A DNA stretch of 38,432 nt from Candidatus Aphodocola excrementigallinarum (lineage in GTDB: Bacteria > Bacillota_I > Bacilli_A > RF39 > UBA660), in NCBI GenBank assembly GCA_018714855.1, contig DVMT01000028.1, positions 1 to 38,432 on the forward strand. Reading direction: 5' to 3'. The notes below the pieces were generated by a model, which was not told the DNA's origin, ran no database searches, and saw nothing but the letters and a program-made list of their open reading frames with translations. Positions 1 to 38,432 of this stretch are shown here, piece after piece (within the stretch, counting starts at the first letter, position 1; each line of letters begins with the position of its first letter). The position numbers and the translations under genes are program-made.

Positions 1-378
1 GGATATGATGATATAAGTGATTCTGATGATTCTAGTGATCAAAGTAAAATATCAGACGATACTTTAAAAACAGGTGATAATAGTACTAATTCTAATAATA
101 AAATTGAATCTGATGGTAATGATAAAAAAGATGATCAGTTAAATAAGGCTATTAATGATGTTATTGGTAATGATTCTTCTATATCTAACAATCAAAATAA
201 TGCTAACGCTAATGCAGTAGTTAATAACCAAACGTTAAATAACCAAAGTGTTAATAATGCCCCTTTAAATAATCAAAATAATGTAAATAACACATTGCCT
301 AATCAAAACGCAATTAATAATCAGATTTCTGAAAATATTATGTCAAATCCAGATGATGAAATAAATAATATGTTTTAA
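1..378 (+). CDS. C-terminal part of an Asn/Asp/Ser-rich protein (5' end outside window)
   Basis: Frame 1 is open from the first base to a TAA at 376-378, giving about 125 residues with no start inside the window, so this is the 3' part of a longer gene. The visible part is low complexity: an acidic D/S/K-rich stretch followed by repeated NNQ-type segments ending in a short acidic tail. Such tails are usually disordered linkers or surface-exposed ends; no domain is visible and I cannot name a function. An imperfect hairpin with a T-rich tail follows at once, so the gene is probably not co-transcribed with cdaA. Confidence 0.6.
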   Translation, partial: GYDDISDSDDSSDQSKISDDTLKTGDNSTNSNNKIESDGNDKKDDQLNKAINDVIGNDSSISNNQNNANANAVVNNQTLNNQSVNNAPLNNQNNVNNTLPNQNAINNQISENIMSNPDDEINNMF

Positions 379-403
379 AAAGGCTTATAAAATAAGGCCT
401 TTT
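379..403 (+). terminator. Rho-independent terminator after the Asn-rich ORF
   Basis: The arms AAAGGCTTAT and ATAAGGCCTTT form a stem with one bulged G, followed by TTTTACTTT. It separates the upstream ORF from cdaA. Confidence 0.55.
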
Positions 404-471
404 ACTTTATTCTTTAAATTTGATAAAAAAATAGTGTTTAAATATGATATAATTTTGATATAATTAATTAG

Positions 472-495
472 ACTCCTTATGGAGTAAAAAGGAGG
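472..495 (+). promoter_or_regulatory. cdaA leader hairpin with anti-Shine-Dalgarno segment
   Basis: ACTCC-TTAT-GGAGT forms a small hairpin directly before the AAGGAGG ribosome site of cdaA. The left arm plus loop, CTCCTT, is also complementary to the AAGGAG of that ribosome site. Two mutually exclusive pairings are therefore possible, one exposing and one hiding the ribosome site. The stems are short, so this may be coincidence. Confidence 0.25.
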
Positions 496-499
496 ATTT

Positions 500-1327
500 A
501 TGACAATTAATAATGTATTAACGATTATAAAAGATATTATTGATGTATGTTTAGTATGGGCAGGACTATACTTTATTTTAAAGAGTATAAAAAATAATGT
601 TAAATTTACAATGTTGTTTAAGGGTATAATAATTATAATAATAATTAAACTGTTAAGCGACTTGTTTGATTTAACTGCTATTGGTCTACTTTTAGAGTAT
701 GTTGTTATGTGGGGACCACTTGCATTGGTAATTATTTTTCAACCAGAGATTCGTTCGGTATTAGAACAACTAGGTAGATCACAACTTCTTGGAAGACATA
801 AAGTTTTAACGATATCTGAAAGAGAAAGAATAGTATATGAAATAGGACTTGCTTTAGAGTACTTAAAAAAGCATCGTATTGGTGCCTTAATAGTTATTGA
901 AAGAGATAATTCTTTATCAGAATACATAGAACGTTCTAAAAAGTTATACGCTGAAATATCAAATGAATTATTAGTAGCAATATTCTTCCCTGATAATCCA
1001 CTTCATGACGGTGGTGTAATTATCCAAGGTGATAAGATAACGTCAGCGGGTGCAGTATTCCCAACAACCGTTGAAATGAAGTTTAGTAAAAGACTTGGAA
1101 CAAGGCATCGTGCTGCAATTGGTATAAGTGAGGAAACTGATGCAATAGCAATTATAGTTTCAGAAGAAACCGGAAGAATATCAATCGCTATCAATGGTGA
1201 TTTGAAATATAATTTATCAGTTGATGAAGCTAAAATGATTATACTAGATGAATTAAAGCCAAAGAAGACAGCGGAATTTGATTATGAAGTAGATGATAAA
1301 GATGAGGATGGTGAGGATAATGAGTAA
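500..1327 (+). CDS. cdaA: Diadenylate cyclase CdaA (membrane-bound c-di-AMP synthase)
   Basis: Makes cyclic di-AMP from two ATP at the membrane. The 275-residue protein has the usual CdaA layout: three hydrophobic segments in the first 80 residues (including a run of eight Ile), then the DAC domain. The family motifs are intact: D-G-G at 170-172 in a LHDGGV context and R-H-R at 202-204 in GTRHRAAIG. The C-terminus is very acidic. An AAGGAGG ribosome site lies 4 nt before the ATG. The gene overlaps cdaR by 8 nt, the standard arrangement in Firmicutes, where CdaR controls CdaA. The usual next partner glmM is not here; rplM follows instead. Confidence 0.95.
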   Translation: MTINNVLTIIKDIIDVCLVWAGLYFILKSIKNNVKFTMLFKGIIIIIIIKLLSDLFDLTAIGLLLEYVVMWGPLALVIIFQPEIRSVLEQLGRSQLLGRHKVLTISERERIVYEIGLALEYLKKHRIGALIVIERDNSLSEYIERSKKLYAEISNELLVAIFFPDNPLHDGGVIIQGDKITSAGAVFPTTVEMKFSKRLGTRHRAAIGISEETDAIAIIVSEETGRISIAINGDLKYNLSVDEAKMIILDELKPKKTAEFDYEVDDKDEDGEDNE

Positions 1328-2684
1328 GATATTTAAAGCCATTGGTCATTTGTTTAGAAAATTTGGTCATTTTATTGATAAAAAAATAATACTTCCAGTA
1401 ACTAAGTTTTTTGTTGGAATTTCAAATAAATTTAAAAATAATGGTAAAGGTTTTGAAAAAATTATAACTAAAAAGCCAGGCCTTATAATTGTTTCGTTAA
1501 TTGTTGCAATAGGTGTGTTTTTCTACGCTGACACAAGAACAACATCTTTAATTGAAACATCAGCCGAGGTTTTATATAACCAGCCAATTTCTGCAACGTA
1601 TAATGAAGAGGCTTATGTTGTAGAAGGACTACCTAAGACGGTTGACATAACTTTAATTGGTAGAAGATCTGACGTTTATTTAGCAAAGCAGTTACCTACC
1701 AATGATATAACGGTTGATTTAACTGGTTTAGAGCCAGGTGTTCATGAGGTTAATTTAAATTACAAAAAGGCATTAAGTTCGGTTGAGTATAAGCTTGATC
1801 CTTCGGTTGCAACAATCGTTATTTATGAAAAAGTATCAGAGGAAAAAGAATTAAATTATGAGGTTATAAATAAAGATAAGATAGATGCAAAACTTATGGT
1901 TGATGATGTTAAGTTAAGTACTGATCAGGTATATATAAAAGGAAAAGAAGCAACTTTAAATGAGGTTGCATCAGTAAAAGCCTTAATTGATCTTGAAAAT
2001 TTAGTAGATCCAAAAGTTGGTTCACAAGAGTTAAAAAACGTAAAACTAGTTGCATATGATAATAAGGGAAAGAAAGTTAACGTTGAAATAGTACCTTCTA
2101 ATGTTACTGCGACGGTTGAGATAACTTCTCCACAAAAAGAGGTTCCAATTAGGGTAATACCTGAAAATTATGATGATATAGTCTTTGGTAAGGCAATTAG
2201 TAATATTACAAGTGATGTTACTAACGTAACAATATACGGTAGTCAAGATAAACTAGATGACATTACTTATATTCCAGTTTATGTTGATGTAAGTGATTTA
2301 AGTGAGGATAAAAAATACTCTATTACAATAAAGAGACCAAGTGGTGTTCGTGCAATGAGTACTGATTCTGTAAATGTAACGGTTTCTTTAGGTAATGAGA
2401 CTACTAAAGAATTTGATGATATTTACCTTGAGTATGAAAATTTAGCGGACGGCTTAGTTGTTCAAGCTGTTGAACAAAACAGTACCACTGTTAAAGTAAG
2501 TGTTAAAGGTGTTCAAAATGTTCTTTCTAACATGGATCCTACAACGATAAAAGCATATGTAGATCTAGAAGGTTTAGGTGTTGGAGAACATGAGGTTCCA
2601 ATTTTAGTTGAAGGTCAAGACTTAAGAGCTAAATATTCTTCATTAACAACTAGGGTAACACTTAGAATTACTGAACAAAATTAA
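1320..2684 (+). CDS. cdaR: CdaR / YbbR-domain regulator of CdaA
   Basis: Membrane-anchored extracytoplasmic protein with YbbR repeats; in Firmicutes CdaR binds CdaA and modulates c-di-AMP synthesis. The N-terminus is basic, followed by one membrane segment (about residues 45-65, PGLIIVSLIVAIGVFFYAD) and roughly four YbbR-like beta-rich repeats of about 80-90 residues to the end, with repeated phrases of the type VDLTGLEPGVHEV and VDLEGLGVGEHEV. The ORF track starts at 1293, but the ATG at 1320 has a GAGG ribosome site inside the cdaA end and gives a normal MSKIF start, so I use it. Its coding start overlaps the cdaA stop, implying translational coupling. Confidence 0.9.
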   Translation: MSKIFKAIGHLFRKFGHFIDKKIILPVTKFFVGISNKFKNNGKGFEKIITKKPGLIIVSLIVAIGVFFYADTRTTSLIETSAEVLYNQPISATYNEEAYVVEGLPKTVDITLIGRRSDVYLAKQLPTNDITVDLTGLEPGVHEVNLNYKKALSSVEYKLDPSVATIVIYEKVSEEKELNYEVINKDKIDAKLMVDDVKLSTDQVYIKGKEATLNEVASVKALIDLENLVDPKVGSQELKNVKLVAYDNKGKKVNVEIVPSNVTATVEITSPQKEVPIRVIPENYDDIVFGKAISNITSDVTNVTIYGSQDKLDDITYIPVYVDVSDLSEDKKYSITIKRPSGVRAMSTDSVNVTVSLGNETTKEFDDIYLEYENLADGLVVQAVEQNSTTVKVSVKGVQNVLSNMDPTTIKAYVDLEGLGVGEHEVPILVEGQDLRAKYSSLTTRVTLRITEQN

Positions 2685-2703
2685 AAAATAGTATAAAATT
2701 AAG

Positions 2704-2732
2704 TTGACAAATGTACCAGTTTAAAGTAAAAT
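2704..2732 (+). promoter_or_regulatory. Promoter of rplM-rpsI
   Basis: TTGACA (2704-2709), a 17-nt spacer and TAAAAT (2727-2732). It lies inside the palindrome at 2709-2748 and predicts transcription starting near 2739, just before the structured leader. Confidence 0.7.
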
Positions 2733-2748
2733 TTAAATTGGTACATTT
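2709..2748. repeat. Long inverted repeat overlapping the rplM promoter
   Basis: AAATGTACCA and TGGTACATTT are perfect inverted arms of 10 bp. GTTTAAA and TTTAAAT extend the pairing inward. The spacer and -10 box of the rplM promoter sit inside it. It could terminate cdaR transcription, act as an operator, or both. Confidence 0.6.
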
Positions 2749-2800
2749 TATAACCCACTTAAGTTTGTCTTGGGAAAACAAACTTACTTGAGGAAAGGAA
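2749..2800 (+). ncRNA. Ribosomal protein L13 leader-like structured 5' UTR
   Basis: Upstream of rplM the leader can fold TAAGTTTGT with ACAAACTTA around a CTTGGGAAA loop; CCCA just before the stem and TGGG in the loop could make a further contact. Low-GC Gram-positives commonly carry an L13 leader at this place, an autoregulatory element for the L13-S9 operon. I assign it by position and by the hairpin, not by a covariance-model match. Confidence 0.5.
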
Positions 2801-2808
2801 AATAAAAT

Positions 2809-3237
2809 ATGACAACATTTATGGCAAATGCCGCAAACATTGAGCGTAAATGGTATGTTATTGATGCAAAAGGAAAACCATTAGGTAGAGTAGCATCTAA
2901 AGCTGCTTCTATGTTAAGAGGAAAACATAAAGCAACTTATACACCTCATGTTGATTGTGGTGATAACATAATCATTATTAACGCTAAAGAAGTAGTATTA
3001 ACGGGTGATAAGTTAAACAAAAAGATCTATTATAATCATAGTAGATATACTGGTGGATTACGTGAAAGAACAGCTAAGGAAATGCGTGAAAAATATCCAG
3101 TTGAAATGGTTGAAAGAGCTGTTAAAGGAATGCTTCCTAAAGGTAGATTAGGACGTCAAATGTATAAAAAATTATTTGTATATGAGGGTGCTGATCATAA
3201 GCATCAAGCTCAAAAACCAGAAATAGTGGAAGTTTAA
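2809..3237 (+). CDS. rplM: 50S ribosomal protein L13
   Basis: A 142-residue L13 of normal length. It shows the family phrases [18 protein letters not shown] at the start, GDNIIIINA in the middle, and [20 protein letters not shown] near the end. It is an early-binding large-subunit protein contacting 23S rRNA domain II. The ATG at 2809 follows a GAGGAAAGG ribosome site. rpsI follows after 13 nt in the conserved L13-S9 operon, driven by the promoter and leader just upstream. Confidence 0.97.
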
Positions 3238-3250
3238 GGAGGATATGTAA

Positions 3251-3664
3251 ATGGCTAAAACATTTATTGGTACTGGTCGTCGTAAACGTTCAATAGCACG
3301 TGTTAGAATGACTTCTGGTAAGGGAAAAATAACAATTAATGGAAGAGATGTAAATGAGTACCTTCCTTTTAAAACTTTGATTATGGATTTAACGCAACCT
3401 TTAGACGTAACTAAAACAAAAGATAAGTTTGATATTGATGTAACTGTTCACGGTGGCGGATTCTCAGGTCAAACAGGAGCAATTCGTTTAGGTATTACAA
3501 GAGCATTATTACAATATGATCAAAATACTGATCCAACATCAGATGCATCTTTTAGAAAGATTTTGAAACAAGCAGGATTTATAACTAGAGATGCAAGAAT
3601 AAAAGAACGTAAGAAATACGGTCTTAAAAAAGCACGTCGTGCACCACAATTTAGTAAACGTTAA
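3251..3664 (+). CDS. rpsI: 30S ribosomal protein S9
   Basis: S9 with the typical N-terminal [14 protein letters not shown], the central [16 protein letters not shown] segment, and the conserved basic tail ending in PQFSKR, which reaches toward the P-site tRNA. At 137 residues it is slightly longer than many S9 proteins. The ribosome site AAGGAGG overlaps the end of rplM. A good intrinsic terminator follows 10 nt after the stop, closing the two-gene operon. Confidence 0.97.
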
Positions 3665-3674
3665 TATTGCAATA

Positions 3675-3700
3675 AAGTCAGGTGTATCCTGGCTTTTTTA
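3675..3700 (+). terminator. Terminator of the rplM-rpsI operon
   Basis: Stem AAGTCAGG / CCTGGCTT (one G-T pair) with a TGTAT loop and a run of T's. Confidence 0.85.
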
Positions 3701-3809
3701 AATGTTTTAAATTTTGACATATTTTATACAATGACATATTTTATTATTTTTATAGTCCCTAAGAAAAGACATATTTTAACATTATTTAATAAACTTTTGT
3801 TGAATTATA

Positions 3810-3818
3810 TGTTATAAT
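3810..3818 (+). promoter_or_regulatory. Extended -10 promoter of the Abi-htrA pair
   Basis: TGTTATAAT is a perfect extended -10 element 20 nt before the GTG start at 3838. No convincing -35 is visible at the correct distance, which extended -10 promoters tolerate. Confidence 0.45.
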
Positions 3819-3837
3819 TTAAAATAGGTGATGCTAG

Positions 3838-4770
3838 GTGAAAACAAAAGAGTTTAAAACCTTAGATGAACAAGTTGAAATATTAAAGAATAAAGGGTTG
3901 ACGATAAACGACGTTGATAAGACAAAGTCATTATTATTAAGAGAAAACTATTTCTTTATCAATGGATACAGACATGTATTTTTAAAAAGTGATAAACAAA
4001 GAGTTTTTATAAAAGGTTCAACTTTTGATGAGTTATATGCTGTATTTCAATTTGATAGAAGTTTTAGGAACGTTTTGTTTAAAAATTTATTAATCGTTGA
4101 AAATAATTTAAAATCAATAATATCATACAGATTGTCGAAAAAATATGGTATTAGAGAAAAGGATTATTTGAAACCCTCTAATTTCTCTCAGGACATAAAG
4201 AAGGTAAGACAGGTTAATGATGTTTTAAATAAAATTAAAAGACAGATAAAACTAAATGGAAGACAACATAGTGCAACACTGCATTACTTAAGTAATTATG
4301 GTTATGTTCCTTTATGGATACTTGTTAAACTTTTGTCTTTTGGAATGATTAATGAATTATATTCCATACTAAAACCAGAAGATAAATTATCGGTTGCTGA
4401 GTATTATAATTTGGATGTTGAAACTTTAGGCATTTATATTTCTCTTTTATCAAATTATAGAAATTTATGTGCACATGAGGACATTGTCTACGAACATCGT
4501 ACCCAAAAAGAAATACCCGATACAAGGTATCATAGGGAACTTGATATACCGATGATGAATGATGAATATATATATGGTAAGAATGATATATTTGCGGTTG
4601 TAATAATGTTAAAATACATGTTAACTGAAAGTGATTTTACTGATTTCGTAAATGAGGTTAGCTATGATCTTAGTTTACTAGATGGTAGAGTTTCTTCAGT
4701 ACCACAAAGTAAAATATTAGATAGAATGGGATTTCCAGAAAATTGGGAAGAAATATCAAAGATTAAATAA
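3838..4770 (+). CDS. Abi family protein (Abi_2/AbiD-F type, HEPN RNase motif)
   Basis: A 310-residue protein with the Abi_2 layout: an N-terminal segment like FKTLDEQVEILKNKGL, then LLRENYFFINGY, the FDRSFRNVL segment, and near residue 208 the motif RNLCAH (R208, H213). R-x4-H is the signature of HEPN-fold ribonucleases, to which AbiD/AbiF/Abi_2 proteins belong. Members block phage growth by killing or arresting the infected cell, in some cases paired with an RNA antitoxin. The start is a GTG with AGGTG 7 nt upstream. The gene ends 14 nt before htrA with no terminator or promoter between, so the two are probably co-transcribed. Whether it acts in defence here is inferred from the family. Confidence 0.85.
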   Translation: MKTKEFKTLDEQVEILKNKGLTINDVDKTKSLLLRENYFFINGYRHVFLKSDKQRVFIKGSTFDELYAVFQFDRSFRNVLFKNLLIVENNLKSIISYRLSKKYGIREKDYLKPSNFSQDIKKVRQVNDVLNKIKRQIKLNGRQHSATLHYLSNYGYVPLWILVKLLSFGMINELYSILKPEDKLSVAEYYNLDVETLGIYISLLSNYRNLCAHEDIVYEHRTQKEIPDTRYHRELDIPMMNDEYIYGKNDIFAVVIMLKYMLTESDFTDFVNEVSYDLSLLDGRVSSVPQSKILDRMGFPENWEEISKIK

Positions 4771-4784
4771 GGAGGCAATGGTTT

Positions 4785-5927
4785 ATGGATAAAATTGAGT
4801 TAGTGGATTCTAATAAACCAAACAAAAAAAATAATAAATTTAGCAAGAACGTAAAATTTATATTAATAATTATCATTGCTTTTGCCCTTGGAGTTGGACT
4901 TATGTACTGGTATAGTGTTACTAATCCAAAAATAATAACTAAAAACAGGACCGTATCAGAAACAAAGGTAACCGAAGAGGCAATGGAAGATGCTATTGAT
5001 AAAGTTTATGATTCTGTTTTATGCATTGAAGTTATGTCTGGTGATGGAACTGTTTTAAGTACTGGTACTGGATTTGTATATGATAAAGACGATAAATACG
5101 GCTATGTTTTAACCAATGCACACGTTGTATCAGGTGGAAGTAACATAGAGGGTGTTTTATCTAATAATAACATGGTTGAATTAACTCTATTAGGCTCTGA
5201 TACTTACACTGACTTAGCGGTACTTAGAATGGATGTCAAAGATGTTTTACAAGTTGCAAGTATTGGTTCAAGTAGTAATATAGAAATTGGTAATACCGTA
5301 TTTACAGTAGGTTCTCCAATGGGTGCAACTTATGCTGGTACCGTAACAAAAGGAATTCTATCTGGTAAAGATAGATTAATTGAAACAAGTACTTCTAATG
5401 GTCTTTCAAACGATTCTTATATTGTTAAAGTTTTACAAACAGATGCTGCAATAAGCCCTGGTAATAGTGGTGGACCTTTAGTTGATTTAGCAGGTGATGT
5501 AATAGGTATTACTTCTTTAAAACTTGTTGATGAAGAAGTAGAAGGTATGGGGTTTGCAATTCCAATTGAAGATGCAATGAACTACGTTGATTATCTAGAA
5601 CAAGGACAATCAATTCAAAGACCAGTTATGGGAGTTTCGGTAATAGATTTAACTAATCCATACGTTTTATATAGATATAATATAAACGTTCCTGATAACG
5701 TTGATAGTGGTATTTATTTAGTTGAGGTAAATAGTGGATATCCTGCAAGTGAAGCTGGATTAAGAGCAGGAGACATAGTAACTGCTATTAATGGTGAGAA
5801 AGTAACTACATCAGCCGAATTCAAATATGAATTATATAAATACTCTATTGGCGATAGTGTTGAGGTAACATACTATAGAGATGGAAAAGAAGCTAAAACA
5901 AGAGTAAAACTAGATAAAGCAAGCTAA
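4785..5927 (+). CDS. htrA: HtrA/DegP-like membrane serine protease with PDZ domain
   Basis: Surface quality-control protease of the Gram-positive HtrA type. A short basic cytoplasmic N-terminus is followed by one membrane segment (about residues 23-44), then a trypsin-like domain with the full triad: H113 in TNAHVVSGG, D143 in YTDLAVL, S228 in GNSGGP. A PDZ domain follows from about 280 to the end (PASEAGLRAGDIVTAINGE). At 380 residues it is a normal single-PDZ HtrA. The AAGGAGG ribosome site starts at the stop of the Abi gene, and a strong terminator closes the pair. Confidence 0.93.
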   Translation: MDKIELVDSNKPNKKNNKFSKNVKFILIIIIAFALGVGLMYWYSVTNPKIITKNRTVSETKVTEEAMEDAIDKVYDSVLCIEVMSGDGTVLSTGTGFVYDKDDKYGYVLTNAHVVSGGSNIEGVLSNNNMVELTLLGSDTYTDLAVLRMDVKDVLQVASIGSSSNIEIGNTVFTVGSPMGATYAGTVTKGILSGKDRLIETSTSNGLSNDSYIVKVLQTDAAISPGNSGGPLVDLAGDVIGITSLKLVDEEVEGMGFAIPIEDAMNYVDYLEQGQSIQRPVMGVSVIDLTNPYVLYRYNINVPDNVDSGIYLVEVNSGYPASEAGLRAGDIVTAINGEKVTTSAEFKYELYKYSIGDSVEVTYYRDGKEAKTRVKLDKAS

Positions 5928-5950
5928 GAGAAACGATTGTTTCTCTTTTT
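5927..5950 (+). terminator. Terminator after htrA
   Basis: Perfect arms AGAGAAAC and GTTTCTCT followed by TTTTT. The upstream extension of the amidase ORF in the track (from 5937) would lie across this hairpin, which argues for the later start at 6003. Confidence 0.8.
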
Positions 5951-5955
5951 ATGTG

Positions 5956-5982
5956 TCATTTGTTTAAGGGCTTTCATACAAT
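5956..5982 (+). promoter_or_regulatory. Candidate sporulation sigma-E-type promoter of the amidase gene
   Basis: TCATTT (5956-5961), a 13-nt spacer and CATACAAT (5975-5982), 20 nt before the ATG at 6003. CATACAAT matches the -10 consensus of the Bacillus mother-cell sigma-E closely, and the -35 is a partial match. No good vegetative promoter is visible in the same gap. Confidence 0.4.
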
Positions 5983-6002
5983 ACTTTGAAGGAAGTGATA
6001 AT

Positions 6003-7394
6003 ATGGTTATAGTGGATGCTGGGCACGGTGGCACAGATCCAGGTGCATCTAGTGGTGATATAATTGAAAAAGAATATACTTTAAAGATTTCAAATTACAT
6101 GTATAACAGGTTTAAAGAGCTTGGAATACCAACGTTTATTACAAGAACAACTGATACTACTTTGAATCCAACTGATAGAATAAATACAATAACCCCTTAT
6201 GTTACAAGTAGTGATGACATAGTTATTTCTAATCACTTAAACGCCGGTGGTGGCGATGGCGCAGAGGTTGTATACGCCTTAAGAAATGATGATACTTTAG
6301 CTAAAAGTATATTAGATAATATTGAAGCAACAGGTCAAAACATAAGAAAATGGTATCAAAGAAAATTACCATCTAACTCATCAAAAGATTATTATTATAT
6401 AATAAGAAATACATCTCCAGCAGAATCTGTTTTAGTTGAGTATGCGTTTTTAGATTCTACTAAGGATGATAGAAATCAAATAAAAAATGATTGGGAAAAA
6501 TGGGCTGAGGCAGTTGTTAAAGCGGTTGCTGAATATAAAGGATATAATTATGTGGCACCAGGAGGTAACACGGTAAATGATACTTATACAGTGCAAAAGG
6601 GAGATAGCTTGTGGAGTATTGCAAAAAGGTTTAACGTTGGGGTTGATGAGATAAAAAGTGCTAATAACTTAACTTCTAATTTAATAAATGTTGGACAAAA
6701 GTTAGTGATACCAGGAGCTGCACCATCTGATCAAACAAACGTAACTTACGTGGTTCAAAAAGGAGACAGTTTATGGTCTATTGCAAATGCTAATAACACT
6801 ACGGTTGATGAAATTGCAAACCTAAATGATTTAGATACAAATACTATTTATGTAGGACAAATTCTACAAATTCCAAATTCTGGTGATTTACAGGAAAACC
6901 CAAGTTCTACCAGTGATACAGTTTATGTTGTAAAAAGTGGCGATACTTTGTATTCAATAGCACTTAGATATGATACTACGCCTAACGCAATAATTAATAA
7001 AAATAATTTAACAAGCTCAGTTTTAACTATTGGACAACAACTTATAATACCATCTGATCCTGAAAGTACTGGTGAAGATGATATAACAACTAATAACACT
7101 TATGTAGTTCAAAATGGTGATTCGTTATATTCGATTTCTAGAATGTATGGCATATCAGTAGATGATATTAAAAATGCTAATAATTTAACAAGTAACATTC
7201 TAACAATTGGTCAGGTTTTAACAATACCGACTGATGAGGTTAGTTCTAATACGTCTAATTTGTACGTAGTTCAAAAAGGGGATAGTCTTTGGAGTATTGC
7301 AAATAGATTTGGGGTTAGTATAAATCAAATTAGAATGATGAATAATTTAAACAGTGATATTTTAAATATTGGTCAAACCTTAATTATTCCATAA
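6003..7394 (+). CDS. N-acetylmuramoyl-L-alanine amidase (Amidase_3) with five LysM repeats
   Basis: Zinc amidase cutting the bond between MurNAc and the stem peptide. From the ATG at 6003, after GAAGGAAG, the protein has 463 residues. The Amidase_3 domain covers about 1-180 with ligands H8 (VDAGHGG), E22 (EKEYTL) and H79 (SNHLNAGG), and the catalytic Glu at 146 (VEYAFLD). Five LysM modules of about 45 residues follow (first about 195, last to the end), each beginning like YVVQKGDSLWSIA. There is no signal peptide, so it is exported some other way or acts in a mother cell or released by lysis. The ORF-track start at 5937 crosses the htrA terminator and is rejected. A paralogue with a dead active site lies at 8146-9504. 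Confidence 0.92.
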   Translation: MVIVDAGHGGTDPGASSGDIIEKEYTLKISNYMYNRFKELGIPTFITRTTDTTLNPTDRINTITPYVTSSDDIVISNHLNAGGGDGAEVVYALRNDDTLAKSILDNIEATGQNIRKWYQRKLPSNSSKDYYYIIRNTSPAESVLVEYAFLDSTKDDRNQIKNDWEKWAEAVVKAVAEYKGYNYVAPGGNTVNDTYTVQKGDSLWSIAKRFNVGVDEIKSANNLTSNLINVGQKLVIPGAAPSDQTNVTYVVQKGDSLWSIANANNTTVDEIANLNDLDTNTIYVGQILQIPNSGDLQENPSSTSDTVYVVKSGDTLYSIALRYDTTPNAIINKNNLTSSVLTIGQQLIIPSDPESTGEDDITTNNTYVVQNGDSLYSISRMYGISVDDIKNANNLTSNILTIGQVLTIPTDEVSSNTSNLYVVQKGDSLWSIANRFGVSINQIRMMNNLNSDILNIGQTLIIP

Positions 7395-7397
7395 AAA

Positions 7398-7426
7398 AAA
7401 CTTATCAAGAAAAGATAAGTTTTTTT
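7398..7426. terminator. Bidirectional terminator between amidase and hydrolase genes
   Basis: AAACTTATC / GATAAGTTT with A's on the left and T's on the right, so it can serve both converging genes. Confidence 0.8.
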
Positions 7427-7850
7427 AATGTAATTCTTTACATACACCACTAGCGGGCTCGTAAAAACAGTGATTTTTATATCTTCCTGCGTTTGCTTGA
7501 TTATACCAAGTGGCCTGGCAACTATTTCCAGAACCCGGTGCATAAAACCATAAAGCGTTGGTAGCTGGATGAAAATATTCTCCTCTTATAACTCTTTTGG
7601 CTAAGTTTTTTTCAGCAGTTGTTGAGGAACTTTGAAAAAGAGCGCTGTTTATTCCAGAAAATCCACCTGGTGATTGATATACCATATCTTCAATCGAGCG
7701 TATGTTTTTAAAATCTAGGCAGTTAGCTATCACACGGTTAATACCTACGTTACCAACCATAAGCATTCCAAGGTTTCCTTCTCCTAAGGCCTCCGCTCGC
7801 ATTAGTCTTGCAAGTAAATCAAGCTCTTTATCTGTATATTTAACAATCAT
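7425..7850 (-). CDS. CwlJ/SleB-like cell wall hydrolase
   Basis: A 141-residue protein of the Hydrolase_2 family (SleB/CwlJ catalytic domain). It carries the typical LLARLMRAEALGEGNLGMLMVGNVGINRV opening with the catalytic Glu in RAEALGEG, and the later phrase ATNALWFYAPG. In spore formers these enzymes open cortex peptidoglycan at germination; non-sporulating relatives use them for wall turnover. It is the length of B. subtilis CwlJ and, like CwlJ, has no signal peptide or binding domain. Ribosome site AGGTGAT lies just upstream. It is 40 nt downstream of a small membrane-protein gene on the same strand and probably shares its transcript. Confidence 0.85.
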   Translation of the reverse strand: MIVKYTDKELDLLARLMRAEALGEGNLGMLMVGNVGINRVIANCLDFKNIRSIEDMVYQSPGGFSGINSALFQSSSTTAEKNLAKRVIRGEYFHPATNALWFYAPGSGNSCQATWYNQANAGRYKNHCFYEPASGVCKELH

Positions 7851-7890
7851 TTCGTATCACCTAATTTATTATATGCAATATAATTTATGG

Positions 7891-8091
7891 TTAATCGTTT
7901 TGTTTTTCTGTGGTAACAACTTTTTTATTATCGTCGTTATTTTTATTTTCTTCGTTATTTTTTTCTATTACTGACATAACAACCGATATTGCTAAAAAGG
8001 TAATACCTAAAATTATAAACACAACATCTCTTGTTATTCTTGATTTTAATTTCTTTTTTTTAGCTTCTTCTACTTGTTTATCAAAAGTCAT
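7891..8091 (-). CDS. Small single-pass membrane protein
   Basis: A 66-residue protein: a basic, Lys-rich N-terminus (KKKKLKSRITRD), one membrane segment (VVFIILGITFLAISVVMSVI), and a polar Asn/Glu/Lys tail. The ribosome site GAGGTGA 6 nt before the ATG makes it a real gene. No family recognised. It precedes the CwlJ-like hydrolase by 40 nt, so an envelope role beside that enzyme is plausible but only inferred from position. The plus-strand ORFs over this segment are shadows. Confidence 0.65.
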   Translation of the reverse strand: MTFDKQVEEAKKKKLKSRITRDVVFIILGITFLAISVVMSVIEKNNEENKNNDDNKKVVTTEKQND

Positions 8092-8145
8092 GATTTCACC
8101 TCATTATTTATATAATAACATAAATAATGATTAAAAAATATTAAA

Positions 8146-9504
8146 TTAAGCTGGTACTAACAATTTTTGCCCTATTTGAAGGGTATTAGATGAAAGGTTA
8201 TTTAACTTTTTAATTTCATCAACGGTAGTGTTATAGTTGTTTGCAATAAGCCATAAGCTATCTCCTTTTTTAACCGTATACGTAGTATATTTGCTTGTTG
8301 TTGGTATGATTAATGTTTGCCCTATTTGAAGGGTGTTAGAAGATAAGTTATTGGCACTTTTTATTGCGTCTACCGTTGTGTCATAGGTGTTTGCAAGCTT
8401 CCATAAACTGTCTCCTTTTTTAACCGTGTAAGTAATTTGGTTAGCACCAGATGTTGTATTATTTCCAGGAAGTATTAACACTTGTCCGATGGATAATAAA
8501 TTAGATGATAAGTTATTTAAACGTTTTAACTCATTAACGGTAGTGTTATAATTGTTTGCAATAAGCCACAAACTATCTCCTTTTTTTACTACGTATGTGT
8601 TTTTGTTTTCGTTTGCATTTTGATCACTACTAGTTGGTAATTTTAGTACTTGCCCAATTGATAAAAGATTGGAAGACAAATTGTTAATTCTTTTTAGTTC
8701 ATCAACGGTAGTATTATATTTATTTGCAATAAGCCATAGGCTATCACCACTTTTAACCGTATAAGTATTTTGATTATCTTCATTATTATTTTCACTGTTA
8801 CTAGTTGGTAATTTTAAAAGTTGTCCTATTTGAAGGGTGTTAGATGATAAATTGTTTAACGATTTTAAATTACTTACAGTGGTGTTATACTTACTTGCAA
8901 TAGACCAAAGACTATCTCCAGACTTAACGATGTAATATCCTTCTAAGTTTTCTGGAAGATAAGTTATGTTAGCATACTCTGCGATAGCTTTTACCACTGC
9001 TTCTGCAAGAACGTTTTTGTTTTCCTTTAAAAAGTTAGCATCATCACTATTAGATATATTTCCATAATCGATTACGATTGTTTGATTGTTTTTAGTATTT
9101 CTAATTAAATAATCATCATCAAGAGCGGTATCTTCTTCGTTTCTTAACTGGTAATATTTAAGAACAGTTGCTCCTACGCTTTCTAAGTCTTCAGCTATTT
9201 CAGATGCTAACCTACTATTATTTCTAAGTGCGTACATTATCTCTATTCCAGCATCACCAGTATTTCTTAACCTATTTGAAATTACTATTATGTTATTTCC
9301 ATTTCCATATCTTTCTTTTATTATGTTTACTTTTTCTTCATCAGTTAAACTATTATTTTCACTTCTTACTAAAAAACTTTCTATTCCAAGATTATTTAAT
9401 CTATCATTTATGTATTTTGCTATATCAAAAGTATAGTCATTTTCCGTTATTCCGTTAGAAGAAAAATTATTATTTGATGCATCAACTGCAACTTTATATG
9501 CCAT
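8146..9504 (-). CDS. Degenerate Amidase_3 domain with five LysM repeats (predicted pseudoenzyme)
   Basis: A 452-residue paralogue of the 6003 amidase with the same plan: Amidase_3-like domain (1-180) then five LysM modules. The fold phrases remain (VAVDAS, IIVISNRL, YALRNNSRLA, AEAVVKAIAEY), but the active site is gone. The first zinc His becomes N11 (VDASNNN for VDAGHGG), the second becomes R78 (SNRL for SNHL), and the catalytic Glu becomes D146 (IDYG for VEYA); only E21 remains. The reading frame is intact, so this is a maintained protein rather than a pseudogene. It probably binds wall through LysM as a decoy, regulator or structural protein. No signal peptide. Ribosome site AAAGGA before the ATG. 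Confidence 0.85.
   Translation of the reverse strand: MAYKVAVDASNNNFSSNGITENDYTFDIAKYINDRLNNLGIESFLVRSENNSLTDEEKVNIIKERYGNGNNIIVISNRLRNTGDAGIEIMYALRNNSRLASEIAEDLESVGATVLKYYQLRNEEDTALDDDYLIRNTKNNQTIVIDYGNISNSDDANFLKENKNVLAEAVVKAIAEYANITYLPENLEGYYIVKSGDSLWSIASKYNTTVSNLKSLNNLSSNTLQIGQLLKLPTSNSENNNEDNQNTYTVKSGDSLWLIANKYNTTVDELKRINNLSSNLLSIGQVLKLPTSSDQNANENKNTYVVKKGDSLWLIANNYNTTVNELKRLNNLSSNLLSIGQVLILPGNNTTSGANQITYTVKKGDSLWKLANTYDTTVDAIKSANNLSSNTLQIGQTLIIPTTSKYTTYTVKKGDSLWLIANNYNTTVDEIKKLNNLSSNTLQIGQKLLVPA
8159..8940 (-). repeat. Five near-identical LysM coding repeats
   Basis: The five LysM units of the pseudo-amidase recur at about 150-nt intervals with strongly conserved DNA, such as GCCCTATTTGAAGGGT (complement strand of the IGQ end) and CTATCTCCTTTTTTAACCGT. 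They are far more alike than the units in the 6003 amidase, pointing to recent duplication or gene conversion. Confidence 0.7.
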
Positions 9505-9585
9505 AAAATCAGTCCTTTCTTAAAATAATTTTATGTAAATATTTATGAAATAAAACAAATATACATTAGTAAGGAGGTTAAAATT

Positions 9586-10281
9586 ATGTTAGCAATTGTG
9601 GCATCAGATAGGTGTTATATAAATGAATTGTTGGAAAAGCTTACTTTTTCTAAGGAGTTAAGTCCTAATAAAACGGAACTTTATAAATGTAATTATAAGG
9701 ATCATGAGTTTTTATTGTTGGTAACCGGTTATGGGAAGGTAAACATAGGAAGTTCTTTAAGATACATATGTGAAAAGTATAAAGTAAAAGCGGTACTTAC
9801 CATCGGTACTTGTGGTAGCGTAAGTGATACAAATGATATTTTTACCGCCATAATACCACATTCTTCCTTAGAGTTTGACGTTGATTTTATGCCAAATGGA
9901 TACTTGCAAGGCGTTATTCCAAAACTAAGTAAGGGTATTTATAAAACGGATGAAGATTTAAATGATTGCCTAAAAAGAGCATCAAATACTTCTGGCGTTA
10001 GCTATTCAAATGATTTAATAGCAACTTCTGATATGTTTGTTTCAAATTATAGTTTAGCAAACAGTATAAGAAGAGAGTATAATGCATCAGCGGTTGATTG
10101 TGAGTGCGGCAGCGTAGGTGAATTTTGTTTTGTAAATAACATTTCTTATGCTTGTATTAAAGTGGTTTCTAATTTTTCAAATAATAACGGGATAAAGCAG
10201 TTTAATTTATATGATGATGAATCATCTAAAATATCGCAAAGGATTACTTATAAATTCTTAAAAGAGTTTTATGAAGCATAA
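9586..10281 (+). CDS. Nucleoside phosphorylase/nucleosidase family protein (MTA/SAH nucleosidase-like)
   Basis: A 231-residue protein with the PNP_UDP_1 (MTAN-like) fold: VTGYGKVN at about 47, TIGTCGSVS at about 72, ATSDMFVSN at about 146, and the C-terminal substrate segment VDCECGSVGEF with the conserved Glu at 173. Two residues that are catalytic in E. coli MTA/SAH nucleosidase are not kept: the N-terminal Glu position is Tyr11 and the Asp of the ISD motif is N196 (VVSNFSN). The fold is clear but the substrate is uncertain, and it may be a divergent purine nucleoside enzyme. Ribosome site AAGGAGG. It stands alone, followed 37 nt later by the tspO-like gene. Confidence 0.75.
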   Translation: MLAIVASDRCYINELLEKLTFSKELSPNKTELYKCNYKDHEFLLLVTGYGKVNIGSSLRYICEKYKVKAVLTIGTCGSVSDTNDIFTAIIPHSSLEFDVDFMPNGYLQGVIPKLSKGIYKTDEDLNDCLKRASNTSGVSYSNDLIATSDMFVSNYSLANSIRREYNASAVDCECGSVGEFCFVNNISYACIKVVSNFSNNNGIKQFNLYDDESSKISQRITYKFLKEFYEA

Positions 10282-10318
10282 ATTTTAAAAAAACAACTAG
10301 AATAATACTGGTGATAGC

Positions 10319-10786
10319 ATGAAAAAAATAAACTGGAAAAGATTAATAATCATTATTATAATTACTTTTATAGTTGGTTCGTTTTTTAGTTTCTTTACGA
10401 TGAATAACATGGATACTTTTAAGGAACTAAAAAAGCCGATAAACGTACCAGGAGTACTTTTTCCAGTAGTATGGAGCATACTTTACTTACTTATGAGTAT
10501 ATCTTGCTATATAATAACAACTAAGGATGATAAGAATAAGGATAACGCTATTATTTGGTACGGTATCCAGCTTGTTATTAACTCACTTTGGAGTTTGATA
10601 TTCTTTGGATTTAGTGCTTATTTATTTTCGTTTATCTGGATTATTCTTCTTTTGACAATAGTTATTATTATGATTGTAAAGTTTTATAAAATAGATAAAA
10701 TGGCATCTTATTTAAACATTCCTTATGTTTTGTGGATATTATTTGCAGGATTCCTAAATTTGGGTATTTACATTTTAAACAGGTAA
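10319..10786 (+). CDS. TspO/MBR family membrane protein
   Basis: A 155-residue membrane protein with five hydrophobic segments. It has the TspO phrases: VPGVLFPVVWSILYLLMSIS (family PGWVFGPVWTILYLLMGI), then QLVINSLWSLIFFG, and a last segment LWILFAGFLNLGI. TspO proteins bind porphyrins and related tetrapyrroles and affect stress responses; the tryptophan-rich pocket residues appear kept. The ATG follows GGTGAT. A terminator starts within the last codons. Confidence 0.9.
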   Translation: MKKINWKRLIIIIIITFIVGSFFSFFTMNNMDTFKELKKPINVPGVLFPVVWSILYLLMSISCYIITTKDDKNKDNAIIWYGIQLVINSLWSLIFFGFSAYLFSFIWIILLLTIVIIMIVKFYKIDKMASYLNIPYVLWILFAGFLNLGIYILNR

Positions 10787-10808
10787 AAATAAATTTTATC
10801 TGTTTTTT
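10778..10808 (+). terminator. Terminator overlapping the tspO stop codon
   Basis: AACAGGTAAAA / TTTTATCTGTT (one G-T pair), then TTTTT. The left arm contains the TAA stop. Confidence 0.75.
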
Positions 10809-10883
10809 TGTATTTTGTCTTGATTTTATCATATTCATATTATAGAATGATAAAGCACGCTAAAAAAGGAGGGTATAAAAATA

Positions 10884-11441
10884 ATGAGGAATAAAAATAA
10901 TGTTCAAGATAACAAAGATGATTTAAATGAAAAACTATCAGTTGCAGAACTTAGAATTTATGAGGGTTTTTATGATGGAAAAGACAGGTTTTTACCACTT
11001 ACAAAGATGATTGTTGTAAGAGATGATAATGATTGCAGAAACATAATAAGTGGAAGAGAATATAACGTATATCAAATGTTAGATGGTAAGTTTTATCCAT
11101 TTACAAATAATACTAGTTATGAAATGAAATTAGGAGATGTTTTCTGTTCTATTGAAAAAGATTTATCTTTAAAAGAAAACGTGTTTAATTATATGACCGA
11201 AAGTGATGATTTTTATTATTACAGACTTCCATATTTACAAGAAAGATTTGATTTGTATTCTAAATGTCAATCATCTTATGTTTCACAAAGATTAAGATAT
11301 TATCAAAGAAAAATATCTAGTGATCTTTTAAAAAGAGAAAAGGTAGATTTATTATTAGATGAGCATGTGAAATTACTAAAAGAATATGATAATAATAACA
11401 AATCTAAAGTACTTAAAATGAACGCCAAGAAAAGAAGTTAG
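10884..11441 (+). CDS. Hypothetical protein, soluble, 185 residues
   Basis: Not recognised. The protein is mainly polar with a central mixed alpha/beta part (FLPLTKMIVVRDDNDCRNIISGREYNVYQML) and a C-terminal helical region rich in Tyr, Arg and Lys ending in KMNAKKRS. There is no signal peptide or membrane segment. The ribosome site AAGGAGG is strong. It stands alone between two terminators. The C-terminal 60 residues look like a charged helix that could bind nucleic acid or a partner protein, but this is a guess from composition. Confidence 0.65.
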   Translation: MRNKNNVQDNKDDLNEKLSVAELRIYEGFYDGKDRFLPLTKMIVVRDDNDCRNIISGREYNVYQMLDGKFYPFTNNTSYEMKLGDVFCSIEKDLSLKENVFNYMTESDDFYYYRLPYLQERFDLYSKCQSSYVSQRLRYYQRKISSDLLKREKVDLLLDEHVKLLKEYDNNNKSKVLKMNAKKRS

Positions 11442-11460
11442 GTATGGTGTTCATTTTATT
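11415..11460 (+). terminator. Terminator spanning the end of the 10884 gene
   Basis: AAAATGAACGCCA and TGGTGTTCATTTT form a 13-bp stem (one G-T pair) with the last four codons and the stop in the loop; TATTTTATT follows. Confidence 0.7.
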
Positions 11461-11544
11461 TTATTAAAAATAATTAATATTTTAAAAAAAATAGTGAAAA
11501 ATAAAGCTTTTTATTATATAATATAACATCAAGAAGGTGATATT

Positions 11545-12246
11545 ATGGCTTATATTGAATTTAAAAACGTAAATAAAGTATATCAAATGGGTGAAGTAAA
11601 AATAAAAGCACTTAATAAAACCTCTTTCGATATTGAAAAAGGAGAACTTGTTGTAATACTAGGTCCCTCAGGAGCGGGAAAGACAACTTGCTTAAACATA
11701 CTAGGTGGAATGGATACAGCAACTAGTGGAACGGTGTTAGTAGATGGAAAAGACATTACTAGCTACAGTGAAAAAGATTTAATAATGTATCGTAGAAATA
11801 ACATTGGCTTTGTTTTTCAATTTTACAATTTGGTACAAAATTTAACAGCTCTTGAAAATGTTGAATTAGCAGTACAATTATGTAAGGACCATTTGGATCC
11901 TAAGACAATTCTTAATAAGGTAGGATTAAAAAACAGAATTGATAATTTTCCTTCCCAATTATCAGGAGGAGAACAACAACGTGTTGCAATCGCTCGTGCA
12001 ATTGCTAAAAACCCTAAACTTCTTTTATGTGATGAACCAACTGGAGCACTTGATTATAAAACCGGTAAACAAATATTAAAATTACTTGAAGAAACATCAA
12101 GAAAAGAACATATGACCGTAATTATAATTACTCATAACGCTGCGATAGCACCTATGGCTGATAAGATTATAAAGTTTAAAAACGGTAGTGTAAGTGATGT
12201 TATAATAAATAAAAAACCAAAAAGCATAGATGAAATAGAGTGGTAA
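11545..12246 (+). CDS. ABC transporter ATP-binding protein (MacB/LolD type)
   Basis: A 233-residue ATPase partner of the FtsX-type permease that follows. Walker A GPSGAGKT at 40-47, signature LSGGEQQR at 139-146, Walker B LLLCDEP at 159-165, and the family-typical [23 protein letters not shown]-loop. Such ATPases power export or extraction of lipids, lipoproteins or antimicrobial peptides. Ribosome site AAGGTGAT. The stop codon lies 2 nt before the ATG of the permease gene, so the two form an operon. Confidence 0.93.
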
Positions 12247-12248
12247 TT

Positions 12249-15200
12249 ATGAAAAATAGAATTAACACGACATGTTTTAGAGAGATAAAATCTTCTTTTA
12301 AAAGGTTTTTATCACTTCTTATAATGAGTATGCTTGGTGTTGGTGTTTTTGTTGGAATAAGTATGGCTGCACCTTGCATGATGAAATCGATAGATAAGTA
12401 TTATGATGATGCAAATTATTATGATATTAGACTTATTTCTACCCTTGGTTTTAGTGACGAATCACTAAGCGAAATAAAAGATTTAAAATCGGTTGATAAC
12501 GTTTTTGGTTCGAAGTCTAAGGACGTATTAATTAATACAAAAAAAAGTGAATCAGTTGTTAAGTTAATATCTTTAAATGATGAGGTTAATAAAGTAGAAA
12601 TAACAGATGGTAAGAAGCCTAAAGAAAATAATGAAATAGTAGTAGAAGAAGCTATGCTTGAGCGTAATGATTTAAAAATAGGGGATTATATTACTATAGA
12701 AAATGATGATAGTTTTAAAGAAACCAAGTTAAAGATCGTTGGAACTGTTAAAAGTCCTTTGTACATAAATAGTGCAAATTCATCATCTGATAGGGGAAAC
12801 ACCAACTTAGGAACTGGTAAAATAAATTATTATGCATATATTTTAGATGATAATTTTAACCTTGATTATTATACTGAGGCTTATGTTACCGTGAAGAATG
12901 CTAAAGATGAAATTACAAATTCTGATAGTTATAATGATCTTATTAATGATGCGTTAAAAGAAATTGAAAGTGTTAGAAAATCAGGACAAGATATTAGATA
13001 TGAAGAAATTTATGATGCTTTAAATAACGAGATTATAAAAAACGAAAATCAAGGATTAAATGAGTTAAATAACGCTAAACAAAAGTTAGATGGTGCAAAA
13101 CTACAGCTAGATAGTGGAAAACAAGAGTTAGATGCTACTAAAGCTTTACTCGATAATGCAAGTTATGAACTTTCTACTAATAAAGCATCACTTGATACTT
13201 TTAAGAAAGAGTTAGAAGGTTCTAATGAAGAGCTTATACAAGCTAAAAACCAAATAGATTCTGGTATAAATGAAATTAATGATAGGTTAGCACCTTATAA
13301 CATAACTTATGATGATTTATTATCACTTGATAATACTTTGTATAACGAAGATGTTACAAAACCAATCATAATTAGTTTAGTGCCAACAGATTTGGAAAAC
13401 TATGATGATGTTATAAATACCATAAATGAATTATACGCCTTAGGTTTTGATGATAAGATAATTGATTTTGTTAAAGGAAATATTACTAAAAATGAACTTA
13501 TAAATAGTATTCCATCTGATATAAATAATTATGATTTAATAGTTGGTTCTATAAATGCGTTAGCTAATTTAATGGAAAATAATTATTTTGAAGATCCTAA
13601 TAACATAGATATGATTATTAATTTAATTCCAACAAATACTCCTAATTATGAACAAATAGTTGGGGTGTTAAATCTTTATAAAGATAACATAAGTAATATA
13701 AATGATCTTATGGATGCTATAGAAAAAATAGAAAATGCTAAAAAAGAGTATGCCTCTGGTTTAGAATTATATAATAGCATGAAAAGTAAGTATGATAATG
13801 CTTATAGTCTATACATTAATTATTATAATGAGTATCAAAACGGACTTGCATCTTACAATAACGGGCTTTCAAGTTATAATAGTAATTTAAATTTATATAA
13901 TTCTAATTTGCAAGAGTATTATAACAGTAGAGCATTATTTGAAAGTGAAATTAGTGATGCTAAAAAAGAGCTAGAAAACATACCTGAATGTACTTGGTAC
14001 GTTTATGATAGGTTGGATGATAGTAATTATCAGGAGTTTATTAACGATGGTAATAGTGTTGCTAATTTATCAAAGGTATTCCCAACGATTTTCTTTGTTG
14101 TTGCTATTTTAATTAGTTTAATTTCTATGTCTAGAATGGTAGAAGATGATAGAGGGGAAATAGGAACGTTAAAATCATTGGGATTCAGTAATAGACACAT
14201 AAGAAAAAAATATATTTTATATGCTTTTCTAGCTTGCTTTTTAGGATGCATAATAGGATCAGTTCTTGGGTTCTTCTTACTTCCAAGATACATATGGAAC
14301 ATTTATAAAATTATATTTGATATACCAGTTTTTGCAATAGATTATGATTTAACTTATGTTATAATTGGATGTTTGATAGCAATAGTATGTATTTGTGGTA
14401 CTACGCTTCTAACGATAAGAAAGGTAGTAAAAGAAAAACCATCTGAACTAATGAGACCAAAAGCTCCTGCTAATGGAAAAAGAGTTCTTTTAGAAAAAAT
14501 TCCATTTATTTGGAAAAGACTAAAGTTTTCTAATAAAGTAATCGTAAGAAACATCTTTAGAGATAAAAAAAGAGTTATAATGACGATTGTTGGTATTTTG
14601 GGATGTACTGGATTAATTCTTGCAGGTTTTGGAATTAGAGATTCAATCGTTGATATTCCGACTTACCAGTATGAAAATGTATTTAATTTTGATAACATGG
14701 TTTATTTAAACGATAATGTAACTGATCAGAAAATAGATGAATTATTTAACGATAAACATATAAGAAGTACGTTAAATACAAACATAACAACAGGAACTTC
14801 AAATGGATATAGTATTAATGTTTTAACCGTTGAAAACGAAGATGGGTTAAATGGTATTCTTAGTTTGAATGATGTTAAAACCAAAGATAAAATTGATTTA
14901 GAGGATAATAAGGTAATAATATCAGATAAGTTAGCAGATTTAACTAATACTAAAGTAAATGATAAGATAACCTTTGAAGATGCAAATGGTATAAGCTATG
15001 AATTTACTGTATCTGGTATATGTGAAAATTATGTTGGGCACTATGTTTTCATGAATAAAACCACTTATGAGAACAACATTGGTAATTATAGTACGAACGT
15101 TGTGTTTGTTAAGGCATCTAACAGTAAATACGAAGATGAAATAGCAAAAAATCTATTGAATAATGATGATGTTATGACTGTTATTTCGACAGAAAGTACG

Positions 15201-15632
15201 ATAAGAACGGTTGATGATATGCTAAAGTCACTTGATAGTGTTGTTGTTCTTCTAATAGTTTTATCAGCTTGCTTATCATTTGTTGTACTATATAATTTAT
15301 CTTATATAAACATAAGTGAAAGAAAAAGAGAAATAGCAACTCTTAAGGTATTAGGATTTACTAATAAAGAAGTTGATAACTACATTAATAAAGAAACGAT
15401 TATATTAACCGTAATAGGTATAGCATTTGGACTATTATTTGGTGTTTTCTTAACTAACATAATAATTAATACGGTTGAAATAGAAATGGTAAGGTTCATT
15501 CGCCATATAAACGTTTTAAGCTTTATTGGTGCGGCGTTAATAACCATAGTATTTACTTTAATAGTAAACTTAATTACCCATTATTCACTAAAGAAAATAG
15601 ATATGATAGAATCACTAAAGAGTGTTGAATAA
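12249..15632 (+). CDS. Large FtsX/MacB-type ABC permease with extracellular coiled coil
   Basis: A permease of about 1,127 residues. An N-terminal membrane segment (FLSLLIMSMLGVGVFVGIS) is followed by a MacB-like periplasmic-core region. Then comes a long extracytoplasmic insert from about 265 to 580 with a heptad-like coiled coil (LNNAKQKLDGAKLQLDSGKQEL), Asn/Tyr-rich repeats, and two FtsX domains (near 610-720 and 1010-1120). The ORF track begins at a GTG (12240) inside the ATPase gene; the ATG at 12249 gives 2-nt spacing and a normal MKNRINTTCFREIKSSF start. Inferred role: export or release of envelope molecules. The substrate cannot be read from sequence. Confidence 0.88.
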   Translation: MKNRINTTCFREIKSSFKRFLSLLIMSMLGVGVFVGISMAAPCMMKSIDKYYDDANYYDIRLISTLGFSDESLSEIKDLKSVDNVFGSKSKDVLINTKKSESVVKLISLNDEVNKVEITDGKKPKENNEIVVEEAMLERNDLKIGDYITIENDDSFKETKLKIVGTVKSPLYINSANSSSDRGNTNLGTGKINYYAYILDDNFNLDYYTEAYVTVKNAKDEITNSDSYNDLINDALKEIESVRKSGQDIRYEEIYDALNNEIIKNENQGLNELNNAKQKLDGAKLQLDSGKQELDATKALLDNASYELSTNKASLDTFKKELEGSNEELIQAKNQIDSGINEINDRLAPYNITYDDLLSLDNTLYNEDVTKPIIISLVPTDLENYDDVINTINELYALGFDDKIIDFVKGNITKNELINSIPSDINNYDLIVGSINALANLMENNYFEDPNNIDMIINLIPTNTPNYEQIVGVLNLYKDNISNINDLMDAIEKIENAKKEYASGLELYNSMKSKYDNAYSLYINYYNEYQNGLASYNNGLSSYNSNLNLYNSNLQEYYNSRALFESEISDAKKELENIPECTWYVYDRLDDSNYQEFINDGNSVANLSKVFPTIFFVVAILISLISMSRMVEDDRGEIGTLKSLGFSNRHIRKKYILYAFLACFLGCIIGSVLGFFLLPRYIWNIYKIIFDIPVFAIDYDLTYVIIGCLIAIVCICGTTLLTIRKVVKEKPSELMRPKAPANGKRVLLEKIPFIWKRLKFSNKVIVRNIFRDKKRVIMTIVGILGCTGLILAGFGIRDSIVDIPTYQYENVFNFDNMVYLNDNVTDQKIDELFNDKHIRSTLNTNITTGTSNGYSINVLTVENEDGLNGILSLNDVKTKDKIDLEDNKVIISDKLADLTNTKVNDKITFEDANGISYEFTVSGICENYVGHYVFMNKTTYENNIGNYSTNVVFVKASNSKYEDEIAKNLLNNDDVMTVISTESTIRTVDDMLKSLDSVVVLLIVLSACLSFVVLYNLSYINISERKREIATLKVLGFTNKEVDNYINKETIILTVIGIAFGLLFGVFLTNIIINTVEIEMVRFIRHINVLSFIGAALITIVFTLIVNLITHYSLKKIDMIESLKSVE

Positions 15633-15633
15633 T

Positions 15634-15670
15634 AAAAAATAGTACTTAATTTTTAAAGTACTATTTTTTT
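15634..15670. terminator. Bidirectional terminator between permease and kinase-like genes
   Basis: AAAAATAGTACTT / AAGTACTATTTTT with A- and T-runs on either side; it serves both converging genes. Confidence 0.85.
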
Positions 15671-16443
15671 AGTTTATAAATGGGACAGCATGGATATGTC
15701 ATGTCATCATTTTCTTTTATTGCTTTACTAGCATCGCTTAAATAAATTATATCTTTATCGCAATACTCTGATAGTTTTTTAGCAAATGTTTTTACATAGT
15801 TTTTTAAATCTTTAAATTCACCAGTTTCAATGGAATTGTACATTTCACTAAGTTCTTTATCTTGTAATACAAACTTTTTAAAATATAACTCGGTAATGAA
15901 TCTTGCTACTTCTTCATTAAAGTAAGAAATGTTATGATTAAATATTTTATTTTCATCCTTATCACTAAAACTGTAATGAATTGTATCTATTGCTCCAAAT
16001 TTTACACCATCAAACATGAAGTTTGATAACATATCATATCCTAAAATATGTTGTTTGCTAATTTCTTTAGTGTCTTCTGTAAAATCATCGATGGCTTTTA
16101 AAAGTAATGATAACGTTACCGAAAGAGGATCTATGTAATTTACTACGTAACCATTACATTTTCTCATTATAGCGCATCTTAAATCATTATCAACGTACAT
16201 TACACTTTTTGTGAAATAATAACTTTTAACATCAACATCGCTAAACCTTAATAAATCTTCTTCTTTATAGATCATTTCTTCGGGTGATTTAAAGTATAGC
16301 AGTGATTCGTCCATTAAGTCTTTTAGTATAAAACCATTACGTAAATCATATATGATGCTTTCCGATGATGCTTCTCCTATTCGTTTTGCTTTTCTTAATA
16401 AGTTATTAAATTCATTTTTACTTAATCTTGTTATTTTATCCAT
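15661..16443 (-). CDS. Hypothetical protein with kinase-like active-site pattern
   Basis: A 260-residue soluble protein, not recognised as a named family. Its middle resembles a protein-kinase-like fold: an N-lobe-like stretch ending in CAIMRKCNGYVV (hinge-like), then QHILGYDMLSNFMFDGVKFGAIDTI, which fits the pattern D-x3-N ... I-D of catalytic loop and metal-binding segment (D137, N141, D153). The usual N-lobe Lys is not obvious. This could be a degenerate kinase or a small-molecule kinase; assignment is by pattern only. It is transcribed alone from a good promoter (16468-16495). Confidence 0.55.
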   Translation of the reverse strand: MDKITRLSKNEFNNLLRKAKRIGEASSESIIYDLRNGFILKDLMDESLLYFKSPEEMIYKEEDLLRFSDVDVKSYYFTKSVMYVDNDLRCAIMRKCNGYVVNYIDPLSVTLSLLLKAIDDFTEDTKEISKQHILGYDMLSNFMFDGVKFGAIDTIHYSFSDKDENKIFNHNISYFNEEVARFITELYFKKFVLQDKELSEMYNSIETGEFKDLKNYVKTFAKKLSEYCDKDIIYLSDASKAIKENDDMTYPCCPIYKLKK

Positions 16444-16467
16444 GATATTCCCCTTTTGTGATGATAT

Positions 16468-16495
16468 ATTATAGCACTAATAATGTATTAGTCAA
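16468..16495 (-). promoter_or_regulatory. Promoter of the kinase-like gene, with dyad in the spacer
   Basis: On the minus strand TTGACT, a 16-nt spacer and TATAAT. The dyad ACTAATA-ATG-TATTAGT (16476-16492) fills the spacer and touches the -35, so a regulator may bind here. Confidence 0.65.
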
Positions 16496-16571
16496 CATTA
16501 AAAATGATTATGTAATAGTTAATATATAAATGCAAAACATATATAATTTTATGATAATCGATAAAAATATA

Positions 16572-16600
16572 TTGACAAATGATAATATAAATCATATAAT
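16572..16600 (+). promoter_or_regulatory. Consensus promoter of the DUF2975 operon
   Basis: TTGACA, exactly 17 nt, TATAAT. The predicted start near 16607 falls at the ribosome site itself, leaving a 5' UTR of about a dozen bases. Confidence 0.85.
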
Positions 16601-16619
16601 TTACTTGAGGTGAGGAAAT

Positions 16620-17072
16620 TTGAAGAAAAGTGTTATTGCAAAAGTAATATCAATTATATTAATAATTATTTTAATACTTGGTGTTATAGGATTGGTATTT
16701 TTACCAGATTTATATGATCTATTTAAGGATGCTAGTATAAAAGCATTTGATGCTCATAGTATATGGTATCGGTTAGCGTTTTACTTGTGTTACGTAATTT
16801 GTTTGTTCATCGTTTATAAACTAATTGGACTATTTAACGTTATTTATAAAAAAAGTCCGTTTAGAAAGGAAATAGAAATGTCTTTAAAAGTAATGGCGGT
16901 TATGTTTATGATTTTATTTTTGATAGTTATTATAAAATCATTTTTCATTCCAACTCTACTTTCGTTTGTGGTAGCGGTTTTATGCTTTTTAATATCTCTT
17001 AGTTTTTATTTGTTAGCGGAGGTTATAAAAGCTGCTATTTGTTATAAAAACGAAGTGGACTTAACGGTGTAG
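16620..17072 (+). CDS. DUF2975 family membrane protein
   Basis: A 150-residue protein with four hydrophobic segments matching the DUF2975 plan: an N-terminal anchor, WYRLAFYLCYVICLFIVYKL, a SPFRKE-type loop between helices 2 and 3 (KKSPFRKEIEMSLKVMAV), and the final LLAEVIKAAI helix. DUF2975 genes are typically followed, as here, by a small HTH regulator of the YozG type, and the pair is thought to act together. The start is a TTG preceded by GAGGTGAGG. First gene of a tight four-gene operon. Confidence 0.8.
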   Translation: MKKSVIAKVISIILIIILILGVIGLVFLPDLYDLFKDASIKAFDAHSIWYRLAFYLCYVICLFIVYKLIGLFNVIYKKSPFRKEIEMSLKVMAVMFMILFLIVIIKSFFIPTLLSFVVAVLCFLISLSFYLLAEVIKAAICYKNEVDLTV

Positions 17073-17081
17073 GTGATGGGT

Positions 17082-17300
17082 ATGATAATAGTTAATTTAG
17101 ATGTTATGATGGCAAAAAGAAAGATGTCATTAAACGAACTTAGTGAAAAAACTGGTATTACAACAACTAATCTTTCTATTTTAAAAACTAATAAAGCTAA
17201 GGCGATTAGGTTCTCTACGCTTGAAGCAATTTGTAAAGCTCTTAACTGTCAGCCTAGTGACATACTAGAGTATAAAGGTGATGAAGATGGAAGAAAGTAA
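17082..17300 (+). CDS. Small Cro/C1-type HTH regulator (YozG-like)
   Basis: A 72-residue DNA-binding protein nearly all of which is one HTH domain: MIIVNLDVMMAKRKMSLNELSEKTGITTTNLSILK, then FSTLEAICKALNCQPSDILEY. YozG-type regulators commonly accompany DUF2975 proteins. I choose the ATG at 17082 with AGGTGA upstream, rather than the GTG at 17073 in the ORF track, because it gives the family-typical MIIVNLD start. Its end overlaps the start of the DUF4173 gene by 14 nt. Confidence 0.85.
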   Translation: MIIVNLDVMMAKRKMSLNELSEKTGITTTNLSILKTNKAKAIRFSTLEAICKALNCQPSDILEYKGDEDGRK

Positions 17301-18501
17301 AATAAAAAAAGATAGCATTTTTGTTCCTTTAATATCTGCTATTTTAATAGTTATAATAGGAAGTCTAGATGTAAATTGGTACTTTAAAAACGTTTGTTTT
17401 CCTTTCTTAGCGTTATTATTATGCAGCATCATATTGGTAATGGATGATAAAGATGTTAATAAAAAAGCATACTTTATGTTAATACCAATCATTCTTATTT
17501 TGATTAGTAACGTAATTTTAGGATTTTTTGACTGTGAGATTGCACAGGTTAACATGATATTAAACCTTATTGTGTTACCAATTTTAATATCAACGTTTTT
17601 ATTCTTGTTAACCAATAAGAATTACGTGGTGTCTTTGAAAAACATTTCCTTTATGTTTAAACTTTTTCCACATCATATTTTTAAAAATTTTAAATATCTT
17701 AAAATTAGAAGCGTAAGTGGAAAAATGGGAAACGTATTAAAAGTGATCGCGGGAACCCTGATAGGACTTGTATTTTCCGTAATTATTATTCTTTTGCTTT
17801 CTAGTGCGGATGATTATTTTAGTGAGTTCATGGATAAAATACTATTTTCCTTTGACTTTAACTTAGGAAACATAATAAAGTTCGTTATATATTTTATAAT
17901 ATTATTTAGTATAGGAATAAACTTACTAAGAAATAGAAATTTAAAAATGAAGGAAACCAAGTATAAATTCATTGATAATACCATTGTTATTTCAATGTTA
18001 TCAGTGGTGAACTTCGTGTTTGTGCTATTTTTAATATCAGAAGTATCAAAGTTATGCGGAAACTTCTTACAAATACCTGATGGTTATATATACTCAAGCT
18101 ACGCAAGGGAAGGGTTTTTCCAGTTATTGTTCGTAACGTTAATAAACTTTTCTATAATACTTTATTTAATGTATAAAACAAAGAACATAGAAAAAAGTAA
18201 GTTAACTAAAAACTTGGTATTGTTATTGGTTGTATTCTCGGCATTTTTGATCTTTAACTCTTATTATAGAATGTTTTTATACATAGAACGTTTTGGATTT
18301 ACCATTTTAAGATTACAAGTAATATTATTTTTGGCCATGGAACTTATTTTGTTTATGTTAGTCGCTAAAAAAATACTAAAAGGATTAAATCATGACGGAA
18401 TAAAGTTTTTAATGGTAATGACGATTTTCTACGTTCTTAATTTATACGTTTGTAATGATTGGTTTATAGGACTAGTGAATAAATTATGGATATCGATGTA
18501 A
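17287..18501 (+). CDS. DUF4173/DUF4153-like polytopic membrane protein
   Basis: About 404 residues with ten or so hydrophobic segments. The phrase IYSSYAREGFFQLLFVTLINFSIILY is characteristic of DUF4173-type proteins, which are of unknown function and often lie beside DUF2975/HTH genes. The ATG at 17287 has AAAGGTG upstream and overlaps the HTH gene; the track's GTG at 17278 is less likely. It overlaps the next gene by 16 nt, so translation is coupled along the operon. Function unknown; membrane location certain. Confidence 0.75.
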   Translation: MEESKIKKDSIFVPLISAILIVIIGSLDVNWYFKNVCFPFLALLLCSIILVMDDKDVNKKAYFMLIPIILILISNVILGFFDCEIAQVNMILNLIVLPILISTFLFLLTNKNYVVSLKNISFMFKLFPHHIFKNFKYLKIRSVSGKMGNVLKVIAGTLIGLVFSVIIILLLSSADDYFSEFMDKILFSFDFNLGNIIKFVIYFIILFSIGINLLRNRNLKMKETKYKFIDNTIVISMLSVVNFVFVLFLISEVSKLCGNFLQIPDGYIYSSYAREGFFQLLFVTLINFSIILYLMYKTKNIEKSKLTKNLVLLLVVFSAFLIFNSYYRMFLYIERFGFTILRLQVILFLAMELILFMLVAKKILKGLNHDGIKFLMVMTIFYVLNLYVCNDWFIGLVNKLWISM

Positions 18502-18971
18502 AAAAAGAGACAAAAAAACTTATTTGGATAACTTTAGGACTACTTTTTTCGGTCCCGTTCATAGTTATAACATTCGTTATAGTTTATGTCGTAATATCAG
18601 GTATAAGCAGTGTATATTCAAAAAACGCAAACGTACCTAAAGGATATTATGACTTTTATGAAGCGCTTGGTAGAAACACTAACGGTAATTACTTAGACTA
18701 TGGCAAGTATTATTATAATAGTGCATCTTCAGTTTTAAAAGATAATATTTACCAGGTTGTTAAAGAAGAAGACATAAATAAAATTAAAGATATTTTTACA
18801 AACGTTAAAGAATTAATGGAAAAAGAAAATAGAAAAAACGAATACGATTTTGATGAAGGGGTTATATCAAAAGGAGATTACTTCTATTTAAACGAACGTG
18901 GAAAACATAAATATATGATTTACTTTTTTGATATTGATAGCAACACCTTATATTATGTTAATTTAAAATAA
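18486..18971 (+). CDS. Membrane-anchored hypothetical protein
   Basis: A 161-residue protein: short charged N-terminus, one membrane segment (about 12-38), then an extracytoplasmic alpha/beta domain of about 120 residues with many Tyr, Lys and Asp residues. Not recognised. It starts inside the end of the DUF4173 gene and is the last gene of the DUF2975/HTH/DUF4173 operon, closed by a terminator whose left arm includes its stop codon. Probably works with the DUF4173 protein in the membrane; inferred from coupling only. Confidence 0.65.
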   Translation: MDIDVKKETKKLIWITLGLLFSVPFIVITFVIVYVVISGISSVYSKNANVPKGYYDFYEALGRNTNGNYLDYGKYYYNSASSVLKDNIYQVVKEEDINKIKDIFTNVKELMEKENRKNEYDFDEGVISKGDYFYLNERGKHKYMIYFFDIDSNTLYYVNLK

Positions 18972-19001
18972 AAGATAGTTTTCTTTATCTTTTATTTTTT
19001 T
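18965..19001 (+). terminator. Terminator of the DUF2975 operon
   Basis: AAAATAAAAGATA / TATCTTTTATTTT perfect 13-bp stem, T-rich tail; includes the stop codon of the last gene. Confidence 0.8.
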
Positions 19002-19056
19002 ATGCTACTTTCATTTTATTTTCATATAATATCTTAGTTAATAAAAGGAGGATAAA

Positions 19057-19983
19057 ATGAATATTATAGATAAGGAGTTTAATGAGCTAGCGGGTGTTAT
19101 AAAAAATAAATCTTTAGAGGAGGTATTTAACGATATAAAAGATGCTTTCTTTAAAATCCCACTAGAGACACAAAAGTCATTAGAAGATTATTACGCAAAC
19201 TTTGGTTACTGGGGAAAACTTAAAAGAAGTGATGAAGAATACGAAGAGTTATATAACCGTGCTAAATCACTAAAAGAGCATATAGATGATTATGTATTTA
19301 TATATGATAAACTATCTGATTATCGCTCTAAAAAGCTTTTATACGCCATTTTAAGCAACTGGTATAGGTTTGATTTCGTAACCATTGCAAGTTCGTTAGA
19401 AAAAAACTACGCACAATATTTAGATTTAGATATATTAAAACCTAGTAGTGATGAGGTAATAGTTGATTTAGGGGCATATACGGGAGATACTATGTTAAAT
19501 TATATCAATACCTTTGGAGATGATAGTTATAAGAAAATATATTGTTATGAAATAACTAAAGAAACTTTTGAAAACTTAAAAGGTAACTTAAGGAAATATG
19601 AAAACATAGAGTTTGTTAATAAAGCGACATCAGATCATGAAGGCGTGTTATACATAAATGAAAACGAAACTGGGGCATCTGCTAACACTATAGAAGAAAC
19701 TGGTGATAAAGAAGTTATAGCAACCACGATTGATAATGATATAAAAGATAAAGTAACGTTAATTAAAATGGATATAGAAGGATCTGAACAAAAAGCTTTA
19801 AAGGGATGTGAAAACCATATTAAAAACGAACATCCAAAACTATTAATATCCGTTTATCATAATCATGAAGATTTATATAAAATACCATTAATGATTAATG
19901 ATATGGATTCGTCTTATAAGTTTTATCTAAGATGTTATGGTAGTATAATCTTCCCAACGGAAATAGTTTTATTTGCAGTTTAA
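19057..19983 (+). CDS. FkbM family SAM-dependent methyltransferase
   Basis: A 308-residue protein. The N-terminal 120 residues are helical; the Rossmann methyltransferase core begins with the SAM-binding VIVDLGAYTGDTMLNY at about 140. It continues with IYCYEITKETFENLKGNL and the family-diagnostic LIKMDIEGSEQKALKG at about 240, then LLISVYHNHEDLYKIP. FkbM enzymes are O-methyltransferases, often acting on sugars, glycans or polyketides. The ribosome site AAGGAGG is strong and the gene is monocistronic. The substrate is not readable; a glycan is plausible given the helical N-terminal extension. Confidence 0.85.
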   Translation: MNIIDKEFNELAGVIKNKSLEEVFNDIKDAFFKIPLETQKSLEDYYANFGYWGKLKRSDEEYEELYNRAKSLKEHIDDYVFIYDKLSDYRSKKLLYAILSNWYRFDFVTIASSLEKNYAQYLDLDILKPSSDEVIVDLGAYTGDTMLNYINTFGDDSYKKIYCYEITKETFENLKGNLRKYENIEFVNKATSDHEGVLYINENETGASANTIEETGDKEVIATTIDNDIKDKVTLIKMDIEGSEQKALKGCENHIKNEHPKLLISVYHNHEDLYKIPLMINDMDSSYKFYLRCYGSIIFPTEIVLFAV

Positions 19984-20127
19984 ATCAGTATATTAGGAAC
20001 GTTTATGTATATATTTCACTCTAAATATTTATTGCACGAATAGCACAACAAGAAGTTGATATCATTTATATAATTATTTATAATAAATAAAATAAGAATA
20101 ATTTTAAAAAGAAATTTAAAAAAATTA

Positions 20128-20156
20128 TTGACAATATTTGTAAAATATTGTATTTT
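20128..20156 (+). promoter_or_regulatory. Promoter of the FolE2-QNG1 operon
   Basis: TTGACA, 17 nt, TATTTT. It predicts a transcript starting near 20163, about 10 nt before the attenuator hairpins. The rest of 19984-20127 is AT-rich with nothing I can assign. Confidence 0.75.
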
Positions 20157-20171
20157 AAAAACAATTAATCA

Positions 20172-20251
20172 ATTTGGGTATTGTGTTTGCCCAAATGGTG
20201 GCAGTATTTTCATGGTGGCAAACACTTTTAAGTGTTTTTGCCACCTTTTTT
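20172..20251 (+). promoter_or_regulatory. Transcription attenuator (antiterminator/terminator leader)
   Basis: Three alternative pairings are visible. Hairpin 1 pairs ATTTGGG (20172-20178) with CCCAAAT (20190-20196). The terminator pairs GGTGGCAAACACTT (20214-20227) with AAGTGTT-TT-GCCACC (20230-20245), followed by six T's. GTGTTTGCC (20183-20191), in the loop and right arm of hairpin 1, is perfectly complementary to GGCAAACAC (20217-20225) in the terminator's left arm, so antiterminator and hairpin 1 plus terminator exclude each other. A 9-nt direct repeat ATGGTGGCA (20195 and 20212) adds a second partner for TGCCACC. The signal is unknown; I do not recognise a known riboswitch. Confidence 0.8.
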
Positions 20252-20275
20252 ATTGCCTTAATATTAGGAGGTTAA
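20195..20275 (+). CDS. Possible 26-codon leader peptide with tandem Trp codons
   Basis: An ATG at 20195 opens a 26-residue hydrophobic frame (MVAVFSWWQTLL...ALILGG) that runs through the terminator and stops one base before the folE2 ATG. It contains two adjacent Trp codons. There is no Shine-Dalgarno sequence before it, and its ATG sits in a stem, so it may be chance. If translated, ribosomes would melt the terminator. Confidence 0.2.
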   Translation: MVAVFSWWQTLLSVFATFFIALILGG

Positions 20276-20276
20276 A

Positions 20277-21047
20277 ATGGAAGATGTTCATAACAATATA
20301 GAAAAAAGAAATGTGTCGATAGAAAGAGTAGGAATAAATAATTTTAGATTACCTTTTTGCTATAGGTCGTTATATGATTATAATACTATTGCATCAATAA
20401 TTTCTGGGGTATGTGTTGGCTGTAGTGAGAAAGGGGCACATTTAAGTAGAATTATTGAGGTATTAAATGAGTTGTTAGCTAACAAAATTCTTAAATTAGA
20501 AGATTTTTCTACGATAATAAAAGCTCTAGCTGATAGGATTGAAAAAAAAGATATAGAGTTAACCGTTAGTTTTCCAACATTAATAGAAACAAAATCTCCT
20601 ATTACTAATAAGATAAGCTATATTGATTCTGAGGTGGAGGTGAAAGTAATGTTAAAAAATAATACAATTTATAAAGATGTATCTTTAAAAATGAATGGTG
20701 CAATGTGTTGCCCTAGTTCTAAAAAAATTTCTAAATATGGGGCTCACAGTCAAAGATGTTTATTAAAATCTACAATAGTTGATGCAAAAGATGATTTATT
20801 GATAGAAGATGTAGCTAATATTTTGCAAAAATGCTTTAGTGCACCCGTATTTTCGGTTGTTAAAAGAGAAGATGAAAAATATATGACTGAAACTGCTTAT
20901 GAAAATCCTAAATTTTCTGAGGACTTAATTAGAGATGTATTACTTAATTTAAAAAGAAAATATAAGGATTCAGAAATAATTGCAGAAATGGAAAATTATG
21001 AATCTATACATTCGCATAATGTATATGCAAAGGGATATTTGAAATGA
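20277..21047 (+). CDS. folE2: GTP cyclohydrolase IB (FolE2/MptA family)
   Basis: A 256-residue protein with FolE2 motifs: GCSEKGAHLSRIIEVL (family KGTHMSR), CCPSSKKISKYGAHSQR (family CPCSKEISxYGAHNQR, containing the catalytic/metal Cys), and an ETAYENPKFSEDLIRD segment. FolE2 turns GTP into 7,8-dihydroneopterin triphosphate, the entry to folate and to queuosine/7-deazapurines, using a metal other than the zinc of FolE. It is the first gene after the attenuator, with an AGGAGG ribosome site. Its TGA stop overlaps the ATG of the next gene (ATGA). Neighbouring folK/folP or queC-F genes are absent, which argues for a special pathway. Confidence 0.88.
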   Translation: MEDVHNNIEKRNVSIERVGINNFRLPFCYRSLYDYNTIASIISGVCVGCSEKGAHLSRIIEVLNELLANKILKLEDFSTIIKALADRIEKKDIELTVSFPTLIETKSPITNKISYIDSEVEVKVMLKNNTIYKDVSLKMNGAMCCPSSKKISKYGAHSQRCLLKSTIVDAKDDLLIEDVANILQKCFSAPVFSVVKREDEKYMTETAYENPKFSEDLIRDVLLNLKRKYKDSEIIAEMENYESIHSHNVYAKGYLK

Positions 21048-21916
21048 TAAAGGTTTATGTAAAAGATTTAATTGATATGTTAAAAATCAAAGGCGATCAA
21101 TTGAATATTATAGTTTGTAAAGCGCTTATTGCTGCTATGATAAACAAAAAAATTGCATATAAAGATAGGCAAATGATAATAATTGATGAAAATGTATTTA
21201 AAACACTATGGAATATATATTTAAGTAGTCTTTGTTATTTTGATATTAATTATAATAGAAAAACAGATTTCAAACTATATTTTGAATATATCATTGATTC
21301 ATTAATGAATAATAAACAATTAACGTTTTTATCTCTTTTTTGCCCAGGGTATACTAAAGACGGGTATAAAGATAGGCTGGGTAATACAACAAAATGGAAA
21401 TTGGCAGAATTAAAAAATATCAACTCTTTTTTTCAAGAAAACGAGGTAGATAATTTAATTTATTGTTATTATTCAGATGTGTTTCTAGAAAATACAGATT
21501 ATGAAGTAAATTCAAAATGGATGATTCAAATGGATTATAACAGATATTTGTTTCACGAAGAGGCTAAAAAATATTTTGATGAAATATATGTAAAAAATGC
21601 TTCTGATTTAGAAATATTTTCGGAGGAAAAAAGTATTAGTGGGTACATTGATGATAATCTTGTCAAGAAAGTAAATCCTAGAACGTATAAATCTTTTAAA
21701 AAGTTTAATGAAAAGTTTTATAATAAATTAGGTTTTTCAAAGGAACAAATGTTATTTAGAAATGATAGGTTAATTACAATGTATAAATTGTTATCTGATT
21801 ATATTAATTCTCAGAGTAATACAATTTTTTTGCCAATGGAAAACATGTATGAGAGAGAAAATATATTTTCAGAAAATAATACATGTACAATGTATTTGAA
21901 ATTAAAAAGGAGATGA
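21044..21916 (+). CDS. Unrecognised operon protein with FCPGY motif
   Basis: A 290-residue soluble protein translationally coupled to folE2 by ATGA overlap and ending 3 nt before the cyclohydrolase-II-like gene, so certainly part of the operon. No family recognised. The best-defined block is LTFLSLFCPGYTKDGYKDRLGNTTKWKLAELKNINSF, then DNLIYCYYSDVFLEN: a strand-loop-helix-strand layout ending in an SDVF segment. This faintly recalls the IsnA/Dit1 isonitrile-synthase plan, but the resemblance is too weak to assign. No signal peptide or membrane segment. It may be the defining enzyme of this pathway. Confidence 0.7.
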   Translation: MIKVYVKDLIDMLKIKGDQLNIIVCKALIAAMINKKIAYKDRQMIIIDENVFKTLWNIYLSSLCYFDINYNRKTDFKLYFEYIIDSLMNNKQLTFLSLFCPGYTKDGYKDRLGNTTKWKLAELKNINSFFQENEVDNLIYCYYSDVFLENTDYEVNSKWMIQMDYNRYLFHEEAKKYFDEIYVKNASDLEIFSEEKSISGYIDDNLVKKVNPRTYKSFKKFNEKFYNKLGFSKEQMLFRNDRLITMYKLLSDYINSQSNTIFLPMENMYERENIFSENNTCTMYLKLKRR

Positions 21917-21919
21917 AAC

Positions 21920-23446
21920 ATGAAAGATAAATATTCATTTTATTTGCAAAATAACAATAAACTATTTAATAGTGATATTCTTGTTGTTTGTTATGAAGCA
22001 GATGAGTCTGAGATAAGTGAATACAACTTAACATCAAAATCCATAATATTATTTATAAAAAGTGAAGAAATAAATTTTGCCACTTTGAATAAAGATGTTA
22101 ATTATAGAAATATTATTAAAAAAGCATTTGATAAAAAAGATGTTTTTTTAAGACTTCAATGTGAGTGTTTGTTGGGGATGTATGGAGACTCACATTGTGA
22201 TTGTGAGCAACAAAGATTAGATAGTATAAAACTCATTTCAAAACATAATGGTATATATATTCACATTCCACAAGAAGCTCAGGGCTGGGGATTGCCATAT
22301 AAAATTAAAGAACTTGAATTACAAGTATCTGGAAGAACCCAAGATGGGAAGTATATTGGCATTAAAAATAGAGATGATGCTCAAAAATTATTATTAGGTA
22401 ATGAGAAATTTCAGGATAATAGAAATTATAAAATTATATCTGATATTTTAAAGAATTTAGGTTTGAAAAAAAATAAATTTATATTATTAACTGATAGTCA
22501 AAGAAAACTAGATGATATAAAAACCACAGGATTAAATGTTATTGGTTATAAAGAATATAATAGTAATTCAATAAATGTCAATAATTTGTCTGAGTATTTA
22601 ATAAAAATATTAAATGGTACGCATGCTTTTTCGCAAGAAGTATTGGATACAATTCTATCGTTGATTATTGATAGACAATATAACGAACGAACGTTATCTA
22701 CATTAGTAAGTATTGTAAATAAGATAAAATATGATAAAAATTATTATCTTGATAATGTTTCAAAAAAGAAAATATTAAATGCTTATAATACAATAATATG
22801 TGGTGATGAGAAAGAGTATTATATTGGTGATGATAACACGATTAAGATACAAAATAATTTTTGTTGTAGAGTTAATACATCTATATTTAAAGTTATCAAA
22901 AATGTTTTAGGGAAAAATATTTTTGATAGAATTTCTTTAGAAAAACTATATTATTTTCAGAATAAATATAGTAATGAAATAGTTAAAATAAGAACAAGTA
23001 AAATTTTAGATATTAGAGATGATAATTCTGAGTTTTTCAAAGGACAACATCATGCAGAACAAAGAATAATTAACAAAGATAAAAATAAAATAATTCAAAA
23101 AGAAGTAACTGTTTCAAGTTTAAAATCATATTTTGAAAATCCTAATTATGACTATGTAAAGAGAGTTGAAATGATAACAATTATATCTGAATTTGATATG
23201 CCAGGTGTTAAGGTCTTTATAAAAAGAATACCAACAATTGATAATAGGGTTTTGGATGTATTTGGTAAGAAGAAAGATATAAAAGAATTTTTAGATAAAA
23301 TAATAAAGTCAAATCCCAAGGTCTTATTAAATAAAGTTACAGACACAAGATTTGAGGATGAGAATTTTACCGATTATAATTTGAGATTTGCAGATATTAA
23401 TGCTATAATCGAAGAAGAATTAAAGATATTTAATATATTAAAATAG
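21920..23446 (+). CDS. GTP cyclohydrolase II-like protein with extra C-terminal domain
   Basis: A 508-residue protein, against about 200 for RibA alone. Residues about 70-215 are a GTP cyclohydrolase II domain. The zinc cysteines C83, C93 and C95 are present (ECLLGMYGDSHCDC; the loop is one residue shorter than in E. coli). QEAQGWGLPYKIKELELQ stands for QEGRGIGLxNKIRAYxLQ. FQDNRNY keeps the catalytic Asp and Arg of ADERDF (D166, R168), and LLTDSQRKLDDI stands for LLTNNPKK. Two familiar residues differ: Arg of GRG is Gln121, and the Tyr of RAYSLQ is Leu132. The C-terminal 290 residues are a separate region I do not recognise. GTP ring opening is likely, but the product may differ from that of riboflavin synthesis; no ribB/D/E/H genes are near. 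Confidence 0.8.
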   Translation: MKDKYSFYLQNNNKLFNSDILVVCYEADESEISEYNLTSKSIILFIKSEEINFATLNKDVNYRNIIKKAFDKKDVFLRLQCECLLGMYGDSHCDCEQQRLDSIKLISKHNGIYIHIPQEAQGWGLPYKIKELELQVSGRTQDGKYIGIKNRDDAQKLLLGNEKFQDNRNYKIISDILKNLGLKKNKFILLTDSQRKLDDIKTTGLNVIGYKEYNSNSINVNNLSEYLIKILNGTHAFSQEVLDTILSLIIDRQYNERTLSTLVSIVNKIKYDKNYYLDNVSKKKILNAYNTIICGDEKEYYIGDDNTIKIQNNFCCRVNTSIFKVIKNVLGKNIFDRISLEKLYYFQNKYSNEIVKIRTSKILDIRDDNSEFFKGQHHAEQRIINKDKNKIIQKEVTVSSLKSYFENPNYDYVKRVEMITIISEFDMPGVKVFIKRIPTIDNRVLDVFGKKKDIKEFLDKIIKSNPKVLLNKVTDTRFEDENFTDYNLRFADINAIIEEELKIFNILK

Positions 23447-23459
23447 AAAGAGGTGTATT

Positions 23460-24089
23460 ATGGAATACGAAGTAAGATTTTATTATCCAATTAAAGAATA
23501 TAATAATAAAATAAATCTATTAAATAAGATCTCAACTTTAAAATGTAATGGAAGAAATTATGAAAAAACATCTCAATTTAATCATCCTAGCCCTAAATAC
23601 AATTTCTATTCTAAAAAAATAGATGGGAGATTTAGAATTAGAATAACTAAGGGAAAAAATATTTCTAGGTGTATGCTAAGTTGGAAACGAAGATTACCAA
23701 TAACGCTTGAGTCTTCAATTAACAAGGAGGAAGAAATTGAGCTTACAATAAAACCTTCTGAATATGATAATTTAATGTTTATAGTCAAAAATATATTACA
23801 TATGGAGGAAGTAGAAAGCTATGAAAGGTTTAGAACTACTTTCACTAATTCAGAGGTTGAAATAGCATTGGATGAATATCCGTTTGGTTTAGCTTTGGAA
23901 ATAGAGGCCAAAACCTTTGATAATAAAGCTGAAGAAGTCGTTGATAAATACGTAGAACTTCTTAAATTGGATTATAAAGATTCATATAGACTTTCTTGGG
24001 ATGATAAATACGAAGAATTATGTAAAGAGCAAGGCAAAGAGAAGTTTAAGCATGTATTATTTGACTGTGATATGCCGGAGATAAAATAA
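23460..24089 (+). CDS. CYTH domain protein (triphosphate tunnel metalloenzyme)
   Basis: A 209-residue protein with a CYTH/TTM pattern. It opens with the alternating acidic start MEYEVRFYY (family ExExK; Lys is Arg here), followed by FRIRITKGKN, CMLSWKRRLP, KEEEIELTI and YERFRTTFT. It ends with EIALDEYPFGLALEIEAK, whose E-x-D and E-I-E acids line the tunnel. TTM enzymes bind triphosphates (inorganic PPPi, ThTP, ATP to cAMP) with Mg or Mn. In this operon an attractive substrate is a triphosphate made by FolE2, but that is inference. It starts 13 nt after the cyclohydrolase-like gene and ends 2 nt before the next gene. Confidence 0.8.
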   Translation: MEYEVRFYYPIKEYNNKINLLNKISTLKCNGRNYEKTSQFNHPSPKYNFYSKKIDGRFRIRITKGKNISRCMLSWKRRLPITLESSINKEEEIELTIKPSEYDNLMFIVKNILHMEEVESYERFRTTFTNSEVEIALDEYPFGLALEIEAKTFDNKAEEVVDKYVELLKLDYKDSYRLSWDDKYEELCKEQGKEKFKHVLFDCDMPEIK

Positions 24090-24091
24090 TC

Positions 24092-25027
24092 ATGAATCAA
24101 TTAAAAAATATAGAATTTGTTGCTAATAATAGTAAATATGTATGTATAAACCAGGAAAAAATAAAAAAGCTTGCATCTGAATTAGTTATAGATTGTCCTA
24201 AACATTTACAAAAGGGTTTATCAAATAAGCTAACGGAAAATGAAATGGTTGTTTTCATGCTCTTATGTGAATCAATTAATTTCTGTTTTTGGCCTGAAAA
24301 AAAGTGGAAGATAAAATACAAGAATAAAATTTATTATGGTTCTGTTGCTATGTTTTTATCAATGCAAAGAGCTATTGAGGAGAACAGTCATATGTTTGAT
24401 ATAGAAAACTTAAAAAAAATAACATATGATAAATTTTGTAGTATTTTTAAAACATTAGACAAACCTATTTCTCTTTTAAAAGAACGATATAAAAATTTTA
24501 GAGAAGTATCTTTAACATTACAAAAAAAGGGTAATAAGTTTTTTGATGAAATATATCGCATTAATTCTGATGTTGAATTATTAAATTATATTGTTAAAAC
24601 TTTTCCATGCTTTAATGATGTAAGCTGTTTTAAACTAAGGAAAATTAGATTTTATAAAAGAGCTACTTTGTTAGTAAGAGATTATTATACTCTTGTACCT
24701 AAAATTAGAGAGAATATAAAGAGTATATCTAATTTAACTGCGTGCGCTGATTATGTTGTTCCAAAGCTTTTAAGAGGGTTTGGAATTTTAGAATATAATA
24801 GTTCTCTTTCAAAAAAAGTGGATTCAAAAATACTACTAAGGCATAACAGTAGAATGGAAATAGAAATAAGAGCTAATATGATAATTGCTGTAGAAATGCT
24901 AAGGAAAGAACTCTTAAAAAATGATAAAGTCATTGATTCTGTCATTCTAGATAGTATTTTATGGCAATATGGAGAACACATTGGAAAATCATCTTCTCAT
25001 CATAGAACTATAACTATATTTTATTAG
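24092..25027 (+). CDS. Queuosine salvage (DUF2419/QNG1) family N-glycosidase
   Basis: A 311-residue protein matching the QNG1/DUF2419 queuosine 5'-phosphate nucleosidase family along its length. Matching blocks are SINFCFWPEKKWKI near 80, SVAMFLSMQRAIEE, ITYDKFCSIF, LTACADYVVPKLLRGFGILEY near 210, RMEIEIRANMIIAVEML, and the C-terminal LDSILWQYGEHIGKSSSHHRTITIFY. QNG1 releases the 7-deazaguanine base queuine from queuosine 5'-phosphate. No tgt or queuine transporter is next to it; instead it ends an operon with FolE2 and a RibA-like protein, so its substrate may be a nucleotide made by the operon. It starts 2 nt after the CYTH gene. Its end overlaps the converging yolD-like gene by 14 bp. Confidence 0.85.
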   Translation: MNQLKNIEFVANNSKYVCINQEKIKKLASELVIDCPKHLQKGLSNKLTENEMVVFMLLCESINFCFWPEKKWKIKYKNKIYYGSVAMFLSMQRAIEENSHMFDIENLKKITYDKFCSIFKTLDKPISLLKERYKNFREVSLTLQKKGNKFFDEIYRINSDVELLNYIVKTFPCFNDVSCFKLRKIRFYKRATLLVRDYYTLVPKIRENIKSISNLTACADYVVPKLLRGFGILEYNSSLSKKVDSKILLRHNSRMEIEIRANMIIAVEMLRKELLKNDKVIDSVILDSILWQYGEHIGKSSSHHRTITIFY

Positions 25028-25340
25028 TAATTATAAAATCTATGTTAATAACATCATCAAACGATATTTTAGTGTTATCTAAGTAAATGATTTTATTTAT
25101 TTTATCTATTTTTTTAACCTTGCCAATTGTTTCTATATAATTTACGTTATGATAGTGTTTTATTAATACACTATCATTTTTATTAATACTTAATATCGTT
25201 TTGTTAATATCGTTTAAGCTGTCTTCTGATAGCTCTTTTTTATTATCTTTTTGTTTTTCCTCTTTTTCAATTAACTCGTAAAATCCTTTTAAAGAATCGA
25301 ATGGTAAAAACTGTTTAGCTCTATTTAAATTACTCTGCAT
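25014..25340 (-). CDS. YolD-like protein
   Basis: A 108-residue protein encoded directly after, and overlapping by 11 nt, the Y-family polymerase gene. Its opening NRAKQFLPFDSLKGFYELIEKEEK is the YolD_like pattern. The C-terminal half forms a small beta-rich part (VLIKHYHNVNYIETIGKVKKID...DNTKISFDDVINID). YolD proteins are encoded with UvrX/UmuC-type polymerases in Gram-positives and are thought to act as their UmuD-like partner. AGGAGGT ribosome site. Its 3' end overlaps the converging QNG1-like gene. Confidence 0.85.
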   Translation of the reverse strand: MQSNLNRAKQFLPFDSLKGFYELIEKEEKQKDNKKELSEDSLNDINKTILSINKNDSVLIKHYHNVNYIETIGKVKKIDKINKIIYLDNTKISFDDVINIDFIITNKI

Positions 25341-26583
25341 TATGACCTCCTATTAGTTTGTTTCTCTTTTTCTGTGTTGCAAAATCAAGTAAGCTTATGC
25401 ATTTTAAGATGGAGTCATTTCCATACTTTTCTTTTATTTCATTTATAATATTTGAAAGTTTATTTTCTTTTTTATCTTCCTCTTCATTAGAAAACATGTT
25501 TAGCTGCTTAAATCTTCTTTTTCCTACGTTTGTGAAAAATACACTTATTCTTCTTATTTTGTACTTTGTGTTTATCACGTAATCATACTCACTTAACAGT
25601 AATTTCGTTATTTCGCTTGTGTTATTAGTTTGGTCATCTAACGTTTTAGAAACTTTAGTGCCTGGTGCTTCATCTTTAGAGTAACCTATGAAAAAACCTA
25701 CGTGATCAGTAAATAAGTTTTCTTTTGATAATCTTAAAGATAAGCTGCTAATCATTTCTGTAAGTACTACTTTAGCTTGTTTGTAGTCATAGTCTTTATC
25801 TAGTATCTGGCTGTTTGATATAGCATTTGATTTTGGTTTATATGCCTTAATTTCTTTTATGGTGCATGGTTCTATTCCTTTTGCGTGATCGATTAAGAGT
25901 TTTGCGTTTATACCAAATGTTTTATATAATACTTTTTCATTAGCGAAAGCTATATCATGCATGTTTTTTAAATGTAGTTTGTTAAGTTTATTTTCGGTTT
26001 TAACTCCTATTTGCCAAAAGTCACTTAAAGGTTCGTGATACCATAATTTCTTTTTATATTCATCTTCATTTAAGTATGCAATGTTATCTTTATTATGCTT
26101 TGCCATTATATCAAGCGCTACTTTAGCTAGATAAAGGTTGGTGCCAATTCCGCATGCTGCGGTAATACCAGTTTTTCTTTTTACATCTCCTATTATTTCT
26201 TTAGCAAGATTATAAGCACTTTTATTATATAGTTTTAAGTATGGTGTAACACATAAAAACGCCTCATCAATGGAGTACTGAAAAACGTCTATAGAGCTTA
26301 CGTATTTTAAATATATTTTATGGATTAAAACGGAATACTCCATATATCGTTTCATTCTTGGTTTAGCAATTATATATTTTATGTTTTTGGGTATTTCAAA
26401 TAATCTACATCTATTTTTAACACCTTGCATTTTTAGTTTAGGACTAACCGCAAGACATATTGCACCACGACCACGTGTTTTATCTGCAACTACTAGATTT
26501 GTCTTAAATGGATCAAGACCTCTTAATACGCATTCTACTGACGCATAAAAAGTTTTTAGATCAATGCAAAAGTAAATACTCAT
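25330..26583 (-). CDS. Y-family DNA polymerase (UvrX/UmuC/DinB type)
   Basis: A 417-residue translesion polymerase. Catalytic acids are D8 (FCIDLKTFYASVE) and D106/E107 (YSIDEAFL). The family phrases GRGAICLAVSP, GIGTNLYLAKVALDIMAK (thumb/palm) and WQIGVKTENKLNKL (HhH) are all present. The C-terminus QLNMF is followed by a polar tail rather than a perfect clamp-binding peptide; QLNMFSNEE at about 365 is a plausible beta-clamp motif. Forms an operon with the YolD-like gene. A LexA-like palindrome sits in its promoter, so SOS control is likely. Confidence 0.93.
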   Translation of the reverse strand: MSIYFCIDLKTFYASVECVLRGLDPFKTNLVVADKTRGRGAICLAVSPKLKMQGVKNRCRLFEIPKNIKYIIAKPRMKRYMEYSVLIHKIYLKYVSSIDVFQYSIDEAFLCVTPYLKLYNKSAYNLAKEIIGDVKRKTGITAACGIGTNLYLAKVALDIMAKHNKDNIAYLNEDEYKKKLWYHEPLSDFWQIGVKTENKLNKLHLKNMHDIAFANEKVLYKTFGINAKLLIDHAKGIEPCTIKEIKAYKPKSNAISNSQILDKDYDYKQAKVVLTEMISSLSLRLSKENLFTDHVGFFIGYSKDEAPGTKVSKTLDDQTNNTSEITKLLLSEYDYVINTKYKIRRISVFFTNVGKRRFKQLNMFSNEEEDKKENKLSNIINEIKEKYGNDSILKCISLLDFATQKKRNKLIGGHNAE

Positions 26584-26609
26584 TTTTCATCACCAACAAT
26601 ATAATAACA

Positions 26610-26623
26610 CAAACATTTGTTTG
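26610..26623 (-). promoter_or_regulatory. LexA-like SOS box of the dinB-yolD operon
   Basis: CAAACATTTGTTTG matches the Gram-positive LexA box CGAACATATGTTCG at 11 of 14 positions. It sits in the spacer between a weak TTCTAT -35 and a TATTAT -10 read on the minus strand (17-nt spacing), where LexA would block the promoter. Confidence 0.6.
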
Positions 26624-26730
26624 ATAGAACACTTTTTTTAAAATGGAAAAAAATGGCAATATTTTTAACTATAGTGCATTGCTATGTATAAACAATTATA
26701 TCTTAATAATGTTATAAGGTAGGTGAATAG

Positions 26731-26759
26731 TTGTTTTGAGATATTAATTATGTTATAAT
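26731..26759 (+). promoter_or_regulatory. Promoter of the tandem-HEPN gene
   Basis: TTGTTT, 17 nt, TATAAT with an upstream TG (extended -10), 30 nt before the ATG at 26789. The rest of the gap 26624-26730 is AT-rich with nothing assignable. Confidence 0.75.
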
Positions 26760-26788
26760 TTAACAAATAATGGTGTAAGGGTGGTAAC

Positions 26789-28960
26789 ATGATATTCAGT
26801 AATAAGAACAATAAGCTATTAAATGTGTTTGATAATATTGATAGTGATGATTGTAAATCAAAAATTAATATATTAATTGTTTTATTATTGAAATATGTGG
26901 ATTTAATTAACTACAAACCTAAAATGGTTAATAATAAAGAATATAAAAAAACATTAATACAAAATAAAGAAGCGGTAATGCTATATCTTAGATTATCATT
27001 AGATGTTTTATGTGATCATAATATAAATGAAAAAATCTTAGATAATGAAAATTTGGATTATATATGTGATTTGAAAGGAAATCTTGATTTGAAATCTTTA
27101 AAAGGAAAAAAATTACTTCTTCAGCAAATCAGAAATTCTTTTGCTCATAAAAGTGGAAAAATAATTTTTTTTGTTGAAGATGGTATTAAGAAAGTTCGAT
27201 TTGATAATAAATCATGGTTTAGTATAAAAGTAAATGTCTCTGATATAAATAAGTTGTTTGAAAAAATAGAAGTTCTTAATGAAAATAACAAGGCCCAAAA
27301 GTTGATTTCATCAGCAATTTCTTTTGTTGACAAAAATGAATTTAGTAAAATAAAAGGTGATTCAAGTATAATAATTTTATTGAACCTACTTATGTGTTAT
27401 AACAAAGAAAGTATTTTTGATGTTTTTATGCAAACTCAGACATCATTTATAGATGCTTCAAAATTTGAAATTAATTCTACTGAAAATTTAAGTCAATTTA
27501 TAGATAAAGCAAAAAAAATATTCTTTGAAAGATATAATATAACATTTCATTCAGAAAAGGATAGATTATCATATAACAATGAATGGAAAACTCTATTGGG
27601 AGATTATTCAAGCTCAATTTTTTCTCAATTAAATAATACATATAATATAGAAAATATGCCGTATGATATATATACTTGTAAGCATATTCCTGTTCCAATT
27701 TTTTTGAAGTATTTAAGGGATGCAAATTCTCATGGAAGGATAAAAATAACAGATGATTATTTTATATTTTATAATCAAGAAAAAGGTAGTAATTCAAAAC
27801 CATATTTTTTTATAAAAATACAAAAGCAAGACTTAGTTGAATTTTTGAACAAAGATTATTTTGTGGAAAGTTTAATAACTTCAATTAATGAACATAGATC
27901 TGAGTTTTCAAAAGAGTTTTATTTGCTAGAAAAATCGGAATCTGCTAATTCAATCGCAAATTATATCGACATATATAGAAATAGGATGAAAAGTATGTCA
28001 GAAATAGATGTCATTGAGTATATGTATAAAAACAATAAATTTTCTTCATATCTAATGGAATTCCCTGATCAAGTTAAAGACTTTATAGATTATAGGTTAA
28101 ATGATGGAACTTTATTATTGTCTCGTATAATTTCTTTTGAAAGTATGAAAATCAATGAATTTCAAAAAAAATTGGATAGTAATTACATTAGTGAATTTAT
28201 GTCTCGTTGTCTTAATAAAGGACAAAAATTGTATAGTAATTATATAGAAAATGGTAATGATAATTTTTTTAAAACATTATATTCCTTCGAAAGAAATTTG
28301 GATACATTTGAACCAAATATTATAATTAGTGAATTCAATGAATTGAGTAAAGATGATTCAAAAATAATATTCGAAGGTGCTGATGAAATGAAAGAAGAAT
28401 TTGAAGAAGGAAATGCATATTTAGACATTTCAGAAGAGAGTGCCAGAATTTTGGTTGAATTAGGAATGCAAACAAGTAAAAGAAGAGAAATTGATAAAAT
28501 AATGTTGGCTATAGGTTTAAGAAAAGATAAACGGGCTGATATGAATTCAACTGTTAAAGAAAAAAGATATACAATAAAAAATATTCAAAAACACGGTTCG
28601 TTGGCACATGTTTATTTAAATACATCAAAAGAAAATTTAAAACTATTTATTAAGAAAAATAGAACGGTATCAATTGCAATATGCGTTGCTTTAGCTGTTA
28701 AACTTTTAAATTTGGGTGTTGCTATATGTGGAAACAAATTAGGATTTAATATTTTTTCATTATCTCCAGAAATTTTATTGGTGAGTTTATCAAGTGCTTT
28801 AGCTTTGAATTTTTCTCTTAGATTTGCTGCTCGTACAAAAACGAAATTAGATAATGAAATATTAAAACAATCAAAAAGAGTAGAAATGTATTCAGATGAT
28901 GATATTGGAGGTGAACAGCTTGCAACTAGAAATAATGGATCAAATAACATTAGAAAATAA
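26789..28960 (+). CDS. Membrane-anchored protein with two HEPN-like motifs
   Basis: A 723-residue protein not belonging to a family I can name. Two internal segments share one pattern: LLLQQIRNSFAHKSGKIIFF (R115, H120) and FLKYLRDANSHGRIKIT (R310, H315). Each has R-x4-H at the end of a helix, followed by two beta-strands ending in SIKV or FIKI. R-x4-H is the HEPN ribonuclease signature, so I read two HEPN-like units. A helical middle follows, and there are two membrane segments near the end (about 627-647 and 658-680) with a cytoplasmic polar tail. Membrane-anchored RNases of this kind fit phage defence or a toxin. It overlaps the small gene that follows. The surrounding DNA is very AT-rich, suggesting acquired origin. 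Confidence 0.7.
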   Translation: MIFSNKNNKLLNVFDNIDSDDCKSKINILIVLLLKYVDLINYKPKMVNNKEYKKTLIQNKEAVMLYLRLSLDVLCDHNINEKILDNENLDYICDLKGNLDLKSLKGKKLLLQQIRNSFAHKSGKIIFFVEDGIKKVRFDNKSWFSIKVNVSDINKLFEKIEVLNENNKAQKLISSAISFVDKNEFSKIKGDSSIIILLNLLMCYNKESIFDVFMQTQTSFIDASKFEINSTENLSQFIDKAKKIFFERYNITFHSEKDRLSYNNEWKTLLGDYSSSIFSQLNNTYNIENMPYDIYTCKHIPVPIFLKYLRDANSHGRIKITDDYFIFYNQEKGSNSKPYFFIKIQKQDLVEFLNKDYFVESLITSINEHRSEFSKEFYLLEKSESANSIANYIDIYRNRMKSMSEIDVIEYMYKNNKFSSYLMEFPDQVKDFIDYRLNDGTLLLSRIISFESMKINEFQKKLDSNYISEFMSRCLNKGQKLYSNYIENGNDNFFKTLYSFERNLDTFEPNIIISEFNELSKDDSKIIFEGADEMKEEFEEGNAYLDISEESARILVELGMQTSKRREIDKIMLAIGLRKDKRADMNSTVKEKRYTIKNIQKHGSLAHVYLNTSKENLKLFIKKNRTVSIAICVALAVKLLNLGVAICGNKLGFNIFSLSPEILLVSLSSALALNFSLRFAARTKTKLDNEILKQSKRVEMYSDDDIGGEQLATRNNGSNNIRK

Positions 28961-29165
28961 TGCAAAATACATTGTTGTAGATAATGCGAATAATAATTCT
29001 AAACAGTATTATTTACTGGTTAATGAAGATGACATAAACAATATTATGATTGCATACATAGATGGCAAAGAACTTGTGTCAATTGAAAATAGAGATGAAT
29101 TTAAAAAAATCTTAAAATGTTTTGATTCTGAAAAAATATTAAAAACATGTATATATAAAAATTGA
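28920..29165 (+). CDS. Small hypothetical protein translationally coupled to the HEPN gene
   Basis: An 81-residue protein (from TTG) whose start lies inside the end of the HEPN gene. GGAGGTG at 28907-28913 is placed well for the TTG at 28920, so I use it instead of the track's ATG at 28896. The body (DQITLENNAKYIVVDNANNNSKQYYLLVNEDD) looks like the small beta-rich proteins of Firmicutes that begin with an ITLENGKEYxVVD phrase. Function unknown. Coupling and overlap suggest it works with the HEPN protein, for instance as its inhibitor. Confidence 0.6.
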   Translation: MQLEIMDQITLENNAKYIVVDNANNNSKQYYLLVNEDDINNIMIAYIDGKELVSIENRDEFKKILKCFDSEKILKTCIYKN

Positions 29166-29253
29166 TAAAATATTGGGATTTAATAAAACTGAAGAAAAAG
29201 ATTTTGTTTGTGGTAAATTGATTCCAAAAGATACTAAAAATAAGGAAAAAGAA

Positions 29254-29640
29254 ATGTCAAAATATACTGTGGAAAAAACTTTACAATACAAAAATTATTT
29301 AATTAATGACATAAAAAATGAAAAATTACCATTACAAAAGAGATTAGCTGACGTATTAGGTGACAATATGGAAATAGATGGTGAGAATGTAAATATAAAT
29401 GATTACTTGCTATCTAATTTGGAAGAAGATATTAAACAAAAAATAGATGATTTAGTTGATATACTAGTACAATCAAAATATGGTTCTATAACATTCTATT
29501 ATGATAATTTATTTAAACAAATTATAAATGATTATAAAAAAGATGGAACAATTAGAAAAGATAAGATTAAATTATGCATAGAAATTATGAATAATTATTA
29601 TGATGGTGTAATTGGAATAGATAATTTCTTTAATATATAA
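29254..29640 (+). CDS. Hypothetical helical protein, last of the HEPN operon
   Basis: A 129-residue soluble, highly charged helical protein (MSKYTVEKTLQYKNYLINDIKNEK...IGIDNFFNI). Not recognised. The ORF track extends it to a TTG at 29173, but that has no ribosome site; the ATG at 29254 has AAGGA upstream, so I prefer it. The longer form (155 residues) cannot be excluded. It lies on the same strand shortly after the small coupled gene, with no terminator between, and a terminator follows its stop, so it closes the HEPN operon. Confidence 0.55.
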   Translation: MSKYTVEKTLQYKNYLINDIKNEKLPLQKRLADVLGDNMEIDGENVNINDYLLSNLEEDIKQKIDDLVDILVQSKYGSITFYYDNLFKQIINDYKKDGTIRKDKIKLCIEIMNNYYDGVIGIDNFFNI

Positions 29641-29641
29641 G

Positions 29642-29723
29642 AAAACTAGACAATTAAATTTGTCTAGTTATTTTAATATACGGGGGAATGAGAAAATCAA
29701 ACTCCCAACACTGGTTTTGGAGA
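29642..29723 (-). pseudogene. Decayed 3' half of tRNA-Trp plus its terminator (att-like repeat)
   Basis: This stretch is a direct, diverged copy of 33231-33313. It includes the terminator palindrome CTAGACAA...TTGTCTAG, the T-arm region (AATCAAACTCCCAACA against AATCGAACTCCCAACA) and the anticodon region GGTTTTGGAGA. Similarity stops just past the anticodon loop; the 5' half of the tRNA is absent and the acceptor is altered. The palindrome also serves as terminator for the gene ending at 29640. Confidence 0.75.
29645..29672 (+). terminator. Terminator of the HEPN operon
   Basis: ACTAGACAA / TTGTCTAGT followed by TATTTT; part of the tRNA-Trp-derived repeat. Confidence 0.7.
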
Positions 29724-29782
29724 GTGGCGTTGTATAAAAAATATTTAAATATAATGTTATAATAAAATTGAAGGTGATTATT

Positions 29783-30319
29783 ATGAGTAAATTATACATT
29801 GTACGTCATGGAAAAACAGATTGGAATGAAAAAGGACTTCTTCAAGGATCTAATGATATTTTGCTTAGTGAAGAAGGTATAAAAGAGGCTAAAGAATTAG
29901 CTTTAATGCTTGATTTGAATAATATAGATATATGTATTTCATCTCCTTTAAAAAGAGCTAAACAAACGGCTAGTATTCTAACTCAAGGAAAGGTGAAAAT
30001 TATTTATGATGATTTGCTTAAAGAAAGAGGTTTTGGCTCATATGAAGGTAAAAAAATAAATCAGGACTTAATAGATAAATGCTGGGATTATAATAAAAAT
30101 GATGATTCTAACGGATTAGAAAGTATAAAAGAGTGCTTAAGAAGGGCGAGAGTATTTTTAAATAAAATAAAAAAAGAATATCCTAATAAGAATATTTTAA
30201 TAGTATCTCATTTTGCTTTTATAAAAGCACTTCATTATAATATTGTTGGTTATGATGAGAATACAGATTTTTTATCGTTTAGACCTAAAAATGCAACTTT
30301 ATATGAATATGATATTTAA
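29783..30319 (+). CDS. Histidine phosphatase family protein (phosphoglycerate mutase-like)
   Basis: A 178-residue member of the branch-2-like small histidine phosphatases. It has the catalytic LYIVRHGKTDWNEKG with the phosphohistidine His, ISSPLKRAKQTASI, ERGFGSYEG, and the second catalytic His in LIVSHFAFIKAL. Substrate not readable; such proteins include cofactor-dependent PGM relatives, CobC and broad phosphatases. I use the ATG at 29783 (AAGGTGA upstream) rather than the TTG at 29768. It is the first gene inside the tRNA-Trp repeat bracket. A second histidine phosphatase lies at the window's right end. Confidence 0.88.
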   Translation: MSKLYIVRHGKTDWNEKGLLQGSNDILLSEEGIKEAKELALMLDLNNIDICISSPLKRAKQTASILTQGKVKIIYDDLLKERGFGSYEGKKINQDLIDKCWDYNKNDDSNGLESIKECLRRARVFLNKIKKEYPNKNILIVSHFAFIKALHYNIVGYDENTDFLSFRPKNATLYEYDI

Positions 30320-30334
30320 AAGAGTTTTTAAATA

Positions 30335-30616
30335 TTACTTTTGATTATATTGTCTTCCACTTTTCATTTTATTAATTATATTTTCATCTCTATCAGTATT
30401 AATAAATAATTCGTATGGTTCTATATTTAAGGATTTTGCTATACTTTCTATTTTAGGAATAGTAGGGCAGTGCAATCCTCTTTCTACGTCTGTTATGTAT
30501 CTAGGGCTTAGCTTGCTTAACTCAGCAAGCTTTTCTTGTGAATAATTATTTACGTATCTATAATACTTTATATTAAAGATTAATAGTTCCCTTAAGTCTT
30601 TAAATTCTAATTTCAT
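30335..30616 (-). CDS. XRE-family HTH transcriptional regulator
   Basis: A 93-residue protein with a single HTH_3 domain: LREL..NIKYYRYVNNYSQEKLAELSKLSPRYITDVERGLHCPTIPKIESIAKSLNIEPYELF. A short basic tail follows. It is divergent from the 30723 operon, and the intergenic region carries two identical 17-bp repeats, one over the -35 of the plus-strand promoter, so it probably represses both itself and that operon. Length and domain resemble phage/ICE-type repressors, fitting its place inside the tRNA-bracketed segment. Confidence 0.88.
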   Translation of the reverse strand: MKLEFKDLRELLIFNIKYYRYVNNYSQEKLAELSKLSPRYITDVERGLHCPTIPKIESIAKSLNIEPYELFINTDRDENIINKMKSGRQYNQK

Positions 30617-30644
30617 AATACTACCTCATTTACAAGTATGATAT

Positions 30645-30688
30645 TATTTACTGCAAAATATTCACATGAACTATTTACTGCAAAATAT
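30645..30688. repeat. Two 17-bp direct repeats, probable operator of the XRE regulator
   Basis: TATTTACTGCAAAATAT occurs at 30645-30661 and again, identical, at 30672-30688, with 27-bp periodicity, in the divergent intergenic region. Confidence 0.65.
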
Positions 30689-30702
30689 AAAAATGTTATA
30701 CT
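30674..30702 (+). promoter_or_regulatory. Promoter of the surface-protein operon
   Basis: TTTACT, 17 nt, TATACT with an upstream TG. The -35 lies within the second operator repeat, implying repression by the divergent XRE protein. Confidence 0.6.
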
Positions 30703-30722
30703 TAAGTAAAGGAGTGATAGTA

Positions 30723-31982
30723 TTGAGTAAAAAAGAAAAAAAGAATCATAAGTTAGAACGTAGAGATAAAATATTTTTGCTTGTTGGTGCGATATTGCTT
30801 TTATTATTAATAATTGTTATATATTTTGCGTTTTTTAAGAAGAGTAATTTATCTGCTACTGATATTAGCGAGAAAATGAGTAAAGAAATTGACAGTATAG
30901 AAAGCTATAAAATGGTTGATCCAGATGAAATTGCTGGAGAAAAACATGAGTATGTAGAAAAAACCTACATTTATGATGAAGATATAGAGCATTCAAGTAA
31001 TGATTGGCTTGCTGCTTCAGCTTCTATAGAGGTTTTTAAAAATGATTCTGATGCTAAGTTAAGATATGACTATTTAAATAAGTATTATGAAGAATATGAA
31101 GAAACCTTTTCTAAAGAAGATTTTGGAGACAAAATAGTAAAAAAGATTCCAAATAAAAAATACTTATATTTAAATGGTAATGTTTTATTACAAATTAATG
31201 AAAATGCATCTAATTCAGAAATTAATGAATACAAAAACGTGCTTAAAAAGATTTTAAGAAGAAATAAATATGATAAATCTAGTTACTCAAAAAAAGAATT
31301 AGATAAAGAAAAGAAAAATAACAATAAAGAAATAGAGTCAACTATTAAAGAAGAAAAAGAAGAGTTATTAAACGATTTGAATAGTAAATTAGATAATATG
31401 CTTACAGATTTAGATAACTGTTCTGAGACAGATATGTATAAAATTCAAAGGAATGTTAAAGACTATGCTGGTGTTTCAATCATAAAAGAAAAATATGATA
31501 GTGTTATTTCTAAAATAAACACAAGAAAACAAAATAACGTTAATGATGTTAACAATAGAATTAATAATCTTTATAGTACTCTTGATTCTAATGAACTACA
31601 AAGTATAAAAGATAAAATAGAAGAGTATACTGATGAGTTTTATGAAACATATAAATCTGATTGGCAAACAAAATTGGATGATATAGAAAATAAAATAAAC
31701 GAAAAACAAAGGCAAGAAGAAATTGCCAGAAAAACAAAAACTCTTTCTAATGGCAATTATACAGTTGGTGTAGATATAGAAAGTGGTACTTATGATTTAA
31801 TTGCGGTATCTGGTGGTGGTAACGTAATTATATATGATTCATTAGGTGGATTAGAAGTAAATGAAATTATGGGTACTAGAGATTCCAGTTTTTATTCTAA
31901 AACTTATAATAATGTTTATTTAGGATCTGGTTATAAAATAGAATTAAAAAATGGAGTAACAATTAAATTTCAGGCGAAATAA
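30723..31982 (+). CDS. Membrane-anchored coiled-coil surface protein
   Basis: From a TTG with AGGAG upstream (419 residues); the ORF-track ATG at 30666 lies in the promoter and is rejected. A basic N-terminus and one membrane segment (KIFLLVGAILLLLLIIVIYFAF) are followed by an extracytoplasmic domain, a long charged coiled coil (about 200-340, rich in E, K, N), and a C-terminal beta domain. That last domain, NGNYTVGVDIESGTYDLIAVSGGGNVIIYDSLGG, is a G-x-Y-x-V-G-x-D-I-x-x-G-x-Y type module common in Firmicute surface proteins. First of three co-oriented genes. Function unknown; an envelope or adhesion role is inferred. Confidence 0.75.
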   Translation: MSKKEKKNHKLERRDKIFLLVGAILLLLLIIVIYFAFFKKSNLSATDISEKMSKEIDSIESYKMVDPDEIAGEKHEYVEKTYIYDEDIEHSSNDWLAASASIEVFKNDSDAKLRYDYLNKYYEEYEETFSKEDFGDKIVKKIPNKKYLYLNGNVLLQINENASNSEINEYKNVLKKILRRNKYDKSSYSKKELDKEKKNNNKEIESTIKEEKEELLNDLNSKLDNMLTDLDNCSETDMYKIQRNVKDYAGVSIIKEKYDSVISKINTRKQNNVNDVNNRINNLYSTLDSNELQSIKDKIEEYTDEFYETYKSDWQTKLDDIENKINEKQRQEEIARKTKTLSNGNYTVGVDIESGTYDLIAVSGGGNVIIYDSLGGLEVNEIMGTRDSSFYSKTYNNVYLGSGYKIELKNGVTIKFQAK

Positions 31983-31998
31983 AGAAAAGAGGTAAATT

Positions 31999-32493
31999 AT
32001 GGCATTAATAAAATGTAGTGAATGCGGTAAAGAAATAAGTGATAAATCAAAAAAATGTATTCATTGTGGAAATAAAATAAAGAAGAATAAGAAGAAAATA
32101 AACGAAAATTTATTAATTATAATAATAGTAGTTGCTGTATTATTGGTATTAGGCATCATAATTGCATTAGTTACATCAGTTAAAAATAAACCGGACTTAA
32201 AAGAGGTATTTGAAAAAGTAGATTGTGATGATTATTACTGTGAATTGGCGGATGACGGAAGTTATTTGCAAATTGATACAAATCCTTATGACATTGATGA
32301 TTATACTTCTTCTGTTGCATGGGGATACGTAGAAGACGTTAATAAAGAATTAGAGTTTACTGATGCTCTTTTTCAAAGAATGGGCCAAACACGTGCGTTG
32401 GATGGTACTTTAGAAGAAGAAAATGCTGATGTTAAAGTAAGCTGGACTTATCATCCTGATAATGGATTTGAAGTTACTTATTCTTTAAAATAA
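31999..32493 (+). CDS. Zinc-ribbon membrane protein
   Basis: A 164-residue protein: N-terminal zinc ribbon with two CxxC knuckles (IKCSECGKEISDKSKKCIHCGNKI), a Lys-rich linker, one membrane segment (LLIIIIVVAVLLVLGIIIALV), then an acidic extracytoplasmic domain of about 90 residues with four Cys-poor beta-strand-like segments. This zinc ribbon-TM-variable domain plan is common in Firmicutes and of unknown function. It starts 17 nt after the coiled-coil gene with an AGAGG ribosome site. Likely same operon and same envelope location. Confidence 0.78.
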   Translation: MALIKCSECGKEISDKSKKCIHCGNKIKKNKKKINENLLIIIIVVAVLLVLGIIIALVTSVKNKPDLKEVFEKVDCDDYYCELADDGSYLQIDTNPYDIDDYTSSVAWGYVEDVNKELEFTDALFQRMGQTRALDGTLEEENADVKVSWTYHPDNGFEVTYSLK

Positions 32494-32530
32494 AATAGTT
32501 TAACAATTTATTTTGGTATGGAGCAAAACT

Positions 32531-33076
32531 ATGAGAATAAAAAAGTATTTAAAAATAATTTTTATTGTAATAATTTGCGTTATTTTCATTTCAGGTTGTA
32601 CTAGTGATGCAAATAATAATACAGATAACTTTGGTCTTCAAAGTAAAGTTATTGAGAATAATAACTCATATAACATAGAAGATTTTCCGAAAATAAAAGA
32701 ATTTGCAATTTCTTTAGAAAAAACACTTTTTGATTATCACGTTAATATTGAATCAATTAGTTTTGAATACTCTCAATACATAGAAGGAATAGCAAGAACT
32801 ATTGATATTAAAATTAATTCAGAAGATTCGATTACAGTAAAGTTTAATGATGATGAAGATTTTGAATTGATAAATTTAGACTCTGATTGTGAAGAAGAAC
32901 CAGATGCTGAGTTCGATTCGGCTAGCTCAGCACTGATAAATTTTGAATATTTTAATTTTTCAGAAGAAGAAAAATATGAAATAATAAATTTATATGATGA
33001 TGAAATTAAATTAGAAAATTATAAGGTTGAAGATGATAGAATTCTTAATATGTTTATAATTTCAAAATTAAAATAA
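32531..33076 (+). CDS. Predicted lipoprotein
   Basis: About 181 residues. A lipoprotein signal peptide MRIKKYLKIIFIVIICVIFISGC with lipobox ISGC (Cys23) is followed by a polar linker and an acidic alpha/beta domain. The ATG at 32531 with GGAG upstream is preferred to the TTG at 32513 because it gives a normal basic n-region. Domain not recognised. Last of the three surface genes inside the tRNA-bracketed segment, followed by a perfect palindrome at 33177-33203. Confidence 0.75.
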   Translation: MRIKKYLKIIFIVIICVIFISGCTSDANNNTDNFGLQSKVIENNNSYNIEDFPKIKEFAISLEKTLFDYHVNIESISFEYSQYIEGIARTIDIKINSEDSITVKFNDDEDFELINLDSDCEEEPDAEFDSASSALINFEYFNFSEEEKYEIINLYDDEIKLENYKVEDDRILNMFIISKLK

Positions 33077-33176
33077 AATGTTATTAATATAATAATCTTT
33101 TAATATAGCATGGAGTAGGATAATTAAATTTGGTTTTTTGTTTTTAAAAGTTTTATATACCTAAGATAAGTTTATA

Positions 33177-33203
33177 CAGAATTGGAATATAATTCCAATT
33201 CTG
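33177..33203. repeat. Perfect 11-bp inverted repeat
   Basis: CAGAATTGGAA-TATAA-TTCCAATTCTG. It lacks a good T-run, so it is either a weak terminator of the surface operon or a protein site. The remainder of the 33077-33230 gap shows nothing else I can assign. Confidence 0.55.
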
Positions 33204-33226
33204 CATAAAAATTGTTTATTCTTTAA

Positions 33227-33258
33227 AATAAAAACTAGACAAGTAAATTTGTCTAGTT
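33227..33258 (-). terminator. Terminator of tRNA-Trp
   Basis: Read on the minus strand: ACTAGACAA / TTGTCTAGT followed by TTTTATTTT, 11 nt beyond the tRNA CCA end. Confidence 0.75.
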
Positions 33259-33313
33259 ATTTTTATAATGGCAGGGGATGAGAGAATCGAACTCCCAACA
33301 GTGGTTTTGGAGA
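33231..33313. repeat. Right copy of the tRNA-Trp direct repeat (att-like)
   Basis: Matches 29642-29723 in the same orientation: terminator palindrome, tRNA 3' half and anticodon loop. The two copies bracket about 3.6 kb. Confidence 0.7.
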
Positions 33314-33342
33314 CCATTATTATACCATTTAACTAATCCCCT
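33269..33342 (-). tRNA. trnW: tRNA-Trp (anticodon CCA)
   Basis: On the minus strand the acceptor AGGGGAT pairs with ATCCCCT, followed by G73 and an encoded CCA. The anticodon loop CTCCAAA (CCA at 33308-33310) sits in a GGT/ACC stem, and the T-arm is GGGAG-TTCGATT-CTCTC. This is the usual Firmicute tRNA-Trp pattern. The CCA anticodon agrees with UGA acting as a stop in this genome. Its 3' half is duplicated at 29642-29723. Confidence 0.92.
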
Positions 33343-33448
33343 AAATGTAGGCAAGTAAATTATAACACAAAACATTATAAATTATCAATATTTACTTTGA
33401 AAAAATACGATTTAATGATATTATCTTAGTATAGTAGTAGGAGTAGTT

Positions 33449-33982
33449 ATGAAAAAAGTAGTAAAAAGAAAATGGTCTTCCAAAACCTTTAGTAAGTTAT
33501 TTTTAATATTTTTCGTAGGCTGTATAGCAGGCTGGATATATGAGGAAATATTTTATTATGTAGCCGAAGGAATAATAGTAAATAGAGGATTTTTATATGG
33601 TCCTTATTTACCGGTATATGGATTAGGTGCACTTTTGATTTACTTATTATTAAATAGATTCAAAAAACAGCCTTTATTAGTATTTTTACTTTCATTTGTT
33701 ATTACTGGTGTAGTTGAATATTTAACAGGTCTTTGGATGTGGGAAGTCTATCATAAGCGCTGGTGGGATTATACCGGATTATTTTTAAATATTGATGGTT
33801 ATGTGTGTTTTAGGTCATTATTTACCTTTGCTATCGCTGCTTTAGCACTTATATATGTATTTGTACCATTAATTGATAAACTAATAAATAAGATGGGTAA
33901 AAAGGCTTCTTTTGCACTATCTTTAACGATTGGTATTATTATGATTATTGATTTAATACTAACTTTATTATTTAGATATTAA
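33449..33982 (+). CDS. Putative ABC-transporter-permease-like membrane protein (CmpB family)
   Basis: A 177-residue protein with five hydrophobic segments. The phrases GCIAGWIYEEIFYYV, NRGFLYGPYLPVYGLGALLIY and FVITGVVEYLTGLWMWEVYHKRWWDYT are diagnostic of the PF06541 (ABC_trans_CmpB) family. Members are polytopic proteins of unknown function, despite the name. The ribosome site is weak (AGTAGGAG). It stands alone. Confidence 0.85.
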   Translation: MKKVVKRKWSSKTFSKLFLIFFVGCIAGWIYEEIFYYVAEGIIVNRGFLYGPYLPVYGLGALLIYLLLNRFKKQPLLVFLLSFVITGVVEYLTGLWMWEVYHKRWWDYTGLFLNIDGYVCFRSLFTFAIAALALIYVFVPLIDKLINKMGKKASFALSLTIGIIMIIDLILTLLFRY

Positions 33983-34033
33983 TATATATGTTAAAAATAC
34001 CACTTGTTATGAATATAATTAACTGGTGATAAA

Positions 34034-34543
34034 ATGAAAGTTAAAATAGACTTACCTTATCCAGAAGTTAAGGTAGAAGAAAAAAACACTTATTATGCTG
34101 ATCTTTTAAGCCAGGATTACGCAGGAGTGGTAAGTGAATCGACTGCTGTTATGCAATATTCATATCAACATTTTGATAAGTCTAAAGAAAACAAAGAATT
34201 TGCCGAAATAATCGCAGAAATAGCAGAAGTTGAGATGAAACACCTGGAATTGTTGGGTGAAACAATAAAGCTATTAGGAAAAGAACCCGTTTACAAGACA
34301 TGTGAATCAGAGCGTGGTGATTGTGTTTTTTGGAGTGCTAAAAATGTTAATTATAAAACAGATTTAAAAGATATGTTAAAATCTGATATTAATTCTGAAA
34401 AAGGTGCTATTAAAAATTATGAAAATCATAAAAGATTAATAAAAGATAAATATATAAAAAACATGCTTGATAGAATAATACTTGATGAGAAAAGACATTT
34501 AGAAATTTTTAATAATATTTATGATGGTTTATTTAAAAAATAA
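34034..34543 (+). CDS. Ferritin-like di-iron/manganese protein
   Basis: A 169-residue four-helix-bundle protein. Metal-binding acids and histidines appear as ExxH pairs: EVEMKHLELLGE at about 76 and LDEKRHLEIF at about 155, with further Glu residues in SESTAVMQYSY and NSEKGAIKNYENH. The family covers rubrerythrin-like and ferritin-like proteins used in peroxide or oxygen defence; the rubredoxin domain of rubrerythrin is absent. Cysteines in TCESERGDC are unusual for ferritins. The start follows GGTGAT. Monocistronic, with a bidirectional terminator. Confidence 0.82.
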   Translation: MKVKIDLPYPEVKVEEKNTYYADLLSQDYAGVVSESTAVMQYSYQHFDKSKENKEFAEIIAEIAEVEMKHLELLGETIKLLGKEPVYKTCESERGDCVFWSAKNVNYKTDLKDMLKSDINSEKGAIKNYENHKRLIKDKYIKNMLDRIILDEKRHLEIFNNIYDGLFKK

Positions 34544-34570
34544 CTAGATTATATTACTAGTTATTTTTTT
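34539..34570. terminator. Bidirectional terminator
   Basis: AATAACTAG / CTAGTTATT with A- and T-runs on either side, between the ferritin-like and Fic-like genes. Confidence 0.8.
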
Positions 34571-34995
34571 ATATATTTTTCTATTTTCTTTATGCATGTA
34601 ATGCTAGGCTCTTCATCATCATAATAAAGAATACTAAAAAAATCATTGAAATCATTATTTGTTTTTGCAATATGATTAAAATTTGGTTCAAAATAATTCA
34701 TTACTATCTTGAAAAATAAAATTGATGTTCTATGATTTGCGTCATAAAATATTTGCCATAATTGCATTAAAGAAATGCATTTTGTTATACTGTATATATC
34801 AAGATGATCTTTGTTTGCGTCAAACATTTTTATTATTTCTTTTCTTAGTTTGTCTATTTCTTTTTTTCTATCTTTTCTAAGGCCATTTTTTATAAAAAGA
34901 CCATTTATTTTAATTAAGGTATTAATTGGGTTTTCAAAATCTATTTTTACGTTATTAAAATTATTATAAATTTCATAAAATTCTAAATTTTCCAT
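34561..34995 (-). CDS. Small Fic/Doc-like protein lacking the catalytic His
   Basis: A 144-residue protein. Its core LMQLWQIFYDANHRTSILFFKIVMNYF fits the Fic/Doc motif HxFxDxN(G/K)R(T): F83, D85, N87, R89 and T90 align, but the invariant catalytic His is Gln81. Doc and Fic enzymes transfer phosphate or AMP to protein targets, and the His is the general base. Loss of it predicts an inactive or re-purposed fold. The protein is shorter than most Fic proteins. Ribosome site AAGGAAG. No antitoxin gene is adjacent. Assignment rests on one motif and its helical context. Confidence 0.6.
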   Translation of the reverse strand: MENLEFYEIYNNFNNVKIDFENPINTLIKINGLFIKNGLRKDRKKEIDKLRKEIIKMFDANKDHLDIYSITKCISLMQLWQIFYDANHRTSILFFKIVMNYFEPNFNHIAKTNNDFNDFFSILYYDDEEPSITCIKKIEKYIKK

Positions 34996-35124
34996 TGTAC
35001 TTCTTCCTTACGTATATTAGATATTATAAAACACTATAAAGTTTGTGTAAAGTTTTATGAAAACTAATAATTATTTCAAGTGTTTTTATGTTCTTTTTGA
35101 TAAAATTAAAATAGGGTGATTAGC

Positions 35125-35856
35125 ATGAATGATTTTATTTTAAACTTTGGTAAATCAGAGCTATTAATTTTACTTGCTATGTTACCAACTTTTGTAATAG
35201 GGTTTATTATTTATAAAAAAGACATAATAGAAAAAGAGCCTTTTTTATTACTTTTAAAGTTATTTTTGTTTGGTGTTTTATCAACGGGTGTTGCTCTTTT
35301 CCTAGAAATATATATGCAAAAGATATTTGCGTTTTCACAGGAAACTAATTTTTTAAGTATATTATTTAGATCTTTTATAATAATTGCGCTTTGTGAAGAA
35401 CTTATAAAGTGGCTTTTTACTTATGTTATTACATGGCGTGGTAAGAATTTTAATTATACTTATGATGCCATTGTTTACTCGGTTTTTATAGCACTTGGCT
35501 TTGCAACGATGGAAAACATAATGGTAATATTATTTAATAATGTTAGCTTATTAACTTCTTTATTAAGAGGTTTAATAACCGTTCCTGCTCATGCTTTTTT
35601 TGCAATATTATCAGGTTATTACTTAGGACTTGCAAAAAGTTATTTTGCAAGGGGTTGGAATAGGAAAGCTAAAAAAAATATTTGCTTAAGTATTATTTTA
35701 CCGATTTTAATGCATGGTTTATTTGATTTCTTATTATTTACTGATAATACAGTTTCAATTGTTTTGGTAACTATATTTATTATATATTTATATTTTTCAT
35801 CTTATGTTAAAGTTTCTGAAGCATCAAGAAAAAGTAAAAAAATAACGGAAAAGTAA
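35125..35856 (+). CDS. PrsW-family intramembrane protease
   Basis: A 243-residue polytopic protein with about seven membrane segments. The PrsW motifs are ordered as expected: IIALCEELIKWLFTYVI (paired Glu), ALGFATMENIMVI, the first His in LITVPAHAFFAILSGYYLG, and the second in LPILMHGLFDFLLF. PrsW proteases make the first cut in anti-sigma factors (RsiW in Bacillus). The N-terminal KKDIIEKEPFLLLLKLFLFG is also typical. I use the ATG at 35125 with AGGGTGAT upstream rather than the GTG at 35116. No sigma/anti-sigma pair is in the window. Confidence 0.88.
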   Translation: MNDFILNFGKSELLILLAMLPTFVIGFIIYKKDIIEKEPFLLLLKLFLFGVLSTGVALFLEIYMQKIFAFSQETNFLSILFRSFIIIALCEELIKWLFTYVITWRGKNFNYTYDAIVYSVFIALGFATMENIMVILFNNVSLLTSLLRGLITVPAHAFFAILSGYYLGLAKSYFARGWNRKAKKNICLSIILPILMHGLFDFLLFTDNTVSIVLVTIFIIYLYFSSYVKVSEASRKSKKITEK

Positions 35857-35873
35857 GTTTTTCGTTATTTTTA
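35839..35873. terminator. Bidirectional terminator between prsW and mgtC-like genes
   Basis: AAAATAACGGAAAA / TTTTTCGTTATTTTT; it covers the stop region of both converging genes. Confidence 0.8.
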
Positions 35874-36575
35874 TTCTTCATCAGAATCTTCATTATCGCT
35901 TTTAGATACTTTTTCGTGTTCCCATGTTATACTTACAACACCTGCATCAGTACTTATTTTATTTATTACCATTTCTACTTTACTTGGTGTGGATGTTGTC
36001 ATTATTGCTTTAAGTTTTATTTCCTCTTCTGTTATTTCACTTCTTTCTAAACTATCAAGTACTAAATCATTATTATCTATTATTTTAGCAAAGTTTGATC
36101 TTACTTTTTCTTCTTTTGCTTTTTTACAATTTATTCTTATCGTGTATCTTTCTTTTGCACTTTGTTTTACTTTGTTCATAATATACTGTGAAACTAGTCT
36201 TAATATTATGTTTGAAAGTAAGACGAATATGGTGCCTAGTGTTGCTTCAATTACTAAGCCTGATGCACAAAGTGTTCCAATTGCGGCAACACACCATAAA
36301 GTAGCAGCCGTGTTAAGCCCTTTTATTTTGCTACCGTCTCTTAATATTACGCCCGCACCTAAAAAACCAATTCCTGATACAACTTGAGCAGCTATTCTTG
36401 TTTTATCATTAACATCTATTCCATATGATAAATAAACGAATAAAAAAGCACCAATACATACTAACACATTCGTTCTTAAACCCACCATTCTATGCCTTAA
36501 TTGACGCTCAAGACCAATTAAAATACTTAAAATAAAACATATACAAAGTCTTATTATAAAAGTTGTAAGATCCAT
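35871..36575 (-). CDS. MgtC/SapB family membrane protein
   Basis: A 234-residue protein. The first 140 residues form about four membrane segments with the family phrases ILIGLERQLRHRMVGLRTNVLVCIGAFLFV, RIAAQVVSGIGFLGAGVILRDG and KGLNTAATLWCVAAIGTLCASG. A cytoplasmic ACT-like C-terminal domain follows (about 145-225), as in full-length MgtC. MgtC affects F-type ATPase and phosphate or Mg homeostasis in pathogens; in other bacteria its role is unclear. The very acidic tail (SKSDNEDSDEE) is unusual. Ribosome site AAAGGGTGA. Confidence 0.92.
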   Translation of the reverse strand: MDLTTFIIRLCICFILSILIGLERQLRHRMVGLRTNVLVCIGAFLFVYLSYGIDVNDKTRIAAQVVSGIGFLGAGVILRDGSKIKGLNTAATLWCVAAIGTLCASGLVIEATLGTIFVLLSNIILRLVSQYIMNKVKQSAKERYTIRINCKKAKEEKVRSNFAKIIDNNDLVLDSLERSEITEEEIKLKAIMTTSTPSKVEMVINKISTDAGVVSITWEHEKVSKSDNEDSDEE

Positions 36576-36650
36576 AAAAAATCACCCTTTCTAGTGGAAA
36601 CTAATTATATCATATGTTATAATTTATGTACATAGTTTGGAGATGTTAAA

Positions 36651-37676
36651 ATGAATAAAAACTTATTTTTAGAATGTAAGGATAAAATAGAAAATAAGAT
36701 AAATGAAATTCTTGATAAAGAAATGGAAAAGTATAGCGATAATGAGTTTATAAAAGAATCAATTGGTGAGCTTAAAAGGTTATCATCATCTGGAAAAAGA
36801 GTGCGTGGGTATTTAATTAAGTTGGGTGCTATGTTGTTTGGCAAGGATGATGATTCTTATTTAGATTTAGCTGCTGCCATAGAAATATTTCAAACTGCAA
36901 TACTAATTCATGATGATATTATAGATGAGGCACAGAAAAGACGTGGGATGCAAACGATTAACAGTAAGTATCCTGGACACATTGGTATTTCTAAAGCAAT
37001 ATGCATTGGAGATTTAGGATTTTTCATATCATACAGAATAATTAATAACGCAAACATAAGTAAAGAACTAAAAGAAGAGATAGTAAAAATCTATTCTAAA
37101 ACACTTCACAACACGGTAAATGGTGAGATAGTAGACGTTGAACTTCCTTTAAAATCAATTTCTTATCATAAGAGTATGAGTGAGAAAGTAATATATGACA
37201 TATACGTTAATAAAACTGCTTGGTATACGATAATAGGACCTGTTTTGATTGGGGCAGCAAGTGCGGGAGCTAAAAAAGAAGATAAAGAAAAATTAATAAA
37301 AATGGGTACTTATTTAGGAATTGCCTTTCAAATAAAAGATGATTTATTAGGTATTTATCAAGATTCTGATAAAATGGGTAAAACCTTAAATGATATAAAA
37401 GAAGGAAAACAAACGATTATTTATAAGTACGCGATTGATCATGCAAACAAAGAAGAATTAAAAGAAATTGAAAAATACTACGGTAATCCTTCGGTTACGA
37501 AAGAAGAAAGTAAAAAAATAGCCGAGCTATTTGATATGCTTGGTGCAAAGAAAAACGCAGAAGAATTAGTAAAAGAATACACTGATAGAGGAATAGAAAT
37601 AATTAATGATATGGACGTTTCTAATAAAGATGAGTTTATCACTTTTGCAGATTATCTACTAAATAGAGAAAATTAA
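36651..37676 (+). CDS. Polyprenyl (all-trans) diphosphate synthase
   Basis: A 341-residue isoprenyl synthase building chains from IPP and an allylic primer. The first Asp-rich motif LIHDDIIDEAQKRRG lies near 92, and the second FQIKDDLLGIYQD near 225. GKRVRG near 52 supplies the IPP-binding Lys/Arg. The residues before the first DDxxD are small/polar (QTAI), which fits a longer product. The family includes GGPP, heptaprenyl and octaprenyl synthases; chain length cannot be set here. GGAGATG ribosome site. No ubiE/menA neighbour. Monocistronic. Confidence 0.92.
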   Translation: MNKNLFLECKDKIENKINEILDKEMEKYSDNEFIKESIGELKRLSSSGKRVRGYLIKLGAMLFGKDDDSYLDLAAAIEIFQTAILIHDDIIDEAQKRRGMQTINSKYPGHIGISKAICIGDLGFFISYRIINNANISKELKEEIVKIYSKTLHNTVNGEIVDVELPLKSISYHKSMSEKVIYDIYVNKTAWYTIIGPVLIGAASAGAKKEDKEKLIKMGTYLGIAFQIKDDLLGIYQDSDKMGKTLNDIKEGKQTIIYKYAIDHANKEELKEIEKYYGNPSVTKEESKKIAELFDMLGAKKNAEELVKEYTDRGIEIINDMDVSNKDEFITFADYLLNREN

Positions 37677-37707
37677 AAAAAATTATCAGAAGATTGATAA
37701 TTTTTTT
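37676..37707 (+). terminator. Terminator after the polyprenyl synthase gene
   Basis: AAATTATCA / TGATAATTT followed by TTTT. Confidence 0.8.
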
Positions 37708-37814
37708 CATAAATGATTATTTTGATATGAGATTTTACACAATTATTTACTATATAAACTAAAAAAATATTAATATTTAAATTATTTTGATAAAATTAAA
37801 TTGGAGGATTATAT

Positions 37815-38432
37815 ATGAGCACAACAATTTATATTACAAGACATTCTATTCCTATGAACATGTATCCATCAATTAAAAATGGTGATGAATTTCAAACTAA
37901 AAATGAAAAGCAAATACTTTCGGTAGAAGGAGAAAAAAGAGCTGAAAAACTAAGCGAATTAGAAGAATTACAAGATGTTGATGTTGTTATATCAAGTAAC
38001 TATGTAAGAGCTATTGCAACTGCTAAATACGTAGCGAATAAAAATGATAAAGATATAATAATACATGATGATTTTGGCGAAAGAAAATTTGGTAATATTA
38101 ATTCTTATAGCGAGTTACCAGAAGATTTTTATGAACGTCAAGCAAAAGATGAAACGTATAAACCTTCGTATGGTGAATCTAGAAAAGAGGTTGCAGAAAG
38201 AATTTTTAATGCGTTAAATTATGTTTTAAATGAATATAAAAACAAAAAGATTTTTATCGCAACTCATGGTACTGCATTATCTTGTCTTTTGTCTAAAATA
38301 GCAAAAGTTGTATTTACTGATTATAAGGAATATAAAATGAATTTATATTTTAATGATAAGTTAATATTTGATGGTAATTATGATGCACCAGAATTATTTA
38401 AACTTGAATTTGATGAGAATAATAAATTAACT
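37815..38432 (+). CDS. Histidine phosphatase family protein (3' end outside window)
   Basis: Open to the window end without a stop (206 codons), hence missing from the ORF track. It starts at ATG after TTGGAGGAT. Motifs: IYITRHSIP (catalytic RH; the usual Gly is Ser), VISSNYVRAIATAKYV, ERKFGNI, and the second His in IFIATHGTALSCLL. It belongs to the same superfamily as the 29783 gene but is clearly diverged from it. Substrate unknown; a phosphoglycerate-mutase-like phosphatase. Confidence 0.82.
   Translation, partial: MSTTIYITRHSIPMNMYPSIKNGDEFQTKNEKQILSVEGEKRAEKLSELEELQDVDVVISSNYVRAIATAKYVANKNDKDIIIHDDFGERKFGNINSYSELPEDFYERQAKDETYKPSYGESRKEVAERIFNALNYVLNEYKNKKIFIATHGTALSCLLSKIAKVVFTDYKEYKMNLYFNDKLIFDGNYDAPELFKLEFDENNKLT

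Follow-up and report, generated by a model that had tools for sequence, protein, structure and literature searches.

Organisation of the leader and its operon

The window, i.e. the whole stretch of 38,432 nucleotides that was analysed, is contig C6 of a 1.18-Mb assembly. On its forward strand, a sigma70-like promoter graded as strong is located at positions 20128-20156, with the -35 box TTGACA at 20128-20133, a 17-nt spacer and the -10 box TATTTT at 20151-20156. Transcription is predicted to start at about 20163. The promoter is followed by a short leader with three mutually exclusive pairings. The first is hairpin 1 (20172-20196; core GGGUA/UGCCC, outer pairs AUUU/AAAU), a putative anti-antiterminator that can be extended to 20168-20199. 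The second is the antiterminator, in which the strand GTGTTTGCC (20183-20191) pairs with GGCAAACAC (20217-20225). The third is an intrinsic terminator (20214-20251), with the stem GGTGGCAAACAC/GTGTTTTTGCCACC at 20214-20245 and a U tract at 20246-20251; its 5' arm contains the second strand of the antiterminator. The linker CAAATGGTGGCAGTATTTTCAT (20192-20213) separates GTGTTTGCC from the terminator. An earlier note on this DNA had described hairpin 1, the antiterminator pairing of 9 bp and a terminator with six T's, all of which proved correct to the base. It had also reported a 9-nt direct repeat with a period of 17 nt; this repeat (ATGGTGGCA, at 20195 and 20212) is indeed present, but it is kept only within the genus.

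The fold of the window leader had a z-score of about -4 relative to shuffled sequences, mostly due to the terminator, and the energy of hairpin 1 alone was unremarkable (z = -0.9). The leader contains a perfect 9-bp complement to the terminator arm within 52 nt upstream, which was equalled in 4 of 1000 dinucleotide shuffles. The consensus terminator scanner overlooked the main terminator of the window because of its bulge. Downstream of the terminator lies the ribosome-binding site AGGAGG of the first gene (20266-20271). The sole promoter candidate between the terminator and this gene was a weak consensus match (9/12) at 20238-20265, inside the terminator.

The operon behind the leader comprises five genes, all on the forward strand. 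The first encodes a folE2-type GTP cyclohydrolase (20277-21047; PF02649, E = 1e-58). It is followed by genes for a 290-aa protein without an assigned family (21044-21916), which is conserved beside folE2 in four other genomes, a 508-aa protein with a RibA-like GTP cyclohydrolase II domain (21920-23446; PF00925), a 209-aa CYTH-like protein (23460-24089), assigned through its homologue in genome G030 that matches PF01928, and a queuosine-salvage family protein (24092-25027; PF10343, E = 9e-61). The 290-aa protein carries the motif FCPGYT..GYK...GN and has no relative in Pfam, NCBIfam or PDB; its predicted structure was too poor for use (mean pLDDT 34). Its gene adjoins folE2 in every copy seen, with the queuosine-salvage gene nearby in the intact ones, and is accompanied either by the RibA-like and CYTH proteins or by a methyltransferase and nucleotide-kinase module. 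PADLOC gave no defence assignment for the four proteins of the window operon that were scanned.

Recurrence of the leader

In total, we found 16 copies of the leader in 15 genomes of nine genera, all belonging to a single bacterial family. A DNA search with the window leader in 18 genomes of its genus yielded six further copies, which are 78-94% identical to it and spread over five other genomes. A covariance model added one copy in the window's genus (G014) and one in another genus (G018). Behind both lie the same putative peptide precursor (..ISFGNKIGLGYDGCGTHTHK) and a radical-SAM maturase, and orthologues of this maturase in other genera led to seven diverged leaders (G225, G092, G296, G255, G105, G459 and G487) that keep the same layout as the window leader. 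Among the weak matches of the covariance model in other genera only G018 was kept, as those that we read looked like gene-internal stretches or unrelated terminators. Four extra matches from a pattern search apparently arose by chance, mostly within genes. Viral contigs and plasmids contained no copy of the leader, and the leader has no description in Rfam or in the literature searched.

The eight copies in the window's genus precede eight unrelated operons, and the eight copies in other genera all precede the same radical-SAM peptide cluster of the RiPP type. This cluster, which also encodes HelD, a recycling factor of RNA polymerase, likewise lies behind one of the genus copies (G014). The other operons in the genus include a radical-SAM/glycosyltransferase/QueC-like operon (G013; glycosyltransferase read from the sequence), a HAD-aldolase operon (G004), a short-chain-dehydrogenase/cupin/HAD operon (G012; cupin read from the sequence), and, in genome G003, a YcaO and radical-SAM peptide cluster (contig C1) and a guanylate-kinase-like/methyltransferase operon (contig C25). 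The operon in G002 starts with an open reading frame for a small peptide ending in KGDGWK, and its maturase best fits the KxxxW cyclic-peptide family, though below the family cut-off. The G013 operon (L029:724-4028), with its QueC-like protein, also encodes a 114-aa membrane protein, which we presume to resemble a queuosine-precursor transporter.

Conservation of the genus copies begins at the -35 box and does not extend beyond the U tract. All genus copies and the copy in G018 are positioned directly before the first gene of their operon. The promoter ends 1-6 nt upstream of the leader in 15 of the 16 copies and overlaps the leader start by one base in G018. This placement argues against a transcript that starts downstream of 20191, which according to the earlier note would have spoken against an attenuator. 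The window promoter is also conserved in our leader alignment A1.

The radical-SAM peptide cluster was found at 11 loci, nine of which have the leader; the locus in G205 lacks a terminator, and that in G062 stops at the contig edge. The cluster (L087:3790-9483 in G018; also L088, L106, L107, L108, L110, L113 and L114) contains genes for a 44-aa precursor ending in GNKIGLGYDGCGTHTHK, a radical-SAM/SPASM maturase, a 212-aa protein, HelD, a C39-like peptidase and a HAD hydrolase. Its HelD matches the NCBIfam model HelD_BACSU with 510 bits (cut-off 419). HelD was present at all eight loci with enough sequence, i.e. the source locus L087 and seven matches, one of them only partial; these eight include the G205 locus. 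Its membership of the cluster suggests that the peptide product acts on RNA polymerase. In nearly all copies the precursor gene is flanked by inverted repeats, ACACAACATAGG ... CCTATGTTGTGT (L087, L088, L099-L103, L104, L111 and L112), which vary together (GCATAACATAGG / CCTATGTTATGC in G014) and may represent a long-range stem or a DNA element.

Some of the cargo operons look mobile, since at L032:2903-5324 and L011:7209-9714 they adjoin apparent large serine recombinases. Read from the sequence, these recombinases, which come from two different genera, seem to split a gene for a D,D-carboxypeptidase. Three genomes of the window's genus (L030, L031 and L088) have the leader directly after a resident gene of one type, for a 7TM histidine-kinase-like protein, and the operons that follow the leader differ, which gives the impression of cargo exchanged at a single site. 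A recombination site or invertible promoter at the level of DNA is not favoured as an explanation of the leader itself, because its orientation, its spacing to promoter and gene, the U tract and the three-way complementarity point to a leader RNA.

Conservation of the pairings

Across the homologous leaders, 92.9-93.5% of the alignment cells of the nine antiterminator pairs were paired. Five of the nine pairs had changed on both sides (G-C to A-U or U-A, U-A to A-U, and C-G to U-A), and sliding the partner strand reduced the paired cells to at most 53%. As the 5' arm of the terminator has a second partner in the 3' arm, each of these changes effectively involves three strands. Hence, the comparison of homologous leaders for covariation that the earlier note had suggested came out in favour of the antiterminator. 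For these pair counts, we placed the diverged leaders manually, with GUUUGCC as the anchor, and joined the helix segments by a fixed spacer. Shuffled sequences matched the antiterminator in 0-1 of 500 cases on most measures and in 5-8 of 500 on the number of pair types, values that overstate the significance and are no probabilities, because the leaders are related and hand-anchored. The antiterminator of G255 measures only 7 bp, and 101 of 1000 shuffles were as good.

As a control, we scored 46 unrelated terminators from the same and related DNA for upstream complements, and none of them reached the score of the leaders (best 15.5). Of the leaders that this terminator finder also accepted, ten scored at least 18, and an eleventh (G296), whose helix the finder had shortened, scored 15.

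Hairpin 1 was paired in about 81% of the cells across 14 leaders, without covariation above that of shuffled sequences, and was weak or rearranged in G002, G255, G225 and G003a. The linker, including GGTGGCAGTATTTTC, hardly varies among most genus copies and shows no conservation beyond the genus. The genera have no unpaired core in common, and their linkers share only short AT-rich words.

Proposed mechanism

We interpret the segment as a promoter-proximal transcription attenuator, one copy of a recurrent family of leader RNAs that would control specialised-metabolite operons, and give this reading a probability of roughly 0.78. A promoter lies upstream of an intrinsic terminator before the first gene, and an antiterminator that excludes this terminator is conserved by covariation. 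This architecture, its conserved promoter and its recurrence before unrelated operons are evident from the sequences themselves. Our results thereby bear out the proposal of the earlier note that a complete attenuator without a recognised sensor precedes folE2: strict and permissive Rfam scans gave no match at the leader. The first operon type under control of the leader family was probably the radical-SAM peptide cluster.

In the proposed mechanism, RNA polymerase would start at about 20163 and hairpin 1 would be made first. As the 5' arm of the terminator emerges, GTGTTTGCC could quit hairpin 1 and pair with GGCAAACAC to form the antiterminator. The operon would be read if this pairing persists, whereas capture of the 5' arm by the 3' arm GTGTTTTTGCCACC would form the terminator and end transcription at about 20251. 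The switch could be turned on by stabilisation of the antiterminator, by weakening of hairpin 1, or by a delay of the polymerase in the brief period before the 3' arm emerges.

Predicted energies are consistent with this sequence of events. At the stage of transcription where only the 5' arm of the terminator has emerged, the antiterminator was more stable than hairpin 1 alone in all 16 leaders. In the full leader, the terminator together with hairpin 1 was lower in energy than the antiterminator in 13 of the 16 copies, and the minimum-energy state of the remaining three (G018, G225 and G092) contained the antiterminator. In the window, the antiterminator was the minimum-energy state only for RNA ends at 20226-20233, i.e. 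during about 8 nt of transcription. For the window and the majority of copies, the state with the completed terminator and hairpin 1 is thus predicted to be more stable than the antiterminator, so that the default of the switch should be off. A kinetic, default-off attenuator is thus the natural reading, in which we infer both the off state and the direction of control. As effector, a general trans factor or the speed of transcription would fit better than a metabolite from the folE2 pathway.

Alternative explanations

A small-molecule riboswitch would make hairpin 1 and the linker a mini-aptamer, for instance for preQ1, queuine, a pterin or another metabolite, with the ligand stabilising hairpin 1 and thereby causing termination. 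The order of 5' hairpin, antiterminator and terminator resembles that of attenuating riboswitches, aptamers of the preQ1-I type are as small as hairpin 1, the window operon contains both folE2 and a queuosine-salvage gene, and within the genus the linker GGTGGCAGTATTTTC hardly varies. Yet no riboswitch model matched in the Rfam scan even at E = 10, the absence of an unpaired core kept across genera leaves no recognisable ligand pocket, and hairpin 1 does not covary. Moreover, the operons behind the leader include peptide clusters as well as operons of the sugar type and have no metabolite in common, and such diversity makes a shared one improbable. The leader also does not follow folE2. The folE2 type of the window is rare (5 of 386 genomes of the family), and the leader is absent from the folE2 operons of G030, G217, G254 and G272, which are built differently or broken, so that the leader is no fixed part of the folE2 system; nor was folE2 seen among the genes of the operons behind the other 15 leaders. 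The ligands of this pathway that the earlier note had implied (preQ1, queuine, GTP, pterin and tetrahydrofolate) therefore find no support. Because the leader also precedes peptide and other specialised-metabolite operons, it bears little resemblance to a sensor of folate or queuosine, and we consider a riboswitch unlikely. As a side observation, G217 is apparently the same sequence as the record SIG205 (L005:8001-9133), in which folE2 and the 290-aa gene are both broken; judged by these lesions, that lineage is losing the operon.

Alternatively, the leader might be a ligand-free gauge of the progress of RNA polymerase, in which a slow or inhibited polymerase lets the antiterminator form and thereby opens the operon. 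It would have evolved with the HelD-carrying peptide cluster, whose product would act on the polymerase and whose HelD would provide self-protection, and would later have been copied to other specialised-metabolite operons in the window's genus. HelD frees RNA polymerase from rifampicin, and helD of B. subtilis is controlled by a sensor of polymerase inhibition (PMC12802891). Together with the HelD of the cluster, this control makes sensing of polymerase speed the most interesting option, although as a complete scenario we regard it as speculative and improbable.

The segment could also be a constitutive small RNA gene, or a simple insulating terminator between promoter and operon, without any regulation. 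Transcription would yield a terminated RNA of about 90 nt anyway, and since the antiterminator strand resembles the 3' arm, it could have arisen by partial duplication. However, with a promoter upstream of the terminator in 15 of the 16 copies and the first gene close behind, the operon would need read-through. Compensatory changes have kept the antiterminator strand in step with the terminator arm, and comparable upstream complements are missing from unrelated terminators. We therefore judge an unregulated element to be quite improbable.

Processive antitermination by a specialised NusG paralogue of the LoaP or RfaH type, recruited to hairpin 1, has a precedent in the same setting, i.e. natural-product operons on which LoaP acts through a small hairpin that precedes the terminator in the leader (PMC12691694). 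However, the 18 genomes of the genus, with all carriers of the leader among them, encode exactly one NusG each, and the LoaP mechanism needs no covarying antiterminator that competes with the terminator. Control by LoaP or RfaH is thus ruled out in the genus and has very little probability overall, and another protein family could fill this role. Ribosome-mediated attenuation through a leader peptide (ATG GTG GCA GTA TTT TCA TGG TGG ..., 20195-20275), whose 26-codon open frame with tandem TGG codons for Trp spans the window terminator, is rejected as equally implausible, because there is no conserved short reading frame with a ribosome-binding site: the ATG at 20195 lacks one, most genus copies are out of frame owing to differences in loop length, and no corresponding ATG exists in G002, G014, G018, G225 and G105. 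A T-box model did not match at the leader either, and a stem I specifier was not found.

Comparison with known regulatory systems

The leader lacks the defining features of the Rfam riboswitches, including preQ1, of T-boxes, of LoaP/RfaH control within the genus and of leader-peptide attenuation, and is best read as a new family of cis-acting attenuators that would control specialised-metabolite operons. It would represent an undescribed family of regulatory RNA in gene-poor, apparently uncultured bacteria with small genomes. One type of switch over several unrelated peptide and small-molecule operons could serve as a sequence tag for finding more of them. The lack of a NusG-type antiterminator in the genus raises the question which common signal opens these operons, and the HelD-bearing clusters suggest a link to inhibition of RNA polymerase.

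By its promoter-terminator-antiterminator anatomy, the leader would belong to the three-state attenuators in the broad sense. Attenuators of the Pyr type and of the purine-riboswitch type likewise have three mutually exclusive pairings in the same order and with the same logic, in a leader directly behind the promoter. In contrast to these, the present leader has a very small sensor (about 50 nt), matches no Rfam model and serves many unrelated operons. The preQ1-I riboswitch (RF00522) has a hairpin of similar size near the transcript start, and the window operon contains a queuosine-related gene downstream. The leader, however, has neither a match to this model nor a conserved pocket, and most of its other copies precede operons without queuosine genes. 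With about 25 to 50 nt in its loop, the antiterminator is unlike a compact RAT hairpin of the BglG/LicT type.

The LoaP-dependent leaders of the difficidin and macrolactin operons, antibiotic operons of Bacillus velezensis, also combine a small hairpin with an intrinsic terminator before specialised-metabolite genes (PMC12691694), and in both cases one regulator could serve several operons. By contrast, the window's genus has no NusG paralogue, and in the present leaders the terminator competes with an antiterminator formed by RNA pairing. Finally, the rifampicin-sensing dual promoter of helD in B. subtilis is a cis element that senses polymerase inhibition and controls helD (PMC12802891), and the peptide clusters described here encode HelD. 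The B. subtilis element consists of convergent promoters, whereas the present leader is an attenuator that may, hypothetically, sense the same inhibition.
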